Source: Myxococcales bacterium
GTDB lineage: Bacteria; Myxococcota_A; Polyangia; GCA-2747355
Reading direction: 5' to 3'
Assembly: GCA_020431405.1 (NCBI GenBank)
Contig: JAGQIK010000408.1
Coordinates: 1 to 39,756, forward strand
DNA: 39,756 bases
Shown here: piece by piece, positions 1 to 39,756 of the stretch
How positions within the stretch are numbered: the stretch's first letter is position 1
How the letters are laid out: each line of letters begins with the position of its first letter
Position numbers and translations under genes: made by a program
The notes under the pieces: generated by a model
Told to the model about the DNA's origin: nothing
The model's input: only the letters and a program-made list of their open reading frames with translations
The model's database searches: none

Positions 1-324
1 CCTACCACCCTGCGCTCCCACGGCCCACGGCTCGCTGCCCTTCGCCCCCTCCTCAAAAAATTCCCGACCCCCTTTGAATCGTCGCCCGACCCCATCGTCG
101 AAGGGGACGAGGCATCCATCCTGAACGCGGATATCACATTGATTCGACCGCTGACGCGGCCGAATTCACCAGTGCTTGACGGGCTATCTGCAGTCTGCGA
201 GTCTCAGCGCTCGCCAAGAAAAAAGCTGTCGTTGTCCTCGCCGAGTCGTCCTTCGGGCCGATGCGCTGGCGAGGGTGAGCTTGCCTGTCAGCTGGTTGGA
301 AACCGTCAAAGGATGATGAGATCG
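1..324. other. Intergenic leader region before the solute-binding protein gene
   Basis: No coding region could be supported here. The first ~60 bases are C-rich with a short A run at about 55-60. The only recognisable structure is the conserved core element at about 123-167, described separately. The rest, up to the ribosome-binding site at 308-313, shows no clear promoter or operator. Open frames crossing this stretch continue into the downstream gene but lack a signal peptide or start context, so the region is read as an untranslated leader. Confidence 0.5.
123..167 (+). repeat. Conserved leader element, copy A (no hairpin)
   Basis: Bases 137-155 read ATTGATTCGACCGCTGACG, followed by GAATTC at 162-167, and ATATCA lies just upstream. 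The same core with the same spacing occurs at 18773-18793 and, with changes, at 22933-22961 and 19850-19880. Unlike those copies, this one has only a CGCGG remnant where the upstream hairpin should be. It lies about 157 bases upstream of the solute-binding protein start and in the same orientation. Function is unknown; see the finding on the element family. Confidence 0.75.
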
Positions 325-1149
325 ATGAGAAAGCTAACCGTTGTCGTCGCACTGCTCTGCTTCGGATCTGTCGCGTTTGCCCAGGGAAAGAAGGGCAAAG
401 CGCCCGCCAAGGGTGGTGACCCGAAGAACGCCCCGCTCTACACGCTCGACACCGAGAAAGCCAAAGACCCACCGGCCGGCTCGGGCCTTGCGGCCATCCT
501 CAAGTCGCACCACGTGCGCGTCTGCGTGCGCTCCGACGTTCCGCCGTTCGGCTACTTCTCGCGCTGGGGCCTCAAGGGGCTCGACATCCAGCTCGCGCGC
601 GCGATCGTCAATCAGCTCAGCATCGACTACAAGGTCGTGCTCGCCGTCGACTGGAGCGTCGTCTCGGCCGGCCGCCGCGTGGCGCGTCTGAAGGCCAAGA
701 GCTGCGATCTGCTCGTCGCGACCTTCTCCAACACCCGCGCGCGCGCGCGTCAGGTCGGCCTCAGCAAGGTCTACCTGCAGACCGACAAGGTCCTGCTCGC
801 CTCCGAGAGCCCCAAGGCCAAGGCGGTCATCGGTCGCGTTCGTGGCACCACCGGCAAGGCCGGCGGCGTCAAGGGCAAGACGCGCTACTTCAACACGTAT
901 CAAGAGATCATCTACGGCATGGAAGCTGGCGACGTTGACTACGTCGTCGCCGACCGCCCCGTGGCCGTGCATCTTCAGCGCAGCGTGAACAAGAAGTTCA
1001 AGATCACCAAGACGCTCGCCAAGAACGCCGAGAACTACTCCATCGGCGTCAACAAGAAGCACAAGGCCCTGCTCGACGCCGTCAACAAAGCTCTGACCGA
1101 TCTGGCCAACAGCGGACAGCTCGCGCTGATGTACCGCCGCTGGCTGTAA
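325..1149 (+). CDS. Periplasmic family-3 solute-binding protein
   Basis: A 274-residue exported protein. Residues 1-20 form a signal peptide (basic MRK, hydrophobic VVVALLCFG, cleavage after AFA-Q), followed by a Lys/Gly-rich linker to about residue 55. From residue 60 the sequence fits the bacterial family-3 extracellular solute-binding fold of ABC amino-acid transporters: VRVCVRSDVPPFGY (65-78), GLDIQLARAI (85-94), CDLLVATFSNT (128-138) and the C-terminal GVNKK...LTDLANSG...YRRWL. The ATG at 325 is chosen because it opens the signal peptide and has AAAGGA 11 bases upstream; ATGs at 313 and 316 are in frame. No permease or ABC ATPase gene follows, so it may be an orphan receptor or sensor. 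Ligand unknown. Confidence 0.85.
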   Translation: MRKLTVVVALLCFGSVAFAQGKKGKAPAKGGDPKNAPLYTLDTEKAKDPPAGSGLAAILKSHHVRVCVRSDVPPFGYFSRWGLKGLDIQLARAIVNQLSIDYKVVLAVDWSVVSAGRRVARLKAKSCDLLVATFSNTRARARQVGLSKVYLQTDKVLLASESPKAKAVIGRVRGTTGKAGGVKGKTRYFNTYQEIIYGMEAGDVDYVVADRPVAVHLQRSVNKKFKITKTLAKNAENYSIGVNKKHKALLDAVNKALTDLANSGQLALMYRRWL

Positions 1150-1178
1150 GTAGCAAACGTCCGCGGAGGGGACTTTTG

Positions 1179-1493
1179 ATGAAAAAGGTGAAGTTGAAGC
1201 GTTCCATCGCCGTCTCGCTGGGCCTGCAGATGCTGCTCGCGTCTGCCGTGTTCGTGGGGGTGATGACGCTCGCGCCCAAGAAGGCAGACGCCTACTGCTA
1301 CACGCGGCGCGTCTGCCACTGGAGCTACGGACGGCGCTACTGCTCGGTCCGTCGCACCTGCACGGGTGGTTACTACACACGTCGCTGCTACTACCGGCGC
1401 CGCTGCTACAACCGCCGCTACTGCTCGTGGCGCTACGGTCACCGTTATTGCTACTGGCGCAGCTACTGCCGGCCCTACCGGGTTTGCTACTAG
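1179..1493 (+). CDS. Small secreted Cys/Tyr/Arg-repeat protein 1
   Basis: A 104-residue protein with a basic, hydrophobic signal peptide (residues 1-38, cleavage near KADA-Y). The mature part is almost entirely Cys, Tyr and Arg: by my count 10 Cys, 16 Tyr and 18 Arg in 66 residues. Cysteines are at 40, 46, 55, 61, 70, 76, 82, 91, 97 and 103, so every spacing is 6 or 9. A strong ribosome-binding site (GGAGGGG, 1165-1171) precedes the ATG; a TTG one codon upstream is ignored. It lies 29 bp after the solute-binding protein gene, probably in the same operon, and has a paralog 267 bp downstream. I recognise no family. A disulphide- or dityrosine-crosslinked surface protein, a cationic peptide, or a modified-peptide precursor are all possible. 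Confidence 0.85.
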   Translation: MKKVKLKRSIAVSLGLQMLLASAVFVGVMTLAPKKADAYCYTRRVCHWSYGRRYCSVRRTCTGGYYTRRCYYRRRCYNRRYCSWRYGHRYCYWRSYCRPYRVCY

Positions 1494-1659
1494 CCGCGCT
1501 GCTTCGGTAGACTGAAGCCGCTATCTTCTTTGCCCCGCACATGATCGCCGGCCGCAGCGCGTTTCGCTCGCGCTGCCGCCGTCTCCTCGCCGCAGGTTGT
1601 TCGCGGCATCGCGCGCTGCTCGCCGCAGCCGCGTTCTAGTACCCAGTCCGGTCGATCGC

Positions 1660-1685
1660 GACGAGCTGCCTGCGCGCAGCTCGTC
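1660..1685. other. Perfect 10-bp inverted repeat
   Basis: GACGAGCTGC (1660-1669) and GCAGCTCGTC (1676-1685) form a perfect 10-bp stem with a 6-base loop, between the two Cys/Tyr/Arg genes. There is no T-run after either arm, so it is not a canonical intrinsic terminator. It could attenuate, stabilise or process the mRNA between the genes. The remaining intergenic sequence (1494-1760) shows no gene. Confidence 0.6.
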
Positions 1686-1760
1686 ACGCTCGCGCGCGCG
1701 CTCGCACCGGACGCAGAAAGTCAGTTGCCCGCTGGTGGCTGGTTGGGAGGTGGACCCGAG

Positions 1761-2069
1761 ATGAACAAGCCGAAGCTAACCCGAACGCTCTCGATCGCCT
1801 TGAGCCTGCAGATGCTGGTCGGCGCCGCCGCCGTCGCCGTGGTGCTCTTCTCGTCGAGCGACGCCGAGGCCTACTGCTACACGCGCCGCCGCTGCTACTA
1901 CCGCTACGGCCGTCGCTACTGCAGCACCTATCGCAGCTGCACCGGCTACCGTCGCCGTCGCTGCTACACCCGCCGCCGCTGCTACCGCCGCCGCTACTGC
2001 CGCTACCGCTACGGACACCGCTACTGCTACTGGCGCAGCTACTGCCGCCCATACCGTCACTGCTACTAG
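1761..2069 (+). CDS. Small secreted Cys/Tyr/Arg-repeat protein 2
   Basis: A 102-residue paralog of the gene at 1179. The signal peptide ends near DAEA-Y (residue 37). The mature part is dominated by Cys, Tyr and Arg, with cysteines at 39, 45, 54, 60, 68, 74, 80, 89, 95 and 101, nearly the same spacing as its paralog. The two proteins share an identical 17-residue C-terminal block, RYGHRYCYWRSYCRPYR, and both end in Cys-Tyr. Conserved cysteine spacing despite other substitutions indicates selection on the pattern. The start is fixed by GGGAGGTGG (1745-1753) before the ATG. Function unknown; extracellular location is inferred from the signal peptide. Confidence 0.85.
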   Translation: MNKPKLTRTLSIALSLQMLVGAAAVAVVLFSSSDAEAYCYTRRRCYYRYGRRYCSTYRSCTGYRRRRCYTRRRCYRRRYCRYRYGHRYCYWRSYCRPYRHCY

Positions 2070-2144
2070 CCTGCGGCTTTTGCCGGAAGGCGCGTCGTGA
2101 CTACAGCGTAGTACCTCTGCATACATCAACCGAGAGGAACAGCG

Positions 2145-2615
2145 ATGAAGCAGAGCGTGGTCGCGATCGTCCTGATTGGCCTCGTGGCGGCGCCTTCGAC
2201 CAACGTCGAAGCGCGCACCATCAAGCGCATCCATGGCGCGATAGCCAAGTCGAGAAAGAAGATCCGCAGCGCCTGCGGCTGCGACGTCTCCTTCCGATAC
2301 AGCAAGCGGCTCGACTTCACCAACGCCTACGGCAGCGACATGATGTACAACATCCAGCGCCAGGTCGAAGACATCGGCAGCGCTGTCGCGCGCTACTGCA
2401 AGAAGGGCGGCCCGTGGAAGGCCAAGCTGTGCCGCCTGGTGCACTCGGTGACGATCTCGGAGACCAAGCTCTCCAACCCCTACACCGAGCATCGCGGCGC
2501 TGACCTCGTAAGCTACGTCTGCACCAAGAACCCCAAGCAGCTGATGCACCACTCGGCGATCTGGCTGCGCCCCTACATGACCACCGGCAAGATGCCGAAG
2601 AAGCCGAGCTCCTAG
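2145..2615 (+). CDS. Small secreted protein, unknown function
   Basis: A 156-residue protein with a signal peptide (MKQSVVAIVLIGLVAAP, cleavage near VEA-R, residue 23). The mature part is basic and has five cysteines (44, 46, 85, 96, 126), including a CGC motif followed by a YSKRLDFTNAYGSDMMYNI segment. The ribosome-binding site GAGAGGAA lies about 8 bases before the ATG. It follows the two Cys/Tyr/Arg genes on the same strand by 75 bp and may be co-expressed. I recognise no family. The odd cysteine number would allow an intermolecular disulphide, for instance with its neighbours, but that is speculation. Confidence 0.75.
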   Translation: MKQSVVAIVLIGLVAAPSTNVEARTIKRIHGAIAKSRKKIRSACGCDVSFRYSKRLDFTNAYGSDMMYNIQRQVEDIGSAVARYCKKGGPWKAKLCRLVHSVTISETKLSNPYTEHRGADLVSYVCTKNPKQLMHHSAIWLRPYMTTGKMPKKPSS

Positions 2616-2632
2616 AGCCCACGACAGCGGTG

Positions 2633-4816
2633 CTAGAGCAGCGTTCGGATCTCTTCGTTGGCCGCCTTGACGCGCGCCGAGAGCAAGCTGATCACGTAGC
2701 GATGTAGCTTGTGCGCCAGCTCGGGGCGCTTTTCTTCGAGCTCGAGCAGCTTGTCGCGCGTCAGGCGACGCAAGGTTGTCTTCTCGTCGGCGACGATCGA
2801 GGCGCTGCGGGTCGCCTCGGTGTAAAAGCCCATCTCGCCGATGATCGTGCCCGGACCGTAGGTGCGCAGGCGCTTGTCTTCGACGGTGCCGTGGGCCGCG
2901 TCGCCGAGCGTCATGTAGATGCTGACGGCGCCTTGATCGACGAACCACATCGTGTCGCCTGCGTCGCCCTGCTTCGCGATGGCCGTGCCGGCGTCGATCT
3001 CGAGCGCCTCGAGGTAGCCCAGCAAGCCGTCGATCTCTTCATCTGAAAAGGAGCTCTTGAGCTCCGAGCGCAGCCCCGGTTTCATCGGCGCCGTCGACGA
3101 CATCAGCATCTGGTTTTCGATCCACTCCATGCCGTGGTCGAGATCGGGGAACGTGCGCACCACCTCGTCGTCGAGTGTGAACTTGGCCTTCTCGAAGACG
3201 TCGCGGATGCCGCTCGGCAGCTCGGTCAGCACCAGCACGACGCCCGCCGCTTCGCACGACTGGCGCAGCTTGGAAAACGACAGCACCGCCGAGACGTCGA
3301 GCCCCTGCACCAGACGAAAGTCGACCAGCACGAAGCGTAGCTCGCCGTCGAGGCGCGCTTTGATCGAATCGAGCACGGCGTTGGAGGTGCCGAAGAAGAT
3401 GAAGCCCTGCAGCGTCAGGCCGTAGACCGAGCCGCCCTTGGCCTTGAGCAGGTTGGTCTCGGCGATAGAGCGCTCGACGTTGGAGAGGTGCTGTTTGCCG
3501 GTGAACGTGTGTTTGACCGGCGTGAGGCGACTGTAGTTGAAGACAAAGAGCAGGCTCGCCACGACGACGCCGAGCAGCACGCCGTAAAGAAAGCCCTGGT
3601 AGGCGATCAGCGCGAGGATCAGCAGCACCAGCACGTACTCGAAGCGCGGCATGCGCTTGAGCGTGCCGCCGACCCACTCGGTGAGCAGGTCGAGCCCGAG
3701 ATAGAGCACCAGGCCGGTGAGCACGGGCCGCGGCAGGTAGCCGAAGGCTTTGGGCACCAGAAACGTCACCGCCAGGCAGACGATGCCCGCCGAGATGCCC
3801 GCCACGCGCGAGGTGGCGCCAGCGCGCAGGTTGAGCAGGCTGCGGCTGATCGACAGGTAGCCGACGATGCCGCCCGCCATGCCGACGGCGACGTTGGCCA
3901 CGCCCGCGGCCTTGAGCTCGCGATCGAAGTCTGCGTCCTCGGCGCTCGCCAGGTCGAGGCCCGTGGCGTTGAGCAAGATCGTGATCGAGACGACCACGGT
4001 CAGCGCCAGCAGCGGCACGGCCTGCGCGGCGAGCACGTGCCACTGCACGTTGCCGAGCGAGATCTGAAACGGCAGCGTGAAGTCTTTCAGGGAGATGGGG
4101 TTGAGCAGCAGGCCTGTCTTGTGCGCCTGCTCGAACGAGACGCCGCTGGCGACCATGCCGGCGAAAAAAAGCGCCGTGGCCACCGCGAGCACGCCGGGGG
4201 CGATGAGAAAGTGCGTGAACTTGCGCTGCAGCACCAGCAGCGTGATCGCCACCAGCACCGTGGGCAGCCACATCAGCAGCGGCAGCTCGGCGAGACGCGA
4301 AAACGAGGTGGGGTCGAGCAGGTGCGCGCCGGACAGCGACTTGACCGCGCCGTCGACGAGCAGATAGCCGGTGCCGGCGAGGAAGCCGCCGATCACGGGG
4401 AACGGGATGAATCGCACGTAGCGGCCGCGCTTGGAGTAGCCGAGCAGAAAGAGGATCACGCCGCAGATGACGCTCGACAGCGCGACGGCCATCAGCACCG
4501 TCGCGATGGTGGCGTCGGCGCCCTGCTTGACGGTCGCCTCGGCGATGGCGCTGACCATCACGGCGAGGATGGCGGTGGCGTTGGAGTCGGGACCGGCGAT
4601 GGCAAACGAGAACGAGCTGGTCAGCGCTACGACGATGGCGACCACGCCGGCGCTGACCAGCGCCGACATCAGACCTGCCGACAGGTGACTGCTCAGCGTC
4701 TGACCGGAGAAGATCAGCGCGCCGTACGAGACCGAGTAGGACAAGCTGACGATGGCGGCCAGCGACCCGGTGACCGGGTTGGCACCCAACCGCTTGGGCT
4801 TCGCAGTCGTCGTCAC
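2633..4816 (-). CDS. SulP/SLC26-type anion transporter with STAS and cNMP-binding domains
   Basis: A 727-residue inner-membrane protein. Residues ~15-430 carry the many membrane segments of a SulP transporter, with the characteristic SSFSFAIAGPDSNATAI stretch early on and GRYVRFIPFPVIGGFLAGTG. Residues ~460-560 form a STAS domain (YGLTLQGFIFFGTSNAVLDSI, VLVDFRLVQGLDVSAV). Residues ~585-727 form a cyclic-nucleotide-binding-like domain with GEMGFYTEATRSAS, matching the phosphate-binding cassette. Family members move sulphate, bicarbonate or other anions; the substrate here cannot be told. The added domain suggests control by a cyclic nucleotide. The start is a GTG without a strong ribosome-binding site, so the N-terminus is less certain. 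It converges on the gene at 2145. Confidence 0.9.
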   Translation of the reverse strand: MTTTAKPKRLGANPVTGSLAAIVSLSYSVSYGALIFSGQTLSSHLSAGLMSALVSAGVVAIVVALTSSFSFAIAGPDSNATAILAVMVSAIAEATVKQGADATIATVLMAVALSSVICGVILFLLGYSKRGRYVRFIPFPVIGGFLAGTGYLLVDGAVKSLSGAHLLDPTSFSRLAELPLLMWLPTVLVAITLLVLQRKFTHFLIAPGVLAVATALFFAGMVASGVSFEQAHKTGLLLNPISLKDFTLPFQISLGNVQWHVLAAQAVPLLALTVVVSITILLNATGLDLASAEDADFDRELKAAGVANVAVGMAGGIVGYLSISRSLLNLRAGATSRVAGISAGIVCLAVTFLVPKAFGYLPRPVLTGLVLYLGLDLLTEWVGGTLKRMPRFEYVLVLLILALIAYQGFLYGVLLGVVVASLLFVFNYSRLTPVKHTFTGKQHLSNVERSIAETNLLKAKGGSVYGLTLQGFIFFGTSNAVLDSIKARLDGELRFVLVDFRLVQGLDVSAVLSFSKLRQSCEAAGVVLVLTELPSGIRDVFEKAKFTLDDEVVRTFPDLDHGMEWIENQMLMSSTAPMKPGLRSELKSSFSDEEIDGLLGYLEALEIDAGTAIAKQGDAGDTMWFVDQGAVSIYMTLGDAAHGTVEDKRLRTYGPGTIIGEMGFYTEATRSASIVADEKTTLRRLTRDKLLELEEKRPELAHKLHRYVISLLSARVKAANEEIRTLL

Positions 4817-4905
4817 TCGTGCGGGAACGTGGGTCGTAGGTGAAGGAAGCCTCGCAAGCGCACCGGCCTCCCGCGTCGCCTCAATCGTAGGACAGCGAGC
4901 GCGTG

Positions 4906-6231
4906 CTAGGCAATCGGGTGTTGGCCTTCGTCGTCGAGGTGCAGTGGCCAGCCGATGCGGAAGAGCCGGTCGGCGTGCTCGCGGCGCAGCAGGCGTACGG
5001 TGGCTTCGAGTGCGTCGAGGCGCGCCGAGCCGAGGCGCTGAGCGACTCCGCGCGCGACCACGCGCAGCGCCAGCTTGGCCGCCTGCGCGGGCGGCAGCCG
5101 GCGAGTGCCACGCTGATAGCCCGACACGAGCACGTTGGCGAGGTAGGCCAGCTCGCCAAAGCGCGCGCTGTAGGCGATGGGATCACGCGCGCGAAGCTCG
5201 GCGAGCGCGGCGCGCAGCAGCTCCTCGCCGCCGAGCTCGGCGCCGTCCTCGGGCGCAGCGAGCGAAAGCGGCGCGGCGGGCTCCTGCTCGACCACGCCCG
5301 CCTCGCGTAGCGCGTGCAGCAGCCGCGCGCTGCCCTTGTCGGCGGCAGCCGCCGTATCGGCCGCCGCTGCGTCGTGTGCCGCGCGCGGTGAGGCCTCGGC
5401 GGGCCGGCGCTCGAGATCACGGAAGTAGGCCAGGGTGACGGCGTCGCGCTCGCGACTTTGGGCCAGCGCGTGTACGTCGGTCTTGGCCGCCAGCGCGAGA
5501 AACGCGGCCGCCGCCTGTGGTGCGACGTAGCCCTGCTCGGCACGGCGCGCCTCGCGCTCGCCGCCCACGTCGCTCTCGAGCATCTCGTCGGCGCTGAGCA
5601 GCGCGAGCAACCCGCCGCTGTCTTCGATGCGCTCGGCCGACATGGCGGCGCAGCGTTCGAGCAGCTCGACCAGCACGTCGTGGTGGTTCTTGTCGAGCGC
5701 CAGCAGCGCGCCGAGCACGGCGTCCCAGCCGTCGTGGCGGCGCGCGATGACGTGATAGTTGTCGAGCTCCTCGGACAGCGCGCTCTCGAGCGCCTTGTCG
5801 ATCTGGTTGGCGTCGTCTTCGTCGGCGCCCCACATGGTCTGCTGCAGATCGTCGAGGGCGATGACGAGGATGTTGCGCGAAAGGCCCAGCAGCACCAGCT
5901 CGCGCGGCAGCTCGGCGAGCTTGTCGGCGAGCCGATCCTCGCCGCACTCGGCCATCACCTCGAGCCACAGCGCGAAGCGCTCGGCGTCGAAGCGCTCCTC
6001 GACGCCCGCGCGCTCGGCCTGCCAGAGGTCTTCGTCGAAGACGCGCTCGATCTGCTCGATGTTGGCGAGCATCACGATCTCGCCGGCGTCCTCGAGGCCC
6101 ACGTGGTGGATCAGCTTCGTCAGCGCGCGCGGCTCGAGCGAGCCGACAGCGGCGACGAGCTCCGGGGTCTCGACGATGCGCGCCAGCAGCTGCGTCGCGC
6201 CGGGCCGGCGCGCGCGGATCAGTCTGCTCAT
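4906..6231 (-). CDS. DUF6178-like protein
   Basis: A 441-residue, acidic, mainly helical soluble protein without signal peptide. The N-terminal half (LTKLIHHVGLEDAGEIVMLANIEQIERVFDEDLW, and LWLEVMAECGEDRLADKLAELPRELVLLGLSRNI) resembles the DUF6178 family as I remember it; the assignment is from memory. The ATG at 6231 is preferred over upstream in-frame codons because AAAGGA lies 9 bases before it and the previous gene ends at 6251. Same strand and 19 bp downstream of the double-FHA gene, so probably co-transcribed with it. Biochemical role unknown; an Ala-rich, less conserved middle (~residues 280-340) separates two helical halves. Confidence 0.6.
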   Translation of the reverse strand: MSRLIRARRPGATQLLARIVETPELVAAVGSLEPRALTKLIHHVGLEDAGEIVMLANIEQIERVFDEDLWQAERAGVEERFDAERFALWLEVMAECGEDRLADKLAELPRELVLLGLSRNILVIALDDLQQTMWGADEDDANQIDKALESALSEELDNYHVIARRHDGWDAVLGALLALDKNHHDVLVELLERCAAMSAERIEDSGGLLALLSADEMLESDVGGEREARRAEQGYVAPQAAAAFLALAAKTDVHALAQSRERDAVTLAYFRDLERRPAEASPRAAHDAAAADTAAAADKGSARLLHALREAGVVEQEPAAPLSLAAPEDGAELGGEELLRAALAELRARDPIAYSARFGELAYLANVLVSGYQRGTRRLPPAQAAKLALRVVARGVAQRLGSARLDALEATVRLLRREHADRLFRIGWPLHLDDEGQHPIA

Positions 6232-6250
6232 CTGTCGTCCTTTGTCCGGC

Positions 6251-7663
6251 CTAGTCTTTTTGGCGGCGTCGGACCGAGGCATAGTAGCGAAAGCGGTTGT
6301 TGCCGATCTCGATCACGTCCTCGTTGGCCAGCAGCTTGCGGCCTTCGTAGCTCTCTTCGTTGATCCAGATCGGCTTGCCGCCCTTGATGCGCTCGATGGT
6401 ATGGCGCAGCTCGGTGATGCCGTCGTCCACGGCGACGATCGCTGCGTGCTCTTTCCTGATGCGCCACCAGCCCTCGAGCCGCACGTCCGCGTCGAGGCCG
6501 CGCCCGACGATCACGCGCTTCTTGTCGAGCTTGATCGGATCGCCAACCTCGCGCTCCTCGAGCCGCTTGAGGTGCGCGCCGCGCTCGCTCTTGAGCTCGT
6601 CGAGCATGTCCTTGTACTGGCTCTGCTCGAGCATGTACGTGCGCTCGTCGGTGGCGTCGGGGCGGCTGCGCGCGGCGCCCACCGTGGCGCCCACGCGGTG
6701 CTCGGGCAGCTGTTTCTTGCTCGGCGCGAAGAGCACGACGTATTTCGCGACCTGGATCTCGTCGCCGGGCGCGAGCTCTTCGCGAAAGGCCGGCTTGCCG
6801 TTGATCAGCGTGCGGTTGGAGGCGCCCGAGTCGACCAGCCAGTAGCGGCCCGCCGTGCGCTCGATGCGGCAGTGCTCGCGCGAGACGGTGGGGTTGTCGA
6901 TGCGCAGCTGACACTCCTCGCCGCGACCGATGTGTGTCACCTCGTGCTCGATGCGATGAAGCTGCGCCAGGCGGCGGCCGAGACAGACGGCGAGCACCGG
7001 CGGCTTGTCGAAGGTCACCTTGGGCGACGAGCTGCGCTTGGGCGAGGCCGTGTTGCGGCGCTGGCGCCGAGGCGTGGCCGCTGGCGATGACGTGGTGCGC
7101 GCGCGCCGCTGCGGCGCCGCGCTGGCGCCCGTTCCGCCCATCTCGGGCGCCTTCTGCGGCGGCGCGGCGAAGGCCTCGGGCGGTGCCGAGGTGGTGCGCT
7201 TGCGCCGCTGCTGCTCGACGGCGGGAAAGGCAGGGCCGGTGAGGCTCGGCTTGATCGGTCCCGACGCGCGCGAGGCCTGCGCGGGATGTGGGCCGGTGCT
7301 GCCCGGCTGATACGCGGGATTCGGCCCAGTGCTGCCCGGCTGCTGCGCCGCCACGGCCGCGTGGCCTTGGCCGGTCTGGCGCAGCGTCACCGACTCGAGC
7401 ACCGCGCGCGAGCTGTCGCTCAGCTCGTGCAGCTGCAGCTCGAGCAGGCTGCCCTCGCCATTGCCGGCTTCTACGTTGCGGACCAGTGCGTCGAAGTCCA
7501 CCGACGCCTCGCTCGCGAAGACGCTGACGCGTGCGAACGCGCCAGGCTGTATGTCGAGCTGCGTGCGGATGAACGCGCGCTCGCCCTCGAGGCGCTCGAA
7601 GAAGCACTCAGCTTGCGAGCTGCCAATGAAGATCGTGCCGGCTGTGCGCTCGGCCGCCGTCAT
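6251..7663 (-). CDS. Double FHA-domain signalling protein
   Basis: A 470-residue soluble protein. Residues ~225-310 form a canonical FHA domain (THIGRGEECQLRIDNPTVSREHCRIE, then SGASNRTLING). Residues ~375-460 look like a second, more diverged FHA domain (VIVGRGLDADVRLEGWWRIRKEHAAIV, YEGRKL, NEDVIEIGNNRFRYY). FHA domains bind phosphothreonine, so partners of a Ser/Thr kinase such as the one at 9903 are plausible targets. The N-terminal ~90 residues might be PilZ-like, but key motifs are not clear; a Pro/Ser/Thr/Ala-rich linker (~100-215) joins it to the FHA part. Its ATG overlaps the stop of the upstream lipoprotein gene (ATGA), indicating translational coupling. Confidence 0.8.
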   Translation of the reverse strand: MTAAERTAGTIFIGSSQAECFFERLEGERAFIRTQLDIQPGAFARVSVFASEASVDFDALVRNVEAGNGEGSLLELQLHELSDSSRAVLESVTLRQTGQGHAAVAAQQPGSTGPNPAYQPGSTGPHPAQASRASGPIKPSLTGPAFPAVEQQRRKRTTSAPPEAFAAPPQKAPEMGGTGASAAPQRRARTTSSPAATPRRQRRNTASPKRSSSPKVTFDKPPVLAVCLGRRLAQLHRIEHEVTHIGRGEECQLRIDNPTVSREHCRIERTAGRYWLVDSGASNRTLINGKPAFREELAPGDEIQVAKYVVLFAPSKKQLPEHRVGATVGAARSRPDATDERTYMLEQSQYKDMLDELKSERGAHLKRLEEREVGDPIKLDKKRVIVGRGLDADVRLEGWWRIRKEHAAIVAVDDGITELRHTIERIKGGKPIWINEESYEGRKLLANEDVIEIGNNRFRYYASVRRRQKD

Positions 7664-8979
7664 TGGCAGTTACGCGTGGTCTGGTTGCAGGTGAAGCCTT
7701 GGGCACAGTGCGAGCCGGTGCTGCAGCGACCGAGGCAGCTCGTGCCGTTTTGGCACTTGTACTTGCCGCAGGTCATCTTCATCTCGGTGCACTGACCGCT
7801 CTGACAGGTGCGCATGGTCAGCGTGCCGTCAGTCGTGCCCGTGCACTCGACGGGCTTGGTGCCGCACGGCGTGCCGTCACGTGTCGTGCGGCAGGCACCG
7901 TTGCCGTCGCACCTACCGTCGGTGGTACAGCCATTGACCGCACATCCTCCCGCGACGGATGGCTCTCCGGCGGGCACGTCGACGCACTGGCCTTCGAGGC
8001 CTGCGACGCCACAGCTCTTGCATGGGCCACTGCAGCTCGTCAGACAGCAGAACCCTTGCTGGCAGATGCCCGAGGCGCACTCCGTGCCTTGGTTGCAGGC
8101 GGTTCCGAGCGGATACAACGTCCCGTTGCACTTGCCGCCGCTGCAGGTGTTTCCGCCGGTGGAGCAGTTTCCGTTGCTCCCGCAGGGCGCCTGACAGACG
8201 GTCGTGGCGCTGCACTTGTAGCTTCCGCAGCTGATCGTGGTGGTGGCCGAGGCGTTGACGCAGCTCGCTGCAGCGTTGCAGATCTTGGGGACGTTGTAGG
8301 TCGTGCTCGTGCAGGTCGCGGTCGAGCAAGTGGATCCCAGCGGCTTCGTACGACACCGGCCTACGCCGTCACAGCGGCCGTCCTCGTTGCAGCCCGAGCC
8401 CGTTGGACACGTCTTACCCGAAGGGGGCAAGCTTCCCTCGGCGACGGGCTGGCAGATGCCGGGATTGGCGCTGCAGGTCTCGCATTTGCCATCGCACTGC
8501 TTGTTGCAGCAGACGCCGTCGATACACCAGCCGCTGAGACACTGCGAGTTGGTCGCGCAGCCGGAGCCGTTGCCTCTCAGTGCGCCGAGGTCTCCGTCGA
8601 TACGTATTCCGTCGCGCGTGGTGTCGGGCATCGCATCCATGCTGTCGGCGCCGGCGTCGGGTGTGTCGGGCGTGCCGTCGCGCGACATGTCGCCGTCACT
8701 GTCGTGCGTGCTGTCGCCGATGGGCTGATCGCGCGTCGTGTCGCTCGCGTCATCGCTGGCGTCACCGTCGCCCGGCATGTCCTTGGGCGCGTCGCCCGTG
8801 GTGTCCTTGCCGGCGTCGCCGTCGATGCCCTGATCGGTGCGCCCGTCGCCTTCGAGACGCGACGCGTTCCAATCGAGGCAGCCGCCGGTCGTCACGACCA
8901 CGACCACCAGGCCAAGCGCACACAGCAAGCGCAGGGAGCTTGACCGCGAGGCGGTCTTAGACAGATCAGTCACGCGCAT
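7660..8979 (-). CDS. Cys-rich lipoprotein with Asp-rich linker
   Basis: A 439-residue predicted lipoprotein: basic N-terminus, hydrophobic segment and lipobox TTGGC (Cys34). Residues ~40-130 are a low-complexity Asp/Thr/Gly linker that probably spaces the protein from the membrane. From ~residue 138 to the end it contains many cysteines in repeated blocks of the kind CxxxxQCLSGWCIDGVCC and CNQGTECASGICQQGFCC, a pattern common in surface proteins of myxobacteria and relatives, presumably forming disulphides. Two roughly parallel halves (GSGCNEDGRCDGVGRCRTKPLGSTC and NGCTTDGRCDGNGACRTTRDGTPC) show internal duplication. It directly abuts the upstream TPR gene (TAG then ATG) and overlaps the FHA gene by 4 bp. 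Ligand unknown. Confidence 0.8.
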   Translation of the reverse strand: MRVTDLSKTASRSSSLRLLCALGLVVVVVTTGGCLDWNASRLEGDGRTDQGIDGDAGKDTTGDAPKDMPGDGDASDDASDTTRDQPIGDSTHDSDGDMSRDGTPDTPDAGADSMDAMPDTTRDGIRIDGDLGALRGNGSGCATNSQCLSGWCIDGVCCNKQCDGKCETCSANPGICQPVAEGSLPPSGKTCPTGSGCNEDGRCDGVGRCRTKPLGSTCSTATCTSTTYNVPKICNAAASCVNASATTTISCGSYKCSATTVCQAPCGSNGNCSTGGNTCSGGKCNGTLYPLGTACNQGTECASGICQQGFCCLTSCSGPCKSCGVAGLEGQCVDVPAGEPSVAGGCAVNGCTTDGRCDGNGACRTTRDGTPCGTKPVECTGTTDGTLTMRTCQSGQCTEMKMTCGKYKCQNGTSCLGRCSTGSHCAQGFTCNQTTRNCQ

Positions 8980-9825
8980 CTAGAAGTGCAGTGCGACTGA
9001 GGCGCCGCCAGGCGACACCCCGATCGCGACATTCTTGGCGGCTGATGGCGCGGGCGCGTCGTTGCCGCCGGACGAGAGGACAAAGAGGATCACGGAGGTG
9101 ACGGCGGCCGCCGCGCCCACGCCGAGCGTGACGTAGGACGTCGTCTCGAGCGCCATGCCGCTGTCGCGCAGGCTCTGCAGGTCCGCGAAGGGGGTTGCTG
9201 GGTCGAGGTAGTCGCTGTTCTTCGAGCGCGCCATGCCGCCCGTGATCCCTGCGGTCGCGAACAGCGCCACCGCCGCCGCGGCCGAGATCCAGGCCCACGT
9301 CCAGCTCGCCGGCCGACCGCCATCGTCGGTACCCGTGCCTGCGCCCGTACCCGTGCCTGCGCCCGTGCCGGTGCCTGCGCCCGTACCCACGCCCGCACCC
9401 GTGCCCGAGCCCGCACCAGTGCCTGTGCCCGTACCGCTGCCCGCGCCCGTACCCGACGGCTGGCTCGTCGGCGGCGTCTTGGTCTCCGCCGGCTTGCACG
9501 ACGCGTTGAGCCGCTTGACCTCGGCGCGGATGTCGTCGGAGACGGCCTTCTTCAGCAAATACTGGTTGAAGAAGAACGCCGAGCGCTTGCAGTCGCCGAG
9601 GTGACGGTGCGCCTGACCGATGTTGAAGAGCAGCTCGGGCAGAGGCTTGGCCTTATAGGCCTGCTTGTAGAGCGAGAGCGCCTCTTTGAACTCGCGTACG
9701 GCGAAGTGCGTCTCGGCCTGCTTGAAGAGCCGCTTGGCCTTGTCGAGCGCCTCGTCGGCGTGGGCGGGCGGCGCCAAGACGGTCAGGAGCGACAGCGCAC
9801 AGAGTATACGAAGTCGTAGCGTCAC
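8980..9825 (-). CDS. Exported TPR-like protein with Gly-Thr/Gly-Ala linker and C-terminal membrane segments
   Basis: A 281-residue protein. Residues 1-23 are a signal peptide (cleavage after AHA). Residues ~24-110 form TPR-type helices (AETHFAVREFKEALSLYKQAYKAKPLPELLFNIGQAHRHLGDCKRSAFFFNQYL). Residues 125-166 are an almost pure GT/GA/GS repeat, encoded by a 6-bp-period DNA repeat at 9328-9453. Two hydrophobic segments (~176-195 and ~227-250) follow. This architecture (periplasmic TPR, flexible linker, membrane helices) is common in myxobacterial hypothetical proteins. First gene of a run of - strand genes reaching to 2633; the next gene begins immediately after its stop. Probably a protein-interaction scaffold; exact role unknown. 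Confidence 0.8.
   Translation of the reverse strand: MTLRLRILCALSLLTVLAPPAHADEALDKAKRLFKQAETHFAVREFKEALSLYKQAYKAKPLPELLFNIGQAHRHLGDCKRSAFFFNQYLLKKAVSDDIRAEVKRLNASCKPAETKTPPTSQPSGTGAGSGTGTGTGAGSGTGAGVGTGAGTGTGAGTGTGAGTGTDDGGRPASWTWAWISAAAAVALFATAGITGGMARSKNSDYLDPATPFADLQSLRDSGMALETTSYVTLGVGAAAAVTSVILFVLSSGGNDAPAPSAAKNVAIGVSPGGASVALHF
9328..9453. repeat. Hexanucleotide-period coding repeat (Gly-Thr/Gly-Ala linker)
   Basis: About 21 imperfect 6-bp units of the type GCCCGT/ACCCGT/GCCTGC as read on the + strand encode the GT/GA dipeptide linker of the TPR-like protein. Units differ mainly at synonymous or A/T/S-changing positions. Such a tract can gain or lose units in frame, so linker length may vary between strains. 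Confidence 0.8.
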
Positions 9826-9902
9826 GTTAATGCTCTGAAAGTTTCGAACTTAGACGCAGCCTAGCACAGCTGCGACGGGGAGGATCCGCTAGCTGCGTGG
9901 CG

Positions 9903-11378
9903 CTAGTCGCCGAAGGGATCGAGCGTGCCGCCGCGGTTTATGCGCTCTTTGATGCGCCTGCCGCGCTTCGGGGCGGGCTTGTCGGCCGCGCCGCTGCCGC
10001 TGCCCGCCTTGACGGGGCTCGCGGCTGTCTTGGCTCTCGGCGTTCGACGGGTGCGCGTGGCCTTGAGGCCCTTGGACCGTGCGCGCGCGATCCTCTGTCC
10101 TTTGACGGCCTTGCCGCTGCCTGCGCCCTTGCCGTCGTCGTCGGCGGTCTTCGCGCTGCCAGCGCTGACGGGCACGTCGACCTTGGCCGATGCCGTCCCT
10201 GCGCTCGCGCCCGACGACCCAGGCCCCGACGCCAGCCGCGTCTGGCTCGCTGCGCCAGCAGCCGTGCTGGAGCCGGCGCCGCTTGCCGGCGTAGGCGCGA
10301 CCGCCGCGCTGGCCGAGCCCGCCGCCGTCGTGGGAACCGCGGCATGATCTCCCCTGCCTGCGATCCAGTAGGCGCCGACGCCGAGCAGCAGCGCCGCCAC
10401 ACCGATCAACCCGACCACCAGGCCCGCGCGCCGGCGCGGCGGCGCGAGGCTCGGCAGCGCCGCCTGCGCTTCGTCGGGCGCCGAGCTCGGCAACGCCGAG
10501 CGACAGTCGTGCAGCGCCTCGCGCAGCTCGCGCGCGGTCTGGTAGCGGTCGGCGGGCGCCTTCTGCAGACAGCGCGTCAGCACCTCCTGCAGCGCCTCGG
10601 GCAGCGCCGTCCCGTCCGGTCGAACCGCGGGCGGTGGCGGCTTGTGCACCTGATCGACGAGCACGGAGCCCACCTCGGCCGCGTCGAACGGCGTCCGGCC
10701 GCTGAGCATCTTGTAGAGCACGAGCCCGACGGCGTAGATGTCCGTGCGCGCATCGAGCGGGCGCGAGAGCACCTGCTCGGGCGACATGTACTGCGGTGTG
10801 CCGACCATGCGCGCCGGATCGGTCAGCTCCGACGACTCGCCTTCGGCGAAGCCGCGCGCGATGCCGAAGTCGAGCAGCTTGATGCGCCGCCGCCCGTGCG
10901 CGTCGTCGGTGAGAAACACGTTGTCGGGCTTGAGGTCGCGATGCAGCACGTTGACGTCGTGTACGGCCGAGAGCCCGTCGCAGATGTGCAGGGCGATGTC
11001 GATCGCCTCGGCGAGCTCCAGCACGTCGATCTCGCTGAGGTACTCGTTGAGGTTCTTGCCCTCGAGCAGCTCCATGACGAGATAGATCTGCGGCGGCTTG
11101 CGGTCCCACTCCTCGACGAAGTCGTAGATGTCGACGATGTTGGGGTGGCCGATGCGGTTGACCGTCTTGGCCTCGTTGAGGAAGCGCTCCACCTCGAGCT
11201 TGTTTTCGACGAGATCCTCGCGCAGCAGCTTGATCGCGACGGTGCGGCCGATGCGCGTGTGATGCGCGCGGAAGATCATGCCCATGCCGCCGCTGCCGAT
11301 CTGCTCGATCAGCTCGTAGGAACCCAGCTCCGTGCCCACGTACTCGACGGACGGTTCTTTGGGGCGGTCGACTTTCAA
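9903..11378 (-). CDS. Transmembrane Ser/Thr protein kinase (Hanks type)
   Basis: A 491-residue kinase. Residues ~21-290 hold the catalytic domain with all key motifs: glycine loop IGSGGMG (27-33), Lys50 in VAIK, HRDLKPDN (147-154), DFG (170-172) and GTPQYMSPEQ (193-202). One membrane helix follows (~319-340), then ~150 residues of Ala/Ser/Thr/Gly and Lys/Arg-rich sequence with no recognisable sensor, predicted outside the cytoplasm. The TTG at 11378 is taken as start because it overlaps the stop of the preceding lipoprotein gene (TTGA); the frame runs on upstream but inside that gene. A GTG at 11339 is an alternative. Possible clients include the FHA proteins at 6251 and 19914. Confidence 0.88.
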   Translation of the reverse strand: MKVDRPKEPSVEYVGTELGSYELIEQIGSGGMGMIFRAHHTRIGRTVAIKLLREDLVENKLEVERFLNEAKTVNRIGHPNIVDIYDFVEEWDRKPPQIYLVMELLEGKNLNEYLSEIDVLELAEAIDIALHICDGLSAVHDVNVLHRDLKPDNVFLTDDAHGRRRIKLLDFGIARGFAEGESSELTDPARMVGTPQYMSPEQVLSRPLDARTDIYAVGLVLYKMLSGRTPFDAAEVGSVLVDQVHKPPPPAVRPDGTALPEALQEVLTRCLQKAPADRYQTARELREALHDCRSALPSSAPDEAQAALPSLAPPRRRAGLVVGLIGVAALLLGVGAYWIAGRGDHAAVPTTAAGSASAAVAPTPASGAGSSTAAGAASQTRLASGPGSSGASAGTASAKVDVPVSAGSAKTADDDGKGAGSGKAVKGQRIARARSKGLKATRTRRTPRAKTAASPVKAGSGSGAADKPAPKRGRRIKERINRGGTLDPFGD

Positions 11379-11812
11379 GGCCGTGGCAGCTTGCCTTCGA
11401 AGGCGCGTTGGTCGCTGGGCGTGACGGCGCTCGCCACGGCCGGATCGTGCAGCTCGCGCGTGATCAGCACCGAGTCGTACTCGAACGCGTCGTTGGTTTC
11501 GAGCGCGCGCCACTGGGTGCCGAAGCCGTCGCTGCCCACGTTGAACTGGCCGAGGCTCAGCGCCTCGCTCGCTCGAACCAGCCACAGCTCGAACGCCTTG
11601 TTCTCGACCCGCTCGACATCGAAGAGCGCGACCTGCACCCAAGCGCCGCCTTCGTGCACGTGCACCAGCGCATCGCCGCGCTCGCCTGCGGCGGTCTCGA
11701 GCGTGCCCTCGACGAAGCCCTCGGTGTTGGGGTCGCGCGCGATCGCGCCGCAGCCGGCCAGCAGCGTGGCCGCGGCGAGCAGCGTCCAGGTAACCCCACG
11801 TCGCGCGCGCAT
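11375..11812 (-). CDS. Small lipoprotein translationally coupled to the kinase gene
   Basis: A 145-residue predicted lipoprotein: MRARRGVTWTLLAAATLLAGC gives a short basic start, hydrophobic core and lipobox LAGC (Cys21). The mature domain (VHVHEGGAWVQVALFDVERVENKAFELWLVRASEALSLGQF and later segments) looks like a beta-rich domain and vaguely recalls the extracytoplasmic domain of RskA-type anti-sigma factors; this is weak. The ATG at 11812 is chosen over upstream in-frame codons because it opens the lipoprotein signal and GGGGGTGAG lies just before it. Its stop overlaps the TTG start of the kinase gene, so the two products probably work together, perhaps the lipoprotein supplying an extracytoplasmic input to the kinase. 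Confidence 0.75.
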   Translation of the reverse strand: MRARRGVTWTLLAAATLLAGCGAIARDPNTEGFVEGTLETAAGERGDALVHVHEGGAWVQVALFDVERVENKAFELWLVRASEALSLGQFNVGSDGFGTQWRALETNDAFEYDSVLITRELHDPAVASAVTPSDQRAFEGKLPRP

Positions 11813-12036
11813 GTTCAGCTCACCCCCAAGGAATACGTTGATCCGGTGCCTAGTATACCGGCGCGCGCGTTCCCCGCCGTACCGCATCGTCATGTCGCCT
11901 GTGCGCGAGGCGTCTCGCCGGCGCCACGCTGGCCAGCTTTGGCACACGCTCAGTGGCACAGTCGCCTTGAAGATCCGTCGTTTTTTGGGGGTACGGTCCT
12001 TGCTCTCTCGGCAGCCATCGACTCGGGAGGGCCCCA

Positions 12037-12441
12037 ATGCGAAGCGCCGCCATCACCTTCACCATCACCTTCACCTGCGTGCTGCTGCTTTTTGGCTGCG
12101 GCGATAGCGGCTCGACGACGCCCGCCGACAAGGGCGTCGACAGCACCGATGGAAAGGTCGGCATCGACGGCACGGCCGATCAATCCAACCCTGGCGCGTG
12201 TCCGACGACCAAGGCCTCGAGCGGCGACACTTGCACGGTCAAGGAGAACGACCAGTGCAGCTGGCCGCACACGCCGTGCTCGTCCGCGTACAGCATCAAC
12301 TGGATCTGCACCTGCAAGAACGGCATGTTCGACTGCCGCTCGGACTGCCTCGACTGCTGCCGGCCTGGCGACATGTTCGTGCCCGACACTGCGGACGCGG
12401 GCGCCGACGGTCCCTGGCTCGACGCGCTGCCGACGCAATAG
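12037..12441 (+). CDS. Small Cys-containing lipoprotein
   Basis: A 134-residue predicted lipoprotein with lipobox LLFGC (Cys21) after a short hydrophobic segment. Residues ~25-50 are an Asp/Gly/Thr-rich linker. The mature domain has about nine cysteines (PGACPTTKASSGDTCTVKENDQCSW, then SINWICTCKNGMFDCRSDCLDCC), suggesting a small disulphide-rich fold. GGGAGGG (12025-12031) precedes the ATG. It ends 3 bases before the convergent hydrolase gene. No family recognised. Confidence 0.75.
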   Translation: MRSAAITFTITFTCVLLLFGCGDSGSTTPADKGVDSTDGKVGIDGTADQSNPGACPTTKASSGDTCTVKENDQCSWPHTPCSSAYSINWICTCKNGMFDCRSDCLDCCRPGDMFVPDTADAGADGPWLDALPTQ

Positions 12442-12444
12442 GCG

Positions 12445-13512
12445 CTACTTGGCGCAGCGCAGCGTGCGCGGGTAGGCGGCGACCTGCGCGACGATCGCCG
12501 CCGGCAAGCCGAGCTTGCCCAACGTCGCACGCACGAGCTTGCCGTTGAGCGCGTTCGCCCCGCTGAGCCAGCGGCCGGCCTTGCCGCTGACGCTGCCGGT
12601 CAGATCGATGACGCTCGACTCGCCGCCGCAACGGAAGTCGACCTTGGCGAGATCCACCGTAAAGAGCCTCTTTCGCGCGCCTGCCGCACGAAAGCTCACG
12701 CGCGGCTTGGCGCCGGCGAGCTGATAGACGATCTGCCACTTGGAGTAGCTGCCGTTGCGCACCGAGTCGAGCGTAGCGAAGGCGCGCTCGACGGCGCCGC
12801 GCGCTGGCAGCGCCTTGGCGCGCTGCACGTGCTCGGCGGCGCGCGCGAAGCGCGCTAGTGATCCCATGCCCGAGTCGTTCGCCTTGGCGCGCTTGTAGTA
12901 GCGCAGCGAGCGATCGTAGGTGTGGTTGGTCAGCGCGGCGTACGGCAGCGACTTCTTCTTGTGGCTGTGGTGCACCACGAGCCGTCCTGCGACGTGCTCG
13001 AAGGTGGCGCAGGCCCCGCCCTTATCGCAGGCCATGTAGTGCACGCGCGCGTAGGTGCGCGCGACGTGCACGCGGCGCGCGTAGGCGATCGCTTCGGTCA
13101 CGTCCTTGGCGTTGTCGAGCAGGTACTGGATGAACGACAGCTCGTTGACCGAGCGCTGCCCTGGCGCCGCGGCGCCAAAGCGCGCGCTGGACAGCCACAT
13201 CACCTCGACGGCGAGGCCGCGCTCGTTGACACCGCCGTTGGGAAAGCCGCGCCCGTACTGGTTGAACGTCACGCTGCCGTAGCGCGCGGTCCATCGCGCC
13301 GAGCTGGCGCGCGCGGCGCCGCTTTTGCTCTGGCCGCGCGGGTTGACCATCAGCAGCCCGGCCGCGGTGTGCCAGTCGTAGCTCTTGCCCATCACGCGCT
13401 GGGCGCGAAAGCCGAAGGTGGTGCAGGCGTGCGCTGGCGACGGCGCGGCGAGCGCGACGAGCAGCACGACAGACGGGGCGAGGGAGCGGACTTGGGCGCG
13501 GAGCGTTTGCAT
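12445..13512 (-). CDS. Exported choloylglycine/penicillin-V-acylase-type Ntn hydrolase
   Basis: A 355-residue protein with a signal peptide ending in AHA, directly followed by Cys30 in CTTFGF. In the linear-amide C-N hydrolase (choloylglycine hydrolase/penicillin V acylase) family, the nucleophile is an N-terminal Cys exposed by processing, so signal-peptide cleavage alone would create the active enzyme. Further family-like features: GKSYDWH soon after the Cys, FPNGGVNERGLAVEVMWL, and TNHTYDRS at the place of the conserved Asn. Gram-negative relatives act on acyl-homoserine lactones or penicillin V, others on bile salts; the substrate here is open. The C-terminal ~80 residues are more diverged. 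It stands alone between two + strand genes. Confidence 0.85.
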   Translation of the reverse strand: MQTLRAQVRSLAPSVVLLVALAAPSPAHACTTFGFRAQRVMGKSYDWHTAAGLLMVNPRGQSKSGAARASSARWTARYGSVTFNQYGRGFPNGGVNERGLAVEVMWLSSARFGAAAPGQRSVNELSFIQYLLDNAKDVTEAIAYARRVHVARTYARVHYMACDKGGACATFEHVAGRLVVHHSHKKKSLPYAALTNHTYDRSLRYYKRAKANDSGMGSLARFARAAEHVQRAKALPARGAVERAFATLDSVRNGSYSKWQIVYQLAGAKPRVSFRAAGARKRLFTVDLAKVDFRCGGESSVIDLTGSVSGKAGRWLSGANALNGKLVRATLGKLGLPAAIVAQVAAYPRTLRCAK

Positions 13513-13561
13513 GCCGGGATAATACGCACCCCGCGCCCGCCGTGTTCCTTATGCTTTACGG

Positions 13562-14791
13562 GTGAGCAGAGACGGCACCAGACTGGCGCGCGCGCTGTTT
13601 GGCTACGTGCTGCTGCTCACGCTGCTGGTCACCTGGGCGCCCTTTCACTTCAACCGCCCGCCGGCGATCGAGCTTCACTGGCGCGCGCCGATCGGCGACG
13701 TGCTGATCAACATCGTGCTCTTCTTCGGGCCAGGCTTTCTGTGGCGCGCCAGCGGCGGGCGCTCGCTGGCGCTCACCGGCATGCTGGGCTTGGCCTTCAG
13801 CGCGCTGATCGAGGCGGTGCAGCTGCTGTCGCCGGTGCGCAGCACGAGCGTCTTCGACGTGGCGGCCAATGGCTTCGGCGCACTGCTCGGCGCGCTGACG
13901 CACCGCGCGCTGCAGGCTCGCATCGACGCGCGTCTGGCTGGCCGCTTGTTGCTCGAGCTGCCGCTGAGCGGGCTGTTCTACTTGCTGACGCTGCTGTTGT
14001 TCGTCGATGGGCTCGCGGTCGCGGGTCAGCCCGAGCGCGCGCCGCTGCTGCCGCTGATCGCGCTTTCGGGCGCGGCGCTGATCGTGCCGCTGTGGCGCGA
14101 CCGCCTCCATCGTGTGCTGTCGCGCGGACGCGTGGCGTTGCTCGCCGCGCTGTGGAGCGCGGTGGCGGCGCTGCCTGCGCTGCTCGTGGCACCGCTGTGG
14201 GGTCTCGGCAGCGCGGCCGCCGTGCTCGTGGTCGTGGCCGTCGCCGCGTCGAGCAGCCGCGTGGCACAGACCGCGCCGGAGCGACGCTTCGAGTGGCGCG
14301 CGCTGGCCTTCGCCAGCTTGCCGTTCGCCGGCTATCTGCTCGCGCTGTCGGCGTGGCCGCTGAGCGCGCCGGCGCCCTTTCGCGTTCGCTTCGGACTGGC
14401 AGATATCGCTGGCCGCGTCCGCGGCGATGTCGGCGAGTGGCCCGAGCTAGCGCACATCCTCGTGGTGCTCGAGCGCGCCGTGGCCGCCACCGTGCTCGGC
14501 TATGGCGTGGCGCAGGCGGCTGGGCGCCGCTTCGGCGAGCGCCCCGCGGCGCTGCTCGGCGTCGTGGCGCTGCTCGGCGCGCTGGCCGCCGCCGCGGGCG
14601 AGGCGCTGCGCGGCGTGCATCCGCACTATCACGCCAGCCTCGTCGCCGGCGCGGTCGCCTTGGCCTGCAGCCTCGTCGGCGCGCTGATCTATCGCGCGCA
14701 GCTCGCCGTCACGATCGCGGCGCTACGATCTGCACCCGATGTGCCTCGCTCGCGTCCGGAGGCTGCCAGCGGCGCAGCAGCCGATCGATGA
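13562..14791 (+). CDS. VanZ-like multi-pass membrane protein
   Basis: A 409-residue hydrophobic protein with roughly ten membrane segments. The N-terminal ~115 residues carry the VanZ-like pattern: TWAPFHFN, GDVLINIVLFFGPGFL, ALIEAVQLLSPVRSTSVFDVAANGFGALLG. The C-terminal part adds further helices without a recognised domain. VanZ-like proteins are loosely linked to teicoplanin resistance, but most members are uncharacterised. The start is a GTG with no good ribosome-binding site. Its 3' end overlaps the convergent HD-Pnk gene by about 80 bp, which is unusual; the last ~30 residues may be poorly constrained. Confidence 0.75.
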   Translation: MSRDGTRLARALFGYVLLLTLLVTWAPFHFNRPPAIELHWRAPIGDVLINIVLFFGPGFLWRASGGRSLALTGMLGLAFSALIEAVQLLSPVRSTSVFDVAANGFGALLGALTHRALQARIDARLAGRLLLELPLSGLFYLLTLLLFVDGLAVAGQPERAPLLPLIALSGAALIVPLWRDRLHRVLSRGRVALLAALWSAVAALPALLVAPLWGLGSAAAVLVVVAVAASSSRVAQTAPERRFEWRALAFASLPFAGYLLALSAWPLSAPAPFRVRFGLADIAGRVRGDVGEWPELAHILVVLERAVAATVLGYGVAQAAGRRFGERPAALLGVVALLGALAAAAGEALRGVHPHYHASLVAGAVALACSLVGALIYRAQLAVTIAALRSAPDVPRSRPEAASGAAADR

Positions 14792-15860
14792 CCGCGTCCG
14801 GGACGGCGCTGCGTCGCGCCTGGTTGCGCGCGCGCAGCGTCGGCTCGTCGACCTCGAGGTAGACGATCTGCACGCGCGCGTCATAGTCGGCGCAGAGCGA
14901 GATCGTCGCGGCGCGCTGCTGGCGCGAGATGTTGGTGGCGTTCCAGACGAAAGCGCGCCCAGCGCGCAGGTGCTCGCGCGCCGCCTCGCGCGCGGCGGCG
15001 ACGACTTTGCCCTGGCTGTCGCTGGGCGACACGCCGAGCTCGGCGCGCAGCGCGTCGAGCGAGATCACGGGCCGACCGGCGCCGTGCTGCGCCACGAAGT
15101 GGTCCTTGCCGGCGCCCGGCAGGCCGCTGAGCAGCGTCACCTCCGGGCGGTCGGGCGCCTCGTAGGGCGCCTGGTCGGGGTCGTCACGCTTTTGCTGGAA
15201 GTAGAGGAAGCGCGCGTGGTCCGAGGCGAAGCCGCGCGGCGCGCGCAGGCAGCCCTCGTCGCGCGCGTACTCGAAAAAGAGCGCGATGTTTTCGAGCAGC
15301 CGCGGCACATCGTGCGCCGTACGGCCGCGCGCGTCGGCCTCGGCGAGCAGCGCGAGGTGATCGCAGCGCGCGCGAAGCGAGATACGCGCGAGCAGTCGGC
15401 GCGGGTGGTCGCGCTCGAGCAGAAAGAACGGCACCTGATGATGCAGCACCAGCGCGCAGAGCGCCTCGCGCCACGCGAACGGCGCGCCGAGGCGCCACAG
15501 CAGCAGGCGCGCCGTCTGTTCGCCGCGCCGCGCGTGTCCGCGCGCCGTCACGCGCTCGCCTTCGCGACGCGTGGTCTCGGGCTTGGCCACGTCGTGCAGC
15601 AGCGCCGCGCCGAAGACCAGCGCGCGCTCGTCGGGCGGCAGCGCGCGCCAGCCGTCGAGCGCGCAGAGCGCCTGGCAGACCATGCGCGTGTGGATCCAGA
15701 CGTCGCCTTCGGGGTGAAACTCGGCGTCCTGCTCGCAGCCGCGCAGCGCGCGGATCCAGCCGTGGCGCGCGTCGAGCGCTTCGAAGTCGAGCGCGAAGTC
15801 GGGCGGCTCGGGACAGCCGAGCTCGCGCGCGATCTGTGCGATGCGCGCGACGTCGGTCAC
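14709..15860 (-). CDS. HD-Pnk: HD phosphoesterase fused to polynucleotide 5'-kinase (RNA end healing)
   Basis: A 383-residue two-domain enzyme. Residues ~45-200 form an HD domain: H57 (WIHTRM), H89-D90 (LLHDVAK), H140-H141, D175. Residues ~240-383 form a P-loop kinase of the polynucleotide-kinase type: GLPGAGKD (246-253), ISLDALR (266-272), VWNATN (305-310) and an Arg-rich lid RARNQARRSAVPDAVIDRL. This order matches the characterised Runella slithyformis HD-Pnk, which removes 2',3'-cyclic, 3'- or 2'-phosphate with the HD module and phosphorylates 5'-OH ends with the kinase. Homologs are often next to an ATP-dependent ligase gene, as here. Its start overlaps the ligase stop by 4 bp. Expected product: 3'-OH/5'-phosphate ends ready for ligation. 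Confidence 0.9.
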   Translation of the reverse strand: MTDVARIAQIARELGCPEPPDFALDFEALDARHGWIRALRGCEQDAEFHPEGDVWIHTRMVCQALCALDGWRALPPDERALVFGAALLHDVAKPETTRREGERVTARGHARRGEQTARLLLWRLGAPFAWREALCALVLHHQVPFFLLERDHPRRLLARISLRARCDHLALLAEADARGRTAHDVPRLLENIALFFEYARDEGCLRAPRGFASDHARFLYFQQKRDDPDQAPYEAPDRPEVTLLSGLPGAGKDHFVAQHGAGRPVISLDALRAELGVSPSDSQGKVVAAAREAAREHLRAGRAFVWNATNISRQQRAATISLCADYDARVQIVYLEVDEPTLRARNQARRSAVPDAVIDRLLRRWQPPDASEAHRVQIVAPRS

Positions 15861-16708
15861 GACGGCTCACTCGGCGCCGGCGTTGGTGGCGTCCCCGACG
15901 GTGGCGGCGCGAAGATGTCGACGCCTTCGGCGAGGCCGTTTTCGATGATCGGCCGCGACAGCCAGTGGCTGCCCGACTGGTCGACTGCCTGCAGGAACGA
16001 CTCGCGGATCAGCTTGTAGCGGCCGATCACAACGCCGTCGCGCTCGTGCTTGAGATAGAGCCCCTCCATCTCGTCACGTGGATCCGTCTCGCGCTGCGCT
16101 CGCTCGCTCGCCACGCCGCTGCGCTCGGCGGCGTAGCCGAGCCGCTCGCGCCACGCGGCGCTCTTGTAGCGCGACGGTCCGATCAGCGCCTGCAGCGCGG
16201 CGGCATCCAGCGGCCGCGATTCCAAATCGACGCGCGCGATGACGGGCACCGAGACGACAGGGGTCGCCGCGAGCAGCGCGTGGCGCGCGTCGGTGTCGAG
16301 AAAGACCGAGCGCTCGCGGTCGAGCAGGTCGAACTCCAAAAAGTAGTGCGGCAGCTGGTCGTAGTAGATCGTGTGCTTGGCGTAGAGCCACTCGCCATAG
16401 AGCGTGTAGCGCTCGCCGAGCAGCGCGGCGAGCGCGGCGCTGTGGCTCGCCGCCCAGCGCTTGTAGAGCGCGAAGTGCTTCTCGCGCGCGCCGCCCGTCA
16501 GGTAGTGGCCGCGCGACTGCAACAGCAGCGTGCCCTGCTCGTCGAGGCGCATGCCAGCGTTGGCGCCGTCGAGCTTCTCCTCGACGACCAGCACGCCGCC
16601 GCGCAGCGTGCCGAGCGGCACCACCTCGAGCCCCTCGTCACCCGGCTGCGCGCGCGATCCCTCGACGTGCTGGGTGCGCGGGTACTTGTCGATCTCGAGC
16701 GCGCTCAT
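15857..16708 (-). CDS. ATP-dependent RNA ligase
   Basis: A 283-residue nucleotidyltransferase with the ordered motifs of covalent ligases: motif I EEKLDG (43-48, Lys45 as the AMP-acceptor), SRGHY (65-69), motif III YGEWLY (104-109), IIIa FLEFDLLD (123-130), motif IV EGLYLK (215-220) and motif V GRYKLIR (229-235). This resembles small RNA ligases (Rnl2/Rnl5-like group) rather than DNA ligases; exact subgroup undecided. No clear C-terminal OB domain, and the tail is Pro-rich. It seals 3'-OH/5'-phosphate ends, exactly those made by the neighbouring HD-Pnk. It overlaps both neighbours by 4 bp (methyltransferase upstream, HD-Pnk downstream), indicating tight co-translation. Confidence 0.9.
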   Translation of the reverse strand: MSALEIDKYPRTQHVEGSRAQPGDEGLEVVPLGTLRGGVLVVEEKLDGANAGMRLDEQGTLLLQSRGHYLTGGAREKHFALYKRWAASHSAALAALLGERYTLYGEWLYAKHTIYYDQLPHYFLEFDLLDRERSVFLDTDARHALLAATPVVSVPVIARVDLESRPLDAAALQALIGPSRYKSAAWRERLGYAAERSGVASERAQRETDPRDEMEGLYLKHERDGVVIGRYKLIRESFLQAVDQSGSHWLSRPIIENGLAEGVDIFAPPPSGTPPTPAPSEPS

Positions 16709-17367
16709 GTGGTGCCCTCGCAGCGTGCCACCGCGACCATGTGGCCGCGCACGAACGTCACGTCGACACGCGCGGCGCCCGCCTCCGCGAGCAGCGACGA
16801 GAGGCTCTCGGCGCTGAAGAGCTGGATGTGCTCGGGGTTGTCGTCGGGCTTGGAAGGCACCGAGGCGACGACGAAGCGTGCGGCCACGCGCACGATCTCG
16901 CGCGCCGCGCGCGCGGGCTCGGGCAGATGCTCGAGCACTTCGAGCGCCGTGACCACGTCGACGCTGTCGTCGGCGAAGGGCAGGGCGCAGACGTTCGCGA
17001 CGAGCCCCGAGAGGCGCACCACGCCGCCGCGGCGCACCGCCTGCACGTCAGCGATGCGGCGCGCGGCGCGATCGATGGCGCACACCTCGAGCTCGGGCTG
17101 CGCCTCGAGCAGCGGCCACAGAAACGTGCCGCGCCCGCAGCCGATGTCGAGCAGGCGCCGCGGCGCGAGCCCACAGACGGTGCCCAGCACGCGGCGCACC
17201 CGCGGAAGCTCGGTGTTGCGCTTGAGCTTGAAGGGCCGCAACCCAGCCGCGCGCGCCCGCGCCACGAGGGTCTCGGCGTCCGCCGGTGGCGCCAGCGCCG
17301 CCTCGCCGAGATGGCCGCGCACGTAGGCCGCGAGCAACACGTCGTAGTAGGTGGTCGATGTCTGCAT
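16705..17367 (-). CDS. Class I SAM-dependent methyltransferase of the RNA-repair cassette
   Basis: A 220-residue methyltransferase, first gene of the ligase/HD-Pnk operon. Motif I is LLDIGCGRG (72-80); the acidic strand-2 residue is in CAIDR (96-100), and a post-motif EVLEHL lies at 143-148. ASVPSKPDDNPEHIQLFS (168-185) contains a His at 180. A basic N-terminal helix (LRPFKLKRNTELPRVRRVLG, 43-62) could contact RNA. EVLEHL plus a later His recalls the Mn ligands (E-x-x-E-H...H) of Hen1 2'-O-methyltransferases, but similar residues occur in many unrelated methyltransferases, so Hen1-type chemistry is only a hypothesis. Start at ATG 17367; an in-frame GTG at 17406 is possible. The 4-bp overlap with the ligase gene argues for a role on the same substrate. 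Confidence 0.82.
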   Translation of the reverse strand: MQTSTTYYDVLLAAYVRGHLGEAALAPPADAETLVARARAAGLRPFKLKRNTELPRVRRVLGTVCGLAPRRLLDIGCGRGTFLWPLLEAQPELEVCAIDRAARRIADVQAVRRGGVVRLSGLVANVCALPFADDSVDVVTALEVLEHLPEPARAAREIVRVAARFVVASVPSKPDDNPEHIQLFSAESLSSLLAEAGAARVDVTFVRGHMVAVARCEGTT

Positions 17368-17384
17368 GGCCGAGGATCGAGACG

Positions 17385-17390
17385 TATAAT
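17385..17390 (+). promoter_or_regulatory. Candidate -10 box in the divergent methyltransferase/protease intergene
   Basis: A perfect TATAAT, in an AT-rich patch (ACGTATAATATGACC) unusual for this GC-rich region, lies 32 bases before the TTG start of the protease gene and 18 bases beyond the methyltransferase start. No convincing -35 hexamer lies 16-18 bases upstream. The near-palindromic AT patch could serve both divergent genes. Confidence 0.4.
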
Positions 17391-17421
17391 ATGACCTCGT
17401 CCTCACCCATCGGAGAGAGCC

Positions 17422-18717
17422 TTGAGCCAGAGGTCACGAATCAGGCGCCTGTTTAGCGGCGCCACGCTATTTGTCACGGGTGGAATCGTCGCGGTCGTCG
17501 CAGTGCTCGCGATCCAGAGCGCCTTCGCCGTGCCGCGCCGATACAGTCCCTACCGCAAGCTCGGCCTGTTCGCGCGCGTTCTGACCTACGTCGAGAACAA
17601 CTACGTGCACCACGTCGACGGACGCAAGCTCGTGCACGGCGCGATCCGCGGCATGCTCAAGACGCTCGATCCGCACTCGGTGTTCATGCCGCCCGATCAG
17701 TACCGCCGCATGAAGGCCGACACGCGCGGCAGCTTCGGCGGGCTGGGCATCGAGGTCGAGGTGCGCAACAACTGGCTGACCATCGTCGCGCCCATCGAGG
17801 ACACGCCGGCGCATCGTGCCAAGCTCAAGTCGAGCGACCAGATCCGCGCCATCGACGGCAAGAGCACGCGCGGCATGCAGATGACCGAGGCCGTGCGCCG
17901 CATGCGGGGCCCGCGCGGAACGCGCGTCAAGCTGACGATCGTGCGCCCGCTCGGCAAGGGCAAGACCAAGCGCTTCGACGTCGAGATCGTGCGCGACGTG
18001 ATCAAGATCGTCAGCGTCACGAGCAAGATGATCGAGCCCGGCATCGGCTACATCCGCGTCAAGAACTTCCAGGAGCGCACCGCCAGCTACCTGCGCAAGG
18101 CGCTCGAGCAGCTGCAAGCCAAACAGAAGCTGCACGGGCTGATCCTCGACCTGCGCAACAACCCTGGGGGATTGCTCGAGCAGGCCGTGCGCGTCGCCGA
18201 CCTCTTCATCTCCGACGGCCTGATCGTCAAGACCACCGGCAAGGGCGGCCGCGTGCTCGACCGCGAGGTGGCGCACAGCCGCGGCACCTTCAAGGGCTTC
18301 CCGATGGTCTGCCTCGTCAACGGCGGCTCGGCGTCGGCCAGCGAGATCGTCGCGGGCGCGCTGCAGGACCGCAAGCGCGCGGTGATCATGGGACAGCAGA
18401 CCTTCGGCAAAGGCTCGGTGCAGACGATCATCGAGCTCAACGACGGCTCGGGCCTCAAGCTGACCATCGCCCGCTACTACACGCCGTCGGGACGCTCGAT
18501 CCAAGAGCGCGGCATCGAGCCCGACATCATCGCCGCCGCCAAGGCACCGCCGGTCAAGGTCGAGAAGGTCACCCGCGAAAAGGACCTGCAGGGCCATCTG
18601 CGCGGCACCAAGCGGCGCAAGAAGAAGCTGGCGCGGCGCCGGCGCCTGGCGGACTTCCAGCTGCAGACGGCGCTCGACTACCTGCGCGCGGCGCAGATCT
18701 TCGGCAATCTGAAGTAG
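17422..18717 (+). CDS. C-terminal processing serine protease (S41, CtpA type)
   Basis: A 431-residue protease anchored by an N-terminal hydrophobic segment (residues ~12-36, FVTGGIVAVVAVLAIQSAFA) and acting in the periplasm. Residues ~103-190 form a PDZ domain (GSFGGLGIEVEV, IVAPIEDTPAHRAKLKSSDQIRAIDG). The protease domain contains LDLRNNPGG (242-250), the nucleophile Ser305 in GGSASASEIV and the general base Lys330 in FGKGSV, 25 residues apart as in the family, so the Ser/Lys dyad is intact. The C-terminus is strongly basic (~395-415). The start is TTG with GGAGAGAG (17412-17419) upstream. Family members trim C-termini of exported proteins and control cell-wall enzymes. Confidence 0.93.
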   Translation: MSQRSRIRRLFSGATLFVTGGIVAVVAVLAIQSAFAVPRRYSPYRKLGLFARVLTYVENNYVHHVDGRKLVHGAIRGMLKTLDPHSVFMPPDQYRRMKADTRGSFGGLGIEVEVRNNWLTIVAPIEDTPAHRAKLKSSDQIRAIDGKSTRGMQMTEAVRRMRGPRGTRVKLTIVRPLGKGKTKRFDVEIVRDVIKIVSVTSKMIEPGIGYIRVKNFQERTASYLRKALEQLQAKQKLHGLILDLRNNPGGLLEQAVRVADLFISDGLIVKTTGKGGRVLDREVAHSRGTFKGFPMVCLVNGGSASASEIVAGALQDRKRAVIMGQQTFGKGSVQTIIELNDGSGLKLTIARYYTPSGRSIQERGIEPDIIAAAKAPPVKVEKVTREKDLQGHLRGTKRRKKKLARRRRLADFQLQTALDYLRAAQIFGNLK

Positions 18718-18720
18718 AGG

Positions 18721-18793
18721 CGCGCTCGAATTCCATCGCGGCTCGCGCCGCGAGGAATATCAGATTGATTCGACCGCTGACGCGCTCGAATTC
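18721..18793 (+). repeat. Conserved leader element, copy B (hairpin plus core)
   Basis: Hairpin CGCGGC-TCGC-GCCGCG at 18737-18752, then AATATCAG and the core ATTGATTCGACCGCTGACG ending in CGCTCGAATTC at 18793. A 13-base stretch, CGCGCTCGAATTC, occurs at 18721-18733 and again at 18781-18793, exactly 60 bases apart, flanking the hairpin. It sits between the protease stop and the deacetylase start, 36 bases before the latter. The hairpin has no T-run, so terminator function is doubtful. Confidence 0.8.
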
Positions 18794-18829
18794 GGACCGC
18801 AGGCCGAGGGGCGTTATCCTCGTGCGGTC

Positions 18830-19690
18830 ATGCGGCGTATCTTCATCGCCCTCGGCGCGCTGATCAGCGCGCTGGCGCTGGCCATCGCGGTGGTCGCGGT
18901 GTGGCCCGCTGCGCCGCGCGGGAATGCAGCCTTGGCTCGCTGGGGCGGCGCCGCGCGCGCTGCCGCCGGTAGCGGGCGCGGCGTCGGCGGGCTGTGCAGC
19001 CCCGCTTCTCCCTGCCTGGCGCTGGTCATCGACGACATCGGTCGCGACATGAAAGCCCTCGAGCAGCTGCTCGCGCTCGACATGCAGCTGACGTTCTCGG
19101 TGCTTCCCCACGCGAGACACACGGCCGCGGCGGTGAAGGCGATCCGCCGCCGGCGCCGACAGCTGATGCTGCACCTGCCGATGGAGCCGCTCGACCGGGC
19201 AGCCCTGCGCGACGAGCCGATCGTGCTCTCCTCTTCGCGCCCCATCGTGGCGCCGCTCGAAGACTGCCTGTCGCGGGTGCCGGGTTTGAGCGCGGTCAAC
19301 AATCACATGGGATCTGCGATGAGCGCCGACGCGAGCGCCATGGCGCCGCTGCTGAGACACCTCGCGGGACGTGGCCTGCCTTTCCTCGATTCGCGCACAT
19401 CACCGCATACGCAGATCTGCCGCGTGGCGCGGCGCGTGGGGGTTATGTGCCTGGAGCGAGATGTGTTTTTGGATGACCCTCCCCGTCCTGCTACATTTAT
19501 TGTTAGATTAGCGCAGGCTTTGCGCGTCGCGCGGCGTCGGGGATGGGCGGTCGCGATCGGTCACCCACATCCGGTTACGGTGGCGCAGCTGTCGAAGCTC
19601 TCACGTTCGGAGGTTTCTTTTCCGATCGTGCCCTTAAGTCATATCGTCGCCAGCGGCGTGGCAGTAGCGCGGCGAAACCGGATGCAGTAG
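18830..19690 (+). CDS. Divergent polysaccharide deacetylase family protein
   Basis: A 286-residue protein with an N-terminal signal or membrane anchor (MRRIFIALGALISALALAIAVVAV). The catalytic-like domain has the divergent polysaccharide deacetylase (YibQ/DUF610-type) hallmarks: LVIDDIG (65-71), FSVLPHA (89-95), HLPMEP (115-120), NNHMGS (157-162), FLDSRT (185-190) and AIGHPHP (242-248), placing it in the NodB-like fold with metal-binding Asp/His. The gene often accompanies a CtpA-type protease in proteobacteria, as it does here, suggesting a shared role in envelope maintenance. The last third contains an AT-richer patch (about 19440-19520) with codons such as TTT-ATT-GTT-AGA-TTA, unlike its neighbours. 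No good ribosome-binding site before the ATG. Confidence 0.85.
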   Translation: MRRIFIALGALISALALAIAVVAVWPAAPRGNAALARWGGAARAAAGSGRGVGGLCSPASPCLALVIDDIGRDMKALEQLLALDMQLTFSVLPHARHTAAAVKAIRRRRRQLMLHLPMEPLDRAALRDEPIVLSSSRPIVAPLEDCLSRVPGLSAVNNHMGSAMSADASAMAPLLRHLAGRGLPFLDSRTSPHTQICRVARRVGVMCLERDVFLDDPPRPATFIVRLAQALRVARRRGWAVAIGHPHPVTVAQLSKLSRSEVSFPIVPLSHIVASGVAVARRNRMQ

Positions 19691-19714
19691 CGATACGATT
19701 GAGCGCAGAGCTAC

Positions 19715-19759
19715 GATACGCTTGGCGACGATACGCTTGGCGACGATACGCTTGGCGAC
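19715..19759 (+). repeat. Three exact 15-bp tandem repeats (GATACGCTTGGCGAC)
   Basis: Three perfect head-to-tail copies lie between the deacetylase and FHA genes, with a decayed copy upstream (CGATACGATTGAGCG, 19691-19705) and a partial one downstream (GATGAGCTTG). They end 7 bases before the TTGACA of the candidate FHA-gene promoter, the position expected for an activator or repressor binding array. There are no spacers, so it is not CRISPR. Copy number may vary between strains. Confidence 0.85.
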
Positions 19760-19766
19760 GATGAGC

Positions 19767-19796
19767 TTGACATTGGCAAATCGACGTACGTACAGT
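19767..19796 (+). promoter_or_regulatory. Sigma70-type promoter for the double-FHA gene
   Basis: A perfect -35 TTGACA (19767-19772) is followed after 18 bases by TACAGT (19791-19796), 4 of 6 matches to the -10 consensus. Transcription would begin near 19803, leaving about 110 bases of leader that includes conserved element copy D. The 15-bp tandem repeats lie immediately upstream. Confidence 0.55.
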
Positions 19797-19824
19797 ATGT
19801 GCTTGAAATTCTAGCCAAATGCAC

Positions 19825-19880
19825 CGCGGCTCGAGCCGCGAGCTATCAGATTGATTTAGCTGGCTGACGTAACGGCCGGC
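19825..19880 (+). repeat. Conserved leader element, copy D (hairpin plus diverged core)
   Basis: Hairpin CGCGGC-TCGA-GCCGCG at 19825-19840, then CTATCAGATTGATT and GCTGACGT in a core more diverged than the other copies. The stem is identical to copies B and C while the tetraloop differs. It lies in the predicted leader of the double-FHA gene, 34 bases before its start. Confidence 0.75.
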
Positions 19881-19913
19881 GATGGTTTTGATCTCTACGG
19901 CGATGCTCCACGC

Positions 19914-21758
19914 ATGGTGAAGCTGATCATCGAGGACGACGAGGGAAAGACAACCGTCGTCCCTCTGATTCGAGACGAGATCACGATCGGTCGCAAGGAG
20001 GGTAATACCATCCGGCTGACCGAGCGTAACGTCTCGCGTCGTCACGCTCGCCTGCTCAAGAACAACGGCACTGTCTTCATCGAAGACACCGGCAGCTACA
20101 ACGGGATCAAGGTCAACGGCAACCGCATCAACGGGCGCGTCGCGGTCACCGAAGGGGATCGGATCCAGATCGGTGACTACGTCCTCGGCCTCAAGTTCGA
20201 GGGCACCACCAAGCTCGGCCACGGCGCCCCACAGCCGGAAGACTCCGCGCGCACCACCGAGATGCCGCGCGCCGCCGGCGAAGCCGCGATCAACGAGCAG
20301 ACGGCCCACGTCAAGATCGAGGATGCGCCCTCCGAAGCGGCGCCCGTCCCGACCGTTGCAGCGCCCGTCAGCGCGCCTGCACGCCTGGTCTGCGTCTCCA
20401 CCAACTTCGCCGGCATGGAGTTCTCGCTGCGCAAGTCGGTGATGGTGCTCGGGCGCACCGACGACAACGACATCGTCATCAACCACCGCTCGATCTCGCG
20501 CCACCACTGCCGCATCGTCGAAGAGCACGGCCGCTACACGATCATCGATCTGCAGAGCGCCAACGGCGTGCGCGTCAACGGCGAGGAGTACGGCAAGGTC
20601 GAGCTGCGGCGCGCCGATCACATCGACCTCGGTCACGTGCGGCTGCGCTTCGTCGCGCCCGGCGAGGACTTCGTATTCGAGCGCGACGCCACAGTCGTCG
20701 ACATCTCCAAGGGCGGTGGCGGCAAGAGCGGGCTGTGGATCGGGCTTGCCGTCGTGGTGCTGCTGGCGCTGGGTGTCGTGATCTGGCGCACCATGACCGC
20801 CGGTGATCCAAACGCTGGATCCGGCGCCACCGGATCGGGCAGCACTGCCACGCCGGGCACCAGCTCGGGCACCAGCAGCACCGCCGGCAGCGGCGACTCG
20901 GCCAAGCTGCTCGCCACGATCTCGTCGTCTCTGGAGAGCGAGAGCTGGCAGCAGGCCATCGACGCCTGCGGCAAGCTCTCCGGCGAGGCCAAGAGCAAGG
21001 CCCAAGCCGACTGCGACAAGGCGAGCAAAGAAGCGCGCTGGAAGAAGAAGTTCGAGGAGGCCAACAGCCTCGTCACCAAGACGCAGATGGTCGACGCCCT
21101 GCGCGCCTACAACGCGATCCCCAAAGACAGCGTCTACGCCGGCAAGCGCGACAGCTCGCCGGACTACAAGAAGGCGCGCGAGCAGTACCTCGGCGCGCAG
21201 CTGGCGGCCATCGACGAGCACGTCAAGAAGGGCCAGTGCGAGGACGCGCGCAAGAAGGCCGATGCCGCCAAGCAGCTCGTGCCCGACGACACGCAGGCCG
21301 AGGACAAGGTCAAAGACTGCAAGTCGGATGTCGCCTCGGCGGACGCGGGTGTGGGAACCGGCAGCGGTACGGCCGGCGGCGGCGTCGCCGTGGCGACCAA
21401 GCGCCCGCCCCGGCGCAACCCGCGGCGCAACCCAGGCCGCCGGCGCCCGCCGCGCACCAAGGTTCGCACCAAGAAGGCGCCGGTCAAGCCGGCCGTCACG
21501 CTCAGCCCCGCCGAGCTGGCGGCACAGCTGCGCGCCGCACGCACGGCCTACGTCAACGCGCTCTACGCCAAGGCGATCAGCCTCGCGCGCAAGATCATCC
21601 GCGCCAGCCCCGGCAACCAGGAGGCCTGGCAGGTCATCGGCGCGTCGGCGTGCATGACCAAGAAGCAGGCGCTCGTGCGGCGCGCGATGCGCAAGCTCGG
21701 CACCAGCGCGCGCAACCTGATCCGCTCGGTCTGTCAGCGCGCCGGGATTTCGCCCTAG
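19914..21758 (+). CDS. Membrane protein with two FHA domains and a C-terminal TPR-like region
   Basis: A 614-residue protein. FHA domain 1 spans ~2-95 (ITIGRKEGNTIRL, SRRHARL, GSYNGIKVNG) and FHA domain 2 ~158-248 (MVLGRTDDNDIVI, SISRHHCRI, SANGVRVNG); both keep the Arg, Ser, His and Asn that bind phosphothreonine. A membrane helix lies at ~274-292. Beyond it come a Gly/Ser/Thr linker, helical repeat-like segments with several Cys (~330-475), an Arg/Pro-rich stretch (~498-525) and a C-terminal helical part (LAAQLRAARTAYVNALYAKAISLARKIIRASPGNQEAWQVIG). It probably links cytoplasmic Ser/Thr-kinase signalling to an envelope assembly. The ATG at 19914 has a weak ribosome-binding site. Confidence 0.85.
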   Translation: MVKLIIEDDEGKTTVVPLIRDEITIGRKEGNTIRLTERNVSRRHARLLKNNGTVFIEDTGSYNGIKVNGNRINGRVAVTEGDRIQIGDYVLGLKFEGTTKLGHGAPQPEDSARTTEMPRAAGEAAINEQTAHVKIEDAPSEAAPVPTVAAPVSAPARLVCVSTNFAGMEFSLRKSVMVLGRTDDNDIVINHRSISRHHCRIVEEHGRYTIIDLQSANGVRVNGEEYGKVELRRADHIDLGHVRLRFVAPGEDFVFERDATVVDISKGGGGKSGLWIGLAVVVLLALGVVIWRTMTAGDPNAGSGATGSGSTATPGTSSGTSSTAGSGDSAKLLATISSSLESESWQQAIDACGKLSGEAKSKAQADCDKASKEARWKKKFEEANSLVTKTQMVDALRAYNAIPKDSVYAGKRDSSPDYKKAREQYLGAQLAAIDEHVKKGQCEDARKKADAAKQLVPDDTQAEDKVKDCKSDVASADAGVGTGSGTAGGGVAVATKRPPRRNPRRNPGRRRPPRTKVRTKKAPVKPAVTLSPAELAAQLRAARTAYVNALYAKAISLARKIIRASPGNQEAWQVIGASACMTKKQALVRRAMRKLGTSARNLIRSVCQRAGISP

Positions 21759-21761
21759 GGG

Positions 21762-22703
21762 CTAGTAGGGCAGGATCAGCCCGCCGGGCGTGACCCGCTC
21801 TTTCGGCGCCTCGTCCTCGTCGTCCTTGTCCTCCCACACCGGCAGCGCGTCGAGCCGCTCGATGCTGCGCTGGATCTCGCCGCGCGTGACGTCGTGCGAG
21901 AGCGCCAGCACGCACTCGTCGTGCGGCAGCTTGACCTGCTCCCAGTCGACCTCGCCGCAACCCACCGGCAGGCGCAGCGTCAGGCCGCAGGCGTCGGCGA
22001 CGCGCGCGCGTGCGCCAGGGCGTTCGGGTTTGGGGCCGAGCTCGACGAGTCCCAGCGCGCGCGCCGCGTGCAGCCAATCGAGCGCGAGGTAGGGCGCCAG
22101 CGGGGCGCCGTGAAACTCGGCGCGCAGCAGCGCGAGCTCGGCGGCGTCGGGCAGCTGGTGCGGCCACACCGTCGGGCCGAGCAGGGCGAGCTCGACGCCG
22201 ACCCGATCGGCGCGCTCGAGCAGTGGGTCGAGGTGCGCGAGGTAGAGATCGAGCGCGGTCTCGGCGGCGCCGAGCCGCTGGCGCAGCAGGCGATCACGCG
22301 GCATGCGCGTGCGCTCGGCGAAGCGCTCGCACAGCGCGGCGGCGCTCGGCGCGAGGTCGAGCACCGCGGGAAGCAGCACGACCCGCGGCACCTCGTGGCG
22401 GCCCGCCAGCTCGACGACGTCCGCTAGCAGCTGCGCGGCCGCGCGCCGCTCGTCGCGATCGTCGGCGAGCGCGCGCGGTGCGACCTTACCCGGCTGGCTC
22501 GCCAGCGGCTCGCTCAGCTCGCCGCAGCGCAGGCGCGCGCGAGAGAGCTGCTCGAGCAGATCCGAAAGCTGCGCCGCGCTGACGCGCGCGTCGATCGCCA
22601 CGCCGTCGACGGCGCTGCTCGACAGCTCGCGCCAGCGTTCGGGGGCCGCCGGCGATTGCAGCTCGGCGAGGGGCAGCGCGGCAGTGGATAGGAGATAACG
22701 CAT
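21762..22703 (-). CDS. Possible TIM-barrel (sugar-phosphate isomerase-like) protein
   Basis: A 313-residue soluble protein without a signal peptide. The alternation of hydrophobic strands and helices (VDGVAIDARVSAAQLSDLLEQL; VPRVVLLPAVLD; VGVELALLGPTVWPHQ; AEFHGAPLAPYLALDWLHAARALG) and the late GLTLRLPVGCGEVDWEQV resemble xylose-isomerase-like TIM-barrel proteins, in which PVGxGEVDW-type motifs are common. Metal ligands are not all identifiable, so it may be a diverged or non-catalytic member. ATG at 22703. It is convergent with the FHA gene (3 bp between stops). Confidence 0.55.
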   Translation of the reverse strand: MRYLLSTAALPLAELQSPAAPERWRELSSSAVDGVAIDARVSAAQLSDLLEQLSRARLRCGELSEPLASQPGKVAPRALADDRDERRAAAQLLADVVELAGRHEVPRVVLLPAVLDLAPSAAALCERFAERTRMPRDRLLRQRLGAAETALDLYLAHLDPLLERADRVGVELALLGPTVWPHQLPDAAELALLRAEFHGAPLAPYLALDWLHAARALGLVELGPKPERPGARARVADACGLTLRLPVGCGEVDWEQVKLPHDECVLALSHDVTRGEIQRSIERLDALPVWEDKDDEDEAPKERVTPGGLILPY

Positions 22704-22744
22704 CGCGTGCGAGAGCGGCGCGTAACCTTCGCCGGCTCGGCTGG

Positions 22745-22773
22745 ATTATAACGGCAGCGGACCCGGATGTTGT
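22745..22773 (-). promoter_or_regulatory. Candidate promoter of the TIM-barrel-like gene
   Basis: Read on the - strand, a perfect TATAAT lies at 22750-22745, with ACAACA (3 of 6 matches to TTGACA) at 22773-22768 and a 17-base spacer. Transcription would start near 22738, about 35 bases before the ATG at 22703. Confidence 0.5.
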
Positions 22774-22828
22774 GCGCGCCACAGCAGGCGCTTTCGTAAT
22801 GACCTCGCCAGTTTGCGTCCGCAAGAAG

Positions 22829-22857
22829 TTGACAAATCGCGGCCACTGTAGTACATG
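22829..22857 (+). promoter_or_regulatory. Sigma70-type promoter for the OmpA/TSP3 gene
   Basis: A perfect TTGACA (22829-22834) is followed after 17 bases by TACATG (22852-22857), a weak -10. As in the FHA promoter, AAATCG follows closely behind the -35 box. The predicted leader of ~180 bases contains element copy C. Confidence 0.45.
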
Positions 22858-22904
22858 AGGGCAGTTAAGTGGGTGTAGATACTGGGAATTCCGTCGGATT
22901 CCAC

Positions 22905-22961
22905 CGCGGCTGGCGCCGCGAAAAATATCAAGTTGACTCGACCGCTGACGTGGTCGCATTT
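22905..22961 (+). repeat. Conserved leader element, copy C (hairpin plus core)
   Basis: Hairpin CGCGGC-TGGC-GCCGCG at 22905-22920, then AAAAATATCAAG and TTGACTCGACCGCTGACG (22933-22950), ending in TGGTCGCATTT. It sits in the predicted leader of the OmpA/TSP3 gene, 81 bases before the ATG. The stem sequence matches copies B and D. Confidence 0.8.
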
Positions 22962-23042
22962 GGTTCAGCTCACCGTTCGATTCAATTCATCGAGAAAACT
23001 CTGCCTGCCCTCTCACCTCGGTGCTCCGCACGAGAGGACCTG

Positions 23043-24965
23043 ATGCGCGTTCGCACGACCCACCTTTCCGCCGTCGCCTTTGCCATCGTGATCGCACTCT
23101 CGCCGTCCGCCTGGGCGCAACAGAGTGGTGGTCCCATCGACCTGCAGCTGTTCCGACCAGCGGTCGACTCCAAGGGACTGATCACGCTCAACGGATCGCA
23201 GGTGCTAGGGCACCTCGATCTGAGCTTTGGCTTGGTCCTGAACTACTCCAACGGGCCCCTGTCGATGCGGACGTTCCGCGGGGCGGGCACGATCCCTGGC
23301 ATCGCCAGCGACACCACCAGTCGCTACGACGTCAATCATATGGTCACCGGCAACCTGCAGGCGGCCATCGGTCTGTTCAAACACTTCGAGGTCGGCCTCG
23401 GGTTGCCGCTGACGTTCTGGAGCGGTGAGGTCGATCCCGAAGAGGACCAGGACAAGATCGACGCGCAGGGCGCGGGCGACCTGGCGCTGCACATCAAGGG
23501 GCGCATCCTCAACACCTCCAAGCACCCCATCGGTCTGAGCTTGCTCGCCTCGGTGACGTTCCCCACCGGCGACAAGAACGCGTTCCTCGGCGCGGGCCGC
23601 GTCACGCTTTCGCCGACGCTGATCGTCGACAAAGAGCTGTTCAAGGGGCGCCTGCTGCTGGCGGCCAACATCGGCGCCATCTTTCGCTTCGGCAACGCCA
23701 GCGACAGCACGCCGACCAACGGCTGGACGGACACGCGCAACCGGCCCTGCATCGGCGGCGCGACGGCCGCCGAGTGCGGCACCGGCCTGAGCATCGTTAG
23801 CGAGCACAACCTGCGCTACGGCATCGGCATCGCGCTGGCGATCGTCAAGCGACGCTTCGACTTCGTTACCGAGCTGATCGGTCAGACTGGCTTCTCGGGC
23901 TTCGCTGACCGCGAGAAGTTCAACTCGGCGCACGAGCTGCTCGCCGGCTTCAAGCTCTACCTGGCGCGCAACTCGTACTTCACGTTCGGTCTCGGCCGCG
24001 GTCTGCGCCCGCAGGGCGGCAACTACCAGTACGGCAGCCCGACCATCCGCGCCTTCGTCGGCTTCATCTTCGAGCCCTCCATCGGCGACCGCGACGGCGA
24101 CGGCCTCAAGGACGACGTCGACAAGTGTCCCGACGATCCGGAGGACTTCGACGACTTCGAGGACGAGGACGGCTGCCCCGATCCGGACAACGATCGCGAC
24201 GGCATCCCCGACAAGGAAGACAAGTGTCCCAACGAGCCCGAGGACAAGGACGGTGTCGAGGACAAGGACGGTTGTCCCGAAGCTGACGTGCTCGATCGCG
24301 ACGGCGACGGCATCCCCGACGACAAGGACAAGTGCCCCGACCAGCCCGAAGACAAGGACGGCTTCGAGGACAAAGACGGCTGCCCCGATCCGGACAACGA
24401 CAAGGACGGCATCCTCGATGTCGACGACCTTTGCCCCAACAAGCCCGAGGACAAGGACGGCTTCGAGGACAAGGATGGCTGCCCCGACCCAGACAACGAC
24501 AAGGACCGCATCCTAGACAAGGATGACAAGTGTCCCAACGAGCCGGAGACGTACAACGGCTACCAAGACGACGACGGCTGTCCGGACAAGGGCCGCGTCG
24601 TCGTGCACAAGGGTCGCATCGAGATCCTCGACAAGATCTACTTCGAGACAGACAAGGCCATCATAAAACCGGTCTCGTACCCGATCCTCAACGCCATCGC
24701 GGCCACGTTAAAGGGCAACCCACAGATCTTGCTTATCGAGATTCAGGGTCACGCCGACGAGCGCGGCTCCGATTCGCACAACCTCGCGCTGACCGATCGA
24801 CGCGCCAAGGCAGTTCGCACGTACCTGACGAACAAGGGCATCGCCAACAACCGACTGCAGGCCAAGGGCTACGGCGAGACCCGCCCGGTGGACAAGCGCC
24901 ACAACGCCGAGGCCTGGTCGAAGAACCGCCGCGTCGAGTTCGTCATCCTGAAGCGAAGTCAGTAA
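23043..24965 (+). CDS. OmpA-family outer-membrane protein with TSP3 repeats
   Basis: A 640-residue outer-membrane protein. The signal peptide ends at AWA-Q (residue ~25). Residues ~30-345 form a predicted beta-barrel rich in alternating aromatic/hydrophobic strands. Residues ~350-515 are a tandem array of thrombospondin type-3-like, calcium-binding repeats (DRDGDGLKDDVDKCPDDPED, DGCPDPDNDRDGIPD). Residues ~530-640 form the OmpA C-terminal peptidoglycan-binding domain: IYFETDKAIIKP, GHADERGSDSHNLALTDRRAKAV and NRRVEFVI, with the Asp and Arg that bind diaminopimelate. GAGAGGAC precedes the ATG. Expected role: structural link between outer membrane and peptidoglycan, perhaps also a pore. Confidence 0.93.
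   Translation: MRVRTTHLSAVAFAIVIALSPSAWAQQSGGPIDLQLFRPAVDSKGLITLNGSQVLGHLDLSFGLVLNYSNGPLSMRTFRGAGTIPGIASDTTSRYDVNHMVTGNLQAAIGLFKHFEVGLGLPLTFWSGEVDPEEDQDKIDAQGAGDLALHIKGRILNTSKHPIGLSLLASVTFPTGDKNAFLGAGRVTLSPTLIVDKELFKGRLLLAANIGAIFRFGNASDSTPTNGWTDTRNRPCIGGATAAECGTGLSIVSEHNLRYGIGIALAIVKRRFDFVTELIGQTGFSGFADREKFNSAHELLAGFKLYLARNSYFTFGLGRGLRPQGGNYQYGSPTIRAFVGFIFEPSIGDRDGDGLKDDVDKCPDDPEDFDDFEDEDGCPDPDNDRDGIPDKEDKCPNEPEDKDGVEDKDGCPEADVLDRDGDGIPDDKDKCPDQPEDKDGFEDKDGCPDPDNDKDGILDVDDLCPNKPEDKDGFEDKDGCPDPDNDKDRILDKDDKCPNEPETYNGYQDDDGCPDKGRVVVHKGRIEILDKIYFETDKAIIKPVSYPILNAIAATLKGNPQILLIEIQGHADERGSDSHNLALTDRRAKAVRTYLTNKGIANNRLQAKGYGETRPVDKRHNAEAWSKNRRVEFVILKRSQ
24085..24600. repeat. Tandem DNA repeats coding for TSP3 modules
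   Basis: About five ~100-bp units built on GAcaAGGACGGC...GAGGACAAGGAcGGcTGCCCCGA recur across this segment of the OmpA gene. Units at 24345-24500 are most alike, suggesting recent duplication; in-frame unit gain or loss would change the length of the calcium-binding stalk. Confidence 0.7.
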
Positions 24966-24989
24966 CGCGCGATTTCTTAACCCCGCCGC

Positions 24990-25021
24990 GCCGCATTGCT
25001 AACGTTCGTTGGCAATGCGGC
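24990..25021. other. 10-bp hairpin enclosing the start codon of the small membrane protein
   Basis: GCCGCATTGC (24990-24999) and GCAATGCGGC (25012-25021) form a perfect 10-bp stem with a 12-base loop. The ATG at 25015-25017 is inside the downstream arm, so in the mRNA the start codon would be base-paired. It lies 24 bases after the OmpA stop. Either a termination/processing structure without T-run or a translational gate. Confidence 0.6.
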
Positions 25022-25320
25022 TGATCAAGCTCGCCATCACGCTGCTGGTGCTCGGAGGCTTCGGCTACTTCGCCGCCAAGGTGCCCCTTGGCGACAAGAC
25101 GCTGTGGGAGCACACCAAGGCGATCGCTGGCTCGAAGGAAGCGCAGAACCTCGTCGACGGCGTCAAGCGCGCCGTCGGCTCGGGCTCCGGCTCGGGCTCG
25201 GACTCCGACTCGGCGGCGCGCAAGGCCAGCGACGACAAGAAGCTCACCAAGGCCGATCGCGACAAGCTGCGCGACGTGATCCGCGAGGAGCTCGCGCGGC
25301 AGGGCAAACACAAGCGCTGA
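25015..25320 (+). CDS. Small single-span membrane protein
   Basis: A 101-residue protein with one N-terminal hydrophobic segment (LIKLAITLLVLGGFGYFAAKV), a short middle part, a Gly/Ser/Asp repeat (GSGSGSGSDSDS, ~55-66) and a charged helical C-terminus (KKLTKADRDKLRDVIREELARQGKHKR). It starts 49 bases after the OmpA stop and may be co-transcribed. Start choice is ATG 25015; a TTG two codons upstream at 25009 is in frame. The start codon is inside a strong hairpin. No family recognised. Confidence 0.65.
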   Translation: MRLIKLAITLLVLGGFGYFAAKVPLGDKTLWEHTKAIAGSKEAQNLVDGVKRAVGSGSGSGSDSDSAARKASDDKKLTKADRDKLRDVIREELARQGKHKR

Positions 25321-25345
25321 AGCGCAGGGGAATCCGAGACTGGCG

Positions 25346-25609
25346 CTAGCGCAGCTCGAACTCCTTGCAGTAGAGCACCCAGTCGTCGGGCTCGCCGTGC
25401 TCGTAGCGGGCGCGGCGGTGCTCCTCGGTGGGCCAGCCGTGGGCGCAGCGCTCGCTGTCGTCGTCGAAGAAGGCGCAGTCCTCGCAACAAAAGCGTAGAC
25501 CGTAGCGCTCGACCTCCTGACGGAACGCCTGACCTCTGCGTACGCGCACCGCAGGATAATGGGGGCTCGCCGCGCGGCGCGCAAGGCGCTGTGCCAGCTG
25601 CTGTGCCAC
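25346..25609 (-). CDS. Small conserved cysteine protein
   Basis: An 87-residue protein if the GTG at 25609 is the start; GTG at 25547 (67 aa) is an alternative, and no ribosome-binding site decides. The C-terminal half is the recognisable part: RYGLRFCCEDCAFFDDDSERCAHGWPTEEHR, later DDWVLYCKEFEL. Five cysteines in a CC-x2-C...C...C pattern suggest a metal site. I believe similar small proteins occur in deltaproteobacteria, but no function is known to me. The frame continues upstream opposite the large kinase gene, but that extension is composition-driven. It is divergent from the 1754-residue regulator, with starts ~33 bp apart. Confidence 0.6.
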   Translation of the reverse strand: MAQQLAQRLARRAASPHYPAVRVRRGQAFRQEVERYGLRFCCEDCAFFDDDSERCAHGWPTEEHRRARYEHGEPDDWVLYCKEFELR

Positions 25610-25642
25610 GAGAGCTAGCAGTGCGATCTTGGGCGCTGTAAC

Positions 25643-28600
25643 ATGGCGCGACGCCAGCGCAGCGGGCGTGCCACCACCATGAGCAGCAGCACGATCTTTC
25701 GCGACCGTTATCGGGTTCTGCGCCGGCTGGGCGCCGGCGGCGGCGGCTCGGTTTACGAGGTCGAGGACATCCGCGCCGCGGGCTCGCCGCGGCTCGCGCT
25801 CAAGGCGCTCTTCGCCGAAGGCGCCGAGACCGCCGAGCTGCTCGGGCTGCTGCGCCAAGAGTTTCGCGTGCTGTCGAGCCTGCGCCACCCGGCCGTGGCG
25901 CGCGTCTATGACTTCGGGCGCTTTCCCCAAGGGAGCGGCCTCGAGGGCAGCGAGGGCGCGCAGGGCTACTACTACACGCGCGACCTCGTCGACGGCGTCG
26001 ACCTCGCCTCGTACTGCGCGGCGCGCCCGCTGGTGGAGACGCTCGAGGTGTTGCACGCCACCACCGAGGCGCTCGACATCCTGCACCGCGCCGGCATGGT
26101 GCACCGCGACTTCAAGCCCGGCAACGTGATCGTCGATCACGAAGGCGGAGCGCACCTCATCGACTTCGGACTGGCCCACGGCGAAGGCCAACGCACGCCC
26201 ACCAGCGGCACGGCGGCCTACCTCGCGCCCGAGATGCTGCGTGGTCACCGCGTCGATCGCCGCGCCGATCTTTACGCGCTCGGCATCACGCTCTACGAGC
26301 TGGTGCGCGGCGAGCCACCGCTTCCCGGCGCGTCGCTGTCGCGCTTGGTGGTGTGGCACCTCGACGGACCGGAGCTCGACTTCGAGGGCGTGGCCGGTGT
26401 GCCCGAGCGCCTGAGCGAGATCTGTCGCCGCTTGACCAGCCGCGACCCGGAAGCGCGCTTTCCCAGCGCCGGCGAGCTGGCCCTCGCGCTCGCAGAGGTG
26501 ATCGTGGAGCTCGGCGGCAAGCGCCCCGACGAGGTGTCGCCCTTCGTCGCGCCGGCGGTCGGCGACCGTCTCGGCCCACCGCTGTCCGAGCTGGAAAACG
26601 CCGTGCGCAGCGCCCTCGAAGGCAAAGGGCCCAAAGTCGCCACGGCCTGCGGCGATCCCGGCAGCGGCCGTTCGACGCTGCTGCGCCAACTGACCTGGCG
26701 CCTGCAGCTCGCCGACATCGAGGTGGTCAGCGGCGAGTTTCAGGCCGGCGATCTACGCCCCTACGGTGTGATCGGCGACCTGCTGGCGCAGCTGGCGAGC
26801 TTCGCCGACCGCCCCAATCCGCTGCGCGACATCGGCGAGAGCGCCGCAGTCGATCGCTTCGCGTTGTATCAGCAGATCACCGAGTACCTCGTCGACATGG
26901 CGAGCCACGTGCCCGTGACGCTGGTGCTCGACGGGCTCGAGGCCGCCGACGACGAGAGCCGCGCGGCGCTGCGATTCGTCGCGCACGTGCTCGATGCCAA
27001 CGATCGCGTTTGCCTCGTCGTCTCGCACGACGGCCACTCGGCCATCGAGGAGCTGTTCGATGATCCGCGCGAGGTCACGCTCGCGCCGCTCGACGGCGAC
27101 GACGTCTCGCGCATGCTCAAGGACGCCTCGGGGCGCAGCGACGAGCGCCTCGCTGGCCGCATCGTCGAGCACACCGGCGGCAACGCGGCTTTCGTCGTCG
27201 ACGTCTTGCGTCGCCTGCACGAAGCCAACTGGCCGGCGAGCCCCGACCTCGAGGCGCTGGCGCCGCCGCAGGCGCTCGAGTCGCGCGTCGCCGAGCGCTA
27301 CGCCGAGCTCGCGCAGGACGAGCGCATCGTGCTCGAGACGCTCGCCGTCGTCGGTCGTCCGGCGCGCGGTCTCGAGCTGCTCGAGCTGGTGCAGACGGTG
27401 GACGGCGAAGACCGCGTGGGTCTGCCGCTCGAGCGCCTCGAAGCGCTGGGCTGGATTTCGCGCAACACCGAGGGTGCCTGGTCGTACCTGCAGGGGCCGG
27501 CGCGGCACGCGATCTATCGCGTCATCGACACCGAGCGCCGTCGCGCGCTGCACCTGGCGGCCGCGCGTCGGCTGCAAGATGCTGGCGACGAGCGCGCCGA
27601 CATCGAGCGCACCCGCCACGCGCTGGCCGCCGGTGAGCTCGAGATGGCGCGCAGGTCGCTGCAGCAGGCCACCGCCGCGCTCGAAGCGCTCGGCTCGCAT
27701 CGGCAGGCCATCGGCCTGTGCGAGCACGCCCTCGAGCTGGCCAGCGACGGGCGCGAGCGGCGTGCGCTGCTCTTGCGGTTGGGGCGCCTCTACCGCATCG
27801 TCGGTGACACCGATCGCGCCATCACACTGCTCGAGCAGGCCAGCGAGCGGGTCGACGGCGATGGGGGCAGCGACGACGATGGCGGCGAACGGCGCGCCGT
27901 CCGTCTCGAGCTGGCGCGCACGCACACCGCTGCCGTGCGCGGCGAGCACGCGCTCGAGGTCCTCGCTGCGCTCGACGCCGACGCCCAGAGCGACGCCGAG
28001 CGTCTCGAGGTCGCCGTGCTGCGCGCTGCCGCCGTGGCGAGCCTGCACGATCTCGAGCGGCTGCTGCGCGTCGCCGACGAGGGCCTCGCGATCGAGGCGC
28101 GCCTGGCGGCCATCGGCCAGCCCGACGCCAGCGCGCGCGCCGGGCTCGGCGGCCGCAAGGCCTGGTCGTTGGCGCACCTGGCGCGCTACGAAGAAGCTGA
28201 CGGCGTCGTCGCCACCGCGCTCGACGCCGCGCGCTCGGCTCAAGACAAGCGTGTCGAGGCCGAGCTGCTCAACACCTGGGCCGTGCTCGCGCAGCGCGCC
28301 GGCAAGTACGCCATCATCGCCGATCGCCAGCGCCACGCCCTGGCGGCGATGCAGGAGCTCGGTGACGTCGGCCGCGTCGCGGCGTTTCGCGTCAACATCG
28401 GCGCCGTGCACCTGCAGCGCGGCGAGCTCGGCTCCGCGCTCGATCACTTGCAGCAGAGCCTGCGGCTCTTCGAGGCCATGGGTTCGCCCACCACGGCGCT
28501 GGTGCGCTGCAACCTCGGCTACGTGCAGCTGCAGATCGGCCTTTACGAGCGCGCGCGCGTGACGCTCGAGCGCGCCCGCGAACAGAACGTCGCCGCCAAG

Positions 28601-30907
28601 CGGCACAGCGGCGAGGCGCTGGCGCGGCTGCTGCTCGCGATCCTCGCGGGACGGCGCGGCGACATGGAGCGCGCGCGCAGCGAGATCGCCTGGGCGCGCG
28701 ACGCCTACGTCAAACAGGGTCAGAATCGCGACGCCGCCGACGCGCAGGTCGATCTCGCCGAGCTCGAGCTGCGTGCCGGCAACGTGGACGCGGCCGCGCG
28801 CGCACTGGCCACCGCGCGTAGCGAGCTCGACCTCGCCGAGGTCGACGATCTGCTCGTACGCGTCTCCGCGCTCGACGCGCGGCTCGCCGCCGCCGGCGAC
28901 AGTGGTGAAGCTCACGCCGAGGCGCTCTCGGCGATCGAGCGCGCCATCGAGAAGGCGCGCGCGCTCGACACGCTCGAGCTGTCGTGGCAGTGCAATGCCG
29001 CCGCCGCGACGCTCTCGGCCAAGGCGAGCAATGGCATGCTCGCCGCGCAGCGCGCTCGCGCGGCGATGGAGGTGCTGCGGCGCATGGCGCAGGGCTTTTC
29101 GCCCGACCAGCAGACGGCCTTCTGGCAGGACCCGTGGCGGCGCGAGGTGCGCGAGCGTGCGGGCTCGCAGGTGCTCGACCAAGCGGCAGCGACGATCTCG
29201 TCGACAGGCTCGCTGCCGGGCACGGTGGTCGCCGCCGCGCTCGACGAGACGATGCCCTCGTCGTCGTACAAGGACATCGTGCGCGCGGCGCAGGAGCGCC
29301 ACTACCGGCTGCTCGAGATCTATCGCCGCATCAACGCGGAGCTCGATCCAGAGCGGCTGCTTGGCCTGGTGATGGATACCGCCGTCGAGTTGACCGGCGC
29401 CGAGCGAGGCTTCTTGTTGCTCGGCGACCGGCCGGAGAGCCTCGAGGTCAAGATCGCGCGCAACCTCGATCCCGAGCGCAGCAGCGCCGCCTACAGTCGC
29501 TCCATCGCCGAGCAGGTGCACGCCATCGGCGAGCCGGTGGTCACGATCTCGGCGCACAGCGATCCACGCTTCTCCGAGTACGCCAGCGTGCACCAGCTGC
29601 AGCTCGAATCGGTGTGCTGCATCCCGATCCACGCCCACGGCCGCATCGCCGGCGTGCTCTACATGGAGAGCCGCTTCAAGTCGGGGCGCTTCACGCCCGA
29701 CGATCAGCGCCTGCTGATGGCCTTCGGCGATCAGGTCGCTATCGCGCTGACCAACGCGCAGCTGATGGCGGAAAACCAGCGCAAGGCAGAAGCGCTAGAG
29801 GCAGCCAAGCGCGAGATCGAGGCGCTCGCCGACGAGCGTGGGCGCCTGTTGCAAGAGCGCACCGAGCAGCTGCACGAGGTGCAACGTGATCTGGCCGAGA
29901 CGCGCGCGCGCCTCGAGCCGCGCGCCGGGCAGTTCGGCATGGTCGGCCGCTCGGCGGCGATGGCGAAGGTCTTCAACCTCGTCGAGCGCGTGTCGGGCGC
30001 CGACGTACCAGTGTTGATCGAAGGCGAGTCGGGTACCGGCAAGGAGATGGTGGCACGCGCGATCCACGAGCAGAGCCCGCGTCACAAGAAGCGACTGGTC
30101 TCCGTCAACTGCGCCGCGATCCCCGAGAACCTGCTCGAGAGCGAGCTGTTCGGTCACGTGCGCGGCGCCTTCACCGGCGCCGACCGCGAGCGCAAAGGGC
30201 TCTTCCAAGCCGCCGACGGGGGCACGCTGTTTCTCGACGAGATCAGCGACATGCCGTCACGCATGCAGGTCGATCTGCTGCGCGCGCTGCAGGAGCACAC
30301 CATTCGCCCGGTGGGCGGCCAGAAGGATGTCAAGGTCGACGTGCGCGTCATCGCAGCGGCCAACCGCCCGCTGTCGGCGCTCGTCGAGCGCGGCGAGTTT
30401 CGCGAGGACCTGTTCTATCGACTGCACGTGGTGCGGCTCGCGCTGCCGGCGCTGCGCGAGCGTCCCGATGATATCCCGCTGCTGGTCGACCACTTCCTCG
30501 GCGTGATCGCCGAGCGCATGCACATGCCCAAGCGCGGCATCACCAAGGCCGCGCTGCGGCGGCTGATGAGCTACGGCTGGCCAGGCAACGTGCGCCAGCT
30601 CGAGCACGCGTTGATGAACGCGGTGGTGTTGGCCGACGGCGAGGTGCTGCACGAAGACGACTTCTCGCTCGAGTCGCCGCGCGGCACCGGCGAGCACGCG
30701 GCCGTGCCGTCTGGCAGCGGCGCCTTCGATGGCGACGGCGGCTCGCGCGCGGCCGCGGCCAGCGAGAGCGATCGCGAGGCCGAAGAGCGCGAGCGCATCA
30801 TGGAGGCGCTGGAGCGCTGCAACTGGAACAAGAGCAAGGCGGCGCGCGTGCTGGGCATTCCGCGGCGCACGTTCTACCGGCGTTTGCGCGCGTACGATAT
30901 CCAGTAG
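25643..30907 (+). CDS. Kinase-ATPase-TPR-GAF-sigma54 activator mosaic protein
   Basis: A 1754-residue cytoplasmic regulator. In order: Ser/Thr kinase domain (~22-290; Lys54 in LALKAL, HRDFKPGN 154-161, DFG 174-176, LAPEM 194-198); a signalling ATPase domain (~305-600) whose Walker A reads GDPGSGRST (337-345) with Arg in place of the usual Lys; TPR-type helices (~610-1180); a GAF domain (~1220-1370); a coiled coil (~1385-1425); a sigma54-interacting AAA+ domain (~1430-1670; GESGTGKE, GAFTGA, intact); and a Fis-type HTH (~1718-1754, NWNKSKAARVLGIPRRTFYRRL). It should couple phosphorylation and ligand sensing to transcription from sigma54 promoters. The first ATG is used; ATG 25679 is equally likely, and neither has a clear ribosome-binding site. 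Confidence 0.92.
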   Translation: MARRQRSGRATTMSSSTIFRDRYRVLRRLGAGGGGSVYEVEDIRAAGSPRLALKALFAEGAETAELLGLLRQEFRVLSSLRHPAVARVYDFGRFPQGSGLEGSEGAQGYYYTRDLVDGVDLASYCAARPLVETLEVLHATTEALDILHRAGMVHRDFKPGNVIVDHEGGAHLIDFGLAHGEGQRTPTSGTAAYLAPEMLRGHRVDRRADLYALGITLYELVRGEPPLPGASLSRLVVWHLDGPELDFEGVAGVPERLSEICRRLTSRDPEARFPSAGELALALAEVIVELGGKRPDEVSPFVAPAVGDRLGPPLSELENAVRSALEGKGPKVATACGDPGSGRSTLLRQLTWRLQLADIEVVSGEFQAGDLRPYGVIGDLLAQLASFADRPNPLRDIGESAAVDRFALYQQITEYLVDMASHVPVTLVLDGLEAADDESRAALRFVAHVLDANDRVCLVVSHDGHSAIEELFDDPREVTLAPLDGDDVSRMLKDASGRSDERLAGRIVEHTGGNAAFVVDVLRRLHEANWPASPDLEALAPPQALESRVAERYAELAQDERIVLETLAVVGRPARGLELLELVQTVDGEDRVGLPLERLEALGWISRNTEGAWSYLQGPARHAIYRVIDTERRRALHLAAARRLQDAGDERADIERTRHALAAGELEMARRSLQQATAALEALGSHRQAIGLCEHALELASDGRERRALLLRLGRLYRIVGDTDRAITLLEQASERVDGDGGSDDDGGERRAVRLELARTHTAAVRGEHALEVLAALDADAQSDAERLEVAVLRAAAVASLHDLERLLRVADEGLAIEARLAAIGQPDASARAGLGGRKAWSLAHLARYEEADGVVATALDAARSAQDKRVEAELLNTWAVLAQRAGKYAIIADRQRHALAAMQELGDVGRVAAFRVNIGAVHLQRGELGSALDHLQQSLRLFEAMGSPTTALVRCNLGYVQLQIGLYERARVTLERAREQNVAAKRHSGEALARLLLAILAGRRGDMERARSEIAWARDAYVKQGQNRDAADAQVDLAELELRAGNVDAAARALATARSELDLAEVDDLLVRVSALDARLAAAGDSGEAHAEALSAIERAIEKARALDTLELSWQCNAAAATLSAKASNGMLAAQRARAAMEVLRRMAQGFSPDQQTAFWQDPWRREVRERAGSQVLDQAAATISSTGSLPGTVVAAALDETMPSSSYKDIVRAAQERHYRLLEIYRRINAELDPERLLGLVMDTAVELTGAERGFLLLGDRPESLEVKIARNLDPERSSAAYSRSIAEQVHAIGEPVVTISAHSDPRFSEYASVHQLQLESVCCIPIHAHGRIAGVLYMESRFKSGRFTPDDQRLLMAFGDQVAIALTNAQLMAENQRKAEALEAAKREIEALADERGRLLQERTEQLHEVQRDLAETRARLEPRAGQFGMVGRSAAMAKVFNLVERVSGADVPVLIEGESGTGKEMVARAIHEQSPRHKKRLVSVNCAAIPENLLESELFGHVRGAFTGADRERKGLFQAADGGTLFLDEISDMPSRMQVDLLRALQEHTIRPVGGQKDVKVDVRVIAAANRPLSALVERGEFREDLFYRLHVVRLALPALRERPDDIPLLVDHFLGVIAERMHMPKRGITKAALRRLMSYGWPGNVRQLEHALMNAVVLADGEVLHEDDFSLESPRGTGEHAAVPSGSGAFDGDGGSRAAAASESDREAEERERIMEALERCNWNKSKAARVLGIPRRTFYRRLRAYDIQ

Positions 30908-31076
30908 CCACCGTAGGCTCGCATACAAGGTCTGATCATTGTGTCCGGCTGGTTGTGCCAATCTGTGCCGCCACTTCGGCTGCGGCCGCGATCGACTTCG
31001 AGATTTCACGACTTTGCGCTAGGCTGAGCTTGGCAGAGCGCTTGCTATGCAGAAGCGTGTGATGGGGGACCCGCAG

Positions 31077-31490
31077 ATGAAGCAGCAGTCAGCAGGCCGT
31101 CGCCAGCGCCAGCATGCTCTGCGGCTCGTAGCTGCACTCGTCGTGAGCATCGGGCTGCTTGCTTGCAACGCGACGCCGATCAACGTGCCCGCGGCGGACT
31201 CGGGACCCAACAACTACAACGACGCGGGCGCCGCCGACCTCGCTGCCGTGTCCGACACGAACAACCCACCACGAGACCTCGGCACCGGCGCCGACGCCGC
31301 CGCGGACGCGCTCTCCAGTGATGCCGATGGCGCCACCAGCGACGCTGGGCCCGACGCCGACGGAAATGTGGGCGATGGCGGGGACGCTGGCGACGGAGCC
31401 GCGCCCGATGGTGACGCCGGCACCGGCGATGGCACGACCAGCGATGGCATCGTCGGCGAGACAGGAACCACCGACGCGAGCGGGGGCTGA
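31077..31490 (+). CDS. Asp/Gly/Ala-rich lipoprotein, twin 1
   Basis: A 137-residue predicted lipoprotein. The basic N-terminus and hydrophobic segment end in lipobox LLAC, then NATPINVPAADSGPNN. The rest is low-complexity Asp/Gly/Ala/Thr sequence (DADGATSDAGPDADGNVGDG) typical of flexible surface linkers, with no folded domain evident. Start at 31077 is chosen because GGGGGA (31064-31069) precedes it; an upstream ATG at 31047 would lengthen the signal. It is followed after one base by a paralog of identical length. Confidence 0.75.
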   Translation: MKQQSAGRRQRQHALRLVAALVVSIGLLACNATPINVPAADSGPNNYNDAGAADLAAVSDTNNPPRDLGTGADAAADALSSDADGATSDAGPDADGNVGDGGDAGDGAAPDGDAGTGDGTTSDGIVGETGTTDASGG

Positions 31491-31491
31491 G

Positions 31492-31905
31492 ATGCGGTAC
31501 TTGATCGGGTTGTTCGCAGTTGTGTCGAGCGCGGCGCTGCTTATCGGCGCCTGCAACGCCACCCCGATCAACGTCCCCGGCAACGACGATGGCGGCGCCG
31601 GTCAGCGCGACACCATCGCCAACCCCGGCTTTGACTCGGCCGGCGGCGACGTCAACGTTCAGCCAGGCGATGCGCCTATCGGCGGTCCTGACGGCGGGCC
31701 CAACGACAGCAATCCCGCCACCGACGGAGACGCCGGCGATGCGGGCGACGCTGGCGACGCCGGCGACGGCGGCGACGGCGGCGGTGACGCTGGTGATGCC
31801 GGTGATGCAGGCCCTGGCCCGGACGGCGACATGGGTGTCGGCGAGGGCAACGTGCCCGCGGTCGACACCGTGCAGACCGTCGAAGCAGGCGGTACGGGCG
31901 GCTAG
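31492..31905 (+). CDS. Asp/Gly/Ala-rich lipoprotein, twin 2
   Basis: A 137-residue predicted lipoprotein with lipobox IGAC directly followed by NATPINVP, the same eight residues as in the preceding gene. The mature part is Asp/Gly/Ala/Pro-rich, with a GDAGDAGDAGDAGDGG tract encoded by a 9-bp-period DNA repeat near 31725-31815. GGGGG (31482-31486) serves as ribosome-binding site inside the end of the twin gene; TGA and ATG are separated by one base, so the two are co-translated. No catalytic domain; probably a surface spacer or coat protein. Confidence 0.75.
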   Translation: MRYLIGLFAVVSSAALLIGACNATPINVPGNDDGGAGQRDTIANPGFDSAGGDVNVQPGDAPIGGPDGGPNDSNPATDGDAGDAGDAGDAGDGGDGGGDAGDAGDAGPGPDGDMGVGEGNVPAVDTVQTVEAGGTGG

Positions 31906-31996
31906 GACGCGCCAGACGCCGCATCTGGCGGCGCTATCGACACGACCGACGCTGTGGGTCTAACATCGCGCCGTCGCAGCCCGCGACGGCAACACC

Positions 31997-32587
31997 ATGA
32001 GTCGTGTCGTTAGCTTTCATCCCGTCTGGGCGCTCGCCCTGTTGACGCTAGGCTGTCAGGCCAACCTGCCGTCGCAGCGCAACGTACCCTTCGACGCGAT
32101 CAAGCCCGGGCCCTACGCGGGCTACGCGATCTGCATTCCCGCCCGCACCGCGTGCGATCGTACCGCGGACGCGAGCTGCGGCGGCTCGGTGGTCGTCGGT
32201 CCCGAGGACGGCGTCGGCGTCAGCCTGCGCGACTGCGGCACGCTCGATCTCACTTGGCGCGGAACGATCATCACCAACCCCACCGCTGCGCGAGAAGATC
32301 CGGACATCGCCGTCTACCTCGCCGCGCCGTTGCCGAGCGGGGTCTCGATCCTCGTCGAAGGCAGCGCCGACGGCGAGAACTACGTCATCATCGGCGCCCT
32401 CGGCACGTTTCCAGGTTTTGCTCAGCGCTGTAGTCCCAAAGTGGTGGGCAACGAGATCCAGATCGACGCCTCCAACTGCAACCACATCGCCAACGTCAAC
32501 TGGGTTCGCTTCAGCGAAAAGACGCCGGGCACCAGCGACGTGATCATCGATGCCGTCAAAGCGCTCTCGTTCCGTCAGCCGCTGTAA
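31997..32587 (+). CDS. Lipoprotein with beta-rich domain, unknown function
   Basis: A 196-residue predicted lipoprotein: MSRVVSFHPVWALALLTLGC gives lipobox TLGC (Cys20). The mature domain has about six cysteines and beta-strand-like segments (GTLDLTWRGTIITN, DIAVYLAAPLPSGVSILVEGSADGENYVIIGALG, NVNWVRFSEKT). The order 'secondary property of an event, then NWVRF' resembles carbohydrate-binding/discoidin-like sandwiches, but I cannot assign a family. It overlaps the following propeller gene by 38 bp, so the two are probably co-expressed and act at the same place on the cell envelope. Confidence 0.75.
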   Translation: MSRVVSFHPVWALALLTLGCQANLPSQRNVPFDAIKPGPYAGYAICIPARTACDRTADASCGGSVVVGPEDGVGVSLRDCGTLDLTWRGTIITNPTAAREDPDIAVYLAAPLPSGVSILVEGSADGENYVIIGALGTFPGFAQRCSPKVVGNEIQIDASNCNHIANVNWVRFSEKTPGTSDVIIDAVKALSFRQPL

Positions 32588-34751
32588 GGCCAGAGCGCTC
32601 GCCCTGCTCGCGATGACGGTGGCGCTGGCGCCGGGCGACGGCTTGGCGCGGCGGCGACGGCGCAAGCTCAGGCGCCCCAAGCCGGCCGTCGCGCGCGCCA
32701 AGGTCGATCCCAACGCCGGCTTTTCGCGCGTGCGCGCGCTGGCCGGCATCAAGCTGCCCGCGTCGACGCCGAGCGGCAAGTTCAAGGGCAGCATGGGCAA
32801 GGACGTCGTGCTGCACGACGTGACCAACACGCTGCGCCTGACGTTCATGCGCACGATCACCGTCTCGCGCAAGAACCCCAACGTCGCCTACGTCGGCTCT
32901 TACGACGGCTACGTCTTCAAGACCACCGACGGTGGCAAGACGTGGGACGAGTCGCGGCTGATCGTCGAGCCGCGCCCGTTCTACGGCGACGGCGGCCAGC
33001 GGCTCTACTTCGGCGTGCATCGCCGCGCCGGGGGCTCGGGCTACATGGGGCTGCCCATCGGCGATACGGCGGTGGCGGGGCGCAACAAGCTGTTGCAGAT
33101 GCGGCCGATGGACGTCGCCTTCAGTCGAATCCGCGCGGGCGCCGGCTCGCGCGTGGGCGCCGCCGAGAACGCCAACTTCGGCATCGGCCTGCCAGGCGGC
33201 GCGCCGCGTTTGCAGAACCTGGTGCGCAAGTTCAAAAAACCCACCGCCGGTCTCAACATTAAGCAGACGCTCTATCTGCGCGGCGTACGCCCCACCGAGG
33301 TGCGCCAGATCATCATCCACCCCAAAAACGAGAACATCGTCTACGCCTGCACGTTCTTCGGGCTCTACATGTCCGAGGACGGCGGGCTCAACTGGGTGCG
33401 CACCTTCCTCGGCATCAACCCGCGCGGGCGCATCGCGGCCACCGTCGCCGTCGATCCGAGCAACGACAAGAACGTGATGCTCGCCACCGGCAACGGCGTC
33501 TACGTCTCGAGCGACGGCGGCGAGAACTACATCAAGAGCACCGCGCAGGGCGTCGGCGGCGGCTTCATCAACTGGATTCAGTTTCATCCCTGGAAGCCCA
33601 ACTACGTTTACGCCTGCACGGACTTCGGCCTCTTGCGCTCGTCGGACAGCGGCAAGACGTGGGACTGGATCTACTTCACGACGTTCCCCGCGGCGCGCGT
33701 GGTGCGCTACATCACCATCGACCCGCTGACCCAGAAGACGGCGTGGATCGCCACCCACGACGGCATCTTCAAGACTGACGACGTGCTCAACGGCTCGCTC
33801 GAGGACTGGAAGCGCGTCGGCGGTCTGCGCTTCACCGCCACGGCGGTGTGGAAGATCGAGGCCAACCCCAAGCGCCCCGGTCACCTGTGGGCGATCACCA
33901 ACATGACCCTACCGCGCATCGACAAGCCTGGCGAGTCGGACGTCGGTGGCGCGTTTTTGTGGGAGAGCCTCGACGGCGGTGAGACGTGGACGATCATCTT
34001 CTCCGGCCTGACCTACGGCGCCATCCAGTGGTTCGACACCGATCCCACTGACCCCGACCTGCTGTGGATCTGTTGGTCACGCGGGCTGCACCGCATGCGC
34101 CGGCGCCACAAGCAGGAGTCGCGCAGCGAGCAGCGCCGCCAGCTGGCCATCACCGAGAAGCTGCTGGTCGACTATCCCTCGCAGAGTGACGTGATCATCG
34201 CCGCAGGACGCTTCACCGGCGTCGAGCCGAGCCGCCAGCTGGGTTACCGCTTCCGCTCGCGGCTCAAGGCGCTGGTGCCGCGCGTCGACGCGACCTACGT
34301 CTACTACCGCTCCAACGACTTCGGCGTGCTGCAGGATGGGCGTTACATCCTGCCGTTCCGCTACCGCTGGATGACCAACTTCCGCTTCCACGAGCTGCGC
34401 GTGATGCTGACGTGGAACCTCTTCGACCTCGTCTTCGATCTCAAGGCGTCGCTGTTCGGCCGCATCGACCGCATCAACGGCGAGATGCGCGCCTATCTCA
34501 ACCACGCCATCCATCGCTTCTATGGCGAGCTGTTGCGGCTGCAGATCGTGATGGCCACGCGCCCTCCCGAGGACCTGCGCGTGCGCCTGATGTACAAGCT
34601 GCGCATCAAAGAGCTCGAGAGCTACATCGACCTGATAACGGGCGGCTATCTCACGCGCTGGAAGAAGGGCGATCGGCCCTCTCCGTGGAAGACGCCTTGG
34701 TTCAAACGATGGCCCGGAGTCCGGCGTGCTTGGTTCAAGCAGGCCCAGTGA
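32550..34751 (+). CDS. Exported beta-propeller protein with C-terminal helical domain, paralog 1
   Basis: A 733-residue secreted protein (signal peptide ~1-33, ending GLA-R). Residues ~80-510 carry BNR/sialidase-like Asp-box motifs typical of YCF48/Vps10-type propellers: TDGGKTW (~125), EDGGLNW (~275), SDGGENY (~320), SDSGKTW (~364), LDGGETW (~473). Residues ~525-705 form a second domain (YRFRSRLKALVPRVDATYVYY, MLTWNLFDLVFDLKASLFGRIDR, RFYGELLRLQIVMATRPP, RIKELESYIDLITGGYLTR), homologous to the separate protein encoded next (34773). The ATG at 32550 lies inside the previous gene without a clear ribosome-binding site; ATG 32613 is an alternative but cuts the signal peptide. Confidence 0.82.
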   Translation: MPSKRSRSVSRCKARALALLAMTVALAPGDGLARRRRRKLRRPKPAVARAKVDPNAGFSRVRALAGIKLPASTPSGKFKGSMGKDVVLHDVTNTLRLTFMRTITVSRKNPNVAYVGSYDGYVFKTTDGGKTWDESRLIVEPRPFYGDGGQRLYFGVHRRAGGSGYMGLPIGDTAVAGRNKLLQMRPMDVAFSRIRAGAGSRVGAAENANFGIGLPGGAPRLQNLVRKFKKPTAGLNIKQTLYLRGVRPTEVRQIIIHPKNENIVYACTFFGLYMSEDGGLNWVRTFLGINPRGRIAATVAVDPSNDKNVMLATGNGVYVSSDGGENYIKSTAQGVGGGFINWIQFHPWKPNYVYACTDFGLLRSSDSGKTWDWIYFTTFPAARVVRYITIDPLTQKTAWIATHDGIFKTDDVLNGSLEDWKRVGGLRFTATAVWKIEANPKRPGHLWAITNMTLPRIDKPGESDVGGAFLWESLDGGETWTIIFSGLTYGAIQWFDTDPTDPDLLWICWSRGLHRMRRRHKQESRSEQRRQLAITEKLLVDYPSQSDVIIAAGRFTGVEPSRQLGYRFRSRLKALVPRVDATYVYYRSNDFGVLQDGRYILPFRYRWMTNFRFHELRVMLTWNLFDLVFDLKASLFGRIDRINGEMRAYLNHAIHRFYGELLRLQIVMATRPPEDLRVRLMYKLRIKELESYIDLITGGYLTRWKKGDRPSPWKTPWFKRWPGVRRAWFKQAQ

Positions 34752-34772
34752 TGAGCGTAGAAGGAGAACGAA

Positions 34773-35408
34773 ATGTATAGAACGTTGTTGACCGCGCTGT
34801 GCGCGCTGCTGCTGCTGACCTCGACGGTCAGCGCGCAGGAGCACAAGTGGACCGAGCGCGAGATCCTCGCCAAGTTCGCGCACGAGCCCACCGTGCAGCA
34901 GGTGCAGGACAAGGCGATCCGCTACTACCAGGTGCACCCCGATCGCATCTTGTCGCTGCGCCGCAACGCGCAGCTCAAGGCGCTGGTGCCCTCGATCAGC
35001 GGCGAGTTCTCCAACTCGATCTCCAACACCTACCGGCGCATGGACGATGGTCTGTACGTGCAGGGACTCGGCGGCATCGCCAAAGAGGACGAGAAGATCA
35101 ACGGCGACCGCATCGGCTTCCGCGTGCAGGCCAGCTGGGCGCTCGACCGACTCGTCTTCAACGCCGAGGTGCTCGACGTGCAGTCGCTGATCGGCATCCT
35201 CGACGGCGTCGTGCGCGAGGTGACGACCGTCTACTACATCCGCCGCCGCCTGCAGATCGACATGATCCTGCGTCCGCCGAAGTCGCTGGCGACCAAGATC
35301 TCGCAGCGCATCCGCGTCGAGGAGCTCACCGGTCTGCTCGACGCGATGACCGGCGGCTACATGACGAAGTCGATCACGAAGTCGAAGCGGCGCCGCCGCA
35401 AGAAGTAG
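34773..35408 (+). CDS. Stand-alone copy of the propeller proteins' C-terminal domain
   Basis: A 211-residue secreted protein (signal peptide ending VSA-Q, residue ~22). Its mature part parallels the C-terminal domains of both flanking propeller proteins: LRRNAQLKALVPSISGEF against FRSRLKALVPRVDATY, ASWALDRLVFNAEVLDVQSL against LTWNLFDLVFDLKASLFGRI, VREVTTVYYIRRRLQIDMILRPP against AIHRFYGELLRLQIVMATRPP, and IRVEELTGLLDAMTGGYMT against LRIKELESYIDLITGGYLT. The shared (E)L...LD..TGGY ending is seen in many deltaproteobacterial exported proteins but has no known function. AAGGAG (34761-34766) precedes the ATG. The C-terminus is a basic tail (KSKRRRRKK). Confidence 0.8.
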   Translation: MYRTLLTALCALLLLTSTVSAQEHKWTEREILAKFAHEPTVQQVQDKAIRYYQVHPDRILSLRRNAQLKALVPSISGEFSNSISNTYRRMDDGLYVQGLGGIAKEDEKINGDRIGFRVQASWALDRLVFNAEVLDVQSLIGILDGVVREVTTVYYIRRRLQIDMILRPPKSLATKISQRIRVEELTGLLDAMTGGYMTKSITKSKRRRRKK

Positions 35409-35414
35409 CGCGTC

Positions 35415-35471
35415 GGGCCTCGGGCCTCGGGCCTCGGGCTTCAGGGTGCTGGCTCGCTCGCTTCGCGAGCG
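35415..35471. repeat. TCGGGCC tandem repeats and a 7-bp hairpin
   Basis: Three copies of TCGGGCC followed by TCGGGCT lie at about 35413-35440. Just after them, CGCTCGC-TTC-GCGAGCG (35455-35471) forms a perfect 7-bp stem. No T-run follows. The structures lie between the stand-alone domain gene and the second propeller gene and may limit read-through. Confidence 0.55.
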
Positions 35472-35486
35472 TCGCAGGTTGCCGGT

Positions 35487-37667
35487 ATGCGTTGGCGGCT
35501 GGTGATGTGTTGGATGGGGGGCGTCTTGCTCGTGTCGAGCGGGGCCGAGGTGCGCGCTGCGCCGAAGCCCAAGCCTGCTAGCAAGCCGGCGGCAAAACCG
35601 GCGGGCGACGACGACCCGTCGACGCACCCGACCAACGGTGCGGCGCCCGTCGATCCCGACGCCAAGTCGAGCCGCGTCAAGCTGCTCGCCGACGCCTTCA
35701 AAGGCAGCATGAGCGGCGGCGTGTCGCTGGTCGACCATACCTACACGCTGCGGCTCAACTTCATGCGCACCATCACGGTCTCGCCGCATGATCCCAAGGT
35801 CGCCTACGTCGGCTCCTACGACGGCTACGTGTTCAAGACCATCGACGGCGGCAAGACCTGGGACGAGTCGCGTCTGATCGTCGAGCCGCGTCCGTTCTAC
35901 GGCGACGGCGGCCAGCGCCTGTACTACGGCATTCATCGCCGCGCCGGCGGGGCAGGGCACTCCGGTCTACCGGTGGGTGATACGTCAGTGCCGGGTCGCA
36001 ACCGCTTGCTCTCCATGCGCCCCGTCGACGTCGCCTTCAGCCGCATCAGCGCCAGCGCCGGCGGGCGCGTCGGCGCCGCCGAGAACACCAACTTCGGCAT
36101 CGGTCTGCCCGGCGGCGCGCCACGCCTGCAGAACCTGGTGCGCAAGTTCAAAAAGCCCACCGCCGGCCTCAACATCAAGCAGACGCTCTTTCTGCGCGGC
36201 GTGCGCCCCACCGAGGTGCGCCAAATCATCGTGCACCCCAAGAAGCCCAACGTCGTGTTCGCCTGCACGTTCTTCGGCCTCTACATGAGCTACGACGGCG
36301 GCCTCAACTGGGTGCGTACGTTCCTCGGCATCAACCCCGCAGGGCGCATCGCGGTCACGGTCGCCGTCGATCCGACCAACGAGAAGAACGTGATGCTCGC
36401 CACGGGCAACGGCATCTACGTCTCCACCGACGGCGGCGAAAACTACATCAAGAGCACGGCGCAGGGGGTCGGCGGCGGCTTCATCAACTGGATCGAGTAT
36501 CACCCGCGCGACTCGCGCTACGTGCTGGCCTGCACCGAGTTCGGCCTGCTGCGTTCCAACGATCGCGGCCGCAGCTGGGACTGGATTTACTTCACCACGT
36601 TTCCCGCCGCGCGCGTGGTGCGCTACATCACCTTCGATCCCAAGACACCGCAAGCCTGGATCGGCACCCACGACGGCATCTTCACCGTCGACAACGTCTT
36701 CACGGGCAGCCTCGAGGACTGGCGGCGCGTGGGCGGTCTGGCCTTCACCAGCGTCGAGGTGCACAAGATCCAAGCCAACCCCAGCCGCAGCGGGCACCTC
36801 TGGGCGATGACCGACATGACGCTGCCGACGGTCAACAAGCCTGGCAACGTGGCTACCGGCGGCTCGTTCATCTGGGAGACCATCGACGGCGGCAAGCACT
36901 GGAAGGTCATCTTCTCGGGGCTCAACCAGGGCGCCGTCGAGTGGTTCGACGTCGATCGCGACGACCCCGATCTGCTCTGGATCGTCTGGTCGCGCGCGCT
37001 GTTCCGCATGCGCCGTCCGAGAAAGCAGCCGCCGGCTGCCGAGCAGCGGCGACAGATGCGCGTGACCACGCGCGTGCTCGAGGAGATGCCGCGACAGAGC
37101 GACGTGTTTATCGCGGCGCAGCGCTTCATGGGCGTCGAGCCTGCCCGGCGCCTCAAGTACCGCTTCCGCTCGCGGCTCAAGTCGCTGGTGCCGCGCCTCG
37201 ACGCGACCTACGTCTACTATCGCTCCAACGACTACGATGTGCTGCAGGACGGGCGCTACATCCTGCCGTTTCGCTACCGCTCGAAGGTGCGGTTTCAGTT
37301 CCACGAGTTTCGCGCGATGTTGACGTGGAACCTCTTCGACCTCGTCTTCAACTTGCAGGCGTCGTTCTTTGGACGCATCCAGCGCATCAACGGCGAGCTC
37401 TACGCCTACGTCTATCACTGCATCCACCGCTTCTACGGCGAGCTGGTGCGCCTGCGGGTGACGATGGCGACCAATCCACCGCGCGATCTGCGCATCCGCA
37501 TGATGTACAAGCTGCGCATCGCCGAGCTTTCGAGCTATGTCGACCTGATCACCGGCGGCTATCTGACGCGCTACAAGAAGGGCGATCACCCCTCGCCCTG
37601 GAAGACGCCGTGGTTTCGCCGCTGGCCCGGGGTGCGGCAGTCCTGGTTCGCGCACACGAAGCGATAG
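35487..37667 (+). CDS. Exported beta-propeller protein with C-terminal helical domain, paralog 2
   Basis: A 726-residue paralog of the protein encoded at 32550, highly similar over nearly the whole length (for example PRPFYGDGGQRLYYG, GLPGGAPRLQNLVRKFKKPT, GVRPTEVRQIIVHPK). Signal peptide ~1-25 (MRWRLVMCWMGGVLLVSSGAEVRA), then a Lys/Pro/Ala linker. Asp-box motifs (DGGKTW, DGGLNW, DGGENY, DRGRSW, DGGKHW) define the propeller, followed by the same C-terminal domain ending LITGGYLTRYKKGD. Many differences between the gene pair are synonymous, so the similarity reflects protein-level selection after an old duplication. Possible roles: outer-surface binding or assembly of a shared complex with the 34773 product. 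Confidence 0.82.
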   Translation: MRWRLVMCWMGGVLLVSSGAEVRAAPKPKPASKPAAKPAGDDDPSTHPTNGAAPVDPDAKSSRVKLLADAFKGSMSGGVSLVDHTYTLRLNFMRTITVSPHDPKVAYVGSYDGYVFKTIDGGKTWDESRLIVEPRPFYGDGGQRLYYGIHRRAGGAGHSGLPVGDTSVPGRNRLLSMRPVDVAFSRISASAGGRVGAAENTNFGIGLPGGAPRLQNLVRKFKKPTAGLNIKQTLFLRGVRPTEVRQIIVHPKKPNVVFACTFFGLYMSYDGGLNWVRTFLGINPAGRIAVTVAVDPTNEKNVMLATGNGIYVSTDGGENYIKSTAQGVGGGFINWIEYHPRDSRYVLACTEFGLLRSNDRGRSWDWIYFTTFPAARVVRYITFDPKTPQAWIGTHDGIFTVDNVFTGSLEDWRRVGGLAFTSVEVHKIQANPSRSGHLWAMTDMTLPTVNKPGNVATGGSFIWETIDGGKHWKVIFSGLNQGAVEWFDVDRDDPDLLWIVWSRALFRMRRPRKQPPAAEQRRQMRVTTRVLEEMPRQSDVFIAAQRFMGVEPARRLKYRFRSRLKSLVPRLDATYVYYRSNDYDVLQDGRYILPFRYRSKVRFQFHEFRAMLTWNLFDLVFNLQASFFGRIQRINGELYAYVYHCIHRFYGELVRLRVTMATNPPRDLRIRMMYKLRIAELSSYVDLITGGYLTRYKKGDHPSPWKTPWFRRWPGVRQSWFAHTKR

Positions 37668-37701
37668 GGCTTTTGTCGGGCCGCAGCGTATAAGGGCCGT
37701 C

Positions 37702-38472
37702 GTGACGCGTGCGCTCGCCATCGTGCTGCTGCTTCGATCGTCGGTCGCACTCGCGGTGCCGCCGGCTGCCGCGATCTACCGCACCATCCGCAGCAAGCAG
37801 AAGGCGCTCGACGCCTGCTACCGAAAGGCGCTCGCGCGTGACCCGTCGCTGGTGCTGCGTGTCGATCTGCACCTGCGCGTCGGCACCGACGGCAGGGTCG
37901 TCAGGTCGACGCCCAAGCTGAAGCGCTACGCGGGCAAGGGATCGATCAACCCGCTGATCCGCTGCGTGCAGACGGAGGTCAAACGATGGCGCTTCACCAC
38001 GCGCGGGGTGGTTCACGAGGTGATGATTCCGCTGGTCTTCAAGCGCACGCCGGACACCATGCCGGCGCCGAAGGTGGCGCTCGACGTTCGCTCGCAGCGC
38101 GGACCGCTGCGCGAGGTCGAGATCCGCGCCGTCGTGCGGCGTGACCAGGCGTCGATGGTCGCCTGCTACGACCGCGAGCGGCGCCGCCACCGCACCGCCC
38201 TGCGCGGCGAGATCGACGTGGTGTTGAGCATCGCGCCGAGCGGTGTGGTCAAGCACACGACCGTTCGCTGGCGCCGCATGGAGGTGCTCGCCGGCGCCAA
38301 CATCGCCAGCTGCGTGCGCATGGTCGCGGCGAGCTGGCGCTTCGCGCGCCGCAAGGCGCCGACGCTCGTCACGCTGCGCTACGCCATGAGCCCGCCGACG
38401 CCGCGAGCGGGCCCCAAAGAGCCAAACCCCGCCGGCTTGCTCGAGCGCTGGCGCAAGAAGCCGCGCCAGTAG
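37702..38472 (+). CDS. Exported protein with two AgmX/PglI-like domains
   Basis: A 256-residue protein with a signal peptide (MTRALAIVLLLRSSVALA). Two related modules follow, each with the AgmX/PglI C-terminal pattern of a CY motif, a beta-rich DGxV section, and a later Cys before a W-R-F: module 1 LDACYRKAL...LHLRVGTDGRVVRS...IRCVQTEVKRWRF (~35-97), module 2 MVACYDRER...VVLSIAPSGVVKHT...ASCVRMVAASWRF (~150-215). Each pair of cysteines could form a disulphide. AgmX/PglI-like domains are TonB-C-like and are linked to adventurous gliding in myxobacteria, but the module is widespread in unrelated proteins. GTG start; TATAAG at ~37689 could be part of a promoter. Confidence 0.72.
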   Translation: MTRALAIVLLLRSSVALAVPPAAAIYRTIRSKQKALDACYRKALARDPSLVLRVDLHLRVGTDGRVVRSTPKLKRYAGKGSINPLIRCVQTEVKRWRFTTRGVVHEVMIPLVFKRTPDTMPAPKVALDVRSQRGPLREVEIRAVVRRDQASMVACYDRERRRHRTALRGEIDVVLSIAPSGVVKHTTVRWRRMEVLAGANIASCVRMVAASWRFARRKAPTLVTLRYAMSPPTPRAGPKEPNPAGLLERWRKKPRQ

Positions 38473-38486
38473 GCCCAGAGGGCGCT

Positions 38487-39428
38487 CTAGTTGCAGGTGT
38501 CGGGCGATGGCCCCGGCGTGGCGTTGGGATCCTGGCCGAACACCGACAGCTCGGCGACGCCGAAGGTCTCGGTGGTGTTGCCGTCGCTCTTGGCGTCCTC
38601 GTAGAGCAGCAGCGCCACCCAGCGGGCGCGCTCGGGCGTGATCGCGATGTTCTGAGCCGTGCTGTCGCCGTTTTGCTCGTCTTTGACGAGCGTCCAGTCG
38701 CCGCTCTGCGGATCCGGATCCGCCGGCGCCGCGACGCTGCTGACGAGCAACGACCAGCACTTGGCGTGCGAGGCGGCCCAGCGCAGCTCCACGCGCGAGA
38801 CGGTGTAGACCTTGCCGAGGTCGAGCTTGATCCAGGCGAAGCTGTCGCAGGTGTCGCCGCCGTCGACGTCGGTGAACGAGAGCATCGAGGCGGTCTGGCT
38901 GTTGCCGTCGTTGATCGCCGAGAGCGCGCCCTGAGTCGGCTGCACAGACGCGCTCACCGGGCCGTCCTTGGAGACGTTGCGCACCGAGCCGACCCCGCCG
39001 TCGCCCGCCTGCGTCCGGTGCGTCATGGCGAGCTTGGCGCTCTCACCGGGGCAGCCCTTCTGATCGAGCGGGATGATCTCGAGGTTGTTGAGCGCGTCTT
39101 CGATGAGGCGCACCTCGAGGCAGAAGGTGCCGTCACTCTCCACCGGGAACAGCCCTGTGTTGCCCGCGCCGCCGCGTGCGGTGACATTGCGCGCGCCCGT
39201 CGCGGATCCTCGGATCGGCAGCAAAGCGTAGGGGGTCGGGTTGAAGGGTTGGATCAACGTCGGCGCTGGCAGCGACGAGGTGCAGCCGCCGTCGGTGCCG
39301 CCGTCGGGACCAGCTGGCTGGTCGTCCTTGCAGCCGGTGGTCACAGCGAGCACAGCGGCGAGGAGCGCGGCGGCGGCGACAGCAGGGTGTCGGCGGCGCG
39401 AAAGTGCACCGGATCGGGCAGGTTTCAT
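38487..39428 (-). CDS. Lipoprotein with F5/8 type C (discoidin-like) domain
   Basis: A 313-residue predicted lipoprotein: N-terminal MKPARSGALSRRRHPAVAAAALLAAVLAVTTGC with lipobox TTGC (Cys33). An Asp/Gly/Pro linker leads to a small Ig-like part (~55-130: LIQPFNPTPYALLPIRGSATGARNVTARGG...DGTFCLEVRL). Residues ~155-300 match the F5/8 type C pattern: SAINDGNSQTASMLSF, FAWIKLDLGKVYTVSRVELRW, and a late ARWVALLLYEDA...FGVAELSVFG. Such domains bind carbohydrate or surface ligands. It is convergent with the AgmX/PglI-like gene (14 bp between stops) and divergent from the truncated lipoprotein at the window end. Confidence 0.78.
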   Translation of the reverse strand: MKPARSGALSRRRHPAVAAAALLAAVLAVTTGCKDDQPAGPDGGTDGGCTSSLPAPTLIQPFNPTPYALLPIRGSATGARNVTARGGAGNTGLFPVESDGTFCLEVRLIEDALNNLEIIPLDQKGCPGESAKLAMTHRTQAGDGGVGSVRNVSKDGPVSASVQPTQGALSAINDGNSQTASMLSFTDVDGGDTCDSFAWIKLDLGKVYTVSRVELRWAASHAKCWSLLVSSVAAPADPDPQSGDWTLVKDEQNGDSTAQNIAITPERARWVALLLYEDAKSDGNTTETFGVAELSVFGQDPNATPGPSPDTCN

Positions 39429-39614
39429 AGTCGATACGCTAGCTTGTGCTCAGTTGTCGGGGCCGATCCACTTGCGGCCACTGCCGCCTGCACTGTATTC
39501 GATTATTGGACGACTTTCCTGCCAGGGCCACCGCCGGAAAACCAAGTGATCTGGGGGGCACGCTGTGACCAGCTGGCTGTGATAGTTGCCACTGGTCTGC
39601 AAACGGTTGTCTAA

Positions 39615-39681
39615 GTGCTTAAAAGCACGTGCGTTGAATGGGGTCTCAGGCTGGTACGCAGCTTGTATTGAGAGGCTGCGT
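39615..39681. other. Two inverted repeats upstream of the last lipoprotein gene
   Basis: GTGCTT-AA-AAGCAC (39615-39628) is a perfect 14-bp operator-like palindrome in a TTAAAA-containing AT patch. ACGCAGC (39656-39662) and GCTGCGT (39675-39681) form a 7-bp stem with a 12-base loop ending 20 bases before the ATG at 39701. No matching -35/-10 pair is clear. The rest of 39429-39700 shows no gene. Confidence 0.5.
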
Positions 39682-39700
39682 GATTCTCAAGGGACAACCC

Positions 39701-39756
39701 ATGCGTGCATACCTCGGTTCGATCGCGATCCTGATGTTCGTCGCTGGCTGCGGTGC
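39701..39756 (+). CDS. Start of a lipoprotein gene, cut by the window end
   Basis: Only 18 codons are present: MRAYLGSIAILMFVAGCG, a short basic start, hydrophobic segment and lipobox VAGC (Cys17). AAGGGA (39689-39694) is a good ribosome-binding site. The product cannot be identified from this fragment. Confidence 0.65.
   Translation, partial: MRAYLGSIAILMFVAGCG

What the first reader, a model, noticed from the sequence alone, without database searches (positions are those of the whole stretch)
1179..2069. Tandem pair of secreted Cys/Tyr/Arg proteins with a strict cysteine rhythm
Two exported ~65-residue proteins are about two-thirds Cys, Tyr and Arg. Ten cysteines each fall at spacings of 6 or 9 (one spacing is 8), conserved between the paralogs, and both end in an identical 17-residue block plus Cys-Tyr. 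I know no family like this. The pattern suggests a repeat fold, a disulphide/dityrosine-crosslinked coat, a cationic antimicrobial or DNA/polyanion-binding protein, or a peptide that is modified.
Basis: seen in the sequence. Interest (0 to 1): 0.78.

Follow-up and report, generated by a model that had tools for sequence, protein, structure and literature searches.

The report
Bacterial secreted cystine-ladder hairpin proteins
Two small exported bacterial proteins, made mostly of cysteine, tyrosine and arginine, look like miniature ladders: each is predicted to fold into two hairpins whose cysteines face each other as rungs, a design reported so far as antimicrobial hairpin peptides only in animals and plants.

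Summary
In detail: two signal-peptide proteins (1179-1493 and 1761-2069, + strand), mature 66 and 65 residues, 10 Cys each. The spacing is not a linear repeat; it is mirror-symmetric. Cys 1-4 (6-9-6) and Cys 5-10 (6-6-9-6-6) are each centred on a Tyr-Gly turn. AlphaFold models of both copies give two beta-hairpins with turns exactly there, so all ten Cys fall opposite one another as 2+3 rungs of a 'cystine ladder'. The same arithmetic holds in a diverged paralog (35% identical) and in a homolog from another family of the class, although linkers and composition differ. A further paralog has 12 Cys in one perfect mirror series (6-4-8-8-10-[9]-10-8-8-4-6), a predicted six-rung hairpin. No Pfam, NCBIfam or PDB relative was found. 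In both genomes with the gene, an orphan amino-acid-type substrate-binding protein (54-55% identical) lies directly upstream; in the other genome the stop and start codons overlap. Nothing else in 318 class and 379 phylum genomes clearly carries it. The fold is well supported but predicted. The function, a cationic hairpin acting on anionic membranes or polymers, is inferred from likeness to tachyplesin and theta-defensin. A coat protein remains possible.

The parts
325..1149 (+). orphan substrate-binding protein (SBP_bac_3, polar amino-acid type), 274 aa, first gene of the pair (ATG at 313 or 316 also possible)
   Evidence: Pfam PF00497 E 1.2e-22; TIGR01096 Lys/Arg/Orn-binding 6.3e-23 but far below its cut-off; PDB best AncQR 4zv1; ortholog directly upstream of the homolog in G254, 54-55% identity
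1179..1493 (+). cystine-ladder protein A (104 aa precursor, 66 aa mature)
   Evidence: RBS 1165-1171; 29 nt after the SBP stop
1179..1292 (+). signal peptide of A, predicted by eye (cleavage after ADA)
   Evidence: sequence
1296..1361 (+). A, hairpin 1: C-x5-C-x8-C-x5-C around Tyr-Gly, 2 predicted rungs (C1-C4, C2-C3)
   Evidence: AlphaFold strands 2-11/14-23; spacing 6-9-6
1386..1487 (+). A, hairpin 2: 6-6-9-6-6 around Tyr-Gly, 3 predicted rungs (C5-C10, C6-C9, C7-C8)
   Evidence: AlphaFold strands 32-47/50-65
1761..2069 (+). cystine-ladder protein B (102 aa precursor, 65 aa mature), tandem paralog of A (65% identical over the precursor)
1761..1871 (+). signal peptide of B, predicted by eye (cleavage after AEA)
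   Evidence: sequence
1875..1940 (+). B, hairpin 1, 2 predicted rungs
   Evidence: AlphaFold strands 2-11/14-23
1962..2063 (+). B, hairpin 2, 3 predicted rungs
   Evidence: AlphaFold strands 31-46/49-64
2145..2615 (+). small exported protein of unknown family (156 aa) 75 nt downstream; possible but unproven third member of the operon
   Evidence: no match in 18 other relatives

Best explanation
A and B are exported, strongly cationic 'cystine-ladder' proteins. Each mature chain folds into two long beta-hairpins with Tyr-Gly turns. Every Cys sits directly across from a partner on the other strand: C1-C4 and C2-C3 in hairpin 1; C5-C10, C6-C9 and C7-C8 in hairpin 2. Disulphides therefore replace a hydrophobic core (predicted fold, likelihood about 0.8). 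On the strands Tyr lies mostly on the face away from the cysteines and Arg on both faces. The most likely job is to bind and disturb anionic material outside the cell (LPS, membranes, nucleic acid or matrix), in the manner of the arginine-rich beta-hairpin defence peptides, here made by a bacterium (inferred, about 0.4). The upstream orphan amino-acid-binding protein is a conserved operon partner; that it scavenges or senses amino acids under the same conditions is a guess.
For: Shown: frames, signal-like N-termini and 10-Cys mirror spacing. Shown: mirror symmetry kept in four proteins at down to 35-37% identity although linker (x5 to x9) and turn (x8 to x10) lengths differ. Shown: the own-genome paralog on C467 has 12 Cys in a perfect mirror series, 0 of 300,000 random placements; it matches B at E 1.4e-6. 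Empirical control: among 1109 reading-frame segments with 6 or more Cys in 527 kb, only family members and two others have a 3-rung mirror series, and only C467 exceeds 3. Predicted separately for both copies: two hairpins, turn at the Cys symmetry axis (pLDDT 76 and 77.5). Mature net charge +18 and +23 (Arg+Lys minus Asp+Glu), no Asp or Glu. Gene pair with the SBP conserved in two families of the class; TGATG overlap in G254.
Against: The models rest on two-sequence alignments; pTM is 0.30, so the relative placement of the two hairpins is unknown, and no scrambled control could be run. With equal spacings mirror symmetry is partly automatic (random P about 6-9e-4 for two palindromes). The G254 homolog has net charge only +7 and few Tyr, so strong cationicity is not a fixed trait. 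A fifth, weaker relative (C587) has 9 Cys and one asymmetric arm. No antimicrobial activity is shown, no transport, immunity or processing gene was found, and free periplasmic export of a membrane-active peptide would endanger its maker.
Confidence: 0.6

Rival explanations
1. Structural coat or matrix protein: the chains are cross-linked to each other by disulphides and perhaps dityrosines into a resistant surface, fruiting-body or spore layer.
For: Extreme Cys/Tyr content, tandem copies, several paralogs per genome; no obvious enzyme or immunity gene.
Against: All Cys are placed to pair within the chain and the mirror symmetry is kept in diverged copies, which cross-linking would not require; the G254 homolog has only 4 Tyr; no peroxidase or oxidase recognised nearby.
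Confidence: 0.22
2. Accessory or partner of the orphan amino-acid-binding protein: the ladder is a periplasmic docking or regulatory piece for the SBP rather than an independent effector.
For: SBP and ladder gene adjoin in the only two genomes found to hold either one; stop/start overlap in G254.
Against: No SBP was seen beside the paralogs on C485, C467 and C587 in the stretches read; the C485 copy instead follows a triple-parvulin lipoprotein.
Confidence: 0.2
3. Cys-rich metal-binding (metallothionein-like) secreted protein.
For: Ten Cys in 65 residues.
Against: No CxC or CxxC pairs, which such proteins typically use; spacing of 6 or more throughout; predicted export to an oxidising compartment.
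Confidence: 0.04
4. Low-complexity artefact: GC-rich repeats that happen to be open and drift.
For: Short tandem repeats, mostly of 12-21 nt, overlap the genes.
Against: Synonymous bias between paralogs, RBS and signal peptides, conserved Cys frame and conserved gene order in another family of the class.
Confidence: 0.02

Closest known systems
Disulphide-stabilised beta-hairpin antimicrobial peptides (tachyplesin, protegrin, gomesin, androctonin)
   Same: antiparallel hairpin, nested cross-strand disulphides, Arg-rich, cationic, aromatic
   Different: those are 11-25 aa single hairpins with charge +1 to +8 and, per PMC13001179, described only in animals and plants; here 65 aa, two hairpins, +7 to +23, bacterial, activity unknown
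theta-defensins (cyclic cystine ladder) and hepcidins
   Same: three or more stacked disulphides in one hairpin
   Different: theta-defensins are 18-residue head-to-tail cycles; no cyclisation signal was seen here, Cys are 6 apart, and one paralog is predicted to have six rungs
SBP_bac_3 amino-acid-binding proteins (ArtJ, LAO/Arg, AncQR)
   Same: upstream gene has the fold by homology; in the alignment to AncQR the T-x-x-R and the later Asp are kept
   Different: no permease or ATPase gene beside it in either genome; below every NCBIfam cut-off

Membership tests
beta-hairpin antimicrobial peptides (definition of PMC13001179) | hairpin closed by cross-strand disulphide(s) | tested here: inconclusive
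   predicted in both copies and by mirror spacing; bonds not measured
beta-hairpin antimicrobial peptides (definition of PMC13001179) | single hairpin, 11-25 residues | tested here: not met
   two predicted hairpins in 65-66 residues unless cleaved further
beta-hairpin antimicrobial peptides (definition of PMC13001179) | net charge +1 to +8, Arg preferred over Lys | tested here: not met
   charge +18 / +23 in A and B (G254 homolog +7); Arg preference is met
beta-hairpin antimicrobial peptides (definition of PMC13001179) | antimicrobial or membrane activity | not testable with these tools
   needs the peptide
theta-defensins / cyclic cystine ladder | head-to-tail macrocycle of 18 residues with three rungs | tested here: not met
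   65-residue linear precursor with signal peptide and stop directly after Cys-Tyr; no ligase recognised near it
SBP_bac_3 (upstream gene) | matches PF00497 above its cut-off | tested here: met
   80.6 bits against 26.4
Lys/Arg/Orn-binding protein TIGR01096 (upstream gene) | score above curated cut-off | tested here: not met
   81.6 against 256.35 bits
any Pfam, NCBIfam or PDB family (ladder proteins) | significant profile or sequence match | tested here: not met
   Foldseek best E 5.1

The most novel reading that the evidence does not exclude
A bacterial family of linear cystine-ladder proteins in which the number of rungs per hairpin varies (2, 3 and, in one paralog, 6) and evolution keeps the mirror symmetry of the cysteines rather than the sequence; if antimicrobial, these would be the first natural bacterial counterparts of a peptide class so far reported only from animals and plants.
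Probability: 0.45. Interest if true: 0.75.

Novelty: new variant of a known kind. Interest (0 to 1): 0.6.

Why it matters
Long, rung-by-rung disulphide ladders are rare in nature. A genetically encoded bacterial family with two, three and apparently six rungs would be a natural scaffold for very stable beta-ribbons, and a test of how a periplasm sorts 10-12 nested cysteines. If membrane-active, it would extend beta-hairpin defence peptides to bacteria. The mirror-spacing rule gives a simple, sequence-independent way to search for more.

Tried and rejected
A scan for close relatives found none in GTDB genome contigs or viral contigs; a scan for the SBP profile also failed there, probably because its patterns were too strict. 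No relatives in plasmids or, with the G254 homolog as query, in phages. The Cys spacing pattern alone in viral contigs returns mostly trivial Cys repeats, not secreted homologs. Weak class and phylum profile hits around E 1e-4 to 1e-2 were inspected; the open frames there were unrelated Cys-rich frames or noise. The 6-9-6 pattern with a Tyr/Phe-Gly centre hits G000 only in A and B, and G254 once in its ladder gene; elsewhere hits are sparse, as for the reversed control. Foldseek against PDB gave nothing. Rfam found no RNA element. No tyrosine/thiol-oxidising or RiPP-type enzyme was recognised among the neighbours scanned. A look for the third gene in 18 other relatives found it only here. Paper searches found no description of such a family.

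Full report
What was checked. The two frames exist exactly as described: A 1179-1493 and B 1761-2069 on the + strand, each with a Shine-Dalgarno-like GGAGG, a charged and hydrophobic signal-like N-terminus and an AxA site directly before Tyr-Cys. Mature chains are 66 and 65 residues; Cys, Tyr and Arg make up 67% and 78%; neither has an acidic residue; net charge, counted as Arg+Lys minus Asp+Glu, is +18 and +23. The paralogs differ most at third codon positions (29/20/37), with dN/dS about 0.4. Six spacings of exactly 6 did not arise in 50,000 random placements of the cysteines.

What the rhythm is. The spacings 6-9-6 | linker | 6-6-9-6-6 are two mirror-symmetric series, each centred on C-xxx-YG-xxx-C. 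In A, positions 2, 8, 17, 23 sum pairwise to 25, and 32, 38, 44, 53, 59, 65 sum pairwise to 97. Even spacing puts residues of a beta-strand on the same face, and equal distance from a two-residue turn puts them opposite each other. AlphaFold2, run on A and then on B with only the pair as alignment, gives strands 2-11/14-23 and 32-47/50-65 for A, and 2-11/14-23 and 31-46/49-64 for B, so both turns fall exactly on the Cys symmetry axes (pLDDT 76 and 77.5, pTM 0.30). The prediction is therefore a double hairpin with 2 + 3 disulphide rungs, the two hairpins not fixed relative to each other. Composition favours strand over helix. In copies A and B, Tyr in the scored arm positions is mostly on the face away from Cys (7 of 8 and 9 of 9 by the listed counts).

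Relatives. In the same genome (an 11.2 Mb assembly) three more proteins were found. On C485, 101 aa, spacing 6-9-6-10-6-6-11-6-6, about 35% identical in the mature part: same 2+3 mirror scheme with a longer linker and turn. On C467, 128 aa, 12 Cys with spacing 6-4-8-8-10-[9]-10-8-8-4-6: one perfect mirror series around C-RYS-FG-RRY-C, hence a predicted six-rung hairpin; not reached in 300,000 random placements; similar to B at E 1.4e-6, though biased composition weakens that value. On C587, a looser relative with 9 Cys, arms 6-10-6 and 5-9-6. In another family of the class, genome G254 holds one homolog (E 2.9e-7 with a three-sequence profile made before it was known) with spacing 6-9-6-6-6-6-9-6-6, but only 4 Tyr, 10 Arg/Lys and net +7. 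So the cysteine mirror, not the Tyr/Arg richness, is the conserved trait. As a control, 1109 reading-frame segments with at least six Cys in 527 kb of fetched genome loci contain a mirror series of three or more rungs only in family members and two others, and of more than three only in C467.

Neighbourhood. Upstream of A lies a substrate-binding protein of the SBP_bac_3 family (325-1149), 29 nt before A. In G254 the ortholog (54-55% identical) lies directly upstream of the homolog with overlapping stop and start (TGATG). Searching 318 genomes of the class and 379 sampled across the phylum (the two sets overlap) found this SBP only in these two genomes, and clear ladder proteins only in these two as well. 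No permease gene was seen beside either SBP. Its nearest solved relatives are AncQR, a further amino-acid ABC-transporter binding protein (3vv5) and ArtJ, and in the alignment to AncQR the T-x-x-R and the later Asp are kept, so it probably still binds an amino acid (inference). Other neighbours are not shared (rsgA upstream in G254; a SulP/STAS/cNMP transporter downstream here). The C485 paralog follows a lipoprotein with three parvulin domains at a gap of about 15 nt.

How it probably works. Shown: coding, mirror spacing, homologs, gene pairing. Predicted: hairpins and pairing. Inferred: Sec export and oxidation in the periplasm, then binding of anionic polymers or membranes. The inference rests on likeness to arginine-rich, disulphide-stabilised hairpin peptides; tachyplesin, for one, binds endotoxin, membranes and DNA (PMC4410394). 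A 2026 review describes that class as single hairpins of 11-25 residues with charge +1 to +8 and says they are known only from animals and plants (PMC13001179). A and B fail that description on length, hairpin number and charge, so I do not file them there. They may work alike; that is untested. A cross-linked coat, or a partner role for the SBP, are the serious rivals.

Limits. There is no transcript or peptide evidence; the organism is known only as an unnamed assembly, which looks like a myxobacterium-type bacterium from its gene content (inference). The fold rests on shallow alignments without a scrambled control. The per-protein random probabilities for two-palindrome spacing (6-9e-4) are modest because they count any two palindromes, and equal arms make symmetry easier; the case rests on the C467 series, on the diverged members, and on the match between turn and symmetry axis.

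Noticed in passing
L232 197-583 (G000:C467:45996-46382; same protein in L004): 12-Cys exported Arg-rich protein with perfectly mirror-symmetric Cys spacing 6-4-8-8-10-9-10-8-8-4-6; predicted six-rung hairpin.
   Followed up: partly
L231 2523-2876 (-), G000:C587: Exported 9-Cys protein with C-TYRYGRSH-C core, likely a degenerate relative of the ladder proteins.
   Followed up: partly
L003 164-1752 (G000:C485): Lipoprotein with three parvulin (PPIase) domains directly upstream of the C485 ladder paralog, about 15 nt apart.
   Followed up: partly
window 14709-17406: RNA ligase (PF09414) beside an HD plus AAA_33 kinase-like protein and a third frame: looks like an RNA-repair cassette.
   Followed up: no
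window 25643-30907: 1754-aa protein joining a Ser/Thr kinase, an AAA ATPase domain, TPRs, GAF, sigma-54 activator and Fis-type HTH.
   Followed up: no
window 2633-4816 (-): SulP sulfate-permease-like transporter with STAS and cyclic-nucleotide-binding domains in one chain.
   Followed up: no
L196 and L112 (viral contigs): Frames of about 300-365 aa with Cys every 6 residues for long runs (CSFGES.., CEGNLY..), perhaps a Cys-lined repeat fold.
   Followed up: no
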